DNA from: Collimonas sp. OK412
Lineage (GTDB): Bacteria > Pseudomonadota > Gammaproteobacteria > Burkholderiales > Burkholderiaceae_D
Assembly: GCF_900112135.1 (NCBI RefSeq)
Contig: NZ_FOLC01000027.1
Location: 1-58,572 of the forward strand
Length of the DNA stretch: 58,572 bases
Direction: 5' to 3'
In this document: positions 1 to 58,572 of the stretch, piece by piece
Layout of the letters: each line of letters starts with the position of its first letter
Position numbering within the stretch: position 1 is the stretch's first letter
Position numbers and translations under genes: made by a program
The notes under the pieces: model-generated
The model's input: the letters and a program-made list of their open reading frames with translations, nothing else
What the model was told of the DNA's origin: nothing
Databases searched by the model: none

Positions 1-289
1 TCGGATTGTTATAGTACGACCCCAGATAGAAAGTGGCCTGATAGGATTCGATTTTTCCGGCGCTATAGTTTTGTATCGGCACCAGATCGACGGCACTGTT
101 GAAATGTCCAATCAGATTACGCAGCATGATGGCGTAGGCAAATCCCAGCTTCTCATACTGATCAGGAGAAGGGGCATCGTACACAATCAATACTTTTATC
201 GGTGTGGTTAGGATTTGCGCTGTTGCTGGTGACGGGTTAAGCAAAAACAGCTCAGCGATCAGTACGAAAATAGCTGCAATCTTTTTCAT
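1..289 (-). CDS. DUF2334/YdaL-like secreted protein (5' part, cut by window edge)
   Basis: Reading leftwards from the ATG at 289, the first 96 codons are open to the window edge. They encode a Sec-type signal peptide (MKKIAAIFVLIAELFLL, ending near PATAQ) followed by KVLIVYD and a YAIMLRNLIGHF motif and then FYLGSYY. From memory these resemble the N-terminus of the DUF2334/COG5298 (YdaL) family, which is related to polysaccharide deacetylases and often sits in exopolysaccharide loci. The start overlaps the stop of the upstream small gene as ATGA (286-289), so the two are probably translationally coupled. The catalytic part lies outside the window, so the activity cannot be judged. Confidence 0.65.
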   Translation of the reverse strand, partial: MKKIAAIFVLIAELFLLNPSPATAQILTTPIKVLIVYDAPSPDQYEKLGFAYAIMLRNLIGHFNSAVDLVPIQNYSAGKIESYQATFYLGSYYNNP

Positions 290-546
290 GATTGGCCACC
301 TGTTTTTCCGGTTTGTTTACGCTCTTCATCATCGCTGGATTTATTCTTCTTGATGTCACCCTTATGATGATGACCGCGCTGGATGTCTTTTCCGGGCACC
401 TGGCCCGGCGTGACCACCGTGCCAAAAACTGGTTTCGGAGGAGGCGGGATGTCGACATTGCCCGCATTGGCGGAGGCAGCAAAACCAATTGCCGCGCCGA
501 TGCCCGCCATGAAAATGCGCAACGGCGTTTTACCTGTAGCTTTCAT
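286..546 (-). CDS. Small secreted proline/lysine-rich protein
   Basis: This encodes an 86-residue protein starting at the ATG at 546, which is preceded by a GGGAGA ribosome binding site; an in-frame ATG at 558 is less well placed. It has a signal peptide (core IFMAGIGAAIGFAASANA), a short IPPPPKP segment, and a very hydrophilic tail rich in Lys, His, Asp and Gln (HHHKGDIKKNK). I do not recognise a family. Its ATGA overlap with the YdaL-like gene suggests an accessory role in the same exported-polysaccharide process, but that is inference from position only. Confidence 0.6.
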   Translation of the reverse strand: MKATGKTPLRIFMAGIGAAIGFAASANAGNVDIPPPPKPVFGTVVTPGQVPGKDIQRGHHHKGDIKKNKSSDDEERKQTGKTGGQS

Positions 547-1139
547 GATTTCTCCCATTGAAGATGAGTACTTCAGCGCCAGCCTTCTCTTTAAGTCGGG
601 CTGGGATATCGCATCCGGAAACTAGCAATGCAAACTTTGAATGTGGGATGTTGCTGACCGTCTCGCATGACGTCGCTGTTTGATTTCGTGCGCGTCAAAA
701 CAGTGCGGAGAAAATGACGAGGAGGGGGGGCAATCGACCTGCATCCGAGAATTTTCTTGACAGCAATCATGATCCGTCTTTCTACGATGCAATCTCGGAA
801 TGAAATAGAAAACGCACCAATTCTTTCTCATGAGAATGGTCGTTTTCGTACCGCGGAATGTTAGCTTAAAGTATAGACGAAAGTGCCATTTTAACTAGGG
901 CTCGTTGCGGCATCTTGCGCAAAAAAATGTCGTCGAAATTATTGTTTTCCGCGGGGTAATAAACCCGCTTTTCGCTGAAATAAAATTTGGAGTATGCTCG
1001 TCATGACGACAACACCCGCGCACTAAATTTTCACAAATTGATGAAGGGCAAGCAGGCTTGTTGCTGCATAAAAATAGAATGGCAACTGGAAAATATACCG
1101 CGCCATTTTTAATCGGGAAGCAACTGAGCAATGCAATAT
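547..1139. other. Non-coding stretch, no convincing gene
   Basis: About 590 bases with no frame that combines a ribosome binding site with protein-like composition. It should hold the promoter of the minus-strand small gene/YdaL-like pair. A purine block (GGAGGGGGGG-like) lies near 720-730. Open frames here, including a 177-codon minus-strand frame from 1428 to 895, look accidental because it runs antisense to the gspG-like remnant. Confidence 0.4.
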
Positions 1140-1345
1140 TCCCGCTGTCCAACATCTCTGCGCGGCTGTCACGCAATGTGGCTTTGCACTGGTCGAAATC
1201 ATGGTTGGCAGTGGCGCTCATGGGGATACTTAGCGACGCTGATTTTTTCCAAGTTGATGGGAGGCACCGATGATGCACGGATTCTCGCAGCCCGCCGGGA
1301 TATTGCGACCTTGATGCAGGCGCTGAAAATATAAAAGCCGGCAAT
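1140..1345 (+). pseudogene. gspG: gspG-like major pseudopilin remnant, frameshifted
   Basis: Three reading frames in succession spell a GspG N-terminus. In the frame starting at 1180 one reads GFALVEIMVG, the prepilin-peptidase processing motif (G then F, with the conserved Glu at +5). One base shift later, at 1211, comes VALMGILS. Another shift, at 1230, gives LATLIFSKLMGG followed by DDARILAARRDIATLMQALK, ending at a TAA at 1332, where intact proteins continue LYK. At least two frameshifts and a stop break the gene, so it cannot make the type II secretion pilin. It lies upstream of a gspC-like gene, supporting a decayed type II secretion cluster. The similarity was judged by eye. Confidence 0.55.
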
Positions 1346-1668
1346 ATCGCCGATGCACTATCGCGCTGCAAGCCGACCAATTCGAGTACCGACGGCGTTC
1401 TCGGTCCAGATGGAATGGCGATCTTCAAGCGTCTGCCGGCGGCCTACATTTGCCGCCGGATCTGGCCGTCGCCGCGGCCGATTTTTTCGACGCGCTTGCC
1501 TGGCGCCAAGGAGATCTCGGCAACCGACAATCCGGAACCGGTGGCGTTTCCCACCAGCTCCTTTGGGACAATGGCAAGGTCCGCATGTGCCGCACGGCAA
1601 GCGACTCCATGTCATTGATGATGCGCGAATCCAGCCATGGCACGATGCTGTGGACCAGGGAGCAATAG
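1330..1668 (+). pseudogene. Unassigned coding-like remnant between gspG-like and gspC-like genes
   Basis: The frame entered at 1330 (YKSRQYRR) stays open to a TAG at 1666-1668, only four bases before the gspC-like ATG. Residues such as LAVAAADFFDALAWRQGDLG and LLWDNGKVRMCRT look protein-like, but the frame has no good start and does not match a GspG C-terminus that I recognise. It may be a decayed gene joined to the gspG remnant. Nothing more can be said from sequence alone. Confidence 0.25.
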
Positions 1669-1672
1669 GAAC

Positions 1673-2332
1673 ATGGGCGGCTATTTCAAAAATATTATCG
1701 GCAAAAACATGCGCCGCCATAGCGCGCGCATGCCCGCGTTCGTCAGCCTGGTTTTGTTCATGCTGCTATGTGCCTGCGCCGCGTACTGGGGCATGACGTT
1801 GCTCAAGCCGCCGCTACGTGCGGTTGCACCGCCGCCTCAAACAGAGGCGCCACGGATTGATATTTCTCAAGCGGCCGGATTGTTTGGCGGCCATGAAAGC
1901 ACGGCTGCCAGCAACTACCGGCTGACGGGGGTGGTAGTAGCGCAAAATGCTGCGGAAAGCGTGGCTATCCTGAGCGCAGAGGGCCAGCCCGCGCAAGTAG
2001 TCCGGGTCGGCAAAGAAGTGCAGCCGGGAACCGGCATCAAGGAAGTGCATAAGACCTATGTGCTGCTGTCGGAAGGCGGCATTCTCAAACGGTTAATCCT
2101 GCCCGAGCACGCCGAGACCAAACTGGAGATGGCGTCAGCGGGTCCGCCTGCGGCGCCGGTGCCGCTGCCTGCGGCTCCACCTGAGGTGCCCGTAGCTCTA
2201 CCCACCGCGCCGGCAATCCCGCCTGCTGCGTCAGCGACCCCGCCCGCGGTGGCCACCCCATCTGCGGCGTCCGCGACCCCATCCACAGCGCCTGCGACAC
2301 GACCCGGCAGGCCGCATCATGCCAACCGTTAG
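1673..2332 (+). CDS. GspC-like type II secretion inner-membrane protein
   Basis: A 219-residue protein. The N-terminus is basic (NIIGKNMRRHSARMP), followed by one membrane segment (about residues 22-40, FVSLVLFMLLCACAAYWG), then a periplasmic homology region with AAGLFGG, YRLTGVVV, ESVAILS and the closing YVLLSEGGILKRLILP. This is the layout of the GspC/PulC HR domain, which links inner-membrane and outer-membrane parts of a type II secretion machine. The last 70 residues are a low-complexity Pro/Ala/Thr tail and there is no PDZ domain. The start at 1673 has GGGAG ten bases upstream; longer frames begin inside the previous remnant. No other gsp gene is intact nearby, so it is an orphan and may not function. 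Confidence 0.65.
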   Translation: MGGYFKNIIGKNMRRHSARMPAFVSLVLFMLLCACAAYWGMTLLKPPLRAVAPPPQTEAPRIDISQAAGLFGGHESTAASNYRLTGVVVAQNAAESVAILSAEGQPAQVVRVGKEVQPGTGIKEVHKTYVLLSEGGILKRLILPEHAETKLEMASAGPPAAPVPLPAAPPEVPVALPTAPAIPPAASATPPAVATPSAASATPSTAPATRPGRPHHANR

Positions 2333-2393
2333 CCGTTTTTATTGAATCAAAGCGCAGTATTTGCACAGGCATCGTTTGTTACAAAGAATTCTA

Positions 2394-2421
2394 TTGGCAA
2401 AAAAGACATTCATCCTATAAA
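2394..2421 (+). promoter_or_regulatory. Sigma70-type promoter for the wecB/nfrB/nfrA operon
   Basis: TTGGCA (2394-2399), a 16-base spacer and TATAAA (2416-2421) form a good housekeeping promoter about 95 bases before the epimerase ATG. The surrounding AT-rich leader repeats short GTTAC/GTAAC words near 2379, 2434 and 2454, which could be a regulator site. No other promoter-like pair is obvious until past the glycosidase lipoprotein, so the four genes are probably one transcript. Confidence 0.5.
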
Positions 2422-2515
2422 CTGTCACCAATGTAACAATGAATAACAAGTAGTTACAGTTAAAATAATTCGGGGCAATGACCGCATTGCATCTCCGAAT
2501 TCATAAGGGGGACTT

Positions 2516-3706
2516 ATGAAAATTCTCTCCATATTCGGCACCCGCCCGGAAGCCATCAAGATGGCGCCGGTGCTCAAGAGTCTCGCGTTGGAGGCAGAAA
2601 TCGAGTCCCTTGTCTGCACCACCGGGCAACACCGCAGCATGCTGCGGCAGGTACTGGACGTTTTCGAATTGCAGACCGATTTCGATCTGGACCTGATGGT
2701 GTCGAACCAGACATTGAATGGCCTAAGCTCCCGTCTTTTCACGGCACTCGATCCCTTGATAGAGCAAGTAAAGCCGGATCGCGTGCTGGTGCATGGGGAC
2801 ACGACGACGGCTATGGTGGGCGCCGTTGCTGCGTTCCATCGCGGGATCCCGGTTGCGCATGTCGAGGCCGGACTGCGTACCGGCAATTTGAAACAACCCT
2901 GGCCTGAAGAGATGAATCGCAGGGTGGTGGACGTCGTCAGCGACTTGCTGTTTGCGCCAACTGAAGGATCGAAACAAAATCTATGCAGGGAAAATCTGGC
3001 CGGCAAGGTCTATATCACTGGCAATACGGTGATCGATGCCTTGATGGTTTCCAGTACGCGGATTTCGCTTGACGACGCATTGCGCGCCGGGCTCGATGCG
3101 CAATTCCCCTTCCTCCAATCGGGCCGCAAGATTCTGCTGGTTACCGGCCACCGGAGGGAAAATTTCGGGCCAGGATTTCAGAATATCTGCACGGCGCTGG
3201 CCGAGCTTTCCGCGCGTTCCGACATTGATATCGTCTATCCGGTGCATCTTAATCCCAATGTGCAGCAACCGGTATCGACAGCCCTGTCTCATCTGCCCAA
3301 CGTACACCTGATTGCGCCGCTGGATTATCTCTCGTTCGTACGTTTGATGCAGCGCGCGCATGTCATTCTCACTGACTCCGGCGGCGTCCAGGAAGAAGCG
3401 CCGTCCCTGGGCAAGCCGGTGCTGGTGATGCGCGACGTCACCGAAAGGCCGGAGGCGGTTCTCGCAGGCACGGTCGAACTGGTGGGCACCGACGTGGAGC
3501 GCATCGTTACGGCTGTCCACAGGCTGTATGACGATGAAGCCGCATGGAGGTCGTTTGCCCAACACCACAATCCCTATGGAGACGGCTACGCCTCGCAGCG
3601 CATCGTGGCAGCCTTGCTCAACCGGACCGTATCGGAATTCGCCGCGCAGCCGGAAATATCGCATCAGGTAGCAGTAGATGGTCAAGAGGATCCCGTAGTC
3701 ATTTAG
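2516..3706 (+). CDS. wecB: UDP-N-acetylglucosamine 2-epimerase (non-hydrolysing)
   Basis: A 396-residue cytoplasmic enzyme of normal family length that interconverts UDP-GlcNAc and UDP-ManNAc. The diagnostic motifs are all present: GTRPEAIKMAPV at the N-terminus, HGDTTTAM, VEAGLRTGN with PWPEEMNRR, the HRREN loop, and TDSGGVQEEAPSLGKPVL followed by RDVTERPEA near the C-terminus. An AAGGGGG ribosome site precedes the ATG. It is the first gene of a likely operon with an NfrB-like glycosyltransferase and an NfrA-like exporter. In E. coli, WecB supplies UDP-ManNAc to the NfrB pathway, so its probable job here is precursor supply for a ManNAc-containing polymer. Confidence 0.93.
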   Translation: MKILSIFGTRPEAIKMAPVLKSLALEAEIESLVCTTGQHRSMLRQVLDVFELQTDFDLDLMVSNQTLNGLSSRLFTALDPLIEQVKPDRVLVHGDTTTAMVGAVAAFHRGIPVAHVEAGLRTGNLKQPWPEEMNRRVVDVVSDLLFAPTEGSKQNLCRENLAGKVYITGNTVIDALMVSSTRISLDDALRAGLDAQFPFLQSGRKILLVTGHRRENFGPGFQNICTALAELSARSDIDIVYPVHLNPNVQQPVSTALSHLPNVHLIAPLDYLSFVRLMQRAHVILTDSGGVQEEAPSLGKPVLVMRDVTERPEAVLAGTVELVGTDVERIVTAVHRLYDDEAAWRSFAQHHNPYGDGYASQRIVAALLNRTVSEFAAQPEISHQVAVDGQEDPVVI

Positions 3707-3768
3707 CGTCCATGTCCTGGGATTTCGTTCGATTGTAAAGTCTTCTTGCATTGATTTTTCAGGGCATC

Positions 3769-5892
3769 ATGACAACCAACTGGCTACATTTCCTTGCTGA
3801 TTATTATGCGCTGCTGGAACTTACCACCTGCGTTGTCGCGGTATTGTTTCTGGTGTCGGCGGCTGACGATCTGTTTGTCGATGCCTGGTACTGGATCCGC
3901 CAGGCTTACCGTCGGCTGACCAGAACGCGCACCTATCGGCCGGTCACGGAACGGCAACTGGAGCAACACGTCGAGCAGCCGCTTGCGATCATGGTGCCGG
4001 CGTGGCTAGAGTACGATGTGATCGCCCAGATGATCGAAAACATGGTGACGGTTCTCAACTACCGCAACTATGTGATTTTCGTTGGAACCTATGTCAATGA
4101 TGCGCACACCATTGCAGAGGTGGAGCGGATGCGTCGCCGCTACAAGCAATTGCATCGGGTCGAAGTGCCCCATGCGGGGCCTACCTGCAAGGCGGACTGC
4201 CTGAATTGGATCATCAACGCGATTTTCCTGTATGAGAAGAAGCGCGGTTATCAATTTGCCGGCGTCATTCTTCATGATAGCGAAGATGTGCTGCATTCTC
4301 TCGAACTGAAATTCTTCAATTACCTGTTGCCGCGCAAGGACATGATCCAGCTTCCTGTGATGTCGCTCGAACGCAAATGGTCCGAGCTGGTGGCAGGAAC
4401 CTATATGGATGAGTTCGCGGAGTCGCATGCCAAGGACATCGTTGTCAGGGAAAGCATCAGCGGCATGGTGCCTTCGGCTGGCGTCGGGACCTGTTTTTCT
4501 CGGCGCGCCCTGCAGGCGCTGGCCAGCGACAATCAAAACCAGCCTTTCAACACGGACACCCTGACTGAAGACTATGACATTGGCGCGCGTCTGGCGAGCA
4601 TAGGGATGACATCCATATTTGCCCGTTTTCCTGTCCATTTTTCGGTCAACCGCAAAACATGGTTCGGTTTCGGAAAGGAGCGCCAGGTCACGCTCAAGAT
4701 GCCGCTATGCGTGCGCGAGTATTTTCCCGACCACTTCAAGACGGCCTACCGGCAAAAAACGCGATGGGTATTGGGCATCAGCCTGCAAGGATGGGCGCAA
4801 ATCGGCTGGAGCGGCTCGCTTGCAAACAAATACCTGTTGTTTCGGGACCGCAAAGGCATCGTCACCGCCCTCGTCAGCGTTCCTGCTTATCTGCTGCTGT
4901 TGCAATTCCTGCCGTTCTGGATCGCCGACCATTTCGGATTTTGGAAACTCGCCTCCGGGTCAGTGCTGCAATCGCAAACATGGCTCCATTACGTGCTCTA
5001 CGCCAACCTGTCCGCACTGGCGTTGCGCGCCTCCCAACGCGCCTATTTTGTCAGTCGCCTGTACGGACCTGTACATGGGTTGCTTTCCGCGCCGCGCATG
5101 GTGGTTGCCAATTTTATTAACTTCGTGGCAGTGGCTCGGGCCTGGAAATTGTTCCTGGCGCACCTGCTGTTCGGGAAGCGCCTGGCATGGGACAAGACCA
5201 TGCACGACTTCCCCTCCGACGACCGCCTCATGCGCACGCGCCAACGCCTCGGTGAACTGCTGGTTTCATGGCAGGCAATCACCGAGGAGGACATGAAAAA
5301 GGGATTGCAGGAACATACGGAGATGCACCTTCCCCTTGGGCACATATTAGTGGCCCGCGGTTATATCGACGAAGAAACCCTGGCGGAAGCAATCGCCTTC
5401 CAGTCCGACCTGTCGCGCGCCGAAATCAGGATCGCGGCCTCCTTGCCCGCCCCGGTATCGCTTGATATGTGTGTAAGGCTGGGCGCGATGCCGATCGGGC
5501 AGGACGCCAATGGCAAGCCGATTGTCGCAGTCGGCAAGCCGCTTGCCGATGATGCGCTCAGGGAGCTTGCCTCGGCCTTTGGCACACAGCCCGTGCAACA
5601 TATTGCGCGGGACAGCGAAATAGTCTCCGGATTGCGCCTGGCCATGGCCGAAATGAATGCAAAATCCATCAAAAGAGAATTTAAAGGCGCATCGCTCCTT
5701 GGCGAACTACTGATCCATAATGGGAAAATCACGCGGGAAACGCTGGAGCAGGCGATGCAGCACTATATCTCTCCGCAGCATGGCCGCATTGGCGACTATC
5801 TCGTCGGTCGCGGGCTGGTGTCGCGCGAGGTTATCGAAGAAACTGTGCAGCAGCAAATGGCTCTGCTCAGACTAGCATTGGGAGTGGCATGA
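3769..5892 (+). CDS. nfrB: NfrB-like family 2 glycosyltransferase with tandem C-terminal MshEN modules
   Basis: A 707-residue inner-membrane protein. An N-terminal membrane segment is followed by a processive GT2 domain with the DxD-type HDSED at residues 169-173, TED at 266-268 and QKTRW at 329-333, then several membrane helices (about 360-470). The C-terminus carries two MshEN-like repeats: RLGELLV at 493-499 with LGHILVARG and LAEAIAFQ, and LLGELLI at 643-649 with IGDYLVGRG. MshEN modules bind c-di-GMP, and E. coli NfrB has the same layout. The expected role is c-di-GMP-controlled polymerisation of an aminosugar (UDP-ManNAc from WecB). I chose the ATG at 3769, with AGGG four bases upstream, over a TTG at 3751. 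The stop overlaps the next start (ATGA). Confidence 0.85.
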   Translation: MTTNWLHFLADYYALLELTTCVVAVLFLVSAADDLFVDAWYWIRQAYRRLTRTRTYRPVTERQLEQHVEQPLAIMVPAWLEYDVIAQMIENMVTVLNYRNYVIFVGTYVNDAHTIAEVERMRRRYKQLHRVEVPHAGPTCKADCLNWIINAIFLYEKKRGYQFAGVILHDSEDVLHSLELKFFNYLLPRKDMIQLPVMSLERKWSELVAGTYMDEFAESHAKDIVVRESISGMVPSAGVGTCFSRRALQALASDNQNQPFNTDTLTEDYDIGARLASIGMTSIFARFPVHFSVNRKTWFGFGKERQVTLKMPLCVREYFPDHFKTAYRQKTRWVLGISLQGWAQIGWSGSLANKYLLFRDRKGIVTALVSVPAYLLLLQFLPFWIADHFGFWKLASGSVLQSQTWLHYVLYANLSALALRASQRAYFVSRLYGPVHGLLSAPRMVVANFINFVAVARAWKLFLAHLLFGKRLAWDKTMHDFPSDDRLMRTRQRLGELLVSWQAITEEDMKKGLQEHTEMHLPLGHILVARGYIDEETLAEAIAFQSDLSRAEIRIAASLPAPVSLDMCVRLGAMPIGQDANGKPIVAVGKPLADDALRELASAFGTQPVQHIARDSEIVSGLRLAMAEMNAKSIKREFKGASLLGELLIHNGKITRETLEQAMQHYISPQHGRIGDYLVGRGLVSREVIEETVQQQMALLRLALGVA

Positions 5893-8114
5893 GAAAATAC
5901 CCGGTTTCGCTGCGTTTCCTGGGCAGCAGTCTTGCTGCCGTCACCTTGCTTGTAGCCACTGGCGCCAGCGCCGCGGAGCGGCCGCTTAGCGGCCAGGCAT
6001 ATCGGATTGCCGATGAGGCCTACAAGGCTTTTGCACAAGGGGAATATGATGTCGCGGCGGCAAAGGCGCGCGAGGCGATCCGCTTGCGGCCGGATGTCGC
6101 GCGTCTTCGCGACCTCCTGCAAAAGGCTGAGCTGGCGCGCCGCACGATGCAGGCGCAGCTTGCCTTCAACGCTTCCGCGGCTTCTTATCAGGCCCTGGAG
6201 CGCCGCGACTTCGCGCAGGCGGTAGAGCTGGCGCGCAAGGCGGTGGATTACCTGCCCGCCGTGCCGGCATTTCGCATCGCCCTGATCAATGCGCTGGTTG
6301 CGGCGGGAGAGCTTGAGCAAGCGGAGCAAGCTGCTTCCGACATGATCAAGCCAGACACGTCGTCGAGCGAAGCGCTGCTACTGCGCGGTGCAATACGCCA
6401 GCAACGCGGTGCTGTCGAATCTGCGCAAACAGACTTCGATCAAGCGCTGTCGAGTGCAGGCCCCGCTGCGCAGCGAGGCATCCGGCTGGTGGCTGCCGAC
6501 GCCGCGTTGGCCAATGGCGATCCACAGCGGGCGCTGCGTCTGCTCGAACCTCTGCAGGGCAGGGAGGACAAGGAAGCGGCAGCGCGGCGTGCGCTGGCGA
6601 CAATCATGCGTGGCCGGTCCGGCACAAGCCACGCCGCCCTGGCGTTCAGCTTCCCGCTTGTCAGCTGCACGTCCGGACCTGACTTGGTCTCGGCATGCGA
6701 CATCAATCCCGGTGCAACGTCTGCGGATCCGGGATTCATGCTTGCCGATCAAGCATATCGCGCTTTCGCCGACAAGAACTACGCTCTAGCGAGCAGCAAG
6801 GCCGGCGAAGCGACCCAATTGTCTCCTCGCGACCTTAGCTATCGCCGCTTGCAGGTGCAGGCGCTGAGCGCGCAGGGATCGCTGGCCGAGGCAGAACAGG
6901 CTGCAAATGCCGCCTTGGCCGACTTCGGAAACGATGCCGACATGCTGCTGGCGCGCGCCGATATACGAAAACGCCGCGGAAACCTGGATGCAGCCCAGGC
7001 TGATTATGCTGCCGTGCTGAGCGCGCCGGACAAAACCACCAGGACCGAGATCTCGGCATTGATCGGGCTCGGCCGGAAAGAAGACGCGCGCGCGCGCCTG
7101 GCAGCGGCGGCCAGCTCTCCAGAGAAAGGATCCGAACTTGAGCTAGCCTATCTTGCCCTCCAGGCGGGAGATAACCAGGATGCGCTCGAGCTGTTCAACC
7201 GTGCGGAGGCGCAGGGCACGCTCACCGATGCCGCTCGCCACGACGCAGCCTACACCGCCGCGCGCCAGGGTCGCAATGAACAGGCAATCGGATACCTCAA
7301 CCGGACTGTCGATGCGGCGCAAGCAGGCCGTCTTACGCTGGATGCGCAGCAGGTCTACGATGTGCGACGCGAATCCGCTGACCTGGAGCGCCGCTGGGGG
7401 ATGCGGGCAACACTGAGCGATAGAGGCGTTGCCGCGGCGGGCATCGGGGTGCCGCGTGGCGGCACGATCGACGGCAAGGACATCGCCGCGGAAGTATACT
7501 GGCGCCCGTTTGGATTGCAGAATGGGGCGCTGGTGGAGGTCTATGGCCGGGTCAATGAAACATTAAGCGGCGGATCGGGGGTCCCGACCGGATCTGCCAC
7601 AGCCCAGGCTGCGCTCGGCGCACGCGTGAAACCGTTCAGCGAGGTCAACGCCATACTGGCGCTCGAGCGCCTGGTGCCATTGGGGGACGCTACCAGCGGC
7701 GACTGGCTTGCCCGGGCTGGCTTCTCTTCGGATGCCGGACTGGATTTGCACGCGGAGCAAACCAGCTGGCTGAGTACGCACGTGTATGCTGAAGCAGGGC
7801 ATTACTTCCAGCATCCGCAAAGCTATGCCACTCTTGAAGGGCAATTGGGGCGTAGTTATCGGCTTGGCGAAAGCGGGTCGACCCTGGTCCTGTTTCCGCA
7901 CCTCGTGATGGGGGCGGACTATGATTCCGGCCTCATTGAGCACGACAAAAAAGCAATCGGAAGCGGCATCGGAACCAATATGCGTTACTGGTTCCGGCAG
8001 GATTACTATAACGCGCCGCGCTCCTATTTCGACCTGTCGCTGCAGTACCGCTGGCGCATCGCCGGCGACAAGCGGGCCGAAGGCTGGTTCATCCGGCTCA
8101 GCGCCTCGTATTGA
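5889..8114 (+). CDS. nfrA: NfrA-like TPR/outer-membrane beta-barrel polysaccharide export protein
   Basis: A 741-residue protein with a signal peptide (cleavage near TGASA-AERP). Residues 30-450 form Ala-rich helical TPR-like repeats (for example AYKAFAQGEYDVAAAKAREA and LADQAYRAFADKNYALASSK). From about 500 the sequence changes to alternating beta strands (WRPFGLQNGALVEVYGRVNE onward) and ends in LSASY, a typical aromatic last residue of an outer-membrane barrel. This matches the NfrA architecture (phage N4 adsorption protein A) and parallels PgaA/BcsC exporters; E. coli NfrA is longer, about 990 residues. It overlaps the glycosyltransferase by four bases, and is the likely outer-membrane exit channel for the polymer. 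Confidence 0.82.
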   Translation: MRKYPVSLRFLGSSLAAVTLLVATGASAAERPLSGQAYRIADEAYKAFAQGEYDVAAAKAREAIRLRPDVARLRDLLQKAELARRTMQAQLAFNASAASYQALERRDFAQAVELARKAVDYLPAVPAFRIALINALVAAGELEQAEQAASDMIKPDTSSSEALLLRGAIRQQRGAVESAQTDFDQALSSAGPAAQRGIRLVAADAALANGDPQRALRLLEPLQGREDKEAAARRALATIMRGRSGTSHAALAFSFPLVSCTSGPDLVSACDINPGATSADPGFMLADQAYRAFADKNYALASSKAGEATQLSPRDLSYRRLQVQALSAQGSLAEAEQAANAALADFGNDADMLLARADIRKRRGNLDAAQADYAAVLSAPDKTTRTEISALIGLGRKEDARARLAAAASSPEKGSELELAYLALQAGDNQDALELFNRAEAQGTLTDAARHDAAYTAARQGRNEQAIGYLNRTVDAAQAGRLTLDAQQVYDVRRESADLERRWGMRATLSDRGVAAAGIGVPRGGTIDGKDIAAEVYWRPFGLQNGALVEVYGRVNETLSGGSGVPTGSATAQAALGARVKPFSEVNAILALERLVPLGDATSGDWLARAGFSSDAGLDLHAEQTSWLSTHVYAEAGHYFQHPQSYATLEGQLGRSYRLGESGSTLVLFPHLVMGADYDSGLIEHDKKAIGSGIGTNMRYWFRQDYYNAPRSYFDLSLQYRWRIAGDKRAEGWFIRLSASY

Positions 8115-8154
8115 GCAAGCGATGCACCGGCGCGCCTGATCAAGGAAGTGAACC

Positions 8155-9081
8155 ATGAAGATGCACCTCGCCGTTTGCAATGTGAAGTCGAGGGCGAATT
8201 TGCGCAGGTTCAATCGGCGCCGCATATTAGGCATGCTTGTGGTGGCAACGCTCTGCGGTTGCCAGCAGGACCCGCTGCAAGCCAGGCTCAAGCAATCTCC
8301 GCCGACGCGGGTGCGAGGAATCGTGTGGCAGCTCGATGACCAGACGCTGCATCCTATGGGAAACTGGGAAAGGCTAGGGGCGCGTGAGCTGCTCATCCAA
8401 TGGACGGCCGTGGATGGCATCAACTACCTGCCAGGCGCCGAGGGCCGCGCTGCCGCGAGATTTCCTGATTGGCAGCGGATTGCAGCTGAACCTTGGGCGA
8501 ACAAAGTGATTGTCGGATTGGCAGGCAGGTTCGACGAAACGGCGGCCCGCGCAAATGTTGCCGCGCTAATTGAAGAGTCGCGCAAGCTTGCCGCGTTGCC
8601 GACGCCGCTGCATGTGGCGGGTTGGTTCTTTCCACTGGAGGTTGATTCGAGCTGGTCCGATGCAGCTCGCCTTGGCCCGCTGCTGGCAGCTTTGCCGCGG
8701 CCACTGTGGATCAGCGTATATGACAGCGCCAATGTCGGTGCCGATACGTTATCGCAATGGCTTGCTTCCTGGCTGCCGCCAGACGTGGGTATTTTCTTTC
8801 AGGATGGCGTCGGTATCCACGCGCGCGAGGCAAGCGTGGCCCGGCATTATGCAGACGTGCTGGCTGCTCGTTTTGGAAAACAGCGGGTACGTATCATCGC
8901 CGAAGCGTTTCGACCTCGCCAGGGAGGAGGATTCCGCCCGGCCACAGCCGCAGAACTCAAGCCGCAACTTGCCGTCTATGACGGTTTTTCCGTTTACTTG
9001 TTCGATGGCCCGCATTACCTGAACCGCGACCTGGTGAATGAGCTGGCCGGTCCTGAAAATGCTGCAGAAAATGGGGGCTGA
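8155..9081 (+). CDS. Lipoprotein with glycosidase-like TIM-barrel domain (DUF4434-like)
   Basis: A 308-residue protein with a lipobox ending TLCGC, so the lipidated Cys is about residue 36 after a long basic leader. The mature part alternates strand and helix (VRGIVWQLDD, ARELLIQWTAVDG, NKVIVGLAGRFDE, HVAGWFFPLEVD, PLWISVYDS, DVGIFFQDGVG, YDGFSVYLFDGPHYL), resembling DUF4434-type TIM barrels found beside exopolysaccharide genes. This assignment is from fold pattern and memory. AAGGAAG precedes the ATG. It sits 40 bases after nfrA, so it is probably in the operon and may trim or release the polymer in the periplasm or outer membrane. Its stop codon lies inside the left arm of a long hairpin. 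Confidence 0.6.
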   Translation: MKMHLAVCNVKSRANLRRFNRRRILGMLVVATLCGCQQDPLQARLKQSPPTRVRGIVWQLDDQTLHPMGNWERLGARELLIQWTAVDGINYLPGAEGRAAARFPDWQRIAAEPWANKVIVGLAGRFDETAARANVAALIEESRKLAALPTPLHVAGWFFPLEVDSSWSDAARLGPLLAALPRPLWISVYDSANVGADTLSQWLASWLPPDVGIFFQDGVGIHAREASVARHYADVLAARFGKQRVRIIAEAFRPRQGGGFRPATAAELKPQLAVYDGFSVYLFDGPHYLNRDLVNELAGPENAAENGG

Positions 9082-9127
9082 GGCTCAGTCGAATACCGCT
9101 AGGGGCATTCGACTGAGCCTCAGCCCC
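9074..9127 (+). terminator. Perfect 21-bp hairpin overlapping the lipoprotein stop codon
   Basis: Bases 9074-9094 and 9107-9127 are perfectly complementary (left arm begins GGGGCTGAGGCTCAG), with a 12-base loop. The TGA stop at 9079-9081 is part of the left arm. There is no following T-run in either direction, so it is not a classic intrinsic terminator. It may stabilise the 3' end of the operon mRNA or block convergent transcription from the glycosidase gene on the other strand. Confidence 0.6.
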
Positions 9128-9265
9128 TTGCCGCAGATGCTATGAAGGACTACCCAAGTCCGTGCCCTCAGCCAGGAATGGAAGTTGTGGAAGCCATTAT
9201 TGGTCAGGAGCGCTGAAACGAACGCGCCTGAGATAGTCCTTCAAGGCAGCAGGAGCGGATTGTTC

Positions 9266-10183
9266 TTAACTGCCCGACAATACGTTATTGAATGTCGACC
9301 ACAGCGGTTGTGTGGACGGCACCAAGTCTTCTTTGCCATACCACCAGAAATAGCCGCCGATATAGTTTTTCACAGGTGGCTTCAAGGTGTAGTAGCGCGT
9401 CAGGTAGGCTGCCTTGTTGGTAGTGGTGGTGCCGGTTTCGCCAAATCCGACCTTGGAGTTCGGAAACATGGCCGACAGCTTCGTAAACACGGCATTCCAG
9501 TCAGGAACCAAGCCGTTGCAGTCCTCTTCGTAGTAGCTGACCAGCACGTAGTCAAGCCCGGTTTTCATGCGCGCCGGAATATTCGCATTCGCCCAGGTGA
9601 ACATCTCGTTCGCTGGATTGGACCAGCAGTCCTGGTTGTAGTACAGCGTCAGAGCGGCAGTCTTGCCTTGCCCTTTGGCCAGATCGTAAGCACCGGTCAT
9701 CTTGGCGACTACGTCGGCGTTTTTGCCTAGCCACTCACCATTGATTTCGTTACCGATTTCCCAGATGTTCACCACGTCGCCAAGGGCTGCCATGTATTCG
9801 CTTGTGCGGTTCAGGTATTGCTGGACCGTGTATTGATCCATCGCCGAGGAGTCAAGGATCTCACCCATCACATAACTGACTTTGTTGATCGCTACAGCCG
9901 CGTTGCGGTAGCCGGATGCAGGCTGCCATTCGTCGAACACAATGCGAGTGGTCGGCTTTTTCGACAGTTGGGACAGGGCGGCGGTGGTGGCAGTCAATCC
10001 CGATATGTCGTCAATGGTTATGCCGTACATTTGCTGGTTGGCGTAACTGACTGCAGTAGTAGTGGTAGTCGTTGTCGTCGGCGCTGGCGCCGGGGTCCGC
10101 GATCTCCATGCGTTCGCCTCGCCATGTAAAACCATACCGAGCATGACGCCTAAAATGATGGTGACAGATTTCAATTTATACAT
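9266..10183 (-). CDS. Secreted clan GH-A-like glycoside hydrolase
   Basis: A 305-residue protein with a signal peptide ending near GEANA, then a Pro/Thr linker with a run of eight Thr, then a TIM-barrel-like catalytic domain. VNIWEIGNEING puts a candidate acid/base Glu at residue 146 (the N-E pair typical of clan GH-A) and KVGFGETG puts a candidate nucleophile Glu at 249; GGYFWWYG is a typical barrel end. The exact family (GH5/GH39-like) is uncertain. It converges on the nfr operon, with a short gap. A secreted glycosidase next to an exopolysaccharide operon suggests cutting of that polymer, which is inference. Confidence 0.7.
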   Translation of the reverse strand: MYKLKSVTIILGVMLGMVLHGEANAWRSRTPAPAPTTTTTTTTAVSYANQQMYGITIDDISGLTATTAALSQLSKKPTTRIVFDEWQPASGYRNAAVAINKVSYVMGEILDSSAMDQYTVQQYLNRTSEYMAALGDVVNIWEIGNEINGEWLGKNADVVAKMTGAYDLAKGQGKTAALTLYYNQDCWSNPANEMFTWANANIPARMKTGLDYVLVSYYEEDCNGLVPDWNAVFTKLSAMFPNSKVGFGETGTTTTNKAAYLTRYYTLKPPVKNYIGGYFWWYGKEDLVPSTQPLWSTFNNVLSGS

Positions 10184-10667
10184 TACAATTCCATAAGATT
10201 GAGAAATAATTTGTTATTTGCAACCTTTAGTCGCCGTGTCCATTGCGAGCCCCTTTCCGCATTGGGGCATCGGATACGCCGAATTCAGGTCAGCGTGAAC
10301 CATCGCTGCTTGATTCATGTCCGAACGAGCAGCATCATTCGACCAAGAAACGGCTGGTATCTTGGCGAAGAAGAAAAATCTTGAAAAACGTCTTGCACTG
10401 CTGCGGGTGATAAATCGGAATTCATTGCCAAGCCTGGTCGACCGTGCAGCTGGTCAACCGATTGGCATACTTATCCCCCTGCCTGATGTGCGGACGCATA
10501 CAACTCTGGCGTGCATGCGAGCCCAGGTCCATCCCCAAAAAAGTATATGACCCGCGGAAACGGGGACGCGCTAGCGCCACCGAACAAGCTCGTGGCGACA
10601 GCCACAGGCTATGGACGGCATGGGTATCAAGGCTGCACAGCGCAAACGCCTGGGATTATTTCATTCG

Positions 10668-10949
10668 TTACCTCCTTCCTTCAGTTGTGGTGCTCAGATT
10701 GATTGACGGCTCAGCTGCCTTCAGTGAAATTACATCGTTTACCAATGCAAAATAGCCCGCCAATTCCCTGAGATCCTCATGGAACAGCAGGCTGGTGCAG
10801 CTGAGATGGTCTCCGCGGAGATCTTTGGCTTGAGAGTGCGGAAGCGTGGCTAGGTCAGAAGCGGGGGAAGAAAATCCAGCTATTCGGCGCGACTCGGCCA
10901 CGGCCGTAGTTCGAGTTTGCGCTGTGAAGCGAACATCCCGGCGCGTCAT
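10668..10949 (-). CDS. Doubtful small ORF, unknown
   Basis: A 93-codon frame whose second half (DLRGDHLSCTSLLFHEDL, ELAGYFALVNDVISLK) looks protein-like, while the first 40 residues are low-complexity. There is no clear ribosome binding site and no recognised family. It could be the tail of a decayed gene. Confidence 0.22.
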   Translation of the reverse strand: MTRRDVRFTAQTRTTAVAESRRIAGFSSPASDLATLPHSQAKDLRGDHLSCTSLLFHEDLRELAGYFALVNDVISLKAAEPSINLSTTTEGRR

Positions 10950-10962
10950 GCCACAAACTGCT

Positions 10963-11142
10963 TTACGGTTGAATGTGTAAGCGAGTGCAGGGGAGATGCT
11001 CTAACCACCGGCCAATTAGCGTTCTTCCCTGCATTCGTCGATCGAACAGCAGTGACGCTTGCCGCGTGACAAGAGCTTGCATTTCCCATAATCCTCTTGA
11101 CAGCTTGCGAAAGTCGGCCTTGGGAACAATAGGGGGCTTCAT
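10963..11142 (-). CDS. Doubtful small ORF, unknown
   Basis: Starts at an ATG at 11142 with GGAAAAACAAT upstream. It encodes about 59 residues including KADFRKLSRGLWEMQALV and SLLFDRRMQGRTLIGRW, a helix-prone, basic composition. No family is recognised and the C-terminus looks truncated. It may be a fragment of a longer lost gene. Confidence 0.22.
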   Translation of the reverse strand: MKPPIVPKADFRKLSRGLWEMQALVTRQASLLFDRRMQGRTLIGRWLEHLPCTRLHIQP

Positions 11143-11223
11143 ATTGTTTTTCCATGGGCGAAGTATACCTAACACTTCTGTCTCAGGAATTTATTCTAGC
11201 TATCGTTCAGAATGGATTAATCA

Positions 11224-11412
11224 ATGTTTAGTGATGAATATTGTCAAAATTTACCGGGAGATGCCAGAAAATACACGCGGATACGTGATATTTTTCTAAA
11301 CTTGACAGAAAATTTGAATGCAGAACTTCCTGTTTCATACCGGTCGCCGTCGCCACTTGATGAAGGATTTTTTTTAGAAGCGGGGGCGGCTATAACTGCT
11401 TTGGCAGAATGA
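11224..11412 (+). CDS. Doubtful small ORF, unknown
   Basis: A 62-residue acidic frame (MFSDEYCQNLPGDARKYTRI, then LDEGFFLEAGAAITALAE). The composition is plausible, but no Shine-Dalgarno sequence precedes the ATG and no family is recognised. Confidence 0.2.
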   Translation: MFSDEYCQNLPGDARKYTRIRDIFLNLTENLNAELPVSYRSPSPLDEGFFLEAGAAITALAE

Positions 11413-11497
11413 AGAAGGGAATTTACAATGACGCCATTTTCGCGCCGGTTACTGCAAGCTTGGATCCCGTTCACTCGCAAATCCTGCGTAATTGACT

Positions 11498-11815
11498 TCA
11501 AGCATCCTTTGATTTGAGGTGATGGCCGCCCATACGAAATTTATCTCTGTGATCTCCCATCAAGGCGCGCAATTCTTTGATCTTGAGGTCGCTGATTTCT
11601 TGCATCTGGATCAGAAGCGACGCGCCAACTGGCAAACGATGATGGCGAAGCTTGCTGATGACTGGTGGTGCGACTTCGAGCGCGCGTGCCAGGGCCGCAT
11701 CATTTTTCAAATGTAATTTCTCAATCAAAGAATCAAGCAGGTGATTTGGATCATAGGTTTCCTGCTCGTTGACCTGGTTCTTGCCTGGATCGGCGGAGGC
11801 GGAGGTGGTGTTCAT
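11498..11815 (-). CDS. Small XRE/Cro-like helix-turn-helix protein
   Basis: A 105-residue protein preceded by GAGGAG nine bases before the ATG at 11815. Residues about 28-85 (LLDSLIEKLHL, KNDAALARALEVAPPVISKL, LPVGASLLIQMQEIS, IKELRALMGD) form a lambda-repressor-like HTH: the segment AALARALEVAPPVISKLR fits the recognition unit. The N-terminal 25 residues are polar and probably disordered. Similar short HTH proteins are common in Burkholderiales; the target is unknown. It is transcribed away from the AT-rich region holding the Mn riboswitch promoter. Confidence 0.7.
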   Translation of the reverse strand: MNTTSASADPGKNQVNEQETYDPNHLLDSLIEKLHLKNDAALARALEVAPPVISKLRHHRLPVGASLLIQMQEISDLKIKELRALMGDHRDKFRMGGHHLKSKDA

Positions 11816-11984
11816 GTCAAGTGACTCCTCATGTTGTACTAAACATTACAATCATTAACACAGAGACAATGTCCAATATAGCAAAATTGTTTTCAATTTC
11901 ATATATCAGTATTGTTATGATTTGCTAAATCGATATAATTTATTTCTTTGAGAAAAGTAAATTGTGGAAATAAATTTTTTTAAA

Positions 11985-12006
11985 ATGGCTATAAAAGCCA
12001 TATAAT
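11985..12006 (+). promoter_or_regulatory. Promoter -10 box with overlapping palindrome before the Mn riboswitch
   Basis: A perfect TATAAT (12001-12006) lies just upstream of the riboswitch, giving a start near 12013. A palindrome ATGGCT-ATAAA-AGCCAT (11985-12001) overlaps its first base and occupies the spacer. No good -35 is present, only TTTTAA-like sequence. The palindrome could be a repressor site such as that of a metal regulator; this is inference. Confidence 0.4.
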
Positions 12007-12008
12007 GC

Positions 12009-12126
12009 AACCTCCTTAGGGGAGTAGCCGCCTTCGTCTTTCGAAGAGCGCATGTCAACATACTTGGCGCTGTATCCGATTTACGCCATGGCATGCGCGA
12101 CCGCACGGTTTGGCAAGACCTATGGT
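12009..12126 (+). promoter_or_regulatory. yybP-ykoY (Mn2+-sensing) riboswitch aptamer
   Basis: The conserved core words of this aptamer are present in order: GGGGAGTAGC near 12019, GTCAACATACTTGGC near 12054, and GGCAAGACC near 12112. CCTTAG (12014-12019) can pair with CTATGG (12120-12125) with one mismatch, giving the closing helix P1. A small hairpin CTTCG-TCTTT-CGAAG (12032-12046) fits P2. The family senses Mn2+ and controls Mn export genes. It lies in the leader of the exchanger gene at 12313. An open frame runs through it, but coding there is implausible. Confidence 0.85.
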
Positions 12127-12140
12127 GCTTCCCTTTACCC

Positions 12141-12180
12141 GGCCGGGCGAAGGCGTCGCGCCATTCGTCAGTGCCCGGCC
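12141..12180 (+). promoter_or_regulatory. Hairpin in the riboswitch leader, possible expression platform
   Basis: GGCCGGGC (12141-12148) pairs perfectly with GCCCGGCC (12173-12180). A second hairpin, GGCAGC/GCTGCC, follows near 12213-12230, and a T-rich run (ATTTTTTCTTTC) lies near 12265-12276, 40 bases before the start codon. These could form alternative leader structures controlling transcription or translation; which one switches cannot be told by eye. Confidence 0.4.
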
Positions 12181-12312
12181 CTCAGGATTCCACATGCTTA
12201 TTCATCGCCAATGGCAGCGCCAGGATGCTGCCACAGCCAGTTCCGCCAAGCCGCTTCACCTTTCATTTTTTCTTTCGCCGGCATCCGTGGTTTATCCGAC
12301 GGAGGCACGCTC

Positions 12313-13317
12313 ATGATGCTCAGCTTTGCTCTGCTGCTCGGTTCGGCCGTAGTGATCTACCTTTCCTGTGAATATTTCGTCAACAGCATCGAATGGGTCG
12401 GACGCCGGCTCGGCATCGCGCAAAGCGCGGTAGGCACGGTACTGGCGGCGTTCGGCACGGCCTTGCCGGAAAGCGTGGTGACATTTGTCGCCGTGGTGTT
12501 CGGGCGCGATGCGGCGCACCGGGAAATCGGCGTCGGCGCGGCGCTGGGCGGGCCGCTGGTGCTGGCGACCATTGCTTATGCGGTGGTGGGCCTGATGTTC
12601 ATCCTGAACCGCAAAAAAATCGGCGGCATGCTGCTGTCGGCCAGCGCTGCGCAGCGGCTGAGCCGGGACCAGGCCTGGTTCATCGGGATCTTCGTGGTCA
12701 AGGTCGGCCTGGGGCTGGTGGCGTTTGCGGTCAAGCCTTGGCTCGGTGTGTTTTTCCTGCTGGCCTACGGCGCATATATCTGGGGCGAGATGCGCAAGGA
12801 AGAAGACGCCGATGCCGAGATAAACGACCTGGAACCCTTGAAATTCCGGCCGCACGATGCCCAGCCGGGCATCGGCTGGGCCTTGCTGCAGACCCTGGTG
12901 GCGCTGGTGGTGATTTTCCTCAGTTCGCAGCTGTTCGTGCATCAGCTGGGCGATATCGCGCCATGGCTGGGCATCTCGCCGCAACTGGCTGCGCTGCTGC
13001 TGAGCCCGGTCGCGACCGAGTTGCCGGAAATCCTGAATGCGGTAATCTGGGTCAGGCAGGGCAAGCAGAACCTGGCCTTGAGCAATATCAGCGGCGCCAT
13101 GATGATCCAGGCGACTATCCCGACTGCGCTGGTGCTGATCTTTACGCCATGGATGCTGGGACCGGCGCTGGTGTGGGCGGCGGCGGTGACGATGATGTCG
13201 ATGTTCGGCCTCTACGTGCTGCTGCGCAAAGGCATGCTGAGCGGCGGCCGGCTGGCAGTGTTCGGTTTGCTGTACCTGGTATTTGCCGCCGGCCTGGGGT
13301 GGATCGGCGTGCACTGA
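12313..13317 (+). CDS. CaCA-family cation exchanger (Na+/Ca2+ exchanger-like), probable Mn2+ exporter
   Basis: A 334-residue polytopic membrane protein with about ten helices in two inverted halves. The two alpha-repeats are visible: AAFGTALPE (residues 46-53) in the first half and ATELPEIL (E239 in LPE) in the second, with a central hydrophilic acidic loop (KEEDADAEINDLEP). This is the YrbG/NCX-type fold. The ATG at 12313 has GGAGG seven bases upstream; the frame is open further upstream, but that part is the riboswitch leader. The Mn2+ riboswitch suggests it exports Mn2+ rather than Ca2+, an inference. Confidence 0.82.
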   Translation: MMLSFALLLGSAVVIYLSCEYFVNSIEWVGRRLGIAQSAVGTVLAAFGTALPESVVTFVAVVFGRDAAHREIGVGAALGGPLVLATIAYAVVGLMFILNRKKIGGMLLSASAAQRLSRDQAWFIGIFVVKVGLGLVAFAVKPWLGVFFLLAYGAYIWGEMRKEEDADAEINDLEPLKFRPHDAQPGIGWALLQTLVALVVIFLSSQLFVHQLGDIAPWLGISPQLAALLLSPVATELPEILNAVIWVRQGKQNLALSNISGAMMIQATIPTALVLIFTPWMLGPALVWAAAVTMMSMFGLYVLLRKGMLSGGRLAVFGLLYLVFAAGLGWIGVH

Positions 13318-13334
13318 GCTGAAGCAAAACGCCC

Positions 13335-13403
13335 TATAATGTTGTTGTTTTCATCTCGGCGCCGGGACGACCCGGCGCCGTATCTTTATCCGGGGACGAC
13401 CCC
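13335..13403 (+). promoter_or_regulatory. Guanidine-II (mini-ykkC) riboswitch with -10 box
   Basis: Two hairpins with identical ACGA loops: ten perfect pairs around the loop at 13367-13370 (arms 13357-13366 and 13371-13380), and GGGG-ACGA-CCCC at 13392-13403. Paired stem-loops with ACGR loops define the mini-ykkC class, which binds guanidinium. The ribosome site GGAGG at 13412 is nine bases past the second hairpin, so control of translation is likely. TATAAT at 13335-13340 is a perfect -10 box that would start the RNA near 13347. Confidence 0.92.
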
Positions 13404-13420
13404 ATCTTTCCGGAGGTCGC

Positions 13421-13741
13421 ATGGCCTGGATCATTCTCTTTCTCGCTGGCCTGGCCGAAATCGTCTGGGCTGTCGGCCTCAAATATTCCGAAGGGTTCAG
13501 CCGCCTGTGGCCGTCCGTGATCACGGTGGCCGGCATGGCTGTCAGCATCTGGCTGCTGGCGTTGGCGATGCGCACTTTGCCGCTCGGTACCGCTTATGCG
13601 GTATGGACCGGCATCGGCGCGGTCGGCTCCTTCATCGCCGGCATCGTGCTGCTGGGCGAAACGGCGAGCCTGGCGCGCGTCGCCAGCGTCAGCCTGATCG
13701 TGCTGGGTTTGATCGGGCTGAAACTGTCGACCGCAGGCTGA
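13421..13741 (+). CDS. gdx: Guanidinium exporter Gdx (SugE), SMR family
   Basis: A 106-residue protein with four membrane helices, the standard SMR length. The essential membrane Glu is in [17 protein letters not shown] (Glu13), and the [14 protein letters not shown] signature of the Gdx subgroup is present, as is the C-terminal GLKLS. The protein works as an antiparallel dimer exchanging guanidinium for protons in the inner membrane. The guanidine-II riboswitch immediately upstream confirms the substrate class independently of the protein sequence. Confidence 0.95.
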
Positions 13742-13746
13742 TACTT

Positions 13747-14067
13747 CTATGCGGCGGCGTTGATCTTGGTGGCGGCGCTGACCGCTTTCGATTCGAATCC
13801 GGCATGCGCTCTCAAGGCTTGGTAGCGCAGGCAGGTGACGCGCAGGAAAGAGGCGAAATTGCTGGCCTCGCCCAGATGCGTGGTGACTTCGTCGTGCAGT
13901 TTGGCGATCAGCTGGTTGGTGGTCAAATCGTTATCCGCCGCCAGTTCCGCCAGGGTTTGCCAGAACAGGTTTTCCAGCTTGATGGTGGTGATGACGCCCA
14001 TGATGCGCACCGAACGGGCGCGCGATTCGTACAGGATGGGATCGGCTTGGGCATAAATCTGACACAT
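13747..14067 (-). CDS. Ribbon-helix-helix domain protein
   Basis: A 106-residue protein. I chose the ATG at 14067 (GAGG seven bases upstream); longer frames lack a ribosome site. After MCQIYAQADPILYESRARSV comes VRIMGVITTIKLENLFWQTL and AELAADNDLTTNQLIAKLHDEV, a beta strand followed by two helices as in the RHH_4 family. The final third (NFASFLRVTCLRYQAL) also matches that family. It is probably a DNA-binding regulator with unknown targets. It is convergent with gdx, with a six-base gap. Confidence 0.75.
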   Translation of the reverse strand: MCQIYAQADPILYESRARSVRIMGVITTIKLENLFWQTLAELAADNDLTTNQLIAKLHDEVTTHLGEASNFASFLRVTCLRYQALRAHAGFESKAVSAATKINAAA

Positions 14068-14133
14068 CGGATACCTCGTTTCTTGAACAATCGCAGTGAG
14101 CGGCCCGCCTTGCGGCCGGCCGCATCGCATCCA

Positions 14134-14715
14134 TCATAACTCGATGCGGGTTCCCAATGCGGCCAGGAACAGCGCCAGCCAGGCCGGATGGGCCGGCCAT
14201 GCCGGCGCGGTCACCAGGTTGCCGTCGCGGTGGGCGGCGGTAACGTCGATTTCCGCATATTTGCCGCCCGCCAGCTTGACTTCCGGGGCGCAGGCCGGAT
14301 AGGCGGAACAGGTTTTTCCTTCCAGCACGCCGGCCGCCGCCAGCAGTTGCGGGCCGTGGCAGACCGCAGCGATCGGCTTGTCGGCGGCATGGAACTGCTG
14401 GACGATTTCGATCACGCGCGGATTCAGGCGCAGGTATTCCGGAGCGCGGCCGCCCGGGATCAGCAACGCATCGTAGCGGCTGACATCGACATCGCTGAAA
14501 GCGGCGTTCAGGGTAAAGTTGTGGCCGGGTTTCTCGCTATAGGTCTGGTCGCCTTCGAAATCGTGGATGGCGGTGCGGACCTGGGCGCCGGCGGCTTTGT
14601 CCGGGCACACCACGTCGACCTGGTGGCCGACCATCTGCAGCGCCTGGAACGGCACCATCAATTCATAATCTTCGACATAATCGCCGGCCAGGATCAGGAT
14701 TTTCTTTGCGCTCAT
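14134..14715 (-). CDS. DJ-1/PfpI family protein
   Basis: A 193-residue protein. The ATG at 14715 has AAGGA upstream, and the sequence starts [20 protein letters not shown] as in the family. The nucleophile elbow is [14 protein letters not shown] (Cys119-His120), and the acidic partner lies in the early VEDYE segment. Members act as glyoxalases, deglycase-like or stress chaperone proteins, or intracellular peptidases; the exact activity cannot be decided here. It is in the same orientation as the RHH gene, 66 bases away. Confidence 0.85.
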
Positions 14716-14947
14716 GATAGGTCCTTCAGTGAAGTGGGTGGGGCAGTAAAGCTTGAGTATGGAACAGCAGGGATGCGGCAGGTAATAGCAGGCTATTACC
14801 TGCCCAGGTTTCGATGCTGCGTTGCGCAATACACCCGCCTTTGAGGAATGCGCTGCAGTAATGCGACAGCTGAATTACACTGTCGGCATCAGCCGCAGCG
14901 CAGCGCTGCACAACGGCAAGTAAAATTTTTCAGAAAAAGGTAAACAG

Positions 14948-15568
14948 ATGGCTTCAAAAGATCCAGTGCCGGCGGCTAGCGCCTTGTCAGAACGTCCAAG
15001 CCGCGCCGAGGCGGAATCGGCGATCCGCACCCTGTTGCGCTGGGCCGGCGACGATCCTGACCGCGAAGGTTTGCTGGACACGCCGGCGCGCGTGGCGCGG
15101 GCGTATGAAGAATTCTTTGCCGGCTACAGCAAGGACCCGGTCGAAATCCTGTCGACCACGTTTTCAGAAGTTGAAGGCTACGACGAGATGGTGGTGCTGA
15201 CCAACATCCGTTTCGAGAGCCATTGCGAGCACCACATGGCGCCCATCATCGGCAAGGCGCACGTGGCTTACCTGCCGGACCGGCGCGTAGTCGGCATCTC
15301 GAAGCTGGCGCGGCTGGTCGATATCTTCGCCAAGCGCCTGCAGATCCAGGAAAAAATGACGGTGCAGATTGCCGACACCTTGCAGCAAGTACTGCTGCCC
15401 AAGGGCGTTGCGGTGGTGATCGAAGCATCGCATGAATGCATGACCACGCGCGGCATCCACAAACCGGGCACCAGCCTGGTGACCAGCCGCATGCTGGGCG
15501 CGTTCCGTGACGATCCGTCGACGCGGCGCGAATTCATGAGCATCATCAGCCAGAAGCACGGCGAATAA
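14948..15568 (+). CDS. folE: GTP cyclohydrolase I
   Basis: A 206-residue enzyme making 7,8-dihydroneopterin triphosphate from GTP, the first step of folate (and tetrahydrobiopterin) synthesis. Zinc ligands are visible as Cys93 and His96 in SHCEHHMAP and Cys164 in SHECMTTRG. The typical [20 protein letters not shown] stretch follows the active-site loop. AAGG precedes the ATG. A 14-pair hairpin follows the stop. The first 20 residues are variable, as usual for the family. Confidence 0.95.
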
Positions 15569-15581
15569 CAACTGCATTGCC

Positions 15582-15613
15582 GCTCCCGATCCGGCGCCGG
15601 CCGGATCGGGAGC
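15582..15613. terminator. Bidirectional hairpin between folE and the efflux gene
   Basis: GCTCCCGATCCGGC (15582-15595), a GCCG loop and its perfect 14-base complement (15600-15613) lie between two convergent genes. No T-run follows, so termination efficiency is uncertain. Confidence 0.6.
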
Positions 15614-15618
15614 ATCCA

Positions 15619-16863
15619 TCAGATCAGCGGTCCATCCTCTTTCTCTTCATGCCCGGTAACCCGAGCCAGCATGGCGCGCGCCACCACGCTGCGCGACAGG
15701 TGCCAGTACAGCGCAATCACCGCCAGCGAAAACAGCGCAAAACCCATCATGCCCGCGTGCTGGTAAAACACCTTGTACAGCTCGATGCCGACGCCGTACA
15801 AGGTCATGTTGATCATGCCCATGGTGGCAGCCACGGTAGCCTTCGAGACCGTGCTTTCTGTCAGCGTGAAGCGGATCATCACCGCTGCCGACAAGCCTTC
15901 GCCGAAAGCAATCACGCTGATTGCCGCCACCAGGAAATAGGGCTTGTCGAGGAAGGCCGCGCCGAACAGCATGATCAGCACACCCAGGGCGATCGGATAC
16001 AGCGCGATCCTGGTCGAGCTGCCCAGGCGCCAGCGGTCGACCTGGCGCGCCAGCACCAGGTTGCCGGCGATCAGGCAGCCGAACACCGGGATCTGCCAGT
16101 AACCGTATTCGATCACGCTCAGGTGGCCGTCGGCCACCAGGATTTCCGGCGACATGGCGATCCAGCCGATCAGCGGAATCGCCAGTAAAGGCATGCACAT
16201 CGCGGCCTTCAGGAAATGGCAGTTGCCCACCACCGCACGGTAGTCGTGCCAGATCTGCACCAGCGGCAGTTTCTCTTTGCGCTGCTTGACGGTTTCCGGC
16301 ATGTGCCGCGCCAGGCCGACCAGGGAAACGGTGGCGATGGCAGCGATGAATACAAACACCATGCGCCAAGGCAGGATTTCAATCATGAAAGCGCCGGCCA
16401 CCGGGCCGACCAGCGGCGCAATCAAGGCGACATTGGCCATCAGCGCCGTGACGCGTATCGCGGCTTTTTCTTCAAACGCTTCCTGCACCACGGCATAACC
16501 GACCGAAGAAATGAAACACAAGCCCACGCCTTGCAGCACGCGCAAGATGATGAAGCTTTCGATGCTTTGCGAGAACAGCGTCGCCAGGCAGGACAGGATG
16601 AAGAACACGGTGCCGCCCAGCATCACGGGGCGGCGCCCGATACGGTCGGAGAGCGGCCCGAACAGCCATTGGAACACGGCGCCGCCGACCAGGAACGCGG
16701 TCATGGCGGACGCCATCCAGGCCGCGCTGGCGCCGAATTCGCGGGTCACCGTCAGCATGCCCGGCTGGATCATGTCGTTGGCGATGTAGACCGAAAACTC
16801 GAACAGCACCAGAGCCAGCGGAAACATCAGGGTATTACGGGTAAGCGTCGAGATTTTTTGCAT
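15619..16863 (-). CDS. MdfA-like MFS multidrug efflux transporter
   Basis: A 414-residue, 12-helix major facilitator of the DHA1 (Bcr/CflA/MdfA) group. The start TLMFPLALVLFEFSVYIAND places an acidic residue in helix 1 (the Glu of FEF) and IANDMIQPGM just after, as in E. coli MdfA, where this Glu and the Asp are central to drug and proton binding. LSDRIGRRPVM is the loop 2-3 motif. I chose the ATG at 16863 by analogy with MdfA; an ATG at 16899 is possible and neither has a clear ribosome site. A divergent or unrelated LysR gene lies just upstream, but on the same strand. Confidence 0.85.
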   Translation of the reverse strand: MQKISTLTRNTLMFPLALVLFEFSVYIANDMIQPGMLTVTREFGASAAWMASAMTAFLVGGAVFQWLFGPLSDRIGRRPVMLGGTVFFILSCLATLFSQSIESFIILRVLQGVGLCFISSVGYAVVQEAFEEKAAIRVTALMANVALIAPLVGPVAGAFMIEILPWRMVFVFIAAIATVSLVGLARHMPETVKQRKEKLPLVQIWHDYRAVVGNCHFLKAAMCMPLLAIPLIGWIAMSPEILVADGHLSVIEYGYWQIPVFGCLIAGNLVLARQVDRWRLGSSTRIALYPIALGVLIMLFGAAFLDKPYFLVAAISVIAFGEGLSAAVMIRFTLTESTVSKATVAATMGMINMTLYGVGIELYKVFYQHAGMMGFALFSLAVIALYWHLSRSVVARAMLARVTGHEEKEDGPLI

Positions 16864-16967
16864 TTTTTTACTAGGTGAAGCTGTGACGGCTGGAAGCATT
16901 GGCTAACGCGCGGGCAGTGGCTGCCTTACGGGTGTCACGGACGGATTTGCTTGATTCTTTGCTTGAT

Positions 16968-17876
16968 TTAAATGACTGGTGTTGCCCAGTCCGGGTCTGC
17001 GCTGAATTCCTCGACCAGGAAATCGAGCATGGCGCGCAGGATGGCAGGCATTTGGCGGCGCGAAGCGTAGACGCCGTAAATACTCATTTCGCGCGGTTGG
17101 TATTCTCCGAGCAGCGCGCGTAGTTTACCACTACGCAGCAATCCTGTGGCCGCATACACCGGTTGCATGCTGATGCCGGCGCCGGCGACTGCCGCTTCCA
17201 GCAATACCGACGATTCATTGGCGCTCATGTTGCCGCCCACCGGCACCGCCACCGGCGCGCCGTCTTTCTCGAATTCCCACAGGCTCTTGCCGAAGTAAGA
17301 GTAGGTCAGGCAATTGTGCAGGGCCAGGTCTTCCGCGCTGTTCGGCGTGCCGTGTTCCTGCAGGTAGGCCGGCGAGGCGCACACCACCGAGCGGCACACC
17401 GCCAGCTTGCGCGCGATCAGGTTGGGATCGAGCGCGTTGGTGATGCGGATCGCCAGGTCCACCCGTTCTTCGACCAGGTTGACTGCGCGGTCGACCAGCA
17501 GCATGTCGACCGCGGTGTCCGGATAGCGTTTCAAGAAACGCGCCAGCAGCGGCGCCAGGTAGGCCTGTCCCAGCGACATGCTGCAAGTCAGGCGCAGCGT
17601 GCCGCGCGGAGTATTCTCGGGATTGGCGGCGGAGGCCTGGATGCCGCCGGCCATGTCCAGCAGCTGGCGGCAGCGCGGCAGGGTGTCGCTGCCGGCCGAG
17701 GTCAGGCTCAGCTTGCGCGTGGTGCGATGGAACAGGCGGGCGCCCACCCATGTTTCGAGTTCGGCCAGGTAACGCGACACCATGGCGCGCGACATGTCGA
17801 GTTTGTCGGCGGCAGCGGTCAGGCTGCCCCGGTCCGCGACTTCGACGAATACCTGCATTGCGACCAGTCTGTCCAT
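16968..17876 (-). CDS. LysR-family transcriptional regulator
   Basis: A 302-residue protein. The winged-HTH is at the N-terminus (MQVFVEVADRGSLTAAADKL, SRAMVSRYLAELE, LFHRTTRKLSLT), followed by the type-2 periplasmic-binding-like effector domain from about residue 90 (CSMSLGQAYLAPLLARFL, VDLAIRI, YSYFGK). It is divergent from the MBL-fold/CGWC pair, with a 114-base intergenic region carrying a palindrome at 17934-17951, so it probably controls those genes and itself. The ligand is unknown. Confidence 0.9.
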   Translation of the reverse strand: MDRLVAMQVFVEVADRGSLTAAADKLDMSRAMVSRYLAELETWVGARLFHRTTRKLSLTSAGSDTLPRCRQLLDMAGGIQASAANPENTPRGTLRLTCSMSLGQAYLAPLLARFLKRYPDTAVDMLLVDRAVNLVEERVDLAIRITNALDPNLIARKLAVCRSVVCASPAYLQEHGTPNSAEDLALHNCLTYSYFGKSLWEFEKDGAPVAVPVGGNMSANESSVLLEAAVAGAGISMQPVYAATGLLRSGKLRALLGEYQPREMSIYGVYASRRQMPAILRAMLDFLVEEFSADPDWATPVI

Positions 17877-17933
17877 GGCGTGTAATCTATTAGATCGATT
17901 TGTGCAACTAACTAGGCACTATTATGCGGTTTT

Positions 17934-17951
17934 TTGACTCATTTTAGTCAA
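17934..17951. promoter_or_regulatory. Candidate LysR operator
   Basis: TTGACT-CATTTT-AGTCAA is a perfect 6-bp inverted repeat with a 6-base spacer containing a T-N11-A pattern, lying between the divergent LysR gene and the MBL-fold gene. TATGAT at 17953-17958 could be a -10 box for the hydrolase gene. Confidence 0.5.
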
Positions 17952-17990
17952 CTATGATGATGGTTCTTTCTCATCACCCCTGGAGATTCC

Positions 17991-18875
17991 ATGTTGAAAC
18001 GCAAATTTTTCCGTTCGCTGCTCGCCGCCGCTGCCGGCCTGACGATCGCCGGCTCGGCTGCGGCGGCGCCGCAACCCTTGCAGCTGGAGGTCTACAATCC
18101 CGGCGCCAACGGCATGTTCCCGGTGTCTTCCGAGCTGGTTACCGGCAGCACCGAGGCCATCGTGATCGATGCCCAGTTTGACCGCGCCAATGCCGCCCAG
18201 CTGCTGAAAAAGATCCAGGACAGCGGCAAGAAACTGACCACGATCTACATCAGCCACGGCGATCCCGACTACTACTTCGGCCTCGAAGTGCTGAAGGAAG
18301 CTTATCCCGACGCCAAGGTGCTGGCGCCGGCGCCGGTGATCGCTCACATCAAGGCCACCATGCAGGACAAGCTGGCATTCTGGGGTCCCAAGCTGGGCGT
18401 CAGCGCGCCCAGGCAGCTGATCGTGCCGGAACCGCTGGAAGGCAGCACGCTGACCCTGGAAGGCCGCAAGCTGGAAGTGGTCGGCCTGGACGGCGCCAGC
18501 CCGGACCGCAGTTTCGTCTGGATTCCTTCATTGAAAGCGGTGGTTGGCGGCGTGCTGGTGGCCGGCAACGAACATGTCTGGACTGCAGACACCCAGACCC
18601 TGGCTTCGCGCCGGCAATGGATCAAGATGCTGGACAAGATTGCAGCCTTGCATCCGAAGGTAGTGGTGCCGGGGCATTTCAGCGCCGGTGCGCCGCAAAA
18701 TATCGAATCGGTGCGCTTCACCAGGAACTACCTGAAGACCTATGAAGCGGAAACCGCCAAAGCCAAGGATTCCGCCGCCTTGATCGAGGCGATGAAGAAA
18801 CATTATCCAAACCTGGAAGGCGTATCGTCGCTGGAACTGGGCGCCAAGGTCAGCAAAGGTGAAATGAAATGGTAA
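17991..18875 (+). CDS. Exported MBL-fold metallohydrolase (Vmh-like)
   Basis: A 294-residue protein with a Sec signal peptide (LLAAAAGLTIAGSAAA). The beta-lactamase fold is seen in EAIVIDAQFD, TTIYISHGDPDYYFGLEVL, AVVGGVLV and KVVVPGHF. The metal-binding motif is unusual: where most members have HxHxDH, this has HGDPDYYFG, losing the second and third His, as in the Vmh-type subgroup (from memory). A mononuclear site or altered metal use is possible. Its stop overlaps the start of the CGWC protein gene, so they are co-translated. The substrate is unknown. Confidence 0.75.
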   Translation: MLKRKFFRSLLAAAAGLTIAGSAAAAPQPLQLEVYNPGANGMFPVSSELVTGSTEAIVIDAQFDRANAAQLLKKIQDSGKKLTTIYISHGDPDYYFGLEVLKEAYPDAKVLAPAPVIAHIKATMQDKLAFWGPKLGVSAPRQLIVPEPLEGSTLTLEGRKLEVVGLDGASPDRSFVWIPSLKAVVGGVLVAGNEHVWTADTQTLASRRQWIKMLDKIAALHPKVVVPGHFSAGAPQNIESVRFTRNYLKTYEAETAKAKDSAALIEAMKKHYPNLEGVSSLELGAKVSKGEMKW

Positions 18876-19585
18876 GCAGCCACGATTGCGGCGACAGCAG
18901 CTGTGCGCTGCCCGCCGCCGCGGAAAGTACGGACGCAGCGGCGCCGGCGGCGGCACAGGGTACGGTGCTGCATTACATCTATGATCCGCTGTGCGGCTGG
19001 TGCTACGGCGCAGCGCCTTTGCTGCAGGCTGCCCGCGAGATCGAAGGCCTGCACATCGTGCTGCACGGCGGCGGCATGATGACCGGCAGCAACCGCAGGC
19101 AGGTCAGTCCGCAATTGCGCAACTACGTGATGCAGCACGACCAGCGGATCGCGGCAATGACCGGCCAGCCGTTCGGCGACGACTACTTCAACGGCCTGCT
19201 GCTGGACACCACGGCGATCTTTGATTCCGCGCCGCCGATTACCGCGATCCTGGCGGCCGAAGCGGTTGCCGGGCAGGGACTGGCCATGCTGGCGCGGATA
19301 CAGGCGGCGCACTATGTGCGCGGCTTGCGGGTTGCCGATGCCGCGGTGTTGCATACGCTGGCAATGGAGGCGGGCCTTGATCCGGCGCTGTTCGACAGCA
19401 AGTTCGCCGAGCTCGGCGGCGCTGCCACGCAAGCCCATATCGCCGCCAGCCGCAGCTTGCTGGCGCGTGTCGGCGGCCAGGGTTTTCCCACCTTCGCACT
19501 GCAGCGCGAAACGCAAATCGAAGTGCTGGACGCCGGCCGTTTCTTTGGCCAGGCGCAAGCCTGGAAAGCTGCGTTGGGCGCTTAG
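18869..19585 (+). CDS. DsbA/FrnE-like thioredoxin-fold protein (CGWC)
   Basis: A 238-residue protein. After an unusual N-terminus containing Cys (SHDCGDSSCALP) and an Ala-rich stretch, the thioredoxin fold begins LHYIYDPLCGWCYGAAPLLQ with a CGWC active site, followed by a helical insertion and the cis-Pro loop QGFPTFAL. It has no signal peptide, so it is probably cytoplasmic. The ATG at 18869 lies within the ATGGTAA overlap with the hydrolase stop. The pair may repair thiols or detoxify an adduct, which is inference. Confidence 0.78.
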   Translation: MVSSHDCGDSSCALPAAAESTDAAAPAAAQGTVLHYIYDPLCGWCYGAAPLLQAAREIEGLHIVLHGGGMMTGSNRRQVSPQLRNYVMQHDQRIAAMTGQPFGDDYFNGLLLDTTAIFDSAPPITAILAAEAVAGQGLAMLARIQAAHYVRGLRVADAAVLHTLAMEAGLDPALFDSKFAELGGAATQAHIAASRSLLARVGGQGFPTFALQRETQIEVLDAGRFFGQAQAWKAALGA

Positions 19586-19589
19586 GATT

Positions 19590-20540
19590 TCAGCCGGCCC
19601 GGATTTGCAGCAAGTGCTGGCCGTGGGCGTGCACCGCGGCCAGCAGCGCCTGCGGTTCGCGCACTTCGAAGGAAAACGGCAAGCGCGCCAGCTGGCGCGC
19701 GAACCACGGGATGCTGTCGGTGCTGGTGCGCAGCAGCACGCTGTCTTGCCGCGGTTCCAGCAAGCCGACGCTGCGGCCGAGCTCGGCTGCCGCGGCCTGC
19801 AGGTCGGTGTGCAGCAAGACTTCGACCGCGTGGGCGCGCGGCATGGTGGCGATGCTGTGCGCCAGGTAGGCTGCGCTATCGAAATCCGCCGGCCGTTTGA
19901 AACGCTCCGCGGTCAGCTCGACCTGCTGCATGCGGTCGAGCCGGAACGAGCGCAGCTGCCGGCGCAGCTGGCACATGCCGCTGGCATACCAGGCGCCGCC
20001 GCGGAACACCAGCCCGTAGGGATCGAAAGTGCGTGTACTGGCTTCCCCCAGCCTTGACTGATACGCGAAGCGCACGCTGCGGCGGGCTTCTGCGCCTGAA
20101 GCAATCGCTGCCAGCGTTTCCTGGCTGGCGCCGGCAACTGCAGCCGCCTTATCGATAGTGGCGGTTTCACTGAGAGCGCGCACACGCTGCTTGAGCTGCG
20201 CCGGCAGCACACGTTCGAGCTTGGCTTGCGCACTGGCCACTGCCGAGACGGTTTCGGCCATGCCCATGCTTTCCGCCGCGATCAGGCCTAGCGACATCGC
20301 CAGCGCCTCGTCGTTGGTGAGCATCATGGGCGGCAGCTTGAAACCGGCCACCAGCGAATAACCGCCGTGGCGCCCCAGTTCCGACATGACCGGAATCCCC
20401 AGTTCCTCCAGCCCGGCGATGTAGCGCCTGAGCGTGCGGCCGTCTACTTCCAGCCGGCGCGCCAGTTCGACGCCGGAGATGCGGTCATGGGTTTGCAGCA
20501 GTTCCAGGACTGCGAGCATGCGGATGGCTGGTTTTGACAT
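19590..20540 (-). CDS. YafY-type WYL-domain transcriptional regulator
   Basis: A 316-residue protein: N-terminal HTH_11 (RMLAVLELLQTHDRISGVEL, RRLEVDGRTLRRYIAGLEEL), a middle WYL domain (RRSVRFAYQSR, FDPYGLVFRGGAWYASG, RSFRLDRMQQVE) and a C-terminal WCX segment. WYL domains commonly bind nucleic acid or nucleotide ligands. I chose the ATG at 20540 (MSKPAIRML); 44 further upstream codons are open but look non-coding. It is divergent from the GST gene, which is the likely target. Confidence 0.85.
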   Translation of the reverse strand: MSKPAIRMLAVLELLQTHDRISGVELARRLEVDGRTLRRYIAGLEELGIPVMSELGRHGGYSLVAGFKLPPMMLTNDEALAMSLGLIAAESMGMAETVSAVASAQAKLERVLPAQLKQRVRALSETATIDKAAAVAGASQETLAAIASGAEARRSVRFAYQSRLGEASTRTFDPYGLVFRGGAWYASGMCQLRRQLRSFRLDRMQQVELTAERFKRPADFDSAAYLAHSIATMPRAHAVEVLLHTDLQAAAAELGRSVGLLEPRQDSVLLRTSTDSIPWFARQLARLPFSFEVREPQALLAAVHAHGQHLLQIRAG

Positions 20541-20661
20541 GTTTTTCAGGGCGCCGGTTAAATGCGGACGGATTATGACCGCCTTTGATTTTATCTTCTT
20601 CCCCATGCCGCTGCAGTCGTGCAGCGGCATCCGCTTAAACCCGTCAAAGCAAAGGAAGAAC

Positions 20662-21360
20662 ATGGAGCCCATACTGTTTTATGGCGTACCGCAAGGCTGT
20701 TCGCTGGGCAGCATCATCGCCCTTGAATGGCTGGGCGAGCCGTACCGGCTGTCTCGCATAGAAATGCTGGAACATCCGTGGCCGGCCGCGTTCGCACGCA
20801 TCAATCCGCTGAACCTGACGCCTGCCTACCTGACCGCCGAGCGCCACATCGTCAACGAAAGCTCAGCCATCCTGCTGCACCTCGCGGCGCGCCGCAACAA
20901 CCTGCTGGGTTATGCGCAGGGCACGCCGGAATACGATCGTCTCAACCGGATGCTGGCCTACCTCAACACGGAATTTTTCTCGGCCTTCAGGCCGCTCTGG
21001 ATCGCCTGCGAAATGGCGGCCAACCCGCCGGTGCAAGAGATGTTGCGCAACCTGGGAAATCCACGGGTGCAGCAGGCATGCGCCTATCTCGACGGCCTGC
21101 TGGCGGAGCGGGAATGGATTGACGGCGGCAGCAAGCGTACCGTGGCCGACGCGTATTTCGCGGCGATTGCGCGCTGGGCGGAATATCACAAGGTGCTGGA
21201 TGTGCGGCAGCATCCGCACCTGTCGCGCCATCTGCAAAAACTGCGGACCGATCCGGCCGTGATTTTTGCGGATGCGATTGAACGGCAGATCGAAGCAAAA
21301 AGCGGCGGCCGGTTCCGCGGCCATGTGACGCTGGATGAAGTTGAGCCGATGCTCGCATAG
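20662..21360 (+). CDS. Glutathione S-transferase family protein
   Basis: A 232-residue protein with an N-terminal thioredoxin-like domain (ILFYGVPQGCSLGSIIALEW, NPLNLTPAYLT, VNESSAILLHLA; the ES pair contacts glutathione gamma-Glu) and an all-helical C-terminal domain (RLNRMLAYLNTEFFSAFRPL, TVADAYFAAIARWAEY). AAAGGAAG precedes the ATG. It is divergent from the WYL regulator, and a terminator follows. The substrate is unknown. Confidence 0.85.
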   Translation: MEPILFYGVPQGCSLGSIIALEWLGEPYRLSRIEMLEHPWPAAFARINPLNLTPAYLTAERHIVNESSAILLHLAARRNNLLGYAQGTPEYDRLNRMLAYLNTEFFSAFRPLWIACEMAANPPVQEMLRNLGNPRVQQACAYLDGLLAEREWIDGGSKRTVADAYFAAIARWAEYHKVLDVRQHPHLSRHLQKLRTDPAVIFADAIERQIEAKSGGRFRGHVTLDEVEPMLA

Positions 21361-21382
21361 GCGGGCGGCGGCTGGCTGAAAA

Positions 21383-21416
21383 AAAACCTGCTTTTGCGCG
21401 GGCTTTTGTTTTTTTT
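21383..21416 (+). terminator. Intrinsic terminator after the GST gene
   Basis: AAAACCTGC pairs with GCGGG and TTTT across a 6-base loop with one bulge, and is followed by a run of eight Ts. Confidence 0.6.
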
Positions 21417-21695
21417 AAGGTATTCCCCGGCAGGCCGTGCGGCGATGCGTGGAGTGTTGTTGACGTGGCATTTAGTTGTTTATCTGCCGTCATTTGTTGA
21501 CAACTACTTGCCATTAATCACGAAATTTACAAATTATCTGTTCATTTTTCTGGCAATTCATGACGGCCTTGCATTGTATCGGCCAGCCGCCGGGAGTATT
21601 GTGCACTCACTTTTTTAATCCAGTAATTTGACGCAAGAACGACTACGACTGCGCTCGCCAGGCGTTTGCTGCAAGTTAACCGCCCGAGTAAGTCT
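21417..21695 (+). promoter_or_regulatory. AT-rich upstream region of the autotransporter gene
   Basis: AT-rich, without a gene. It holds a TTGT-TG-ACAA palindrome (21494-21503) containing TTGACA, but no well-spaced -10 hexamer can be picked confidently. The region probably contains the autotransporter promoter. Confidence 0.3.
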
Positions 21696-24485
21696 ATGAA
21701 CCGAGAACCTGCAAATCGTTTTCCTTTATCCGTCATGTCTGCCGCAGCGATCACCATGCTATCCGCATGCGGCGGCGGTGGAGGCGGCGGCTCCAGCGGG
21801 CCGGCCAGCTTGCCGCCGGTATCGACCAGCAGCGCCACTCCTGCGCTCAATCCCAACGATCCAAGCAATGCCGGCGCCGCCCATGCACGCGGCATTACCG
21901 GCGCCGGCGTAACGGTGGCGGTGGTCGATACGGATTTCAATGTCAGCGATCCTGAATTTGGCGGACGCCTTAGCAAGACCGTGTATTCCAGCGGCGGCGC
22001 CGGCGACAGCCACGGCAGCGAAGCGGCGGAAGCGCTGGGCGGCAGCAGCTACGGCGTGGCGCCGGCAGTCAGCATGCTGGGCGCCGCGGTCGGCACCGGC
22101 GGCGAAAACGTCACTTTGAATGCCTCGGTTTACCAGGACCTGTTCAACAAGGGCGCGCGCCTCTTCAACCAGTCGAACACTTTTGGTTCGATCGCGGCGC
22201 CGGGCGGCAGCGGCCCGACTTTCTACAATATCTACCAGCCTTTCGTGAGCAAAGGCAGCTTGTTCATCTGGGCCGCCGGCAACGATGGCAGCGCCCATCC
22301 CAGCCTGACGGCAGGGCTGCCGGCCTTGTATCCAGACCTGCAAAAAGGCTGGCTGGCGGTGGTGGCGGTGAACGCCGCCGGCGGCGCCCAGGGATACAGC
22401 AGCAGCGACACTACGCCGGGCGTGATTTCCAGCTACTCGAACCGCTGCGGCGAAGCCGCCAACTGGTGCCTGGCGGCGCCGGGCGATTTTATTTCCGCCA
22501 CCGCCGGACGCCGGGTCTACGGCACCTCGTTCGCCGCGCCGGCGGTGACCGGCGCAGCTGCCCTGGTGCAGCAAGCTTATCCCTGGATGAACGCCGACCA
22601 GATCCGGCAAACCATCTTGTCAACCGCGACCGGCATGGGCGACACCGCCACATACGGCTGGGGTTTGCTGAACGCCAGCAAAGCCGCCAGCGGTCCGGCA
22701 TTGTTCGACACCCGGCTGACCCTGGGCGGCAATTTCGTCGCCAGTTTCGATGCCGTCAGTTCAACCTTCGCCAATAACATCGGCGGCAATGCCGGTTTGC
22801 AGAAAGACGGCAGCGGCACGCTGACCCTGGCAGGCAACAACACCTACAGCGGCGCCAGTGAAATCGTGAAGGGCACGCTGAACGTGACCGGGTCGGTTGC
22901 TTCCACAGTCGCCATCGACAGCGCCGGCGTGTTGTCCGGCGACGGCGGCCGCATCGGCGGCAGCGTCTCCAACAACGGCCGTCTCAGCAATACCGGCAGC
23001 GGCATGACGATTGCCGGCAACTACACGGCCTCGGCCAGCGCCGTGCTGGCCAACCAGTTCAATGCGACCCTGGCCGTAGGCGGCAGCGCCGCGCTCGGCA
23101 ATTCGCACCTGGTGGCGACCACGCCCGTCGGCAGCAGCGACCCGTCCGGCTACGTGGCGCAGCAAGTGGGCGTCAAGGGCAAGGTGCTGACTGCTGCCAG
23201 CGGTGTGTCTGGCGTGTTCCAGGATGTGTCGTTCGAACACGACGGTACGGTTTTCAACCCGGGCACCTTCTTGAGCGCTACGCTGGCATATACCGCCAAC
23301 GAAGTCGACCTGAGCATAGCGCGCAACGATGTCAAGGTGGTGGCAGCGCAAGCGTTTGCCGCCGACCCTACGCGCAACAACAGCGCCGCCAACCTCGAGA
23401 CGGGACTCAAGGCGGCCGACGCCATGGCCGCCGGCGGCAACACCGGCGGCAGCAACAGCGCCTTCCTGAACAGCGCCGCAGCGCTGCAGCGCACTGCGGA
23501 TCTCGCCGCCGCGGCCCAGGTGCTGGACAGCCTGTCGGGGCAGATCCATGCCTCTTCGCAGGCGCTGACTTTCCAGCAGTCGCAAGCAGTCAACCGCGAT
23601 CTGTCGAACCGGCTGTCGCTGCTGGCCAATCCGGTTGCGGGCAGCGCCAAGGCCGGCTTGTGGGCCAGCGTGATCGGCGCCAGCGGCAAGCTGGGCGAAT
23701 CGGGTTATGCTTCTGCCGACACATCCACCTGGGGCGGCCAGTTCGGTTTCGATACGCATTTGAATGACAAGGCGATTGTCGGCGTGGCGTTGTCCTACTC
23801 GGAAAGCAAAGCCAGCTTCGACCGTTTCGGCGGCGCCGCGAACAGCCAGGATACCGGCCTGTCGCTGTATGGCCGCTATGCGCTTAGCCATGACGGCATC
23901 TACGTTTCCGGCCGCGCCGGCGTCGCCCGCGTGACCAGCAAGATCAATCGCAGCGTGATCCTCGGCAGCGAGGTCGACAGCCTGTCCGCCAATCATGCCG
24001 ACAGCATGATTTCGGCCTATGCCGAAACCGGCTACGTGCGCAAGCTGTCGGCGGCCACGACGCTGACCCCGTTTGCCGGCATCAGCTACGACCGCCTCAA
24101 GCGCGGCGCATTCACGGAAACCGGCAGCCCCTTCGGCCTCACCGCCGGCAGCAGCAGCTACCGCCAGGCTGCGAGCGTACTTGGCTTGCGCGGCGACACA
24201 GGTTTCGACTGGCTGGGCGGCCATACCAATGTTCAAGCTTACGCGGCCTGGCAGCACGGCTTCAACGATGGCAAGCTGGATTTCAACGCGGCTTTCGTCG
24301 GTGCGCCGGCTGCCGGGTTTTCGGTGCAAGGCATAGGATTGGCGCGCAACAGCGGCTGGGCCGGCATCGGCATCTCCAGCGCGCTGGCCAGCAACTGGAG
24401 CTGGTACGGCAACTACGATGCGCAGTTCGGCAAAGGCGGACTGGTCAACAATGTATTTTCGGTTGGCATGCGCAAATCGTTCTGA
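21696..24485 (+). CDS. Subtilisin-like (S8) autotransporter lipoprotein, NalP/SphB1-like
   Basis: A 929-residue protein. A lipobox ends TMLSAC (Cys25), followed by a poly-Gly linker. The S8 catalytic triad is visible: Asp78 in VAVVDTD, His106 in GDSHGSEAA and Ser278 in GTSFAAPAVTG. Then comes an autotransporter beta-strand repeat (GSGTLTLAGNNTYSGAS), a passenger stem, and a C-terminal barrel of about 280 residues (from LWASVIGASGKL) ending in RKSF. This is type V secretion of a surface protease; a lipid-anchored passenger is known in NalP and SphB1, which process other surface proteins. I preferred the ATG at 21696 to a TTG at 21666. Confidence 0.88.
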   Translation: MNREPANRFPLSVMSAAAITMLSACGGGGGGGSSGPASLPPVSTSSATPALNPNDPSNAGAAHARGITGAGVTVAVVDTDFNVSDPEFGGRLSKTVYSSGGAGDSHGSEAAEALGGSSYGVAPAVSMLGAAVGTGGENVTLNASVYQDLFNKGARLFNQSNTFGSIAAPGGSGPTFYNIYQPFVSKGSLFIWAAGNDGSAHPSLTAGLPALYPDLQKGWLAVVAVNAAGGAQGYSSSDTTPGVISSYSNRCGEAANWCLAAPGDFISATAGRRVYGTSFAAPAVTGAAALVQQAYPWMNADQIRQTILSTATGMGDTATYGWGLLNASKAASGPALFDTRLTLGGNFVASFDAVSSTFANNIGGNAGLQKDGSGTLTLAGNNTYSGASEIVKGTLNVTGSVASTVAIDSAGVLSGDGGRIGGSVSNNGRLSNTGSGMTIAGNYTASASAVLANQFNATLAVGGSAALGNSHLVATTPVGSSDPSGYVAQQVGVKGKVLTAASGVSGVFQDVSFEHDGTVFNPGTFLSATLAYTANEVDLSIARNDVKVVAAQAFAADPTRNNSAANLETGLKAADAMAAGGNTGGSNSAFLNSAAALQRTADLAAAAQVLDSLSGQIHASSQALTFQQSQAVNRDLSNRLSLLANPVAGSAKAGLWASVIGASGKLGESGYASADTSTWGGQFGFDTHLNDKAIVGVALSYSESKASFDRFGGAANSQDTGLSLYGRYALSHDGIYVSGRAGVARVTSKINRSVILGSEVDSLSANHADSMISAYAETGYVRKLSAATTLTPFAGISYDRLKRGAFTETGSPFGLTAGSSSYRQAASVLGLRGDTGFDWLGGHTNVQAYAAWQHGFNDGKLDFNAAFVGAPAAGFSVQGIGLARNSGWAGIGISSALASNWSWYGNYDAQFGKGGLVNNVFSVGMRKSF

Positions 24486-24520
24486 CGACCCCGGCGCCGG
24501 CGTGATCCGGCAGCGATAAA

Positions 24521-24562
24521 AAAACGGCCTGCAAGACTCGCGCGAGTCATGCAGGCCGTTTT
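24521..24562. terminator. Bidirectional terminator
   Basis: AAAACGGCCTGCA (24521-24533) and its perfect complement (24550-24562) enclose an inner GACTCG/CGAGTC stem with a two-base tip. A and T runs flank both sides, so it serves both the autotransporter gene and the convergent saccharopine-dehydrogenase-like gene. Confidence 0.85.
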
Positions 24563-24585
24563 GCCGGGTACTTCGTGCCGTGTGC

Positions 24586-25746
24586 TTAAGCAACCGCTTT
24601 CAGTTTGTTGAAATCGGTGTTGCTGGCCGGTGCGAAGCCGCCGTGCGCAGGTGCGTGGCCGGCGTAGAACTTACCGAAACGGTTGGCCAGGAAATCCGCC
24701 AGCGTGACTTGCTCTTGCCGCACAAAACCGCTTTGCGGCAGCACGCCCGTGACAACCAGGTCGACCATGGCGCAGATGCCGGCCGCGGTAGTCAGCTGGA
24801 TCGCCGACAGCAGCTGGCCGTTGACCTGCTGGCTATAGGTCTTTTGAGCATAGGTTTCCTGCTCAAGGCGGCCGTCGCGCATGCCGCTGACACTGACGAA
24901 GGTCAGCACCACGTCTTGCTTGGTGATCGGGATCGAGGTTTCCAGCACTTCCTTCAGGATCGGACGGCGTTCCAGCTTGCCCAGCTGCAGGTCGCGCACC
25001 AGGATCTTGATGATGTCGCGATGGCCGGGATAACGCACGGTCTTGTAATCCAGGTTCTGCACCCGGTCGCGCAGGCTTTCGCACAAGGTGCCGAGGCCGC
25101 CGGATGTGTTGAACGCTTCGTAGTCGACGCCGTCGAGCGAGAAGTGTTCCAGCTCTTCCAGCGGCGAGGTTTCGCGCAGCACGCCGTCGACAATCGCTTC
25201 GCAAGGATTGCAGTACTCGTTGATCAGGCCGTCGGTGCTCCAGGTCAGGTTGTACTTGAGCGCGTTGCTCGGGAAGGTCGGCAGCGCGCCGACGCGCATC
25301 TTGACGTCATGCAGCTGTTCGAAGCGGCTCGCGACGTCGTTCGCCACGATCGAAATGAAGCCGGGCGCCAGGCCGCATTGCGGCACGAAGGCGGTGCTGG
25401 AATCGAGCGCCAGCGATTTGACGAAGCGGGTGCTTTCGACATCTTCGGTCAGGTCGAAATAGTGCGAGTGCGCTGCCTTGGCGGCGGCGGCAATGACCGG
25501 CGTCAGGAAATAAGGGCAGGCCGACAGCGTCACGTCGTGGCCGCTGATCAGCTTGGTCACGGTGGGCGCGTGCGAGATGTCCGCCAGGATCGTGGTGACA
25601 TTGGGAAAACCTGCCTGCTTCACGTATTCCAGCCGTTGCGGATCGCGGTCGGCCACGGTCAGTACATAATCGCCGGTATGGGACAGCAGGTTGAGGATGG
25701 CGTCGCCGATTTTGCCGGCGCCCAGAAGGATCAGTTTGGTAGTCAT
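24586..25746 (-). CDS. Saccharopine dehydrogenase family oxidoreductase
   Basis: A 386-residue NAD(P)-dependent protein. The Rossmann start TKLILLGAGKIGDAILNLL (GxGxxG) is followed by adenine-ribose binding LTVADRD, SHYFDLTEDVE, and the family PQCGLAPGFISIVAN. The second domain carries the substrate site (WSTDGLINEYCNPC, VRYPGHRDIIKIL). Members act on lysine or related polyamine/amino acid metabolism. It is divergent from an Lrp/AsnC regulator, supporting an amino acid role. The precise substrate is not identifiable. Confidence 0.8.
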   Translation of the reverse strand: MTTKLILLGAGKIGDAILNLLSHTGDYVLTVADRDPQRLEYVKQAGFPNVTTILADISHAPTVTKLISGHDVTLSACPYFLTPVIAAAAKAAHSHYFDLTEDVESTRFVKSLALDSSTAFVPQCGLAPGFISIVANDVASRFEQLHDVKMRVGALPTFPSNALKYNLTWSTDGLINEYCNPCEAIVDGVLRETSPLEELEHFSLDGVDYEAFNTSGGLGTLCESLRDRVQNLDYKTVRYPGHRDIIKILVRDLQLGKLERRPILKEVLETSIPITKQDVVLTFVSVSGMRDGRLEQETYAQKTYSQQVNGQLLSAIQLTTAAGICAMVDLVVTGVLPQSGFVRQEQVTLADFLANRFGKFYAGHAPAHGGFAPASNTDFNKLKAVA

Positions 25747-25840
25747 GTCGTCACTCGCTTGTCGTTTTAGTCAATGTTGCTGCTGCAACCATTGTAAATT
25801 CGAGTGAAGTCAGATAATAGAGTGTAAATAGTCGTCGAAA

Positions 25841-25857
25841 TGTATAATAACGATACA
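25841..25857. promoter_or_regulatory. Candidate Lrp/AsnC operator
   Basis: TGTAT-AATAACG-ATACA is a perfect 5-bp inverted repeat with a 7-base spacer in the AT-rich gap between the divergent dehydrogenase and Lrp/AsnC genes. It overlaps a TATAAT hexamer (25842-25847) that could be the -10 box of the regulator gene, so binding would be autoregulatory. Confidence 0.45.
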
Positions 25858-25888
25858 CATTGACGAATATTGAAGATGGATTGTAGCG

Positions 25889-26335
25889 ATGAGAGATAAA
25901 CTGGATGAAGTCGACCACAAAATCCTGGCACTGCTGATGGACGATGCGCGCCTGTCCATGGCCACCGTCGCCAAGCGTGTCGGGATTGCCAGGACCACCG
26001 CCATAGCGCGGCTGGCGGCGATGGAAAAGAAGGGCGTGATCGCCGGCTACGGCGTACGTCTCGACCTCGGGCTTTACCAGCCCGCAGTGCGTGCTTACGT
26101 CGGCATCTCGATTGACTCCCGCAATGCACCATTACTGGTCCAGCAGCTGCAGCAGATGTCGCAGGTGGAAACCCTGTGCGCGGTGAGCGGCGTGATCGAC
26201 TACATGCTGACCTTGCGCTGCCAATCCACCGATGAGCTGGACCGCTTGCTGGACCAGATCGGTGCAATGGAGGGGGTGCGCCATACTTCGACCTCGATCA
26301 TCCTCAGCAAGCGCATCGATCGCGGTCCGATTTAG
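25889..26335 (+). CDS. Lrp/AsnC-family transcriptional regulator
   Basis: A 148-residue protein of standard length: N-terminal HTH (LDEVDHKILALLMDDARLSM, VAKRVGIARTTAIARLAAME) and C-terminal RAM ligand domain (AYVGISIDSR, VETLCAVSGVIDYMLTLRC, GVRHTSTSIILSKRI). These regulators form octamers that respond to amino acids. The divergent saccharopine-dehydrogenase-like gene is the expected target and its substrate or product the expected effector. Confidence 0.9.
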   Translation: MRDKLDEVDHKILALLMDDARLSMATVAKRVGIARTTAIARLAAMEKKGVIAGYGVRLDLGLYQPAVRAYVGISIDSRNAPLLVQQLQQMSQVETLCAVSGVIDYMLTLRCQSTDELDRLLDQIGAMEGVRHTSTSIILSKRIDRGPI

Positions 26336-26471
26336 GGCAGAGGAGCACTATTGCAGTGCAGCAGATATGTGTTTTATCTATAACAGTTATACGAATAATA
26401 AAGCAGACATCGATGCTGCGCCGCCATATAGTTACACCTGTCTCCTCCAACACCTCCTAAGGTTTGGATTC

Positions 26472-26507
26472 AACCCGCTACCGCAAGGTCAGGCGGGTTT
26501 TTTTTTG
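26472..26507 (+). terminator. Intrinsic terminator
   Basis: AACCCGC (26472-26478) pairs with GCGGGTT (26493-26499), followed by a run of Ts to about 26506. It is 136 bases after the Lrp/AsnC stop and close to the end of the convergent NmrA-like gene. No gene is evident in the intervening AT-rich stretch. Confidence 0.7.
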
Positions 26508-26522
26508 CCCGGGAAAAACTTG

Positions 26523-27380
26523 CTATCCGTTGGCCGCCAGCAAATCCTTTAAAACCGTCTTGAGCGTCACCGCCCCTTTGCGCGCCGGCCCGGCGAATGC
26601 GATCCAGCCCTGATTGAAACCGTCGAGCATCTGCATGCGCGGCGCATGGTTGCCTGGACCTTGAGCAGCAAAGACGGCGGGCCATTCATCCCGCGCCACG
26701 GCCTCCATATGCACCGGCTTGCCGAGCAGCTCGGAAAAAGTCGCCGCGATCTGGTTCGGCGTTATCCGCTGCGGACCCTCCAGCTCGACCACACGCTTGC
26801 CCTGCCACTGTTCGAGCAGCAATTCGGCGGCGACCTGTCCGACATCGGCCGTGGCGACCATCGGCACCGGTTTGTCCAGCGGCTGCAGGAAACTCGGGAT
26901 CACGCCGGTGCTCCGCGCGGGGGCGATGTCCCACAAGGCGTTTTCCATGAACCAGGCCGGGCGCAGGAACGCCAGCGGCAGATCCAGGCGGCCCAGCTCT
27001 TGTTCCATGATCTGCAGCTGGGTGAGCAGGTTCTCTGGTTCAGCTTGCGCGCCTATGGTCGACAGGCAGACCACTTTGGCGGGCCGGGCCGCCGCTAGCG
27101 CCTGGTGCAGCGCGGCGACGATGCGCCGCGTTTCCTGGAATCCGGGAGACGGCGCGAAAATCGGAGGGAGCAGGATAAACACCCCTTCGACTCCGGTAAA
27201 CGCCGCTTGCAACGCTGCCGCATCATTCATTTCCGCCAGCGTCACCTGGCACCCTTGCGCTGCCCACGCCTCACCCTTGCCGGCGTTGCGCATCACGGCG
27301 CGCACGGGTTGCCCCGCGGCCAATAAAGAACGTGCCACCGCGCCGCCGACCTGGCCGCTGATTCCTGTGATTGCATACAT
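26523..27380 (-). CDS. NmrA-like NAD(P)H-binding protein
   Basis: A 285-residue protein. The ATG at 27380 has AGGAG upstream, and the sequence begins MYAITGISGQVGGAVARSLL, an atypical short-chain dehydrogenase Rossmann motif (TGxxGxxG). AVMRNAGKGEAW, KVVCLSTIGAQ and LAFLRPAWFMEN follow the QOR2/NmrA pattern, which lacks the YxxxK catalytic pair. It may be a quinone oxidoreductase or a redox-sensing protein. It is divergent from a LysR gene, the likely regulator. Confidence 0.82.
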   Translation of the reverse strand: MYAITGISGQVGGAVARSLLAAGQPVRAVMRNAGKGEAWAAQGCQVTLAEMNDAAALQAAFTGVEGVFILLPPIFAPSPGFQETRRIVAALHQALAAARPAKVVCLSTIGAQAEPENLLTQLQIMEQELGRLDLPLAFLRPAWFMENALWDIAPARSTGVIPSFLQPLDKPVPMVATADVGQVAAELLLEQWQGKRVVELEGPQRITPNQIAATFSELLGKPVHMEAVARDEWPAVFAAQGPGNHAPRMQMLDGFNQGWIAFAGPARKGAVTLKTVLKDLLAANG

Positions 27381-27491
27381 CTGGTTGCTCCTGTTGAAGG
27401 CGACTTTTGTCGCGTTGGCGAGAAGTATGCGGCGCTGGCTGCAATTCTCCGATAGCATGAGTGTCATTGAATAAGTGACGAGGAATCATCA

Positions 27492-28427
27492 ATGAGTTTC
27501 GATGGGCGTCTGGCCAACGGCATGGCAGTGTTGTCGGCGGTGGTGGACGGCGGCAGCTTCGTGCAGGCCGCCGAGACGCTGGACATGACTCCGTCCGGCG
27601 TCAGCCGAGCGATTGCCCGGCTCGAAAAGCGTCTCGGCATCCGCCTGTTCGACCGCACCACGCGTTCGGTCACGCTCACCGATGAAGGGCGCCGCCTGTA
27701 CCAGGAGATCGCGCCCTTGCTGGCCAGCCTGGAGCAGGCCGCCGACGGCGCGGCCGCCAGCGCGAAAGCGGTGCGCGGGCGTTTGCGCGTAAATATCGAC
27801 CCGTATTTTTCCCGCCTCGTCCTCGGGCCTGCGCTCGACCGTTTCATGGAGGGTTACCCGGAGTTGCGGCTGGAGCTGTTCACCAGCAACCAGCTCGGCG
27901 ACCTGGTGGCCGACGGCGTCGACCTGGCGCTGCGTTTCGGCTATCCGGCATCGTCGTCGCTGGTCGCCAGGAAACTGCTGGAGACGCGGGTCCTGACGGT
28001 GGCGGCGCCAGCCTACCTGGAGCGTTACGGCCGGCCGCGAACACCCGCCGAGCTGGAAGGCGGCAAGCACATCTGCATCGAATTCCGCGACTCCATCTCG
28101 GGCAGGCCGTTTCCCTGGGAATTCCATCGCGGCGCCGAGCGCGTCACGATTGCCACCAACGGCCGGCTGATTCTCAACGACGCCGGTACGCTGTATAGCG
28201 TGTGCGAGGCCGGGCATGCGATTGCCCAGGTGTTTGAACTCGGGGTCGAGCAAGCCTTGCAATCAGGGCGGCTGGTCGAACTGTTTCCGGATTGGCCTGA
28301 CGAGACGTTTCCCCTCTATGCCCTGTATCCGTCGCGCCACCTGGCGCCTGCCAAGGTGACGGCTTTCCTGGAATTTGTGACTGGTTTGTGTGCGGTCGGA
28401 GCCGGCGCCGGACCGGGTAAAAAATGA
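27492..28427 (+). CDS. LysR-family transcriptional regulator
   Basis: A 311-residue protein: HTH in LANGMAVLSAVVDGGSFVQA and TPSGVSRAIARLEKRLGIRL, FDRTTRSVTLTDEG, then the effector domain from about residue 92 (RLRVNIDPYFSRLVLGPALD, VDLALRFGYP). It belongs to the CrgA-like group by eye. GAGGAATC lies before the start. Its divergent position makes the NmrA-like gene the expected target. Confidence 0.9.
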   Translation: MSFDGRLANGMAVLSAVVDGGSFVQAAETLDMTPSGVSRAIARLEKRLGIRLFDRTTRSVTLTDEGRRLYQEIAPLLASLEQAADGAAASAKAVRGRLRVNIDPYFSRLVLGPALDRFMEGYPELRLELFTSNQLGDLVADGVDLALRFGYPASSSLVARKLLETRVLTVAAPAYLERYGRPRTPAELEGGKHICIEFRDSISGRPFPWEFHRGAERVTIATNGRLILNDAGTLYSVCEAGHAIAQVFELGVEQALQSGRLVELFPDWPDETFPLYALYPSRHLAPAKVTAFLEFVTGLCAVGAGAGPGKK

Positions 28428-28486
28428 GCGCAATTTTATGGCTGCATTTTCCCGGCTTGGACTAATATGCAGCCAGGAGGTGACAA

Positions 28487-28954
28487 ATGAATATAAATAA
28501 TTCTACGGATCGGATTGAAAGAGAAATTGTGCTCAAGGCCGCGCGTTCGCGGGTCTGGCGCGCGTTATCGCACGCCGAGGAATTCGGCGGCTGGTTCGGC
28601 GTGGCGCTGAAGGGAAAAACTTTCGCCGCCGGCCAGGCCGTGCAGGGGCAGATCACTTATCCAGGCTACGAACACCTGGCCTGGAACGTGGTGATCGATC
28701 GCGTGGAGCCGGAAGGCTTGCTGTCTTTCCGCTGGCATCCCTATGCGGTTGACGCTGCCGTCGACTATTCGCAGGAACCGACCACGCTGGTGGTGTTCGA
28801 GCTGATTGCTGTCGAGGAGGGCACTTTGCTGCGCGTGGTCGAATCGGGGTTCGACAATATCCCGGCTGCGCGGCGCCAGGAAGCGTTCAGCATGAACAGC
28901 GGCGGTTGGGACGCGCAGATGAAGAATATCGAAAAGCATGTTGCGGCATCCTAG
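28487..28954 (+). CDS. SRPBCC/AHSA1-domain protein
   Basis: A 155-residue protein with the START/AHSA1 fold: RIEREIVLKAARSRVWRALS, EEFGGWFGVAL, VIDRVEPEGLLSFRWHP, TLVVFELIAVEEGTLLRVVE and a final helix GGWDAQMKNIEKHV. A strong GGAGGTG site precedes the ATG. Such proteins often sit beside ArsR-type regulators and help sense or modify hydrophobic ligands. It precedes the arsenic operon by 97 bases, but may be unrelated to arsenic. Confidence 0.85.
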   Translation: MNINNSTDRIEREIVLKAARSRVWRALSHAEEFGGWFGVALKGKTFAAGQAVQGQITYPGYEHLAWNVVIDRVEPEGLLSFRWHPYAVDAAVDYSQEPTTLVVFELIAVEEGTLLRVVESGFDNIPAARRQEAFSMNSGGWDAQMKNIEKHVAAS

Positions 28955-29029
28955 TTCGGATGGAGGCAGGCAGACGGGCAGGGGGCCGTCTGCTTGCGTT
29001 ATGGGAGCAGAAAATCCTTGATTTATTCA

Positions 29030-29053
29030 ATATTTCAACTATCATTGAAATAT
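29030..29053. promoter_or_regulatory. Candidate ArsR operator overlapping the arsR start codon
   Basis: ATATTTCAA (29030-29038), CTATCA, TTGAAATAT (29045-29053) is a perfect 9-bp inverted repeat. Its right arm contains the first two bases of the arsR ATG (29052). This size and spacing fit a homodimeric ArsR site, so arsenite-controlled autorepression of the whole operon is likely. Confidence 0.65.
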
Positions 29054-29393
29054 GAAAACAAAATCAGTCGTCGCCGCCCTTGCGGCGCTTGCCCAAGATT
29101 CTCGCCTGGCGATCTTCCGCGCCTTGGTACAGGCCGGGCCCGAAGGGCTGCCCGCCGGAAAAATCGGGGAAATCACAGGCATCTCGCCATCCTCCGTGTC
29201 GTTCCATATGAAGGAACTGTTCCATGCCGACATGGTGGCGTCGCGCAACGAAGGGCGGTTCGTGATCTATTCCGCCGACTTCGCCACCATGAATCAATTG
29301 CTGGCATTTCTCACCGAAAATTGTTGCGGCGGGAATCCCTGCATGACCACCTGCAGTCCCGCATGCAACGTCGCCGAGGACGCTTCGCCATGA
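29052..29393 (+). CDS. arsR: ArsR-family arsenite-responsive repressor
   Basis: A 113-residue winged-helix repressor: ALAQDSRLAIFRALVQAGPE, GEITGISPSSVSFHMKEL, VASRNEGRFVIYS. The classical ELCVC metal site in helix 3 is absent. Instead the C-terminus is Cys-rich (Cys91, 92, 97, 101, 105 in ENCCGGNPCMTTCSPAC), the type that binds As(III) through C-terminal thiols. There is no Shine-Dalgarno sequence and the start overlaps an operator-like palindrome, so the mRNA may be leaderless. It is the first gene of arsR-acr3-arsC-arsH. Confidence 0.92.
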   Translation: MKTKSVVAALAALAQDSRLAIFRALVQAGPEGLPAGKIGEITGISPSSVSFHMKELFHADMVASRNEGRFVIYSADFATMNQLLAFLTENCCGGNPCMTTCSPACNVAEDASP

Positions 29394-29416
29394 CGGTTTT
29401 TATCTGAGAGTCGCCG

Positions 29417-30484
29417 ATGTCAGTCCAATGCGAAGTTATCGGCAAACGCGCCGCGTCCGGATCCATGAATTTTTTTGAGCGTTACCTGACTGTCTGGGTG
29501 GCGTTATGCATCGTTGCCGGCATTTTGCTCGGGCAGCTTTTCCCTGCCGGGGTGCAAGCGATAGGTGCGCTCGAAATCGCCAAGGTGAACTTGCCGGTCG
29601 GTCTCCTGATCTGGGTGATGATCATCCCGATGCTGCTGAAGATCGACTTCTCTGCCTGGAACCAGGTCAAGGGGCATGTACGCGGCATCGGCGTGACCTT
29701 GTTCATCAACTGGGCGGTCAAGCCGTTCTCGATGGCCTTGCTTGCCTGGGTGTTTATCCGCCACTGGTTCGCGCCGTACCTGCCTGCCGGACAGCTGGAT
29801 TCCTACGTGGCCGGGCTGATCCTGCTGGCGGCGGCGCCGTGCACGGCCATGGTGTTCGTGTGGAGCCGCCTCACCGGCGGCGATCCGTACTTCACGCTGT
29901 CGCAGGTGGCGCTGAACGATCTGATCATGGTGTTCGCATTTGCGCCGCTGGTCGCTCTCCTGCTGGGCGTTTCTAGCATCGCCGTACCGTGGGCGACGCT
30001 GCTGGCTTCAGTGGTTTTATATATCGTCGTTCCAGTGATCATCGCGCAAATCTGGCGCAAATCCCTGTTGCGCCGCGGCCAGGCCAGCTTCGACCAGCTG
30101 ATGGAACGCATCCAGCCATGGTCGGTTTCGGCGCTGTTGCTGACCCTGGTGCTGCTGTTTGCATTCCAGGGCAATGCGATCATCGAGCAGCCGCTGGTCA
30201 TCGCATTGCTGGCGATTCCTATCCTGATACAGGTTTTTTTCAATTCCGCGCTGGCCTATTGGCTCAACAAGATCGTCGGCGAGAAGCATTCCATCGCTTG
30301 TCCCTCTGCGCTGATCGGCGCGTCGAATTTCTTCGAGCTGGCCGTGGCGGCGGCGATCAGCCTGTTTGGCTTCAAATCCGGCGCCGCGCTTGCCACCGTG
30401 GTCGGAGTACTGATCGAAGTGCCTGTCATGCTGCTGATTGTCGGCATCGTGAACCGCACCCAAGGCTGGTACGAAGGCCGCTGA
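29417..30484 (+). CDS. acr3: Arsenite efflux transporter Acr3
   Basis: A 355-residue, ten-helix permease of the ACR3/bile-acid transporter fold that expels arsenite across the inner membrane. Diagnostic stretches are the helix-4 Cys in AAAPCTAMVFVWSRLTGGD, NDLIMVFAFAP and IGASNFFELAVAAAISLFG. The start at 29417 lies 23 bases after arsR; a second in-frame ATG at 29465 (MNFFERY) corresponds to the usual family start, so the first 16 residues may not be made. It is transcribed with arsC and arsH. Confidence 0.92.
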   Translation: MSVQCEVIGKRAASGSMNFFERYLTVWVALCIVAGILLGQLFPAGVQAIGALEIAKVNLPVGLLIWVMIIPMLLKIDFSAWNQVKGHVRGIGVTLFINWAVKPFSMALLAWVFIRHWFAPYLPAGQLDSYVAGLILLAAAPCTAMVFVWSRLTGGDPYFTLSQVALNDLIMVFAFAPLVALLLGVSSIAVPWATLLASVVLYIVVPVIIAQIWRKSLLRRGQASFDQLMERIQPWSVSALLLTLVLLFAFQGNAIIEQPLVIALLAIPILIQVFFNSALAYWLNKIVGEKHSIACPSALIGASNFFELAVAAAISLFGFKSGAALATVVGVLIEVPVMLLIVGIVNRTQGWYEGR

Positions 30485-30529
30485 TCCACGACCGGCAGAC
30501 CGGCTGCCGGCTTTCAAGAAAGTCGAACC

Positions 30530-30961
30530 ATGCACATCACGATTTACCACAACCCCGAATGCGGCACGTCTCGCAACACGCTGGCGTTGATACGCAATAC
30601 CGGTGTCGAGCCTGAAGTGATCGAATACCTGAAGCAGCCGCCGTCGCTGGAAACACTGGCCAAGCTGATTGCAGATGCAGGCTTGACGGTGCGAGCGGCG
30701 ATCCGGCAAAAGGGGACGCCTTATGCAGAGCTAGGCCTAGACGCGCCAGGCCTGACAGACGCGCATTTGCTGGACGCCATGCTGGCGCATCCGATCCTGA
30801 TCAACCGGCCATTTGTGGTTACGCCAAACGGCACTCGCCTGTGCCGCCCGTCCGAACTGGTGCTCGACATCTTGCCGTTGCCGCAAAAGGGACCGTTCAC
30901 CAAGGAAGACGGCGAAGTCGTCATTGATTCGGAGGGGCGCCGTGTCACAACATCTGATTAA
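30530..30961 (+). CDS. arsC: Glutaredoxin-dependent arsenate reductase
   Basis: A 143-residue ArsC of the E. coli plasmid R773 type. The catalytic Cys11 sits in [13 protein letters not shown]; Arg residues in IRQKG, INRPFVV and CRPSELV line the oxyanion pocket, and [12 protein letters not shown] is typical. It reduces arsenate to arsenite for export by Acr3, using glutathione and glutaredoxin. Only a weak GAAAG ribosome site precedes it. The 3' end overlaps arsH by 20 bases. Confidence 0.93.
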
Positions 30962-31664
30962 GCTGCCGAACGTTGACGCAGGACTCTTTCGTACGCCGCT
31001 TGCATCGGACTTTGAGGAGGTCGGGCGCTCATCGCACGCACCGCGTTTCCTGCTGCTATATGGTTCGCTGCGCGAGAGATCCTATAGCCGCTTGCTCACG
31101 CAGGAGGCTGCGCGCTTGCTGGAAGCGATGGGCGGCGAAGTTCACATATTCGATCCGCACGGATTGCCGTTGCCTGACGGCGAACCCGACAGCCATCCTA
31201 AAGTCCAGGAATTGCGAGAGTTGGCGCAATGGGCCGAAGGCATGGTCTGGACCTCGCCCGAGCGCCATGGCGCCATGACCGGCATCATGAAAGCGCAGAT
31301 CGACTGGATTCCCTTGTCCATCGGCGCGCTGCGGCCGACGCAGGGAAAAACGCTGGCGCTGATGGAAGTATCCGGCGGCTCGCAATCGTTCAACGCGGTC
31401 AACCAGATGCGCATACTGGGCCGCTGGATGCGGATGATCACTATTCCTAACCAGTCCTCGGTTGCCAAGGCGTTCCTGGAGTTCGACGACGAAGGCCGCA
31501 TGAAACCTTCGTCTTATTATGAACGCGTAGTCGACGTGATGGAAGAGCTGTTCAAGTTCACCTTGCTTACCCGCGATGTTTCTTCATTCCTGGGCGACCG
31601 CTACAGCGAGCGCAGGGAAAGCGCCGAAGAACTCGGCAAGCGTGTGAACCAGAAGCAGATTTGA
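30942..31664 (+). CDS. arsH: ArsH NADPH-dependent FMN reductase
   Basis: A 240-residue flavoprotein. [20 protein letters not shown] is the FMN phosphate loop; [20 protein letters not shown] and [20 protein letters not shown] are ArsH signatures. It oxidises trivalent organoarsenicals and reduces quinones or metal ions. I propose a GTG start at 30942, inside arsC, because GGAGGGG lies just upstream and the protein then begins at the usual place ([13 protein letters not shown]); other starts would be too long. The overlap implies translational coupling. Confidence 0.9.
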
Positions 31665-31677
31665 AAAGCGCCTGGCC

Positions 31678-31983
31678 TTACTTGAAGACCGGGCGGAAAA
31701 AGCTGCGTTCGTAGCTGAGGATGCAACGGGTTTCCTCGGCATACCTGAAGGCAGCCTGGCATTCCGCATCCTGCATCGACTTGGTCCTGTATTCCTCATA
31801 CAGCGCGAGCGAGGGAAACGTGAACATCGCGAGCGCCACGTTGCTGCTTCCCTCGGAGGGGAGGAAGTAGCCATGGTGTATCCCGCCGAATTTTTCTACC
31901 AGCGGAATCCAGATTTTCCCGTAGTGCTCGAACTCCTTGAGCTTGTATGGATCGATGATGTAACGCAGGTAGCAGGTAACCAT
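31678..31983 (-). CDS. NIPSNAP-family small protein
   Basis: A 101-residue alpha-beta barrel protein. The sequence VTCYLRYIIDPYKLKEFEHY, IHHGYFLPSEGSSNVALAMF and SLALYEEYRTKSMQDAECQA matches the NIPSNAP dimeric ferredoxin-like fold. AAGGA precedes the ATG at 31983; an upstream ATG at 32001 is less likely. It converges on arsH, with a 13-base gap. The biochemical function is unknown. Confidence 0.82.
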   Translation of the reverse strand: MVTCYLRYIIDPYKLKEFEHYGKIWIPLVEKFGGIHHGYFLPSEGSSNVALAMFTFPSLALYEEYRTKSMQDAECQAAFRYAEETRCILSYERSFFRPVFK

Positions 31984-32043
31984 GAGAGTCCTTGTCGGCA
32001 AATCGCAACTATAGCTGCTGTGCCGCCGGCTAACAACGGTTGC

Positions 32044-32976
32044 TTATATCAATTCCCACAGCCAGTTCCAGAATCCGGGCAAAGGGGCGGCTTGGGCGCC
32101 GTCCCGTATGCTTCTTGCCAGGGCGGCACGCTCCAGCGCGCCCTTGTCGTCGTAAAACGGCTTGGCTGCAGTCGGCAGCTGGACCGCACGCGCGCAATCC
32201 ATCAGTATCTGCAGGTATTCCGCCATGTGGTCGGCGGTGTAGCTGTTGATATCGTGAAAAGTCACCACCACCGGGATGCTGCCATCGACCTCCGGCAACT
32301 CGCCCGCGGCAATCCGTTCACGCACGCCGGTTAACAGGTGCAGCATGTTGGAGCGTCTTGTCGGGCTGGCCTTGAAGCCGTATATCTTGCCGTCGTTGGC
32401 GCTCAGGTCCGTCAGCAAGATATGCAAGCCGTGCTGTTGGTAAATTGCAAAAGTGCGCTTGTCATAGTTCCAGAACGGCGGGCGGACCAGCGTCGGCGCG
32501 CGGCCCTGGATGGATGCAATGTCGGCGACGCCGTCGTCCAGCGATTGCTCGAATACGGCGGGGTCAAGGAAACGATGGTTTGCGTGATGCGGCGTGGCGG
32601 TATGGAAGCCAAGCAAATGGCCTTCGTCGATTTCACGCCGCAATATGCTGCGCCCGAAATCCGTCTCGCCGGCGCCGGACGAACGGGTTTGCACAAAAAA
32701 GAGGGCTTTGATGCCGGGTTGCAGCGGATTGCGCGCAAGCGTGTCCAGTATGGACAGCGTCGGATTGTCGTTCCTTGGCCTGGCCGGGCCATCGTCGAAA
32801 GTCAACAGGAAGCGGATCGGCGGCTGGGATTTCAATCGCTCGGCAGTTTGGAGCGACATGGGAACCGGTTCAATGGCGCAACCTGCGGCGCCGATCGTCA
32901 CGGAAGCCACGACCAAACAGGAAATGATCTTTTTGACATGCTGCGCCGAGCTGGAAATTACGCTGCGCAATGGCAT
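32044..32976 (-). CDS. Polysaccharide deacetylase-like lipoprotein (CE4/NodB)
   Basis: A 310-residue protein with a lipobox ending IGAAGC (Cys33). The NodB domain shows RFLLTFDDGPA (the catalytic Asp and metal Asp at about residues 61-62), the HTATPHH metal His pair, PTLVRPPFW, HILLTDLSAND and VVVTFHD. It would remove N-acetyl groups from an envelope or exported polysaccharide in the periplasm. I preferred the ATG at 32976 over a GTG at 33000; neither has a good ribosome site. It is not near a glycan locus. Confidence 0.82.
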   Translation of the reverse strand: MPLRSVISSSAQHVKKIISCLVVASVTIGAAGCAIEPVPMSLQTAERLKSQPPIRFLLTFDDGPARPRNDNPTLSILDTLARNPLQPGIKALFFVQTRSSGAGETDFGRSILRREIDEGHLLGFHTATPHHANHRFLDPAVFEQSLDDGVADIASIQGRAPTLVRPPFWNYDKRTFAIYQQHGLHILLTDLSANDGKIYGFKASPTRRSNMLHLLTGVRERIAAGELPEVDGSIPVVVTFHDINSYTADHMAEYLQILMDCARAVQLPTAAKPFYDDKGALERAALARSIRDGAQAAPLPGFWNWLWELI

Positions 32977-33150
32977 GAATGAAACGGAAAACGAGGACAC
33001 GAGGCGGCGGATGGTAAGGTAATAGTTGATGTCAGAGTGTGATGCGGGGTCAATGATACGCCCTCGACCTGCGCCGCCAGCCAGCTGTTACAAACATCTA
33101 CAGTTACGGCGACCGCCTGGAACAGGCAGTACGCGCATCGAACCTTGCCT

Positions 33151-33190
33151 TGTGACTCTTCGTGAGTCTTTGTGATTCTTCGTGACTCTT
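33151..33190. repeat. Four tandem 10-bp repeats
   Basis: Four contiguous units with consensus YGTGAVTCTT (TGTGACTCTT, CGTGAGTCTT, TGTGATTCTT, CGTGACTCTT) end just after the azoreductase-like stop codon. They are intergenic, about one helical turn each, and of unknown function; a slippage microsatellite is the simplest explanation. Confidence 0.7.
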
Positions 33191-33194
33191 GCGC

Positions 33195-33806
33195 CTATAG
33201 GCATGCACCGGCCAGTGACAATTTCTCAGACATTTGCCGACGTGCTTCATCCACCGCCTGGGCCACTGCTTCCGAGCCGAATACCAGTCCCTGCAGCGGG
33301 AAAAAATGCACATCGCTGATGCCGATCGACGCCAGCGCATAGCGCAAGTACGGCGTCAGGAAGTCGGCCTGTTTCGCCCGTTCTCCCACATGGAAGCCGC
33401 CAGAGCTGACCAGTACAAAAGTCGCGCGGTCTTTCATCAGTCCGACCTTGCCTTGCGGCGTCGCGTGGAAACTGCGGTTGATGCGGATCACATGGTCGAT
33501 CCACAGCTTGAGCGCGGCGGGCACGGTGAAGTTATGCATCGGGGTGACGATGAACAACATGTCGTGCTGTTCCAGTTCGGCGATCAGGCGTTCCGACCAG
33601 TCGAATTCTTTCGCATCCGGCGCCGCTTGCGAAGTGACGGCAATGGCGTAGTCGCGGCCGATTGGCGGCAGGGGCGACTTCACCAGGTCGCGTTCGGTGA
33701 CCTGTACGTTGTCGATGCCCGATGCTGCAATCGCTTCCCTTGCGAGGCGGTAGCCATGGCTCGCATCGCTGTGCGGGCCGCTGTTCAATAACAGGATGCG
33801 CGTCAT
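33195..33806 (-). CDS. FMN-dependent NADH-azoreductase/quinone reductase (AzoR-like)
   Basis: A 203-residue flavodoxin-like protein. ILLLNSGPHSDASHGYRLAR is the phosphate loop, followed by MLFIVTPMHNFTVPAALKLW (PMHNFxxP flavin loop), VGLMKDRATFVLVSSGGFHV and YLRYALASIGI. It is normally a homodimer using NADH to reduce quinones or azo dyes. Its ATG overlaps the stop of the GNAT gene (ATGA), so they form a two-gene operon. Confidence 0.88.
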   Translation of the reverse strand: MTRILLLNSGPHSDASHGYRLAREAIAASGIDNVQVTERDLVKSPLPPIGRDYAIAVTSQAAPDAKEFDWSERLIAELEQHDMLFIVTPMHNFTVPAALKLWIDHVIRINRSFHATPQGKVGLMKDRATFVLVSSGGFHVGERAKQADFLTPYLRYALASIGISDVHFFPLQGLVFGSEAVAQAVDEARRQMSEKLSLAGACL

Positions 33807-34255
33807 GTGGTTGTTCCTTGTGTGAGTGGTTCGACAAAATGCATGCCCTTTGCAAGCAGCCCCTGCCGGAAATAAAAACGTTGCGCCAGCGCCATGTGCA
33901 GGCCGGTATCCAATACAAAATGTTTGCAGTGCAATGCGACGGCTTGTTGCCGTGCTGCCTGCAACAGGCGTTCGCCGAACCCGGAACGATGCAAGGAAGC
34001 CGTCACCACCAGGTCATCGACGTAGATGAAACGGCCGTAGAGCAGATTGTCTTGCAGCCGATAGCCGGCAAGGCCGACAATTGCGCCATCGCGCCATGCC
34101 GCAAGCAAGCGATATCCTTGCGCGCGTTGCTGCGCGATCTGTGCGCCGTATGCTGCGCGATCGCTCAGGTGCGGCCGCAATTCCTTCATCACCGGGAACG
34201 ACGCCTCCACCTCTACGTCGCTTTCAATGTGTCTTATTTCTACCTGGGACTGCAT
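33803..34255 (-). CDS. GNAT-family N-acetyltransferase
   Basis: A 150-residue acetyltransferase. The acetyl-CoA motif is DDLVVTASLHRSGFGERLLQ (V-x-x-x-x-R-x-x-G-x-G/A), after YRLLAAWRDGAIVGLAGYRL, and it ends with LAQRFYFRQGLLAKGMHF. The ATG at 34255 has GGAGAAATGC upstream; a TTG at 34267 is less likely. It is translationally coupled to the azoreductase. The substrate is unknown. Confidence 0.85.
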   Translation of the reverse strand: MQSQVEIRHIESDVEVEASFPVMKELRPHLSDRAAYGAQIAQQRAQGYRLLAAWRDGAIVGLAGYRLQDNLLYGRFIYVDDLVVTASLHRSGFGERLLQAARQQAVALHCKHFVLDTGLHMALAQRFYFRQGLLAKGMHFVEPLTQGTTT

Positions 34256-34331
34256 GCATTTCTCCAAAAAATTGGCGCCGTTCTATCGTTGTGCCGATGG
34301 AGCGAGGGCGAGCCGCTGTACGCGTTGCGGT

Positions 34332-35087
34332 TTATCGAGCCGCTTGCGATTTGCTGAACCACGCCGCGAACCCCATGTCGCCGAGGCGTGCATCGCCGGC
34401 TGGGGTCAGCGATTGATCGTCGATCTGGGCACCGTAGTACGCGGCGCCGGCATCCGCGACGACGATGCGTTTGTCGCCCAGGGCGTCCAGGTAGCGTGTC
34501 ATCAAATCGGCGAGCCCGACCTTCTCGGGCCCGGCTGCATCGAATGTGCCGTTGATCGGCTGCATCAGCGCCGTGTCCGATACGATGGCCGCGATGTCGT
34601 CCGATGAAATCGGCTGCACCAGCGCCGGCGACAGGCGGATCTGGTTGCCGACCGTGCCGGATTGGGCGATGCCGCCGAGGAATTCGAAGAACTGCGTGGA
34701 GCGCACGATGGTGTACGGCACCTTCGATGCCTTGACCAGGTTTTCCTGCGCCATCTTGGCGCGGAAGTAGCCGCTGCCGAGCATGCGTTCGGTGCCCACG
34801 ACCGACAGCGCGATATGGTGTTTGACGCCGGCGGCCTGCTCCGCGGCGAGCAGGTTGCGGCCGGATGTCTCAAAGAATGCGAGCACCGCCTTGTCTTCGA
34901 ACGACGGGGAGTTGCTCAGGTCGATGACGACCTGAGCGCCTTTGACCGCGTCCGCCAATCCCTTGCCGGTCAATGTGTCGAGGCCGGTGCTTGGCGAGCC
35001 GGCCACGATGTCGTAACCGAGCTGGCGCAGGTTGGCGGCGACTTTCGATCCGATCAGGCCGCTGCCGCCGATGATGAGGATTTTCAT
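34332..35087 (-). CDS. SDR-family NAD(P)-binding protein (atypical, NmrA-like)
   Basis: A 251-residue protein: KILIIGGSGLIGSKVAANLR Rossmann loop, ADAVKGAQVVIDLSNSPSFE, HHIALSVVGTERMLGSGYFR, KVPYTIVRSTQFFEFL and TFDAAGPEKVGLADLM. It lacks the YxxxK pair. AAGGTATCGC precedes the ATG. It lies downstream of the CMD-family gene and on the same strand, so they may be one transcript with a redox role. Confidence 0.85.
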   Translation of the reverse strand: MKILIIGGSGLIGSKVAANLRQLGYDIVAGSPSTGLDTLTGKGLADAVKGAQVVIDLSNSPSFEDKAVLAFFETSGRNLLAAEQAAGVKHHIALSVVGTERMLGSGYFRAKMAQENLVKASKVPYTIVRSTQFFEFLGGIAQSGTVGNQIRLSPALVQPISSDDIAAIVSDTALMQPINGTFDAAGPEKVGLADLMTRYLDALGDKRIVVADAGAAYYGAQIDDQSLTPAGDARLGDMGFAAWFSKSQAAR

Positions 35088-35158
35088 GCGATACCTTTCA
35101 AGGTGTGCCCATCAGCGGGCGACAGGTTGGCGAGCCGAATTGCAGAAGCTGCCGATAA

Positions 35159-35596
35159 TTACTCCGGCATCTTGCGGAACGCGATGGCAAAGCGGTTCCA
35201 GCTGTTGATCGAGGTCACGAGCAATGTCAGTTCGACCAGTTCGGTATCGGTGAAATGCGGGCGGACTGCTTCCCACACCGCATCCGGCACGTGGTTTTGC
35301 GAAACCAGCGTCAGCGATTCGGTCCATTCCAGCGCGGCGCGCTCGCGTTCGCTGAAGAACGGCGTTTCGCGCCATGCCGCGACGGTAGCCATGCGGCGTT
35401 CCGATTCACCAGCCTTGCGGGCGTCGGTAACGTGCATGTCGAGGCAGAATGCGCAGCCGTTGATCTGCGATGCGCGCAGGCGGACAAGTTCCTTGAGCAG
35501 GATGTCCAGCGAGCTTTTGTTGATCTGGTTTTCAACGCCGATCAATGCCTTGATGGCGTCTTTGCCGGCACTGTAGAAATCGAGGCGGTTTTGCAT
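35159..35596 (-). CDS. Carboxymuconolactone decarboxylase family (AhpD-like) protein
   Basis: A 145-residue all-helical protein. The CxxC redox pair occurs in QINGCAFCLDMHVTDARKAG, with the nearby Glu/His relay, typical of AhpD-like proteins of the CMD family. ALEWTESLTLV and LVELTLLVTSINSWNRFAIA complete the fold. A strong AAGGAGCTTCAA site precedes the ATG. It is divergent from a MocR-type regulator, which probably controls it, and it likely functions as an alkylhydroperoxidase-type thiol protein. Confidence 0.88.
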   Translation of the reverse strand: MQNRLDFYSAGKDAIKALIGVENQINKSSLDILLKELVRLRASQINGCAFCLDMHVTDARKAGESERRMATVAAWRETPFFSERERAALEWTESLTLVSQNHVPDAVWEAVRPHFTDTELVELTLLVTSINSWNRFAIAFRKMPE

Positions 35597-35668
35597 TTGA
35601 AGCTCCTTGGTCAGGTGAATCGAAGTGAATGAATCGGTGTTTGCTTGAGAAGTAGTATGCGAGAATCA

Positions 35669-35688
35669 TGGCCATATCAGAAGGGCCA
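35669..35688. promoter_or_regulatory. Candidate MocR-type operator
   Basis: TGGCC-ATATCAGAAG-GGCCA is an inverted repeat with 5-bp arms and a one-turn centre spacing, 24 bases before the regulator ATG and in the divergent gap with the AhpD-like gene. Confidence 0.4.
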
Positions 35689-35711
35689 AGAAATTGAAAA
35701 AGGACTAGTCC

Positions 35712-37139
35712 ATGAAAACCGCCAAGCCTGACCTGGACCTGCAGGTCGACCGCACCCTGGAATTGCCCATGTACCTGCAGATATGCCAGCGTTTCAAGAC
35801 CGCGATCGAGCAGGGAAACCTGCGTGCGGGGGATCGCGTGCCGGCAGTGCGGGCGCTGGCGACCGAACTTAACCTGGCGCGCGGCACGGTGGAAATGGCT
35901 TATCGGATCCTGGCGGACGAGGGATATCTGCAGGTCAGGGGCGCGGCCGGCACCGTGGTATCGCCGTCCTTGCCGCCGCCGGCTGTCCTCAAGCCGCAGG
36001 CAGCCGTGGCCGGACAAGCGCATGCGGTCATCGTCGAGCACGACGGCAAGGCGCCGAAGCCGCTGCAGATGGGTCTGCCTGCGCTCGACGCATTTCCGCG
36101 CAAGGTGTGGAACCGGCTGGTCGGGCATCGCCTGCGCGGCAGCGAACCGGCGCGGCTGGCTTATCCCGACCCTGCCGGTTACGACCGTTTGCGTGAAAGG
36201 ATTGCCACTTACCTGGGCGTCTCGCGCGGCGTGACCTGCCTGCCGGAGCAGGTGTTCGTCACGACCGGCTTGCGCGACACGCTGGAACTGACGTTCAGCA
36301 GCCTTTCCACCGCCGGCGATGCGTTATGGTTCGAAGATCCCGGCTACATCTTTGCGCGCCTGTTCCTGCAGAATGCGGCGCTCAAGGTGGTGCCGGTGCC
36401 CGTCGATGAACACGGGTTGATGGTCGAAGCCGGCAAGCGCCTCAGTCCGTATGCAAAATTTGCGATCGTTACGCCGTCGCACCAAAGCCCGCTCGGCGTG
36501 ACGCTGTCGCTGGAACGCCGGATGGCGCTGCTGGAATGGGCCAGCAAGGCCGGCAGCTGGATTATCGAAGATGACTACGATAGCGAGTTCCGTTACCAGG
36601 GGCGGCCGCTGCCGGCGCTGAAAAGCCTGGACCGCAATGATCGCGTCATCTACAGCGGCACCTTCAGCAAGGCGATGTTTCCTGGATTAAGGCTGGCTTA
36701 TGTGGTGGCGCCGGCCAGTGCGGTTGCACGCTTCCAGGCCGCATCCTACAACTTGAAGGCAGGCTGCCCATACCTGTTCCAGGCAGGCGTCGCCGACTTT
36801 ATCGCGGAAGGCCATTTCTCAAGGCACTTGAAAAAAATGCGCTTGTTGTACGCAGAACGCCGTGCGGTGACGTCACGCGTTTTCCAGGAAATACTGGGCG
36901 ACCGGATACGGATCGATTTGCAGCCGGGCGGCCTGCACATACTGGCGCAGCTGGCCGATCGCGAAGACGACGTTGCGCTGGCAGGCCATGCGCAGGCTGC
37001 CGGTTTGGGCGTGCATCCTTTGTCGCGCTGGTACATCGATGCAAAGCCGCGGCAGGGATTGCTGCTGGGCTTTGCCAATGTCATCGATGAGAAGGAGGCA
37101 AGGCGCCTGGCGCTGAAACTGAAGCAGGCGATGGCATAA
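35712..37139 (+). CDS. MocR/PdxR-type GntR regulator with aminotransferase domain
   Basis: A 475-residue fusion. The N-terminal GntR winged helix (ELPMYLQICQRFKTAIEQGN, LARGTVEMAYRILADEGYLQ) is joined by a linker to a fold-type I aminotransferase domain: YPDPAGYDRLRERIATYLGV, VTTGLRDTLEL, YSGTFSKAMFPGLRLAYVV, with the PLP Lys in SGTFSK, and FRYQGRPLPALKSLD. PLP binding normally makes these regulators respond to an amino compound or PLP itself. The probable target is the divergent AhpD-like gene. Confidence 0.9.
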   Translation: MKTAKPDLDLQVDRTLELPMYLQICQRFKTAIEQGNLRAGDRVPAVRALATELNLARGTVEMAYRILADEGYLQVRGAAGTVVSPSLPPPAVLKPQAAVAGQAHAVIVEHDGKAPKPLQMGLPALDAFPRKVWNRLVGHRLRGSEPARLAYPDPAGYDRLRERIATYLGVSRGVTCLPEQVFVTTGLRDTLELTFSSLSTAGDALWFEDPGYIFARLFLQNAALKVVPVPVDEHGLMVEAGKRLSPYAKFAIVTPSHQSPLGVTLSLERRMALLEWASKAGSWIIEDDYDSEFRYQGRPLPALKSLDRNDRVIYSGTFSKAMFPGLRLAYVVAPASAVARFQAASYNLKAGCPYLFQAGVADFIAEGHFSRHLKKMRLLYAERRAVTSRVFQEILGDRIRIDLQPGGLHILAQLADREDDVALAGHAQAAGLGVHPLSRWYIDAKPRQGLLLGFANVIDEKEARRLALKLKQAMA

Positions 37140-37188
37140 CGCCGCGCCGGCGCCTGAAGCCGGTCTTTTCAATTTTTACCGGCGGCTG

Positions 37189-38478
37189 TCATTGCGGGCA
37201 AGGCACGCCGGCCGGCGCCGCCTGCACGGGCCTTGGGAAAAAGCGCAAGGCGGTCAACGCGCATGCGCTGCCCAGCAGCCACACTGCAGGCCAGCTGCCG
37301 AACGTGAGGATGTGCGGGATCGCCAGCGGCGTCAGGAAACACATCACGAACACGCTGGTGTTCGCCATGCCCAGCGCCGTGCCGGCGCTGCGGGCGCCGG
37401 CGATGGTCGCCAGCTCGGTGTAGGCAACGCCATGCCAGGCGGAGACGCTGACGCCGGTCAGCACCAGCATGGCGATCAGCAGCGTCGCCATCACCGGGCC
37501 GACGCTGGGCAACTGGCCGGCCAGCGTCACCAGCGCTGCCAGCGCAGCGAAGGCGACGGCGCTGGCGATGGTGCAGAAACGCAGGAATTCGCGCCGGTTG
37601 CGCTTGCGGTCGGTCCAGCGGCCGCTCCATACGCGCATGGCCATGGCGCCGCATTGCAGGGTCGCCATGGCGACGGTGATGGCGGCGATGCCGGCGTGGC
37701 TGAAATCGTGCAGGAATACGGTGCCGAAGGACAGGATCGCGAACTGTGGGGCGCACAGGATGCCGATGGCGGCGACGATGCGCCACAGCTGGCGATCCTT
37801 CAATGGCGCCGGCGTTGATGGATGCTGGGCCGCATGCGCTTTGTCTGCGCCGGTTGCGGCTGGCTCGTACAGCCAGAGCCAGGTGAAAAACAGCGTCACT
37901 GCGCAGAACAAGGCGAGTACGCCGTACGCGGCGGCAAAGCCGGCATGCGCGGTCAGCGCCGGCAGGATCAGGGCGCCGGTGGCGCCGCCCAGCGGCACCG
38001 CGGTCTGGCGGATGCTCATCGCCATGCCGCGTTCTTCTTCGCCGAACCAGGTCATCACCGCGCGGCCGCTGGAGCCGTTGACGCTGCCGCCAAGCAGGCC
38101 GACCAGCAGCAGGCCGGCGCCAAGCAGCGGCAGGCCCGGCACATGGCCCGGGACGGGCGCAACAAACAAAGCCATCAAGGCTAGCGCCACCGCGGTAGCG
38201 GCCAGGCCGGACAACAGCACCGGACGGTCGCCCCAGCGGTCGGTCAGCAAGCCCCAGGGCAGCTCGCTTAAAGCGATGCCGAGACCCATCAGGCCCAGCA
38301 CCAGTCCCAGTTCTGCATTGCCCAGGTGGTAACCCGAGCGTATCAGGACGGCAGTGGTCGGAATGCCGCTGAAGGCGGCTGAAAAGCTGGCGTTGGCGGC
38401 GACGCCGACGCCCAGCACCTTCCAGCGATGGCGACGATTATTAGATGTTGCATTGGCGGCAATAGCGGATAAGGCCAT
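37189..38478 (-). CDS. MFS transporter
   Basis: A 429-residue, 12-helix major facilitator. The loop 2-3 motif is LLTDRWGDRPVLLSG and the loop 8-9 counterpart is GRWTDRKRNRREFL. AGGAGAATCAAG precedes the ATG at 38478. It is divergent from a LysR gene with a strong palindrome between them, so it is probably induced by that regulator. The substrate is unknown. Confidence 0.88.
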   Translation of the reverse strand: MALSAIAANATSNNRRHRWKVLGVGVAANASFSAAFSGIPTTAVLIRSGYHLGNAELGLVLGLMGLGIALSELPWGLLTDRWGDRPVLLSGLAATAVALALMALFVAPVPGHVPGLPLLGAGLLLVGLLGGSVNGSSGRAVMTWFGEEERGMAMSIRQTAVPLGGATGALILPALTAHAGFAAAYGVLALFCAVTLFFTWLWLYEPAATGADKAHAAQHPSTPAPLKDRQLWRIVAAIGILCAPQFAILSFGTVFLHDFSHAGIAAITVAMATLQCGAMAMRVWSGRWTDRKRNRREFLRFCTIASAVAFAALAALVTLAGQLPSVGPVMATLLIAMLVLTGVSVSAWHGVAYTELATIAGARSAGTALGMANTSVFVMCFLTPLAIPHILTFGSWPAVWLLGSACALTALRFFPRPVQAAPAGVPCPQ

Positions 38479-38534
38479 CTTGATTCTCCTGTAACGATAT
38501 GCGCTGGCTATGTGCCGATTTATGCGCTTGCGGC

Positions 38535-38557
38535 AAGTATCGCTTTGCGCGATACTT
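38535..38557. promoter_or_regulatory. Strong palindromic operator between MFS and LysR genes
   Basis: AAGTATCGC-TTTGC-GCGATACTT is a perfect 9-bp inverted repeat with a 5-base centre, lying midway in the divergent intergenic gap. LysR proteins bind such dyads, so this is likely the regulator's recognition site. Confidence 0.65.
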
Positions 38558-38609
38558 TTGAATATCAGATAGTTTCGAATTAACAGTTTTGAAAAACAGG
38601 ATGGTTGCC

Positions 38610-39527
38610 ATGCGACAAATCAGTTTTGACCTCGACGTGCTGCGCACCTTTACCACCGGCATCGACCTTGGCAGCTACGCCAAGGCCGCCGATCGCCTGG
38701 GCCGCTCCACCTCGGCCGTGAGCGCCCAGCTGAAGAAGCTGGAGGAGCAGGCCGGCGCGCCGATTTTCCGCAAAGCCGGGCGCGGCCTGGCACTGACCGA
38801 AGCCGGCCAGACCCTGCTGGGTTATGCGCGCCGTTTGCTCGACCTCAACGACGAAACCGCCAGCGCGGTGCGCGGCGTCGAGCTGGAAGGGGAGGTAAAG
38901 CTGGGCCTGCAGGAAGATTTCGGCGAAGCGGTGCTGTCGGATGTGCTGGGGCGTTTCATGCGCGCCCATCCGAAGGTGCGGGTCGAAGTCTGCGTCGCGC
39001 GCAGCTCGGAATTGCGCGAGCGCGTGACCTTGGGCCGGATTGACCTGGCGCTGCTGTGGGAGGGCGGCGCGCCGGCGCTGAATGCGCAGCGGGTCGCCGA
39101 CCTGCCTCTATGCTGGATCGGCCCCGCGCAGGATGGCCTGGCCTGGAACGGACAAGCGGGCGGCCAGCATGACGCCGGTTCGCCATTGTCGCTGGTATTG
39201 CTGGATGCGCCTTGCATGCTGCGCGATATCGCCTCGAATACGCTGGACGCCGCCGGCATCGCCTGGCGCCACGCCTTCACCAGTGCCAGCCTGTCCGCGC
39301 TGTGGGCGGCATCGGCGGCGGGACTGGGCCTGACCGTGCGCACGCCGGTCGGCCTGCCGGCCAGCCTGCGCATCATCGAGCCGCAAGCGGCCGGCTTGCC
39401 TACGCTGCCGCAGATCGGCTTGTCCCTATACAGGGCGCAAACGATGGCGGGGCCGGCGGTGAACCGGCTGGAGGAACTGCTGCTGCAGGCGGTGCACGAA
39501 ACCATCCGCAGGGTCACGGCGGCCTGA
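38610..39527 (+). CDS. LysR-family transcriptional regulator
   Basis: A 305-residue protein: FDLDVLRTFTTGIDLGSYAK, AADRLGRSTSAVSAQLKKLE winged helix, and GEVKLGLQEDFGEAVLSDVL starting the effector domain. The ATG at 38610 has AGGATGG upstream; earlier in-frame starts (ATG 38601, TTG 38589) are less supported. It is divergent from the MFS gene. Confidence 0.88.
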   Translation: MRQISFDLDVLRTFTTGIDLGSYAKAADRLGRSTSAVSAQLKKLEEQAGAPIFRKAGRGLALTEAGQTLLGYARRLLDLNDETASAVRGVELEGEVKLGLQEDFGEAVLSDVLGRFMRAHPKVRVEVCVARSSELRERVTLGRIDLALLWEGGAPALNAQRVADLPLCWIGPAQDGLAWNGQAGGQHDAGSPLSLVLLDAPCMLRDIASNTLDAAGIAWRHAFTSASLSALWAASAAGLGLTVRTPVGLPASLRIIEPQAAGLPTLPQIGLSLYRAQTMAGPAVNRLEELLLQAVHETIRRVTAA

Positions 39528-39598
39528 CCGGTTGCGAGCGCCCCAGCCATCCTACGGCTGGCCGCTGCACTGGCCTGGCGCCGGATATTGCAGCCGGT

Positions 39599-40549
39599 TT
39601 AAAGCGGCGTCACCGGGATGCAGAGATCGCACTCGAATGTGCCGGTCTTGTCGTCGCAGGCGGCGTCGACCGGGTAGTACTCGAAGAACGGGCGGGTGTC
39701 GAGCTGCATGCCGCTGGCCGGCAGCCAGTCGCGCAGCAGGCGGGTCCAGGTTGCACCGATGTCGCCGCCGGTGCCGCTGTAGCGGGTCACCGCATAACTG
39801 CCGCCTGGAACGGTGGTGGTGAACGATTTGCCGCTGGCGACAAAGTCGTCCGGCACTTCGACGCCGGCGTCGTAGCGGCACTTGTCAGAGCTGGCGATGC
39901 CCGGGTCGTCGTGGCTGATGCCGTAGCGCGGGCGGCCGAACAGGTTATTGGTTTCCATCCATGGGCTGACAGTCTCCACCCAGAATTCCGCGATCGGATG
40001 GCCATAGGGGCCGATGTAGCGCATGTAAGCGATTTTGGTGGCTTGGCGCTGGACGATTTTGACTTTCATGGGAATCTCCGTCATGTCTGTTTGGGAGTTT
40101 CCATGATGGTCCGCACTGCGTTTGTTTTCCTGATCCTGCTTGCGATGCGGCTGACCAGGATTGCTGTTGCGGCCAGCCGCAAGCTGCGCGGCCCAGCGGT
40201 CCGCCTGTCCCTGGCGCCACTCGCTGGCGGTGCAGCCGAACCTGGTCTTGAACGCGCGCGCAAACGCTTCGGCGGAACCGAAACCTACCGCGAGCGCGAT
40301 TTCCAGCACCGGCACGGCGGGCTGGCCGATCAGCCGCAACGCCGCCATTTCCAGCCGGCGCCGGCGCAGGTAATCGCCCAGGGTTTCGCCCATCCAGGCC
40401 GAGAACAGGCGGTGAAAATGAAACGCGGAAAAATGGGCGACTTCGGCCAGCGTGCTTAGTTCGAGCGTCTGGTCGATATGGCGGTCGATATGCTCGATCA
40501 CCTTGTGCATGCGCCTGGCGTAGGCTGCCTGGTTTTCCTGGGATGTCAT
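39599..40549 (-). CDS. AraC-type regulator with GyrI-like effector domain
   Basis: A 316-residue protein. The AraC HTH pair is at residues 10-110 (VIEHIDRHIDQTLELSTLAE, AHFSAFHFHRLFSAWMGETL, IALAVGFGSAEAFARAFKTR). A Gln/Arg/Asn-rich linker follows, then a GyrI-like domain of about 155 residues (KVKIVQRQATKIAYMRYIGP, YDAGVEVPDDFV, GGSYAVTRYSG, FFEYYP). The GyrI domain binds small hydrophobic ligands, as in Rob and SoxS-related regulators. The frame is open through both domains, so this is one protein. The start ATG at 40549 is unambiguous from the domain start. A truncated MFS gene lies just upstream. Confidence 0.85.
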   Translation of the reverse strand: MTSQENQAAYARRMHKVIEHIDRHIDQTLELSTLAEVAHFSAFHFHRLFSAWMGETLGDYLRRRRLEMAALRLIGQPAVPVLEIALAVGFGSAEAFARAFKTRFGCTASEWRQGQADRWAAQLAAGRNSNPGQPHRKQDQENKRSADHHGNSQTDMTEIPMKVKIVQRQATKIAYMRYIGPYGHPIAEFWVETVSPWMETNNLFGRPRYGISHDDPGIASSDKCRYDAGVEVPDDFVASGKSFTTTVPGGSYAVTRYSGTGGDIGATWTRLLRDWLPASGMQLDTRPFFEYYPVDAACDDKTGTFECDLCIPVTPL

Positions 40550-40587
40550 GGCTGATCCGGTATCCGTTGCTTGTCCCAGCCGCAATC

Positions 40588-40791
40588 TTAGTCCGAGCCT
40601 TGGCCATGCGCCACTGCTTTCTGGCGCGGCATATGGCGCAGGCTCGTCGCCCAGAACAGCAGGGCCGTCAGGCTGACGGCAGCGCCGAGCAGGCACACGC
40701 CGTTCCATCCGGCGGCGGCATAGGCGCTGGTCGAGGCGATGGCGCCCAGGCCGCTGCCCACCGCATAGAAAATCATGTAGCAGGTGACCAG
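40588..40791 (-). pseudogene. C-terminal fragment of an MFS transporter
   Basis: The frame reads LVTCYMIFYAVGSGLGAIAS, TSAYAAAGWNGVCLLGAAVS, LTALLFWATSLRHMPRQ, the last two helices of an MFS drug/arabinose-type permease, and ends normally at 40588. Immediately upstream is an in-frame TAG (40792-40794) and unrelated sequence, so the first ten helices are gone. It is a deletion remnant, upstream of the AraC gene. Confidence 0.75.
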
Positions 40792-40841
40792 CTAGGGTGG
40801 TGCGCAAGGTCGGCAGCAAGCAGGGCGGCCGACTGCGTTTG

Positions 40842-41474
40842 TCAAAGCACGGCTTTCGGCAGATGCCAGCCGTATGAGACCGCGGCCAGGCGCAGGGTGA
40901 AGCAGGCGGCTCCGCCAAGCAAGGCGGCGGGACCTGGTGCCATGCCAAGGCGGCGCGCGGCCAGTACCGAAAAAGCGCCGAAGAAAGCCGCGGTGGCGTA
41001 GATGTCCGTTTGCAGCACAGCCGGCACGCGCGCCAGCAAGATGTCGCGCACCACGCCGCCGCCCACTCCGGTGACCGTGCCCATCAGCATGGCGACGAAT
41101 GGCCGGATGCCGAACAGGACGGCTTTTTCCACGCCCGCCACGGCGAACAGGGCCAGGCCGGCGGCGTCCAGCACCAGGACCAGCGTCGCCGGGAAACCCT
41201 GCACCGTCGAATGGAACACAAAGGTCAGCAGGCCGGCCAGGAAGGTCAGCACCGGGTAGCGCCAGTCGCGGATGGCGTTCGGTGGCGCGGCGCCTATCAG
41301 CAGGTCGCGTATGACGCCGCCTCCAAGCGCCGCGACGAAGGAAATCACCATCACCCCAAGCAAGTCGAGACCGCCGCGCATTGCGCTCAGGGCGCCTTCG
41401 ATTGCAAACACCAGGGTGCCGGCCAGGTCGGCTGCCAGCACGATGGTTTCGGTCTTCAGCTTTATCCTGTTCAT
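40842..41474 (-). CDS. TRIC-like/YicG (UPF0126) membrane protein
   Basis: A 210-residue, seven-helix protein of the family with two repeated UPF0126 domains: LAGTLVFAIEGALSAMRGGL with VAALGGGVIRDLLIG, and LDAAGLALFAVAGVEKAVLF with GTVTGVGGGVVRDILL. Bacterial TRIC channels conduct monovalent cations as trimers. The ATG at 41474 (MNRIKLK) has only a weak AGGCG site; 30 upstream codons are open but unlikely. Its physiological role is unknown. Confidence 0.88.
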   Translation of the reverse strand: MNRIKLKTETIVLAADLAGTLVFAIEGALSAMRGGLDLLGVMVISFVAALGGGVIRDLLIGAAPPNAIRDWRYPVLTFLAGLLTFVFHSTVQGFPATLVLVLDAAGLALFAVAGVEKAVLFGIRPFVAMLMGTVTGVGGGVVRDILLARVPAVLQTDIYATAAFFGAFSVLAARRLGMAPGPAALLGGAACFTLRLAAVSYGWHLPKAVL

Positions 41475-41555
41475 TGACGGCGGCGCCTGTTTTGTGATGG
41501 GTGCAGGCAAGCTATATCGAAATATCCGGGACGTCAATCCGCGGCGTAAACGAGA

Positions 41556-41614
41556 ACGGGGCACAGCTCACGCTGTACCCCGTGGTTGAAGCGCAGGCTG
41601 CGGCTTGCCGCAGC
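41556..41614 (-). terminator. Tandem hairpins downstream of the peptide transporter operon
   Basis: ACGGGGCACAGC (41556-41567) pairs with 41572-41583 with one mismatch, and GCTGCGGC (41597-41604) pairs with GCCGCAGC (41607-41614). Both lie just past the ATPase stop at 41625, so on the minus strand they probably end the operon mRNA. No strong T-run follows. Confidence 0.55.
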
Positions 41615-41624
41615 TGCCCGTCCG

Positions 41625-43352
41625 TCAGTTTTGCAGACCGCGAGGGATCGCGCTCAGCAACTGGCGAGTGTAAGGATGGGTCGGATTGTGGTACAGCTCA
41701 TCCGAATTGGCCAGCTCCACCACTTTGCCCTGGTGCATCACCATCACCTGGTCGGCCAGGTATTTGACTACCGACAGGTCATGCGAGATGAAGATGTAGC
41801 TCATGCCGAACTCTTCCTGCAAGTCCTGCAGCAGGTTCAACACCTGGGCCTGCACCGAAACGTCCAGCGCCGAGACCGATTCGTCGCACACCAGGATTTC
41901 CGGACGCATGGTCAGGCAGCGCGCAATTGCAATCCGCTGCCGCTGGCCGCCCGAGAATTCGTGCGGATAACGATGGTAGGCGACAGGCGGCAGGCCAACC
42001 TTTTGCAGCAGCTGCATGGCCATCTCGGTGCGCTCGTTGTCGTCGCTGCCGATCTGGTGGATACGCATCGGCTCCAGCAGGATCTGGCCGATGGTGAAGC
42101 GCGGGTTGAGCGAGGCGTAGGGATTCTGGAAAATGATCTGGATGCGCCGCTTGTAGGACATGAACTCGCTGTTGGACATGCCGATGATGTCCTTGCCTTC
42201 GAACAGCGCCTGTCCTGATGTCGCCTGGTGCAGGCGCATCAGGGTCAGGCCGACGGTGGTCTTGCCGGAACCGGATTCGCCCACCACGCCCAGCGTCTTG
42301 CCGCGCGCCAGCTTGAACGAGACGTCTTGCACCGCCTTGAATTCCTTGCGGCCGAACAGGCCTTCGCGGAAATAAAAACTCTTGCCCAGGTTGCGCACTT
42401 CCAGCAAGGTATCTTCCTGGCCGCTGCAGCCGCGGCTGCGTTCGCGCAGGTCGAGGTCGGCGCCGTTGTTGCCGTTCATGTAGTCGTTGATCACCGGCAA
42501 GCGCCATGGACGGGTGTCGAGCGAAGGACGGCACATCAGCAAGGCTTTGGTGTACGGGTCCTGCGGCGCTTCAAAGATTTGCCGCACGTCGCCTTTTTCG
42601 CGTACTTCGCCGTGGCGCATGACGATCACTTCATCGGCGATTTCACCGACCAGCGCCAGGTCATGGGTGATGAACAGCACCGACATCTTGTGGCGTTTGC
42701 GCAGGGCCTCGATGAGGTCGATGATCTGCTTCTGGATCGTGACGTCGAGCGCGGTGGTCGGCTCGTCGGCAATCAGCAGCTTGGGTTCGCAGGCGATCGC
42801 CATGGCGATCATCACGCGCTGCTGCTGGCCGCCCGACATCTGGCTCGGATAGGCGTCGATCTTGGTCGCCGGCGAAGGAATCCCGACTTCTTCCAGCAAG
42901 GCGATGGCGCGCGCGCGCGCCTGCTTGGCGTTCATGCCCATATGCAGCCGCAGCACTTCGGCGATCTGGAAGCCGACGGTGAACACCGGGTTGAGCGAGG
43001 TCATCGGTTCCTGGAAAATCATCGAGATTTCCTTGCCGCACATGTCGCGCCGTTCATCGGGCGTCATGGCCAGCAGGTTGCGGCCTTCGAACTCGATGAC
43101 GCTGGTAGCGGCGATGCTGGAATTGTCCTTCGGCAGCAGGCCCATCACGGCCAGCGAGCTGACCGACTTGCCGCTGCCCGATTCGCCCACCAGGGCGACG
43201 GTGGTGTTGTGCGGAATGTCAAAGGAAATGCCCTTGACGGTTTCCACCATGGTCTTTTTGTCGGTGCGGAAACTGACGCGCAAGTCGCGCACGCGCAGCA
43301 AAGGCGCGCCGTTGTGATCAGCTGCGGGTTGGTTGTGGTTGGTCGATTGCAT
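41625..43352 (-). CDS. Oligopeptide ABC transporter, fused double ATP-binding protein (YejF/GsiA-like)
   Basis: A 575-residue protein with two complete nucleotide-binding domains. Domain 1 has Walker A GESGSGKS, signature MSGGQQQRVMIAMAIA and IADEPTTALDV; domain 2 repeats GESGSGKT, FSGGQRQRIAIARCLT and VCDESVSALDVS. The separate C-terminal oligopeptide-type tails are present (DPYTKALL, HPYTRQLL). One fused chain replaces the OppD/OppF pair. AGGAGACATC precedes the ATG. It is the last gene of the minus-strand cluster, eight bases after the permease. Confidence 0.93.
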   Translation of the reverse strand: MQSTNHNQPAADHNGAPLLRVRDLRVSFRTDKKTMVETVKGISFDIPHNTTVALVGESGSGKSVSSLAVMGLLPKDNSSIAATSVIEFEGRNLLAMTPDERRDMCGKEISMIFQEPMTSLNPVFTVGFQIAEVLRLHMGMNAKQARARAIALLEEVGIPSPATKIDAYPSQMSGGQQQRVMIAMAIACEPKLLIADEPTTALDVTIQKQIIDLIEALRKRHKMSVLFITHDLALVGEIADEVIVMRHGEVREKGDVRQIFEAPQDPYTKALLMCRPSLDTRPWRLPVINDYMNGNNGADLDLRERSRGCSGQEDTLLEVRNLGKSFYFREGLFGRKEFKAVQDVSFKLARGKTLGVVGESGSGKTTVGLTLMRLHQATSGQALFEGKDIIGMSNSEFMSYKRRIQIIFQNPYASLNPRFTIGQILLEPMRIHQIGSDDNERTEMAMQLLQKVGLPPVAYHRYPHEFSGGQRQRIAIARCLTMRPEILVCDESVSALDVSVQAQVLNLLQDLQEEFGMSYIFISHDLSVVKYLADQVMVMHQGKVVELANSDELYHNPTHPYTRQLLSAIPRGLQN

Positions 43353-43360
43353 GATGTCTC

Positions 43361-44551
43361 CTATTTCAGCTTCGGATCAAGGGCGTCGCGCAGCGCATCG
43401 GTGAACAGCGAGAACGCCGTCACCAGGATCGCCATGGCGATACTTGCAGCCGCCAGCTGCCACCATTTACCAAGGATTAATTCGTTTTGCGCTTCGTTCA
43501 GCATGCTGCCCCAGGATACGACGCCGACCGGCACGCCGAAGCCGAGGAAGCTCAGGATCACTTCCGACTTGATGAAGCCGACCACCGAGATCGACAGCTG
43601 CACCAGCGACACATGGCTGACGTTAGGGAAGATATGGCCGAACATCTTGCTCCAGTGGCTGGCGCCGATGGCGTCCGCCGCCATCACGTATTCGCGCGAC
43701 TTGTGCTTCATGTATTCGGCGCGGATCAGGCGGTAGGTCCCGGTCCAGCCGGTCAGGCCGAGGATCAGCACGATCGCCATCACGCCCTTTTGCTGCAGCA
43801 CCGCGGCGACCGCCAGGATCAGCAGCAGGTAGGGGATGGAAGTGAAGATGCTGTAGAACCAGTTGAAGGCGTCGTCGATCCAGCCGCCGAAGTAGCCGGA
43901 CACCGCGCCGAAGATGGTGCCGAGGGCAACCGCCAGCAGCGCCGCAACCAGGCCGACGATGATCGAGGTTTCCGCGCCCTTGATGGTTTTCTTGATGATG
44001 TCGTGGCCCCATTTGTCGGCGCCGAACGGCAGGGTAGGCAGGCGGGCCTGCACTACGCTGCCGCCTTTCTTGGCCAGCTCGGCACGGATTTCAGCCATTT
44101 CCGCCGCCAGCGGATCGGCGATGCCGTAATCGTTGGCGATCACCGGCGGCGCGATGGCCACCGTGCCGCTCTTGCGCAGGTCGCGCAAGATGTCGCGCAG
44201 CGGGTCGACCGGGTTTTCCGGCGGCGGCGCTGCGACGACGGCGTCGTTGTCGCTGAAGCCGCGCTCGGCGTCGGTCTGGGCGCCCATGAAAGTAGGCGGC
44301 GCATAGTTGACGCCGATTTCCTTGGCCCAGTCCTTGGCCAGCAGGCCGCTGGCTGACAGCACCAGCATGATCAGGTACAGGCCGACCACGGCCATCGCCG
44401 CCATGGCGACGTGGTCGGCGCGCAAGCGCCGCCAGGCCAGGGCCCACAGGCCTGGCGAATGGGTGGCGCCGGGAGCGCTGTTGAGAGCTACGGTTGCTGC
44501 GGTTGCTTCAGGCGCCGCCTGGGCAGGGGCCGAATTTATACTTTGAGTCAT
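43361..44551 (-). CDS. Oligopeptide ABC permease (OppC/YejE-like)
   Basis: A 396-residue inner-membrane permease. Helix 1 lies in the N-terminal part, followed by a long periplasmic insert of about 130 residues (DNDAVVAAPPPENPVD), longer than in OppC. The conserved core starts FGADKWGHDIIKKTIKGAETS; the ATPase-coupling EAA loop is EYVMAADAIGASHWSKMFGHI followed by FPN. GGAGCCGCC precedes the start. Nine bases separate it from the OppB-like gene. Confidence 0.9.
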   Translation of the reverse strand: MTQSINSAPAQAAPEATAATVALNSAPGATHSPGLWALAWRRLRADHVAMAAMAVVGLYLIMLVLSASGLLAKDWAKEIGVNYAPPTFMGAQTDAERGFSDNDAVVAAPPPENPVDPLRDILRDLRKSGTVAIAPPVIANDYGIADPLAAEMAEIRAELAKKGGSVVQARLPTLPFGADKWGHDIIKKTIKGAETSIIVGLVAALLAVALGTIFGAVSGYFGGWIDDAFNWFYSIFTSIPYLLLILAVAAVLQQKGVMAIVLILGLTGWTGTYRLIRAEYMKHKSREYVMAADAIGASHWSKMFGHIFPNVSHVSLVQLSISVVGFIKSEVILSFLGFGVPVGVVSWGSMLNEAQNELILGKWWQLAAASIAMAILVTAFSLFTDALRDALDPKLK

Positions 44552-44560
44552 GGCGGCTCC

Positions 44561-45499
44561 TTACTTCAGTTGAACGCGTGGGTCGACTGCTTGATACAGC
44601 AAGTCGGTGAGCAGGTTGAATATCATGGTGGCGGCGGCGACGTAGATCGTGATCGCCTTGATCACCGGGAAATCGCTGCGTTCAACCGCCAGGATCACCT
44701 CGCGGCCAATGCCTGGGATCGAGAAGAAGCGCTCGATCAGGAAAGCGCCGATCAGCAGCGCGGGCAGGTTCGACATGACGTTGGTGATGATAGGAATCGC
44801 GGCATTGCGCAAGACGTGCACCCACAGGATGCGGCGTTCCTTGACGCCCTTGGCGCGCGCGGTGCGGACGTAGTCCTGGTTGACTTCGTCCAGCACGAAA
44901 GTGCGGTACAGGCGCAAGCTGGGAGCGATGCTGACCGCCAGCATGATCAGGATCGGCAGCGCCGAATAGTGGAACAGGTTTTCCCAGAAGCTGTTGCCCC
45001 AGCCCTGCACCGGGAACAGGCTCAGCTTGTAGGCGAACCAGTACTGGAACAGGATGATGTAGACCAGGATGCTGATCGACATGCCGACGGTGCAAGCCAC
45101 CATCACCATGCGGTCGACCTTGGAGCCGCGGATGAAGGCTACGGCCAGCGCCAGCGCGACGGCGATCAGGGTTTCCAGGATGGTCAGCGGGATCAGCACG
45201 GTCATGGACGGCCCGAGGCGGGTCATGATGACATTGGCGACCGATTCACCGGTGCTCCAGCTGTTGCCGAAGTTGAAGGTGACGATCTGCTTGATGAAGA
45301 TCCACAGCTGGATGTAATACGGCTGGTCAATCCCCAGCTGGGTGCGGATGTTGGCGATCTGTTGCGGGTTCGACATCTTCCCGGCCAGGATGTAGGCCGG
45401 GTCGCCGCCGACCCAGTTGAACAGGAAAAACACCAGGACGATAACGCCGAGCATGGTCGGCAGCATTTGCCAGAGTCGGCGCAGGATATAAGCGGTCAT
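44561..45499 (-). CDS. Oligopeptide ABC permease (OppB/YejB-like)
   Basis: A 312-residue permease with six helices. It opens AYILRRLWQMLPTMLGVIVL, typical of OppB/DppB; FNFGNSWSTGESVANVIMTR is the usual periplasmic loop, and the EAA loop reads DYVRTARAKGVKERRILWVH with VLRNA. GAGGAGAATATCC precedes the start. It pairs with the OppC-like permease to form the channel. It is twelve bases after the peptidase gene. Confidence 0.92.
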   Translation of the reverse strand: MTAYILRRLWQMLPTMLGVIVLVFFLFNWVGGDPAYILAGKMSNPQQIANIRTQLGIDQPYYIQLWIFIKQIVTFNFGNSWSTGESVANVIMTRLGPSMTVLIPLTILETLIAVALALAVAFIRGSKVDRMVMVACTVGMSISILVYIILFQYWFAYKLSLFPVQGWGNSFWENLFHYSALPILIMLAVSIAPSLRLYRTFVLDEVNQDYVRTARAKGVKERRILWVHVLRNAAIPIITNVMSNLPALLIGAFLIERFFSIPGIGREVILAVERSDFPVIKAITIYVAAATMIFNLLTDLLYQAVDPRVQLK

Positions 45500-45510
45500 G
45501 GATATTCTCC

Positions 45511-47526
45511 TCAGTGCAGGCGCTGGCCTGAAATTTCGGCAAAGAATGCCTTGCTGTTAGGCTCGCGGCCGAGGAAGGTGCTGACCATTTCGCCAGCCGG
45601 CTTTTCGGCGCCGCGCGACAGGATGTCCTGGCGGTACAGGTGGCCTACTTCCGGGTTCATCAGCTTATCGTTATAGCGCGACAGCATGTCCAGCGCCAGC
45701 ACTTCCGACCACATGTAGCCGTAGTAGCCGGCTGCATAGCCGCCCATCAGGTGGCCGAACTGGCCTGGGAACTCGGTGCCTGCCACATAACCGAGCGGCG
45801 TCGCGCCTTCCATCTTTTGCCAGACGGCGAGCGGCTGTTCCTGGTCGGCCTTGTCGTTGTGGATGGCCATGTCATAACCGGCGTACAGCAGCTGGCGGGC
45901 ATAGCGTATGCCGCGGCCGTAGTTGTGGGCTGCGGTCAGGCGCTGCAGCAGGGCGTCGTCGATAGCCGGGCAGGGGCTCTTGCAGAAACCGGCCAGCAGC
46001 GTCAGCGATTCCTTGCGGCGCGCCCATTCTTCGTACATCTGCGATGGCGCTTCGACAAAATCCAGCTCGACGTTGGTGCCGGCCTGGGTCACATACTTGG
46101 TGTTCGACAGCACGCCGTGCAGGACGTGGCCAAATTCGTGCACCAGGGTTTCCAGCTCGTCGCTGTTCAAGCCGTTGCGGTCGAAGTTGGTGACCAGGGT
46201 GGAAACCGGCGTGCGGTGGGCCAGGGTGCTGACGCCGCGCGTGGCCCAGGCTGCCGCATGGCCGTACTTGCCTTCGCGCGGGAACAGGTCGAGGTAGACG
46301 CCGGCGATGCGCTTCTTGCTGGCGCTGTCGATGACGTCGTAGTACTGCACGTCAGGATGCCATACCGGCACCTCGACGCGTTTGAATTCGACGCCGTACA
46401 GAGTGCTGGAAACGTTCAGGATCCAAGGCACGGCGGCATCGGTAGGGAAATATTTGCGCAAGGCTTCCTGGTCGACCTTGTAGCGCGACTGCTTGATTTT
46501 CTGTTGCCAGTATTCGGAATCCCAGCGTTCCAGCTTGGTTTCTGCCAGCGGCGTCTTCAGCGTCTCGGACTTGAACACGCGCAGTTCTTCGATTTCCTTG
46601 ATTTCCAGCTGGGTGACGGCGGTTTGCACTTCCGTCAGGAATTTGTCCACGGTCTGCGGATTCTTGACCATGCGGCGGCGGGTAACCAGGTCGGCATAGC
46701 TAGGCAGGCCGAACAGGGTCGCCATTTCATGGCGCAGGTCCATCGCCTCTTTCAGGATCGGCAGGTTCTTTGGCGTGCCGTGGTTGGCGAACGCGATCTG
46801 GTAGCGGCGGCGCGCATCGCTGTTGTCGGCCGATTCCATGAAGGGCTTGTAGTCGGGGTAATCGAAACCGAGCAGGTAGTTGCCCTTGTCGTCGCGCTTG
46901 GCGCGCGCCAGGTACGCTTCCGGCATGCCTTGCACTTCGGCCGGGGTGAATGCCAGTTTCTGGTTGTTGTCGCGGATGTTGCGCGCGAATTCCTGGCTCA
47001 GTTCGTTGAGTTTGTCGAGGATGGCTTTCATGCGCGCCCGTTTTTCGGGCGCCAGCGAGACACCGGTATCGTCGAAGCTGTAGAGGACATCCTGGCGCAG
47101 CTTTTTTTCCACCGGATCGGCCGGCTGGATGGCCTTGAAGCGGGCGTACAGCTTTTCGTTCTGGAACAGTTCGGTCGACAGCTTGTTGAGGTCGATCAGG
47201 CAGGCTTCGGTGGTGCTGCGGACCTTGGCGTCAGGCGAGACATTGTTGAGGATGTCGACCGGGCCTTGCAAGTCTTCGAAGGCGATCTGCAGGTCGTTCC
47301 ATTCGGTGAGTACTTTCTTGCTGTCCTTGGCGCGCGCCGGCGGCAGCTTTTCCAGTGTCGACACGCGCTTGCGCAGGGTAGTCAGCGTGCTGTCGCACAG
47401 GGTGGGGATGTCGTCCGCTTTCAGCAACGGGATCAACGGGCGTTGCGTGCCTTGGGCGGCTGCCTGGTTCAGCATCAACGTGAATAACGTTGTGGCGACC
47501 GGCAAGAAAAATGATGATGGTTTCAT
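45511..47526 (-). CDS. Secreted M3-family oligopeptidase
   Basis: A 671-residue metallopeptidase with a signal peptide (FFLPVATTLFTLMLNQAAA). The zinc motif is HEFGH at residues 463-467 (ELETLVHEFGHVLHGVLS) with the M3 signature MYEEWARRKESLTLLAGF and EVLALDMLSRYN downstream. M3 enzymes such as Dcp and thimet oligopeptidase cut short peptides, but most are cytoplasmic; here the signal peptide places it in the periplasm. I chose the ATG at 47526, with GAGGAA upstream, over a TTG at 47538. It lies between the SBP genes and the permeases, suggesting it trims peptides before uptake. Confidence 0.88.
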   Translation of the reverse strand: MKPSSFFLPVATTLFTLMLNQAAAQGTQRPLIPLLKADDIPTLCDSTLTTLRKRVSTLEKLPPARAKDSKKVLTEWNDLQIAFEDLQGPVDILNNVSPDAKVRSTTEACLIDLNKLSTELFQNEKLYARFKAIQPADPVEKKLRQDVLYSFDDTGVSLAPEKRARMKAILDKLNELSQEFARNIRDNNQKLAFTPAEVQGMPEAYLARAKRDDKGNYLLGFDYPDYKPFMESADNSDARRRYQIAFANHGTPKNLPILKEAMDLRHEMATLFGLPSYADLVTRRRMVKNPQTVDKFLTEVQTAVTQLEIKEIEELRVFKSETLKTPLAETKLERWDSEYWQQKIKQSRYKVDQEALRKYFPTDAAVPWILNVSSTLYGVEFKRVEVPVWHPDVQYYDVIDSASKKRIAGVYLDLFPREGKYGHAAAWATRGVSTLAHRTPVSTLVTNFDRNGLNSDELETLVHEFGHVLHGVLSNTKYVTQAGTNVELDFVEAPSQMYEEWARRKESLTLLAGFCKSPCPAIDDALLQRLTAAHNYGRGIRYARQLLYAGYDMAIHNDKADQEQPLAVWQKMEGATPLGYVAGTEFPGQFGHLMGGYAAGYYGYMWSEVLALDMLSRYNDKLMNPEVGHLYRQDILSRGAEKPAGEMVSTFLGREPNSKAFFAEISGQRLH

Positions 47527-47578
47527 GCATTTCCTCAAATAAGGGCTGAGTGAAAATTCAAGTTATATGGAAAGGGGT

Positions 47579-47597
47579 GGACGGCTTCCTGCCGTCC
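47579..47597 (-). terminator. Hairpin between the peptidase and SBP genes
   Basis: GGACGGC-TTCCT-GCCGTCC, a 7-bp perfect hairpin just past the first SBP stop codon on the minus strand. It may attenuate rather than end transcription, because the peptidase and permease genes follow. Confidence 0.4.
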
Positions 47598-47603
47598 GCG
47601 GGC

Positions 47604-49403
47604 TTATTTGGTTTTGTCGATGTCGTAGTACATCCATTCGGTAGGCATCACCGGATGCTTCTTGTAGCCGATCACCCTTGGCTGCGCAATCATGTTGCGG
47701 TAACGCGCATAACCGATGCGCGATGGCGAATAGACTTCCAGGATGCGCGTCATCTTGTGGTACAGCAGGTCGCGTTCGGGACCGTCCGGCAGCTTTTGCG
47801 AGGCGGCATAGAGTGTATCGAATTCAGGGATCTTGGTGCAGCCATTGTTGTTCTGGCCGATATTCGGTCCATAGAACAGCTGCATGAAATTGTCGCCGTC
47901 AGGATAGTCTGCGATCCATGGCGCAGTGCGGGTTTGCAGCTGGCACTCTTTTTCTGCCTTGAGCAAGTCAGGAAAGGTTTTCAGGTCGCCGACCATGCGG
48001 ATGTGGATGGTGTCATAGGTTTTTTTCCACATTTCCGATTGCTGCTGGCCGTTCGAATCGGCGCGGGCGGAATAGCGTACCGTCAGCGGTTTGCCGTCCG
48101 GCAGGGTGCGGTAGCCGTCGCTGCCGATCTTGTAGCCGAACTTGTCGAGCAGGGCATTGGCGACTTCCGGTTCGTACTGGATACTGCTCTTGTACCCAGG
48201 GTCGTAGCCGACCACGCCTGGCGGGATCGGGTATTCCAGCGGGATTGCTTCGTCGTTCCAGACCACCTTGATTTCTTCGCGCACGTTGTGCGCCATGGCG
48301 ATGGCGCGTCGGAGCGCGATCTTTTCCTTGCTCAGGCCGCCCAGCACGGGGTCCTTCATGTTCCAGTAGAAGTAGCTGATTTCAGGGTCGACGATACGCG
48401 ACAGCTGAACACCGCGCTTGACGAATTCCGGTTTCAGCTTGCCGCCGGCCATGACTTGCGGCGCCAGCGGGCCTTGCAATTCGGTGATGTCGACTTCGTC
48501 TCCCTCGAATGCCAGCAGGCGCGACTGGTCTTCCACCATCACGCTGATTTCAACGCGGCCGATCTGCGGCATGCGCTTGCCTTTCATCTTGGCCACGATA
48601 GCGGCATCGCCAGGATCGGCGCTAGGCTGGAAATCCCATGTGTAACCGCGGAAGTCCGGGTTGGCGGTCAAGACCATGCGCGAGCCGCGTATCCATTTGC
48701 TCAGGATGTAAGGGCCGGTGCCGACCGGATGCCCCATCACGGTGCCTTGGGCGTCGCGGTATTTTTCGATCACTTCACGCGCCACCGCGCTGGTCGGCTG
48801 GTGCGCCAGGATCATGCCAAGGTTGAAATCGGGCTGTTTCAAGTGGATGCGCAGGGTATAGCGATCCAGCAGTTCGAAACCGGGAACATTGGCGTCGTAG
48901 TCGAAATGGCCGGTTTTCTTGGCTGTTGCGGCAATTTCGTCGAGGCCGACTACTTTGCCTTCCAGCAGCCAGGTTTGCGGCGAAGCCAGCTGCGGATCGA
49001 ACAGGCGTTTCCACGAATAGACGAAATCGGCCATGGTCAGTTCGCGCTTCTTGCCGTTGAATACCGGATCATCGGCAAAGTAGATCCCTTTTTTCAGGCG
49101 GATCGTATAAGTCATGCCGTCGGCGCTGACTTCCGGCAGGGCTGCCGCTGCCGAAGGCATCAGCTTGGCCGGCCGCGCCAGGTATTCGTAGGCGAACAGC
49201 GTTTCAAATACCGACTGGTTCACCAGTTGCGAATACAGGTCGCGCGTCACGGCCGGGTCGAAGCCGGTTTCCGGCGCCACGAAGACGAAGCGCAATACCT
49301 TGTCGGGATCAGCCGGTGAAGTTGGCGCGGCCACCGATACCTTCATCGGCAGGGCGCACGCCAAACACGCAACCAATATCCCGCGTAACCAAAGCGAGTT
49401 CAT
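47604..49403 (-). CDS. Family 5 solute-binding protein (peptide), copy 1
   Basis: A 599-residue periplasmic protein with a signal peptide (ILVACLACALPMKVSVA). SBP_bac_5 features are clear: YEYLARPAKLMP, YTIRLKKGIYFADDPVF, HPVGTGPYILSKWIRGSRMV, KMKGKRMPQIGRVEISVM, AIAMAHNVREEIKVVW and NFMQLFYGPNIGQNNNGC. It captures oligopeptides for the permeases. GGAG precedes the start. It is clearly paralogous to the two SBP genes upstream (same length, same landmarks) but diverged in several blocks. Confidence 0.92.
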   Translation of the reverse strand: MNSLWLRGILVACLACALPMKVSVAAPTSPADPDKVLRFVFVAPETGFDPAVTRDLYSQLVNQSVFETLFAYEYLARPAKLMPSAAAALPEVSADGMTYTIRLKKGIYFADDPVFNGKKRELTMADFVYSWKRLFDPQLASPQTWLLEGKVVGLDEIAATAKKTGHFDYDANVPGFELLDRYTLRIHLKQPDFNLGMILAHQPTSAVAREVIEKYRDAQGTVMGHPVGTGPYILSKWIRGSRMVLTANPDFRGYTWDFQPSADPGDAAIVAKMKGKRMPQIGRVEISVMVEDQSRLLAFEGDEVDITELQGPLAPQVMAGGKLKPEFVKRGVQLSRIVDPEISYFYWNMKDPVLGGLSKEKIALRRAIAMAHNVREEIKVVWNDEAIPLEYPIPPGVVGYDPGYKSSIQYEPEVANALLDKFGYKIGSDGYRTLPDGKPLTVRYSARADSNGQQQSEMWKKTYDTIHIRMVGDLKTFPDLLKAEKECQLQTRTAPWIADYPDGDNFMQLFYGPNIGQNNNGCTKIPEFDTLYAASQKLPDGPERDLLYHKMTRILEVYSPSRIGYARYRNMIAQPRVIGYKKHPVMPTEWMYYDIDKTK

Positions 49404-49445
49404 ACCATGTGTCTCCTTCTAAATATCTCTAGCTAAATAAATTGG

Positions 49446-49474
49446 AGCTGCGGCAGGCAATGTTTGCCGCAGCT
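49446..49474 (-). terminator. Hairpin between SBP copies 1 and 2
   Basis: AGCTGCGGCA and TGCCGCAGCT form a perfect 10-bp stem around a 9-base loop, 30 bases past the copy 2 stop on the minus strand. It probably reduces read-through into copy 1 and the permeases, so the SBPs would be made in excess of the membrane parts. Confidence 0.55.
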
Positions 49475-49503
49475 GGATTGTCTGTTACTGAATAGGTGAT
49501 GAA

Positions 49504-51300
49504 TTAGTGTTTTTCGACATCGATGTATGGCCACTCGGCGTGCAGGATAGGGTGCTTCTTGAAACCCTTGACCCATGGCCGCACCAGCCAGCTGCGGATC
49601 CTGGTCGTGTTCAGGACCCAGGCTGTGTCAGCCTCGACCTGCCGGTTCATCTGCTGGTATATCTGGTTGCGCTCGGGGCCGAGCGGCAGCGCCATCGCTT
49701 TGGCGTAAAGCGAATCGAAAACGGGGGACTGGTAGCAGCCGTGGTTGCCATGGCCGGAATTCGGCCCGTACAGTAACTGCAGGAAATTCTCTGCTTCGGG
49801 ATAGTCGGCCATCCAGGCGGCGCCCCACATCGTCAGTTCGCAGGAAGTGGCGGCCTTCAGGTTGTCGGCGAAATTGCTGACGATGAATTTGGTCTTGATG
49901 CCGACCAGGTCCAGTCCGCGCTTCCAGAGCTCGGACATTTCCTGGCCGATCCCGCCCTGGTTGGAGGTGTACTTGAGCAGCAGCGGCGAGCCGTCGGGCA
50001 TGGTCCGATAGCCGTCGGCGCCGCGCTTGTAGCCGAAGTGATCGAGCAGTTTGTTGGCCAGTGCGGGATCGTAATCGATGCTGGTCCGGTACGCCGGATC
50101 GTAGCCGCCGACTCCGGGCGCAATGATCATTTCCAGTTTCATGGCCTGGCCATTGCGCAATAAAGAGGCTTCTTCCTTGTTGTTATATGCCATTGCTATG
50201 GCGCGCCGCAATGCAATTTTTTCGTTGCTGTAACCGCCTATGACGGGGTCTTTCATGTTCAGGACGGTGTAGGTAATTCCGGTATCGACCACGCGTTGCA
50301 GCTGGATGCCTTGCTCAGCGTAGGCCGGCTTGAGTTTGTCGCCGTCCAGCACGCTTAGCGCTGCAGTATCGGGCATCTTGTCGAAATCGATCTGCTTGCC
50401 CTGGAACGCCAGCCAGCGCGACTGGTTTTCTTCAATGATGCTGATCTCGACACGTCCGATCTGCGGCATTTTCTTGCCTTGCATATCCTTGATTACCTGT
50501 TTGTCGACGGCGTCGGTGGAAGGCTTGAAGTCCCAGGTGTACCCGCGGTATTCAGGGTTGGCGACCAGGACGATTTTACTGCGCGGGACATACTGTTCCA
50601 GCATATAAGGGCCGGTTCCCACCGGATGCTGGCCGGTTTGCTGCCCATAGGCATCGACGGCCTCGCGCGCCATGGCGCCGAAAGCGCTGTAAGCGACCAC
50701 GTTCAGGAAGTTGTAGTCCTTGGCGTTCAGGACGACTTTGAGGGTGTAGCGGTCAGGCGCCTGCAAGCCGGCTATCGGCGTTTCGTAGTTGAAGTGGCCG
50801 GTTTTCTGGGCTTGCGCTGCCAGCTCGTCAAGGCCGGCGATCTTGCCGGCCAGGAAATTGGCGGACGGCGAGCGGTTTTTCGGGTCAAGGACGCGCTTGA
50901 AAGTGTAAATGTAGTCTTCGGCGGTCAATTCCCGCCGTACTCCTTTGAAAGCCGGGTCGGGAGCGAAATAAATGCCCTTCTTGATGTGGAAGGTGTAGGT
51001 CTTGCCATCCTCGCTGATTTCCGGCATCGCTTCCACCGTCTTGGTCACCAGCTTGGCCGGGCGGGCCAGGTAATCGTAGGTAACCAGGGGTTCAAAGATG
51101 ACTTCGCTGACCCAGCCCGAATAGAAATTCTGGGTGCGGGCCATGTCGAAGCCATCGTCTGCGGCTTCGAATGCGGTGCGTATCACTTTCGCGGGATCCG
51201 CCGGATTGGCTTCGGCACTGCCGGCGAAGGTAGCCAGCGCCAGCACGGGCGCCAGGAATAGATGCTTGAACTTGACGAAATTCGACGTTTTACGGATCAT
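49504..51300 (-). CDS. Family 5 solute-binding protein (peptide), copy 2
   Basis: A 598-residue periplasmic protein with a signal peptide (HLFLAPVLALATFAGSAEA). Landmarks match the other copies: PLVTYDYLARPAKLVTK, KGIYFAPDPAFKGVRRELTA, TGPYMLEQYVPRSKIVLVAN, QGKKMPQIGRVEISI, NKLLDHFGYKRGADGYRTMP and NFLQLLYGPNSGHGNHGC. It is closer to copy 3 than to copy 1. The start is the first Met after a weak upstream site. Separate ligands for each copy are likely but unproven. Confidence 0.92.
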   Translation of the reverse strand: MIRKTSNFVKFKHLFLAPVLALATFAGSAEANPADPAKVIRTAFEAADDGFDMARTQNFYSGWVSEVIFEPLVTYDYLARPAKLVTKTVEAMPEISEDGKTYTFHIKKGIYFAPDPAFKGVRRELTAEDYIYTFKRVLDPKNRSPSANFLAGKIAGLDELAAQAQKTGHFNYETPIAGLQAPDRYTLKVVLNAKDYNFLNVVAYSAFGAMAREAVDAYGQQTGQHPVGTGPYMLEQYVPRSKIVLVANPEYRGYTWDFKPSTDAVDKQVIKDMQGKKMPQIGRVEISIIEENQSRWLAFQGKQIDFDKMPDTAALSVLDGDKLKPAYAEQGIQLQRVVDTGITYTVLNMKDPVIGGYSNEKIALRRAIAMAYNNKEEASLLRNGQAMKLEMIIAPGVGGYDPAYRTSIDYDPALANKLLDHFGYKRGADGYRTMPDGSPLLLKYTSNQGGIGQEMSELWKRGLDLVGIKTKFIVSNFADNLKAATSCELTMWGAAWMADYPEAENFLQLLYGPNSGHGNHGCYQSPVFDSLYAKAMALPLGPERNQIYQQMNRQVEADTAWVLNTTRIRSWLVRPWVKGFKKHPILHAEWPYIDVEKH

Positions 51301-51637
51301 TTTTTTTATGCCTTTTGAGCAAGTGGTTATTTTCTATCTGCGATCAAGATTGCTTATCCTGATCACAAAACAGCGTCATCTCCGATGACATCGCATTCTC
51401 CGCCGGTAAGCGGATAGGCGATCAATAGTTTCTGTTTCCCACTAAAAATCCGTTAAAGCCGGAGTGCGTCGCCTGTGGCGCTGGGGTGGAATTCATTCAT
51501 TTCACTGGTCTCCTTCGTTGTCGTTGATTTTTATGCCTGACGGTCTGCGCGCGTTCGAGGTCAAGGCGGCATAGTACAGAATCCGGCGTAAAAAGATAGA
51601 TAATCAAATCGATGTTATTGCAAAAATTACAGCTTCT
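51301..51637 (-). other. Intergenic leader of SBP copy 2, with a 15-codon ORF
   Basis: 337 bases without a normal gene. On the minus strand AAGGAG (51510-51515) lies nine bases before ATG (51498-51500), opening a 15-residue frame MNEFHPSATGDALRL that stops at 51453. This could be a leader peptide or the remnant of a gene. The rest is leader or promoter of SBP copy 2. Confidence 0.35.
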
Positions 51638-53437
51638 CTAGTGTTTTTCAACATCCAGGTACTGCCAGTCAGCCTGCAGGATGGGATGGCGCTTGAAGCC
51701 CTTGATCCAGGGCCTGATCAGCCAGTTGCGCGAGCGCGACACGGTAATCACCCAGGCAGTGTCAGCTTCCATCTGGCGGCTCATGGCTATATAGAGCTGG
51801 TTGCGTTCCGGGCCGGGCGGCAAAACCTTGGCTTTGTCGTAAAGCGCGTCAAAGGCCGGCGAGCTATAGCAGCCGTTGTTGCCTTGCCCCGCATTGGGGC
51901 CGTACAGCAATTGCATGAAATTGTCGCCTTCCGGGTAATCCGCGGACCAGGAGCCGTTCCACATCATCAGCTTGCACTCGGTCGCCGCTCTCAGGTTGTC
52001 GGCGTAATTGCTGACCTTGAAATCGACCCGAATGCCGATCTTGTCCAGCCCGCGCTTCCAGATTTCCGAGAAAACCACGTTTTTCGCACTGGCCTCGGTC
52101 GCCATCTTGATAACCAGCGGGCCACCGTCGGGCAGGGTGCGATAACCGTCGGCCCCGCGCTTGTAGCCGAAGTGGTCAAGCAATTTGTTTGCCAGCGCCG
52201 GATCGTAGGCGATGCTGCTGCGATAGTTGGGGTCGTGGCCCACCACGCCTTCCGGAATCACCATTTCCGCCTTTACTGCAAGCCCCATGCGCACCTGGGA
52301 AATTTCATCCTGGACGTTGTAAGACATGGCGATAGCGCGCCGCAAGGCATTCTTTTCCAGGCTGTCGCCGCCGAGCAAGGGGTCTCTGAAATTCATGATG
52401 ACGTAGGCTAGCCCAGGCTCGATCACGGTATTCATGCGAATGCCTTCAGCCTTGAACGACGGCTTCAGTTCCGTGCCGTCGAGTACAGTCGGCGCTGCGG
52501 CTTGGGGCAGGAAGTCGAAGTCTATCTGCTTGCCCTGGAATGCCAGCCAGCGCGACTGCTCTTCCTCGATGATGCTGACCTCGACTCGGCCGACCTGCGG
52601 CATTTTCTTGCCCTTCATGTCGTGCACCAGCTGCTCGTCCCAGGCGCTGCCGGTCGATTTGAAATCCCAGGTATAGCCGCGGTATTCAGGATTGGCGACC
52701 AGCACGATCTTGCTGCGCGGTACGTATTGCTCCAGCATATAGGCGCCGGTGCCGACCGGATGGGCGCCGCTCTGTTCGCCATAAGCGTCGATCACTTCGC
52801 GTGCCTGGGCGCCCAAGGCGTTGAATCCCATGATGTAAAGGAAGTTGTAATCGGGGGCGGTGAGCGTGATCTTCAGGGTGTAGCGATCAGGCGTCTGGAG
52901 GCCGGCTACCGGTGCATCGTAATCGAAACGACCGGATTTTTTCGCTTTTGCTACCGCTTCGTCCATGCCGGCGATTTTTCCTTCCAGTACGTTGGCCGAT
53001 GGCGAACGGTTTTTGGGATCGAGAAATCGCTTGAAGGAATAAGCATAGTCCTGGGCGGTCAGCTCGCGACGCACTCCCTTGAAGGCAGGATCGGGGGCGA
53101 AATAAATGCCCTTCCTGATATGGAACACGTAGCTTTTTCCGCCATCGCTCACCTCGGGCATGGCTTCCGAGGCTTGCGGTACCAGCTTGGCGGGGCGTGC
53201 CAGATAGTCATAAGTCAGCAAGCGCTCAAAAATTGCCTCGGCAATCCAGTTTGAATAAGCATTGTAGGTGCGGACCAAGTCGAAGCCATCGTCGGGGGCT
53301 TCGAGAGCCACGCGCACCACTTTGGACGGGTCCGCTGGATTATTGCCCGCTTGCACTGAAGTCGCGGCGCCTGCAACGCCAAAAACGAGCAATATTGGTG
53401 CAATGCACGATCGATTGAATTGTTTAAAGTTCCACAT
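51638..53437 (-). CDS. Family 5 solute-binding protein (peptide), copy 3
   Basis: A 599-residue periplasmic protein with a signal peptide (CIAPILLVFGVAGAATSVQA). It shares YDYLARPAKLVPQ, GIYFAPDPAFKGVRRELTA, TGAYMLEQYVPRSKIVLVAN, KGKKMPQVGRVEVSIIEEEQ, LLDHFGYKRGADGYRTLPDG and NFMQLLYGPNAGQGNNGCYS with copy 2. It is the first gene of the minus-strand cluster and is divergent from a TonB-dependent receptor, so both may share one regulatory region. Confidence 0.92.
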   Translation of the reverse strand: MWNFKQFNRSCIAPILLVFGVAGAATSVQAGNNPADPSKVVRVALEAPDDGFDLVRTYNAYSNWIAEAIFERLLTYDYLARPAKLVPQASEAMPEVSDGGKSYVFHIRKGIYFAPDPAFKGVRRELTAQDYAYSFKRFLDPKNRSPSANVLEGKIAGMDEAVAKAKKSGRFDYDAPVAGLQTPDRYTLKITLTAPDYNFLYIMGFNALGAQAREVIDAYGEQSGAHPVGTGAYMLEQYVPRSKIVLVANPEYRGYTWDFKSTGSAWDEQLVHDMKGKKMPQVGRVEVSIIEEEQSRWLAFQGKQIDFDFLPQAAAPTVLDGTELKPSFKAEGIRMNTVIEPGLAYVIMNFRDPLLGGDSLEKNALRRAIAMSYNVQDEISQVRMGLAVKAEMVIPEGVVGHDPNYRSSIAYDPALANKLLDHFGYKRGADGYRTLPDGGPLVIKMATEASAKNVVFSEIWKRGLDKIGIRVDFKVSNYADNLRAATECKLMMWNGSWSADYPEGDNFMQLLYGPNAGQGNNGCYSSPAFDALYDKAKVLPPGPERNQLYIAMSRQMEADTAWVITVSRSRNWLIRPWIKGFKRHPILQADWQYLDVEKH

Positions 53438-53901
53438 GGTTTCAGTTTGCTTTTTTGTCTTTTTTACAGCGGATTGTTTCCCGCTGTTTCGTATTTTCGC
53501 GTCAGAAATGGCGTAGTTACGCCGTTAAACCGGCCTATACATTTTTTCTTATACAGCTATGCGTATTTGTTATTTGGCGTATATAAGCAACAGTATCGCA
53601 GGCGTTACCAAATTAAATGCAGCTTTTATTTTTTTTAGGATACACTATTTTAGCTGCATTACATCATGTGGCATGTTTTTTGCTTGTAGGTGTCGGTGGA
53701 AATATTTCTGGCAAACAATCACAAATTGGGCCCAGAAAAATAACTGCCAGTACTGTTTTACACGCGAAAGAAAATCTGCTTTTTGGTCGTTGTTGTGAAA
53801 AGATTTTTGACGCATCGCTCAGAAGGCGATTAACAAATCGTGTTTGATTTATTACAAAACTTAAATTTCAACTCTAACTTTTACCCATAGGGAGTTTGGT
53901 T
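53438..53901. promoter_or_regulatory. AT-rich divergent regulatory region between SBP copy 3 and the TonB-dependent receptor
   Basis: 464 bases, noticeably more AT-rich than the flanking genes and without a believable ORF. It contains a 9-bp inverted repeat AATGCAGCT (53616-53624) / AGCTGCATT (53652-53660) around a 27-base T-rich spacer. It must carry the promoters of the two divergent genes. I could not pick confident -35/-10 pairs. Confidence 0.4.
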
Positions 53902-56583
53902 ATGATGAAGGAACGGGGATTGCCACGTTCGCTGCGACTGATGTTTTCAGGCGGCGTTGCTGTGGGGCTAGGTCTGTTGGCCCACTCAGTGCAGGCGCAG
54001 GAGACGAAGACGGACGATGCTCCACAACAAATGCAACGAGTCGAAATTACTGGCTCATCGATTAAACGGGTTGCGAACGAAGGTGTTTCGCCTATCACGA
54101 TTATCAAGGCTGACGATTTTGCCAAAGCCGGTATTACCACTGCCTCAGAAGCGTTGGGTAGTATCGCTGCAAATCAATCACAATTTACCACTTCGACTAA
54201 CGTAGGCAAGGGCGGCACCGTTGGTGCATCAGCCGACTTGCGTAGTCTGGGCTCGAACAAAACGCTGGTTCTGCTTAATGGCCGTCGTCTTGCCAATAGC
54301 GCATTTGACGGTTCCACCGTTGATTTGAACATCATTCCTATTGCTGCCTTAGACCGCGTTGAAGTCCTGCGCGACGGTGCTTCTGCAATTTACGGAACCG
54401 ATGCGATCGGCGGGGTGATCAACTTCATCACCAAAAGATCGTATACCGGCCTGAACGTTTCCGGCGAAGGCATCGTCCCGTCGAAAAGCGGCGGTCAGGA
54501 AGGACGTATCAATGTGTCCGGCGGTATCGGCGACCTGGATAAAGACGGCTACAACTTCTTTGGCGTAGTCGATTACCATAAACAAAGCAGGATCACTGCC
54601 GGACAGCGCGGAGTTACCGGTAATGTCCCAAGCCTTGGCTTGAGCCAAACCAGCGGTAATACCTTTCCGGCTAACTTTGTCGACACCGGCAACGGCGTCT
54701 CTGGCAATCCTTTGCTGGCAACCGGCTGTAATGCAGCGCACCTTGCGCCAAACGCCAAGGGCACTTCTTGCCGCTACGATTATTCCTCAACTATCGATGT
54801 AGTCCCAGAAACCTCTGAACTTGCCGTGATCGGCAAGGGTACGTTCAAGCTGAATGCCGATAACAATGCGTCGATCGAATACCTGCATTCCGAGAGCAAG
54901 GTAAAGCAAACTGTCGCGGGCGACGTGTTTTCTGGTAACGGTAGCGACTATCTGCTGCCTAGCTCCAGCAAGTATTACCCAGGCAACGGTACTACGCCTG
55001 CTGTCGCTGGTCTGAGCGGCGACCCATTGTCGGTCAACTTCCGTTCTGCGGGATTTGGCGGCCGCGTAAGCGAAGCTAAAAACACGGCAGACCGATTGCT
55101 GTTGAGCCTTGACGGCACGATGTGGGGATGGGATTACAAGACCGGCCTGAGCTATGCAGTCAGCAAGGCGCAGGAAACACTGGTTAGCGGCTATCTGAAT
55201 AACGATGCCGTAAGAGCCGCGCTGTTGAACGGTACTCTGAATCCATTTGGCGCCTCTGATCCAGGTGTGTACGACGCGATTAAGAACACAGGTAAATACC
55301 TGGATGCTAAAACCACCATCTCGTCGTTGGATTTCACGGCAAGCCGTGAAATCGCGCAATTGCCGGCTGGTCCCCTCGGTTTTGCTATCGGCGGCGAATA
55401 CCGGCATGAGACAGCAGAATACGACATCATCCACTCGGTTGCCGACCTGTCCGAAAGTACTGGCTCTTCGACTTCCCAATCTCAATCCGGCAAGCGTAAT
55501 GTCGGCGCCGTATTTTCTGAGTTGAGCATCCCGATCGTCAAGAATCTGGAAGCGCAGTTAGCCGTGCGTTACGATGACTACAGCGACGTCGGCAGCACCA
55601 TCAATCCAAAGATCGGCTTGCGCTGGCAGCCTGCCCAGAACCTGATGTTCCGCAGTTCATACAGCACGGGCTTCCGGGCGCCAAGCTTGTACGAACTGAA
55701 CCAGCCTGCCTCGACCACTTTCACTTCCGGTTCGTATAACGATCCGAAGCTGTGCCCAGGCGGTAACGTAGCTGCAGGCGGCGTTGAAGTGCGCGATTGC
55801 AATACGCAATTCTTCACGCAAACCGGCGGTAACAAGTCTTTGCAGCCAGAAAAATCGACTTCGTTCACTCTGGGTACGGTTTTTGAACCGATCAAGGATG
55901 TGACTGTTTCGATCGATTACTGGAATATCAAGATCAAAAACCAGATCGGCGTGATTTCCGAAGCTGATATTTTTGCTGATCCTAACAAGTATGCAAACCT
56001 GTACATCCGTAAGCCTGATGGCTCGCTGGACTACATTGTCCAGACCAACCAGAATCTGGGTAACGTTCACACCCAAGGTTTCGATTTGGGCCTCGGATGG
56101 CGTTTGCCTAAGACCCGCGTTGGCGACTTTGCATTTTCCATCGACGGCACTTACGTTACGCAGTATGACTACCAGAGCGAAAAGGGTGGGCCTTACCTGA
56201 ACAATCTGGCTGTTTATGCTGGCGGTGTCGGCTCCACGCCAGGAGTGGTTTTCCGGTGGCGCCATAATGCGACGCTTAACTGGAAGAATGGTCCATGGGG
56301 CGCAATGTTCCAGCAAACCTTCAGTACCGGTTACGTAGATGCAAACAACGCTGTGTCGGCTCCGTACGATACGCATAACGTTGGTTCATATACCCGTTAC
56401 AACACTTCGTTGACATACACTGGTATCAAGAATCTGACGCTGACAGGTGGTATCAAGAATATCCTTGATAAGAAACCGCCTGCCAGTAATCAGGTTGATA
56501 ACTTCCAGATCGGCTACGATCCACGTTATGGCGACATCGTCGGCCGTGCGTTCTTCGTCCGCGCCAACTATCAGTTCTTTTAA
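53902..56583 (+). CDS. TonB-dependent outer-membrane receptor
   Basis: An 893-residue receptor. A signal peptide (MFSGGVAVGLGLLAHSVQAQ) precedes a TonB-box-like start (QRVEITGSSIKR), a plug domain (ADDFAKAGITTASEALGSIA, SDLRSLGSNKTLVLLNGRRL, DRVEVLRDGASAIYGTDAIG, GVINFITKR) and a beta-barrel ending in the aromatic FVRANYQFF. The ATG at 53902 has AGGGAG seven bases upstream. It belongs to the 'ITGSSIKR' group common in Xanthomonads and Burkholderiales. It is divergent from the peptide SBP cluster and followed by tonB and exbB. Substrate inferred as peptide or peptide-linked metal chelate; unproven. Confidence 0.9.
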   Translation: MMKERGLPRSLRLMFSGGVAVGLGLLAHSVQAQETKTDDAPQQMQRVEITGSSIKRVANEGVSPITIIKADDFAKAGITTASEALGSIAANQSQFTTSTNVGKGGTVGASADLRSLGSNKTLVLLNGRRLANSAFDGSTVDLNIIPIAALDRVEVLRDGASAIYGTDAIGGVINFITKRSYTGLNVSGEGIVPSKSGGQEGRINVSGGIGDLDKDGYNFFGVVDYHKQSRITAGQRGVTGNVPSLGLSQTSGNTFPANFVDTGNGVSGNPLLATGCNAAHLAPNAKGTSCRYDYSSTIDVVPETSELAVIGKGTFKLNADNNASIEYLHSESKVKQTVAGDVFSGNGSDYLLPSSSKYYPGNGTTPAVAGLSGDPLSVNFRSAGFGGRVSEAKNTADRLLLSLDGTMWGWDYKTGLSYAVSKAQETLVSGYLNNDAVRAALLNGTLNPFGASDPGVYDAIKNTGKYLDAKTTISSLDFTASREIAQLPAGPLGFAIGGEYRHETAEYDIIHSVADLSESTGSSTSQSQSGKRNVGAVFSELSIPIVKNLEAQLAVRYDDYSDVGSTINPKIGLRWQPAQNLMFRSSYSTGFRAPSLYELNQPASTTFTSGSYNDPKLCPGGNVAAGGVEVRDCNTQFFTQTGGNKSLQPEKSTSFTLGTVFEPIKDVTVSIDYWNIKIKNQIGVISEADIFADPNKYANLYIRKPDGSLDYIVQTNQNLGNVHTQGFDLGLGWRLPKTRVGDFAFSIDGTYVTQYDYQSEKGGPYLNNLAVYAGGVGSTPGVVFRWRHNATLNWKNGPWGAMFQQTFSTGYVDANNAVSAPYDTHNVGSYTRYNTSLTYTGIKNLTLTGGIKNILDKKPPASNQVDNFQIGYDPRYGDIVGRAFFVRANYQFF

Positions 56584-56620
56584 TCACAGGAATCGATTGG
56601 CTTAAGTTCTTTTCGCAAGC

Positions 56621-56657
56621 AAACCACCTGGGAAGTTTTCCAGGTGGTTTTGGCTTT
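56621..56657 (+). terminator. Intrinsic terminator after the TonB-dependent receptor
   Basis: AAACCACCTGG (56621-56631) and its perfect complement (56640-56650) form an 11-bp stem around an 8-base loop, followed by TGGCTTTTT. So tonB has its own promoter in the AT-rich gap 56658-56934, where no gene or clear hexamer pair is seen. Confidence 0.85.
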
Positions 56658-56934
56658 TTCGAATGGAGTAAGCTGCAAGATCTTTCTGCTGTTTTATAAG
56701 TCATTGATGTAGTATTTACAGACGCGCACTAATTAGGGGAGAATGACCAGTCATCCTTTTGTTTGATTAGCAATGAAAGGAAGTCTGATTGTTCATCCAG
56801 GTGCTAAATCATTTTGCAAAGCAGGCGCTGATTGATTGGTACATTTTTTGCGTTAGGTAAACAGGCTAGTAGTTCACTCATCTGATTGCATGTAGTTTTG
56901 GCAATTGAATAATGTAGTATCGGAGGAAAGAGGC

Positions 56935-57588
56935 ATGGATTTCACGCAGGATGGGAGAAACCCTTCCAAGAATATAGTTGGCATCAGCGTGGTGGTTCTT
57001 CTGCATGTAGCTCTAGTTTATGCGTTGATTACAGGGCTAGCCCGTAAGGTTGTCGAAGTCATTCAACAACCGGTCGAAACCAAGATCATCGAGGAGATCA
57101 AGCCGCCACCGCCGCCGCCACCACCGAAACAGGTAGTACCGCCGCCGCCAAAATCGGTTGCGCCACCGCCGCCTTTCGTACCTCCACCAGAGGTAAAAGT
57201 AACGCCGCCGCCACAAGATAACGTGATTGCAGCTGTAACAAACGTCAAGCCGCCGACCAATGACTTGCCTACTTCGGTAGCGCAGCCATCGACCACCGGT
57301 GAGGCAGGGCCTTCGCATACCAGTGCAAAAATTGCTGGAAACTGCGACAAGCCGGAGTATCCAAGAACTTCGCTGCGTAATGAAGAAGAGGGTACTGTCA
57401 CTGTCAAGCTGACGATCGGAGCCGACGGCAACGTGGTCGATTCCACTGTGCAAAAGGGCAGCGGTTTCAAGGATCTGGACAGAGCCACGGTAAAAGCGTG
57501 GAGCCTGTGCCATTTCACCCCTGCCATGGCTGACGGCAAACCTGTGCAGTCTACGACAACAATGCAGTATGTCTGGAAGCTGGAATAA
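56935..57588 (+). CDS. tonB: TonB energy transducer
   Basis: A 217-residue protein: cytoplasmic N-tail, a single membrane anchor (about residues 16-36, VGISVVVLLHVALVYALITG), a Pro-rich periplasmic spacer with PPPPPPPPKQVVPPPPK and PPPFVPPPEVK blocks, and a C-terminal TonB domain (CDKPEYPRTSLRNEEEGTVT, VKLTIGADGNVVDSTVQKGS, FKDLDRATVKAW). A strong GGAGGAAAGAGGC site precedes the ATG at 56935; the frame is open 30 bases further to a TTG. It passes proton-motive force to outer-membrane receptors such as the one upstream. exbB follows after 69 bases. Confidence 0.93.
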   Translation: MDFTQDGRNPSKNIVGISVVVLLHVALVYALITGLARKVVEVIQQPVETKIIEEIKPPPPPPPPKQVVPPPPKSVAPPPPFVPPPEVKVTPPPQDNVIAAVTNVKPPTNDLPTSVAQPSTTGEAGPSHTSAKIAGNCDKPEYPRTSLRNEEEGTVTVKLTIGADGNVVDSTVQKGSGFKDLDRATVKAWSLCHFTPAMADGKPVQSTTTMQYVWKLE

Positions 57589-57657
57589 TCAAAGTGTAGA
57601 ACCACTACCTTGTCCGTTATCCTAGCAATCTAATTTATAAAATTTGGAGTATTAGTA

Positions 57658-58572
57658 TGTCTATCACTCGTAACCGCTTATCCGCCCTTGCCACCGCCCT
57701 GATGATCTCCGCCGCGACGATCTCAGCGCCACTGGCAGCAATCGCCCAAACACCAGCCGCCGCATCGGCACCAGCAGCGTCGGCACCAGCAGCCTCAGAT
57801 GCGCCGAAAGCGGCCGACACTGCTGCAGCGGCATCGCTGGCAGATAGCCCAACCCCGCCGCCACAGCCGGCAGCCAAGGAAACCGTGGACAATCCATACG
57901 GCCTGGACGCCCTGTGGAAAGGCGGCGACTTCGTCGCCCGCGGCACCCTGATCATCCTGGTGCTGATGTCGATGGGCAGCTGGTACATCATCATCACCAA
58001 GCTGATCGAGCAGGTGAAACTGATGGGCCAGGCAAAAAATGCACAAAAGACATTCTGGAAAGCCGCTAGCGTCGAGGCAGGCGTAGCCGGCCTCAAGCCA
58101 AACAGCGCTTACCGCTTCATCGCCCAAAACGGCGTGAACTCCACCCAGCACCATGACGGCGCCCTGCTGGAACAGATCGACCTGAATACCTGGGTGACGA
58201 TGTCGATCCAGCGTTCGGTAGAAAAAGTCCAAAGCCGCCTGCAAGACGGCCTGGCATTCCTGGCAACTGTCGGTTCGACCGCGCCGTTCGTCGGCCTGTT
58301 CGGTACCGTCTGGGGTATTTACCACGCGCTGACAGCGATCGGTATCGCCGGCCAGGCGTCGATCGACAAGGTTGCCGGTCCGGTCGGTGAAGCGCTGATC
58401 ATGACCGCGATCGGTCTGGCAGTGGCTGTGCCTGCGGTGCTGGGCTACAACTGGCTGGTTCGCCGCAACAAGAGCGCGATGGAAGAAATCCGCTCGTTCA
58501 GCGCCGACCTGCACTCGGTCCTGCTGAGCGGCGTGATGTCCTCGAGCTCGGCGGTCCAGGTTGCCCACATCA
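57658..58572 (+). CDS. exbB: ExbB biopolymer transport protein (partial, cut by window edge)
   Basis: The first 305 codons of an ExbB/MotA/TolQ proton channel are visible. A signal-like segment (LSALATALMISAATISAPLA) leads to an Ala/Pro-rich spacer, then the first TM helix (TLIILVLMSMGSWYIIITKL) and, after the cytoplasmic loop, GLAFLATVGSTAPFVGLFGT and LIMTAIGLAVAVPAVLGYN, the last two pore helices. This long N-terminus is typical of Burkholderiales ExbB. TTGGAG precedes the ATG. exbD is expected beyond the edge. Confidence 0.9.

Follow-up and report, generated by a model that had tools for sequence, protein, structure and literature searches.

Our analysis identifies an operon with the gene order wecB-nfrB-nfrA-ybcH, similar in type to Nfr/NGR of E. 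coli, at positions 2516-9081 of the window. The window is the complete 58,572-base contig C39 of a Collimonas-like genome. The locus is best read as an Nfr/NGR-type synthase-dependent exopolysaccharide locus, a variant of a known system, and a YdaL-like and a secreted glycosidase-like protein in its neighborhood would form a rare accessory set of this nfr variant. We consider it fairly probable that YbcH is a periplasmic hydrolase trimming the polymer chain, that YdaL modifies the polymer and that the secreted glycosidase cuts it.

The core operon

The order wecB, nfrB-like, nfrA-like, as proposed in the first-pass annotation, is confirmed by matches to TIGR00236, NF012033 and PF13283. wecB (2516-3706, + strand) encodes a UDP-GlcNAc 2-epimerase (TIGR00236, E=3.8e-138, 460.6 bits, cut-off 210) and, by its linkage, would provide the UDP-ManNAc supply. 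It is followed by nfrB (3769-5892, +), a GT2 synthase with an MshEN c-di-GMP domain, by nfrA (5889-8114, +) and by a ybcH-like gene (8155-9081, +). Overlapping stops and starts, also proposed before, were found at the nfrB/nfrA junction (ATGA) but not between wecB and nfrB (62-nt gap, counted from the ATG at 3769) or between nfrA and ybcH (40-nt gap). A 21-bp perfect inverted repeat with a 12-base loop, possibly a hairpin, overlaps the ybcH stop (9074-9127).

In profile searches NfrB scored 1064.7 bits against NF012033 (cut-off 537), 86.7 against the c-di-GMP motif NF053729 (cut-off 38) and 36.4 against MshEN PF05157 (cut-off 23.1); against the E. coli-type model NF008411 it stayed below cut-off (641.7 versus 1170), and its identity to E. 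coli NfrB is 39%. The protein carries the processive GT2 motifs HDSEDV (from residue 169), TED (266) and QKTRW (329, QxxRW) as well as tandem MshEN motifs (LGELL 494, LGHIL 523), i.e. the combination of GT2 motifs and c-di-GMP domain that characterizes the Nfr/NGR system. NfrA likewise combines TPR matches with the C-terminal outer-membrane domain NfrA_C (PF13283, 171.2 bits, cut-off 25, E=2e-50), and measures 741 aa compared to 990 aa in E. coli.

The operon shares with E. coli nfrBA-ybcH plus wecB the GT2-MshEN synthase, the TPR/outer-membrane NfrA and the position of ybcH directly after nfrA. In E. coli nfrBA-ybcH has been described as one operon and wecB as required for the NGR system (sections of PMC8669469); in contrast, wecB of the present locus lies within the operon. 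The order wecB-nfrB-nfrA-ybcH recurs at 71 of 80 NfrB loci. Of 408 NfrB loci found, these 80 were the best-scoring, all with at least 57% identity, and consequently sample the subfamily of the window's NfrB.

The accessory genes

The YdaL-like protein noted earlier at the left edge is present with its first 96 codons (2-289, - strand), which are 92% identical to residues 1-96 of Collimonas OK607 YdaL. The contig end cuts the gene, and the remainder including the DUF2334 domain lies beyond it. Full-length relatives show both this domain (PF10096, E=6.5e-42 in OK607 and 2.3e-42 in G068) and the Asp/His motif, with ED[VI] and HGYTH recognizable by eye in all seven aligned YdaL sequences. A metal-binding Asp and His motif is characteristic of DUF2334/CE4-like deacetylases. 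The domain is widespread: 7 of 14 control genomes, some of them archaeal, gave a match. In the present genome it was matched on contigs C38 and C23; a PDB sequence search with YdaL returned nothing useful. Upstream of ydaL, and overlapping it by ATGA, an open reading frame for a small secreted-looking protein of 90 aa (286-558, -) was recognized, which is absent from the first-pass annotation. Relatives precede ydaL at loci L025, L106 and L026 and, weakly, at L108 (E=1.3e-4); at L127 a similar short ORF was seen by eye only. A GspC-like periplasmic protein with a T2SSC domain (1637-2332, +; PF11356, E=1.9e-10) lies outside the core system.

Convergent to the operon, a secreted glycosidase-like protein is encoded at 9266-10183 (-), and the two candidate residues previously named for it are indeed there, Glu146 within GNE and Glu249 within FGE. 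Both belong to 137 positions that are invariant in seven sequences (the window's and six relatives; three genera). Clan GH-A enzymes have NE at strand 4 and E at strand 7, to which these residues may correspond. The AF2 model is poor (pLDDT 59.4) and its fold matches are mixed TIM barrels. No glycosidase Pfam family exceeded its cut-off, and PDB sequence searches with two versions of the protein gave nothing useful. Across the analysis, the viral fold library returned one unnamed hit at E<0.001.

The glycosidase gene occurs in seven and ydaL in six of 392 family genomes, with six genomes in common, and six of the seven glycosidase carriers have NfrB. Among 148 genomes both genes are found in the same five (the window's own included), all of which have NfrA_C. 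In a phylum-wide sample of 398 genomes the glycosidase turned up once, in the genome of the window itself. At the best 80 of 408 NfrB loci, ydaL is present twice and the glycosidase once; as a general part of nfr loci the latter was rejected. Conserved co-occurrence, the lack of which was to speak against the earlier proposal, gives a mixed picture for it: frequent when counted by carrier genomes, rare when counted by NfrB loci. In G068 the genes nfrB-small-ydaL-nfrA-ybcH are co-directional, with ydaL inside the nfr operon. In G737, which belongs to another genus, ydaL-wecB-nfrB-nfrA-AlgF-AlgX-MBOAT-ybcH-glycosidase form one co-directional cluster with ydaL directly before wecB and the glycosidase as the last gene.

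The secreted protein might also be a nutritional or fungal-wall enzyme that came to lie beside nfr by chance and spread with it on a single island. Feeding on fungi is a known trait of Collimonas. The single occurrence at the 80 loci would fit such a history, as would G533, which carries the glycosidase but neither NfrB nor YdaL, and G007, where the GspC-like and glycosidase genes are contiguous and the nfr segment corresponding to 2345-9260 is missing between them. Against such a history, the gene closes an nfr cluster in another genus (G737) and shares its genome with NfrB in six of seven cases although NfrA_C occurs in just 9 of 148 genomes. In G007 and G068 it accompanies nfr and YdaL even though it is located on a different contig than nfr. 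We regard the fungal-wall scenario as less likely than not. Nothing was found to support an origin of the gene in phages, viruses or plasmids: no match was found in phages, no relative was confirmed in viral contigs by a search sensitive to close relatives alone, and the plasmid search gave one Fusobacterium record, with YdaL not found there. In our preferred reading, co-distribution and one complete cluster suggest that YdaL, whose DUF2334 domain is deacetylase-like, would remove acetyl groups from the polymer or change it in another way. The secreted glycosidase, which is clan-A-like, would then be an enzyme that cleaves the polymer extracellularly.

YbcH as a predicted hydrolase

The first-pass annotation had described the product of the last operon gene as a lipoprotein that E. 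coli lacks. This protein is the counterpart of YbcH, and ybcH adjoins nfrA in E. coli MG1655 too, so the lipoprotein was rejected as a locus-specific extra. The supposed two extra hydrolases become one core YbcH and one rare accessory glycosidase, YdaL belonging with the accessory set. Of the proposed combination of synthesis and turnover, the recurrence of the gene set stands (G737 cluster) but not the lipoprotein as an addition to it. We name the protein YbcH-like because it falls short of the curated thresholds for PF14488 (23.5, cut-off 30) and NF007404 (38.5, cut-off 344); the G068 counterpart passes PF14488 (170.5) but not NF007404 (89.1). The assignment to YbcH/DUF4434 draws on the position after nfrA and on invariant residues in common with E. 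coli YbcH, to which identity is 26% over the best segment.

Co-occurrence with nfr is well borne out for YbcH, with a relative at 75 of the best 80 of 408 NfrB loci. At three of the five misses less than 2 kb follow nfrB, and at L041 the sequence breaks off within an acetylation-type cluster; L043 (Microvirga) is the only real absence. Among 148 genomes, a relative directly follows nfrA in all nine with NfrA_C; four of these nine were detected solely with the E. coli YbcH query and missed by the Collimonas query. The latter also gave one weak match in G089, a genome without NfrA_C.

The AF2 model of the YbcH-like protein is a TIM barrel (pLDDT 87.7), in which the candidate catalytic residues E162 and E250 are placed at the ends of predicted strands 4 (154-163) and 7 (245-250). 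Glutamates at these two strand ends are the usual pattern of active 4/7 barrels. E162, D164, D217 and E250 do not vary across 27 aligned rows (the window's and 26 relatives, 47-61% identity); of 36 YbcH representatives, nine were left out of alignment A3 (L073, part masked; L003, L108 and L113; L053, L032, L034, L035 and L040, truncated). The same four residues are invariant in an 11-row set including E. coli (E144, D146, D211 and E245 of the 296-aa MG1655 protein), G068, G028, G081, G092 and G118; this set and alignment A4 are chosen spreads rather than all rows. The Asn preceding the strand-4 acid/base, a hallmark of clan GH-A, is not found in YbcH, which has PLE in the window and SAE in E. 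coli.

The best Foldseek match is BT_0435 (PDB 4h41, E=1.6e-6), a Bacteroides protein whose name "putative alpha-L-fucosidase" is a putative label only; PgaB hydrolase domains are also among the best (E=7.4e-5 to 5.7e-4). TM-scores for these matches reach only 0.43-0.54 (query length) and 0.38-0.52 (target length), and non-glycosidase barrels appear among the hits from rank 9 on. PDB sequence searches with the window's YbcH or the A3 profile gave nothing useful; the YbcH profile matched no PDB sequence, PgaB included. YbcH of G068 matches BT_0435 by sequence as well (E=0.0023), including GWYIS-E. A glycosidase role of YbcH is likely because of the TIM-barrel model, the invariant glutamates at strands 4 and 7, and the likeness to BT_0435 and the PgaB hydrolase domain.

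YbcH could alternatively be without catalytic activity and serve as a carbohydrate-binding scaffold, directing the chain on its way from NfrB to NfrA, its glutamates binding sugar without cleavage. The sections of PMC8669469 on E. coli YbcH name it a putative scaffold, dispensable for N4 infection and plating. Against a scaffold stand the strand-4/7 glutamates, which do not vary between Collimonas, E. coli and four further divergent nfr loci, and the PgaB C-terminal domain, which, first called a binding domain, proved to cleave its polymer (according to parts of PMC5933820). We consider the scaffold scenario rather unlikely. Fold and invariant carboxylates instead suggest that YbcH, anchored in the envelope, most likely acts in the periplasm as a glycoside hydrolase on the nascent chain, which it would trim, and is not a bare scaffold; its role would be the counterpart of the PgaB C-terminal domain in PNAG secretion.

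Relation to other exopolysaccharide systems

That the locus is an ordinary orthologue of E. coli nfrBA-ybcH with a linked wecB, whose neighbors add no function, would agree with the common gene order (71 of the best 80 of 408 loci) and with the wecB linkage and acetylation variants already reported in parts of PMC8669469, but is improbable given ydaL within the G068 operon and directly before wecB in G737. The nfr stretch of E. coli MG1655 has no annotated YdaL, small protein or secreted glycosidase, whereas the present locus has all three nearby.

The PNAG system pgaABCD resembles the present locus in pairing a TPR outer-membrane porin with an envelope protein that contains a hydrolase-type TIM barrel, and the Foldseek match of YbcH is to the hydrolase domain of PgaB (GH153). 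PgaB, however, fuses deacetylase and hydrolase, which at the present locus are separate proteins, the deacetylase-like YdaL and the barrels. The NGR (N4 glycan receptor) polymer is a phage receptor; if YbcH is its hydrolase, Nfr would join PNAG, Pel, cellulose, alginate and Psl as a system with its own polymer-cleaving envelope enzyme. A still wider proposal, judged from sequence, is doubtful: YbcH proteins would represent a new family of glycoside hydrolases, acting on the NGR (poly-ManNAc-type) chain within the envelope of most Nfr bacteria including E. coli. With the YdaL/small-protein/glycosidase set the polymer would be deacetylated in part and the cell could release it by itself, a variant by which a phage receptor might be shielded or removed. 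The accessory YdaL and glycosidase would also give enzymes for probing linkage and acetylation of the polymer.

Listeria pssA-E/pssZ and Bacillus ydaJKLMN are likewise c-di-GMP-controlled exopolysaccharide systems with a YdaL-type protein and a hydrolase, but are Gram-positive. Listeria PssB is presumably a DUF2334 protein. The Listeria polymer is a beta-1,4-ManNAc chain with galactose, acted on by the deacetylase PssB and the hydrolase PssZ (as given in parts of PMC6307706), while the B. subtilis ydaJKLMN polymer is described as containing alpha-Gal and/or GalNAc (PMC13274460), not ManNAc. In our control-genome search, DUF2334 was matched in B. subtilis.

The nfr operon and its YbcH component

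The genes named in the first-pass annotation for 2516-10183 were found: wecB (2516-3706), nfrB (3769-5892) and nfrA (5889-8114), followed by a lipoprotein-like gene (8155-9081), on which a gene for a secreted glycosidase-like protein (9266-10183, minus strand) converges. Overlapping stops and starts, described for wecB, nfrB and nfrA, hold for nfrB/nfrA, the only overlapping pair, and not for the other junctions. The NfrB protein matches E. coli NfrB at 39% identity over almost its full length, retains the glycosyltransferase and MshEN motifs, and is 95% and 93% identical to NfrB of Collimonas sp. OK607 and OK242, respectively. NfrA carries the NfrA_C domain and resembles its E. coli namesake chiefly in the C-terminal part. 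At its core lies an Nfr operon of the E. coli type. The window is one entire contig (C39, 58,572 bases) of a 5.46 Mb genome, and the locus represents a new version of an already known system.

The E. coli locus had been said to lack a hydrolase-like gene. This is wrong, because the lipoprotein is the counterpart of E. coli YbcH, whose gene immediately follows nfrA in MG1655; nfrBA-ybcH is a published E. coli operon (PMC8669469). The two proteins share 26% identity in the best segment, and a seven-row alignment of YbcH-like proteins, including those of E. coli and the accessory-set carrier G068, holds 23 invariant positions. The lipoprotein scores below the curated DUF4434 cut-offs.

Among the best 80 of 408 NfrB loci, nfrA was present at 79, wecB at 76 and a YbcH relative at 75, with the same-strand order wecB-nfrB-nfrA-ybcH at 71. 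At three of the five loci without YbcH the sequence extends just 166 to 1,930 bases beyond nfrB; L041 runs out inside what by eye resembles an AlgF/AlgX/MBOAT cluster, and at the Microvirga locus L043 no relative was seen past nfrB. NfrA_C occurs in nine of 148 genomes, and a YbcH relative lies directly 3' of nfrA in all nine; five were found by the Collimonas query and four matched only by E. coli YbcH (E 1.8e-64 to 6.2e-29). YbcH is a core partner of nfr.

Two nfr loci are plasmid-borne (L003, Paraburkholderia dioscoreae; L004, Nitratireductor). Each has an extra gene, annotated 'cellulose synthase' and BcsB, respectively, and L003 also has AlgF/MBOAT genes. In the window, a 21-bp perfect inverted repeat (9074-9127) overlaps the ybcH stop codon. 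Elsewhere in the window (47607-53437, minus strand), three successive ORFs of 598-599 aa look exported and by eye resemble paralogous solute-binding proteins.

YbcH as enzyme or scaffold

Against an enzyme role, N4 can infect E. coli without YbcH, which has been called a putative scaffold (PMC8669469), and the protein lacks the Asn that typifies clan GH-A. Against a scaffold role stands the AlphaFold2 model of the Collimonas protein (pLDDT 87.7, built on a 27-row alignment), in which eight strands follow barrel order, Glu162 ending strand 4 and Glu250 strand 7. Both glutamates are invariant in 27 of 27 rows and, together with Asp164 and Asp217, in an 11-row set including E. coli and five other divergent loci; the E. 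coli equivalents are Glu144 and Glu245. Among 36 looser representatives they are kept at 92% and 86%; gaps account for most of the remainder, plus a single different residue at each position. The closest solved folds are BT_0435 and the PgaB hydrolase domain, next a GH18-like protein; TM-scores are modest, and other barrels appear at lower ranks. PgaB provides a precedent: its C-terminal domain was first named a binding domain and later shown to cut PNAG (PMC5933820), much as YbcH was labelled a scaffold. Conservation and modelled fold suggest that YbcH, E. coli's included, is probably a polymer-processing enzyme. The larger point of the locus is this probable enzyme role of a protein present in E. 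coli. The open-licence titles and text passages covered contained nothing on YbcH acting as a hydrolase.

YdaL and the putative secreted glycosidase

The YdaL-like protein proposed at the left edge is represented there by the 5' part of ydaL (96 codons), preceded by an overlapping gene for a 90-aa protein. YdaL has a DUF2334 domain with Asp and His motifs that we take to be deacetylase-like. Half of the control genomes (7 of 14), among them B. subtilis and archaea, also gave DUF2334 matches, and therefore the domain by itself is no marker of EPS loci. Listeria PssB is presumably a DUF2334 protein. For the Listeria beta-1,4-ManNAc polymer, a review gives PssB as the deacetylase and PssZ as the hydrolase (PMC6307706); B. 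subtilis ydaLMN are reported to be essential for an EPS described as containing alpha-Gal and/or GalNAc (PMC13274460). Two further contigs of the genome, C38 and C23, terminate in copies of ydaL, the final 253 bases of which are identical to window positions 1-253; the two contig ends share 94.6% identity over 1,713 columns. The gene seems to be duplicated in this genome, breaking the assembly at the window's left edge.

The candidate residues Glu146/Glu249 of the putative glycosidase are conserved: GNE146 and FGE249 are kept in seven of seven sequences from three genera, with 137 invariant positions. Its model is poor (pLDDT 59.4) with mixed fold matches. A 40% identical relative in a Fusobacterium vincentii record (L114:9890-10797) is split across two frames. 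Two relatives, L128:9342-10871 (G737) and L129:9424-11061 (G533), show a C-terminal 3keto-disac_hyd (PF06439) match, above the cut-off only in G533.

Distribution and arrangement of the accessory set

The glycosidase occurs in five of 148 genomes, the window's own included, and YdaL in the same five, all among the nine with NfrA_C. Family-wide (392 genomes) the counts are seven and six, every YdaL genome being among the seven. Hypergeometric probabilities, which ignore relatedness of the genomes, are 2.3e-7 for glycosidase with NfrA_C, and 1.8e-9 (148 genomes) and 1.4e-12 (392 genomes) for glycosidase with YdaL. In a folE single-gene tree, the four carriers are dispersed among the 15 Collimonas genomes; carrier labels change four times, the same as with shuffled labels, and three changes are forced by well-supported branches. 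The set has therefore moved or been lost repeatedly, and its co-occurrence could simply reflect a linked island travelling together. NfrB is present in six of the seven glycosidase genomes; in the seventh, G533, neither NfrB nor YdaL was found. Among the best 80 of 408 NfrB loci, the glycosidase appears at one and YdaL at two, all Collimonas. The open-licence titles and text passages covered describe no YdaL/glycosidase set at nfr loci.

The strongest case for linking the glycosidase to nfr comes from the cluster of G737, a third genus, with ydaL, wecB, nfrB, nfrA, AlgF, AlgX, MBOAT, ybcH and glycosidase on one strand; an additional 2.2-kb frame between wecB and nfrB has no Pfam match. OK607 and G006 share the window's arrangement, and locus L026 combines nfr with ydaL and the small gene. 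In G068, nfrB (a shorter frame, 568 codons), the small gene, ydaL, nfrA and ybcH follow in that order on one strand; wecB is encoded on the opposite strand, and the glycosidase gene sits on another contig. In G007 nfr lies on a different contig from the glycosidase gene, which adjoins a GspC-like gene with the segment corresponding to window 2345-9260 missing between them. The window's own GspC-like protein (1637-2332) has a Pro/Ala-rich tail. The glycosidase gene of G014 (L006) contains a TAA within the matched stretch, near its 3' end.
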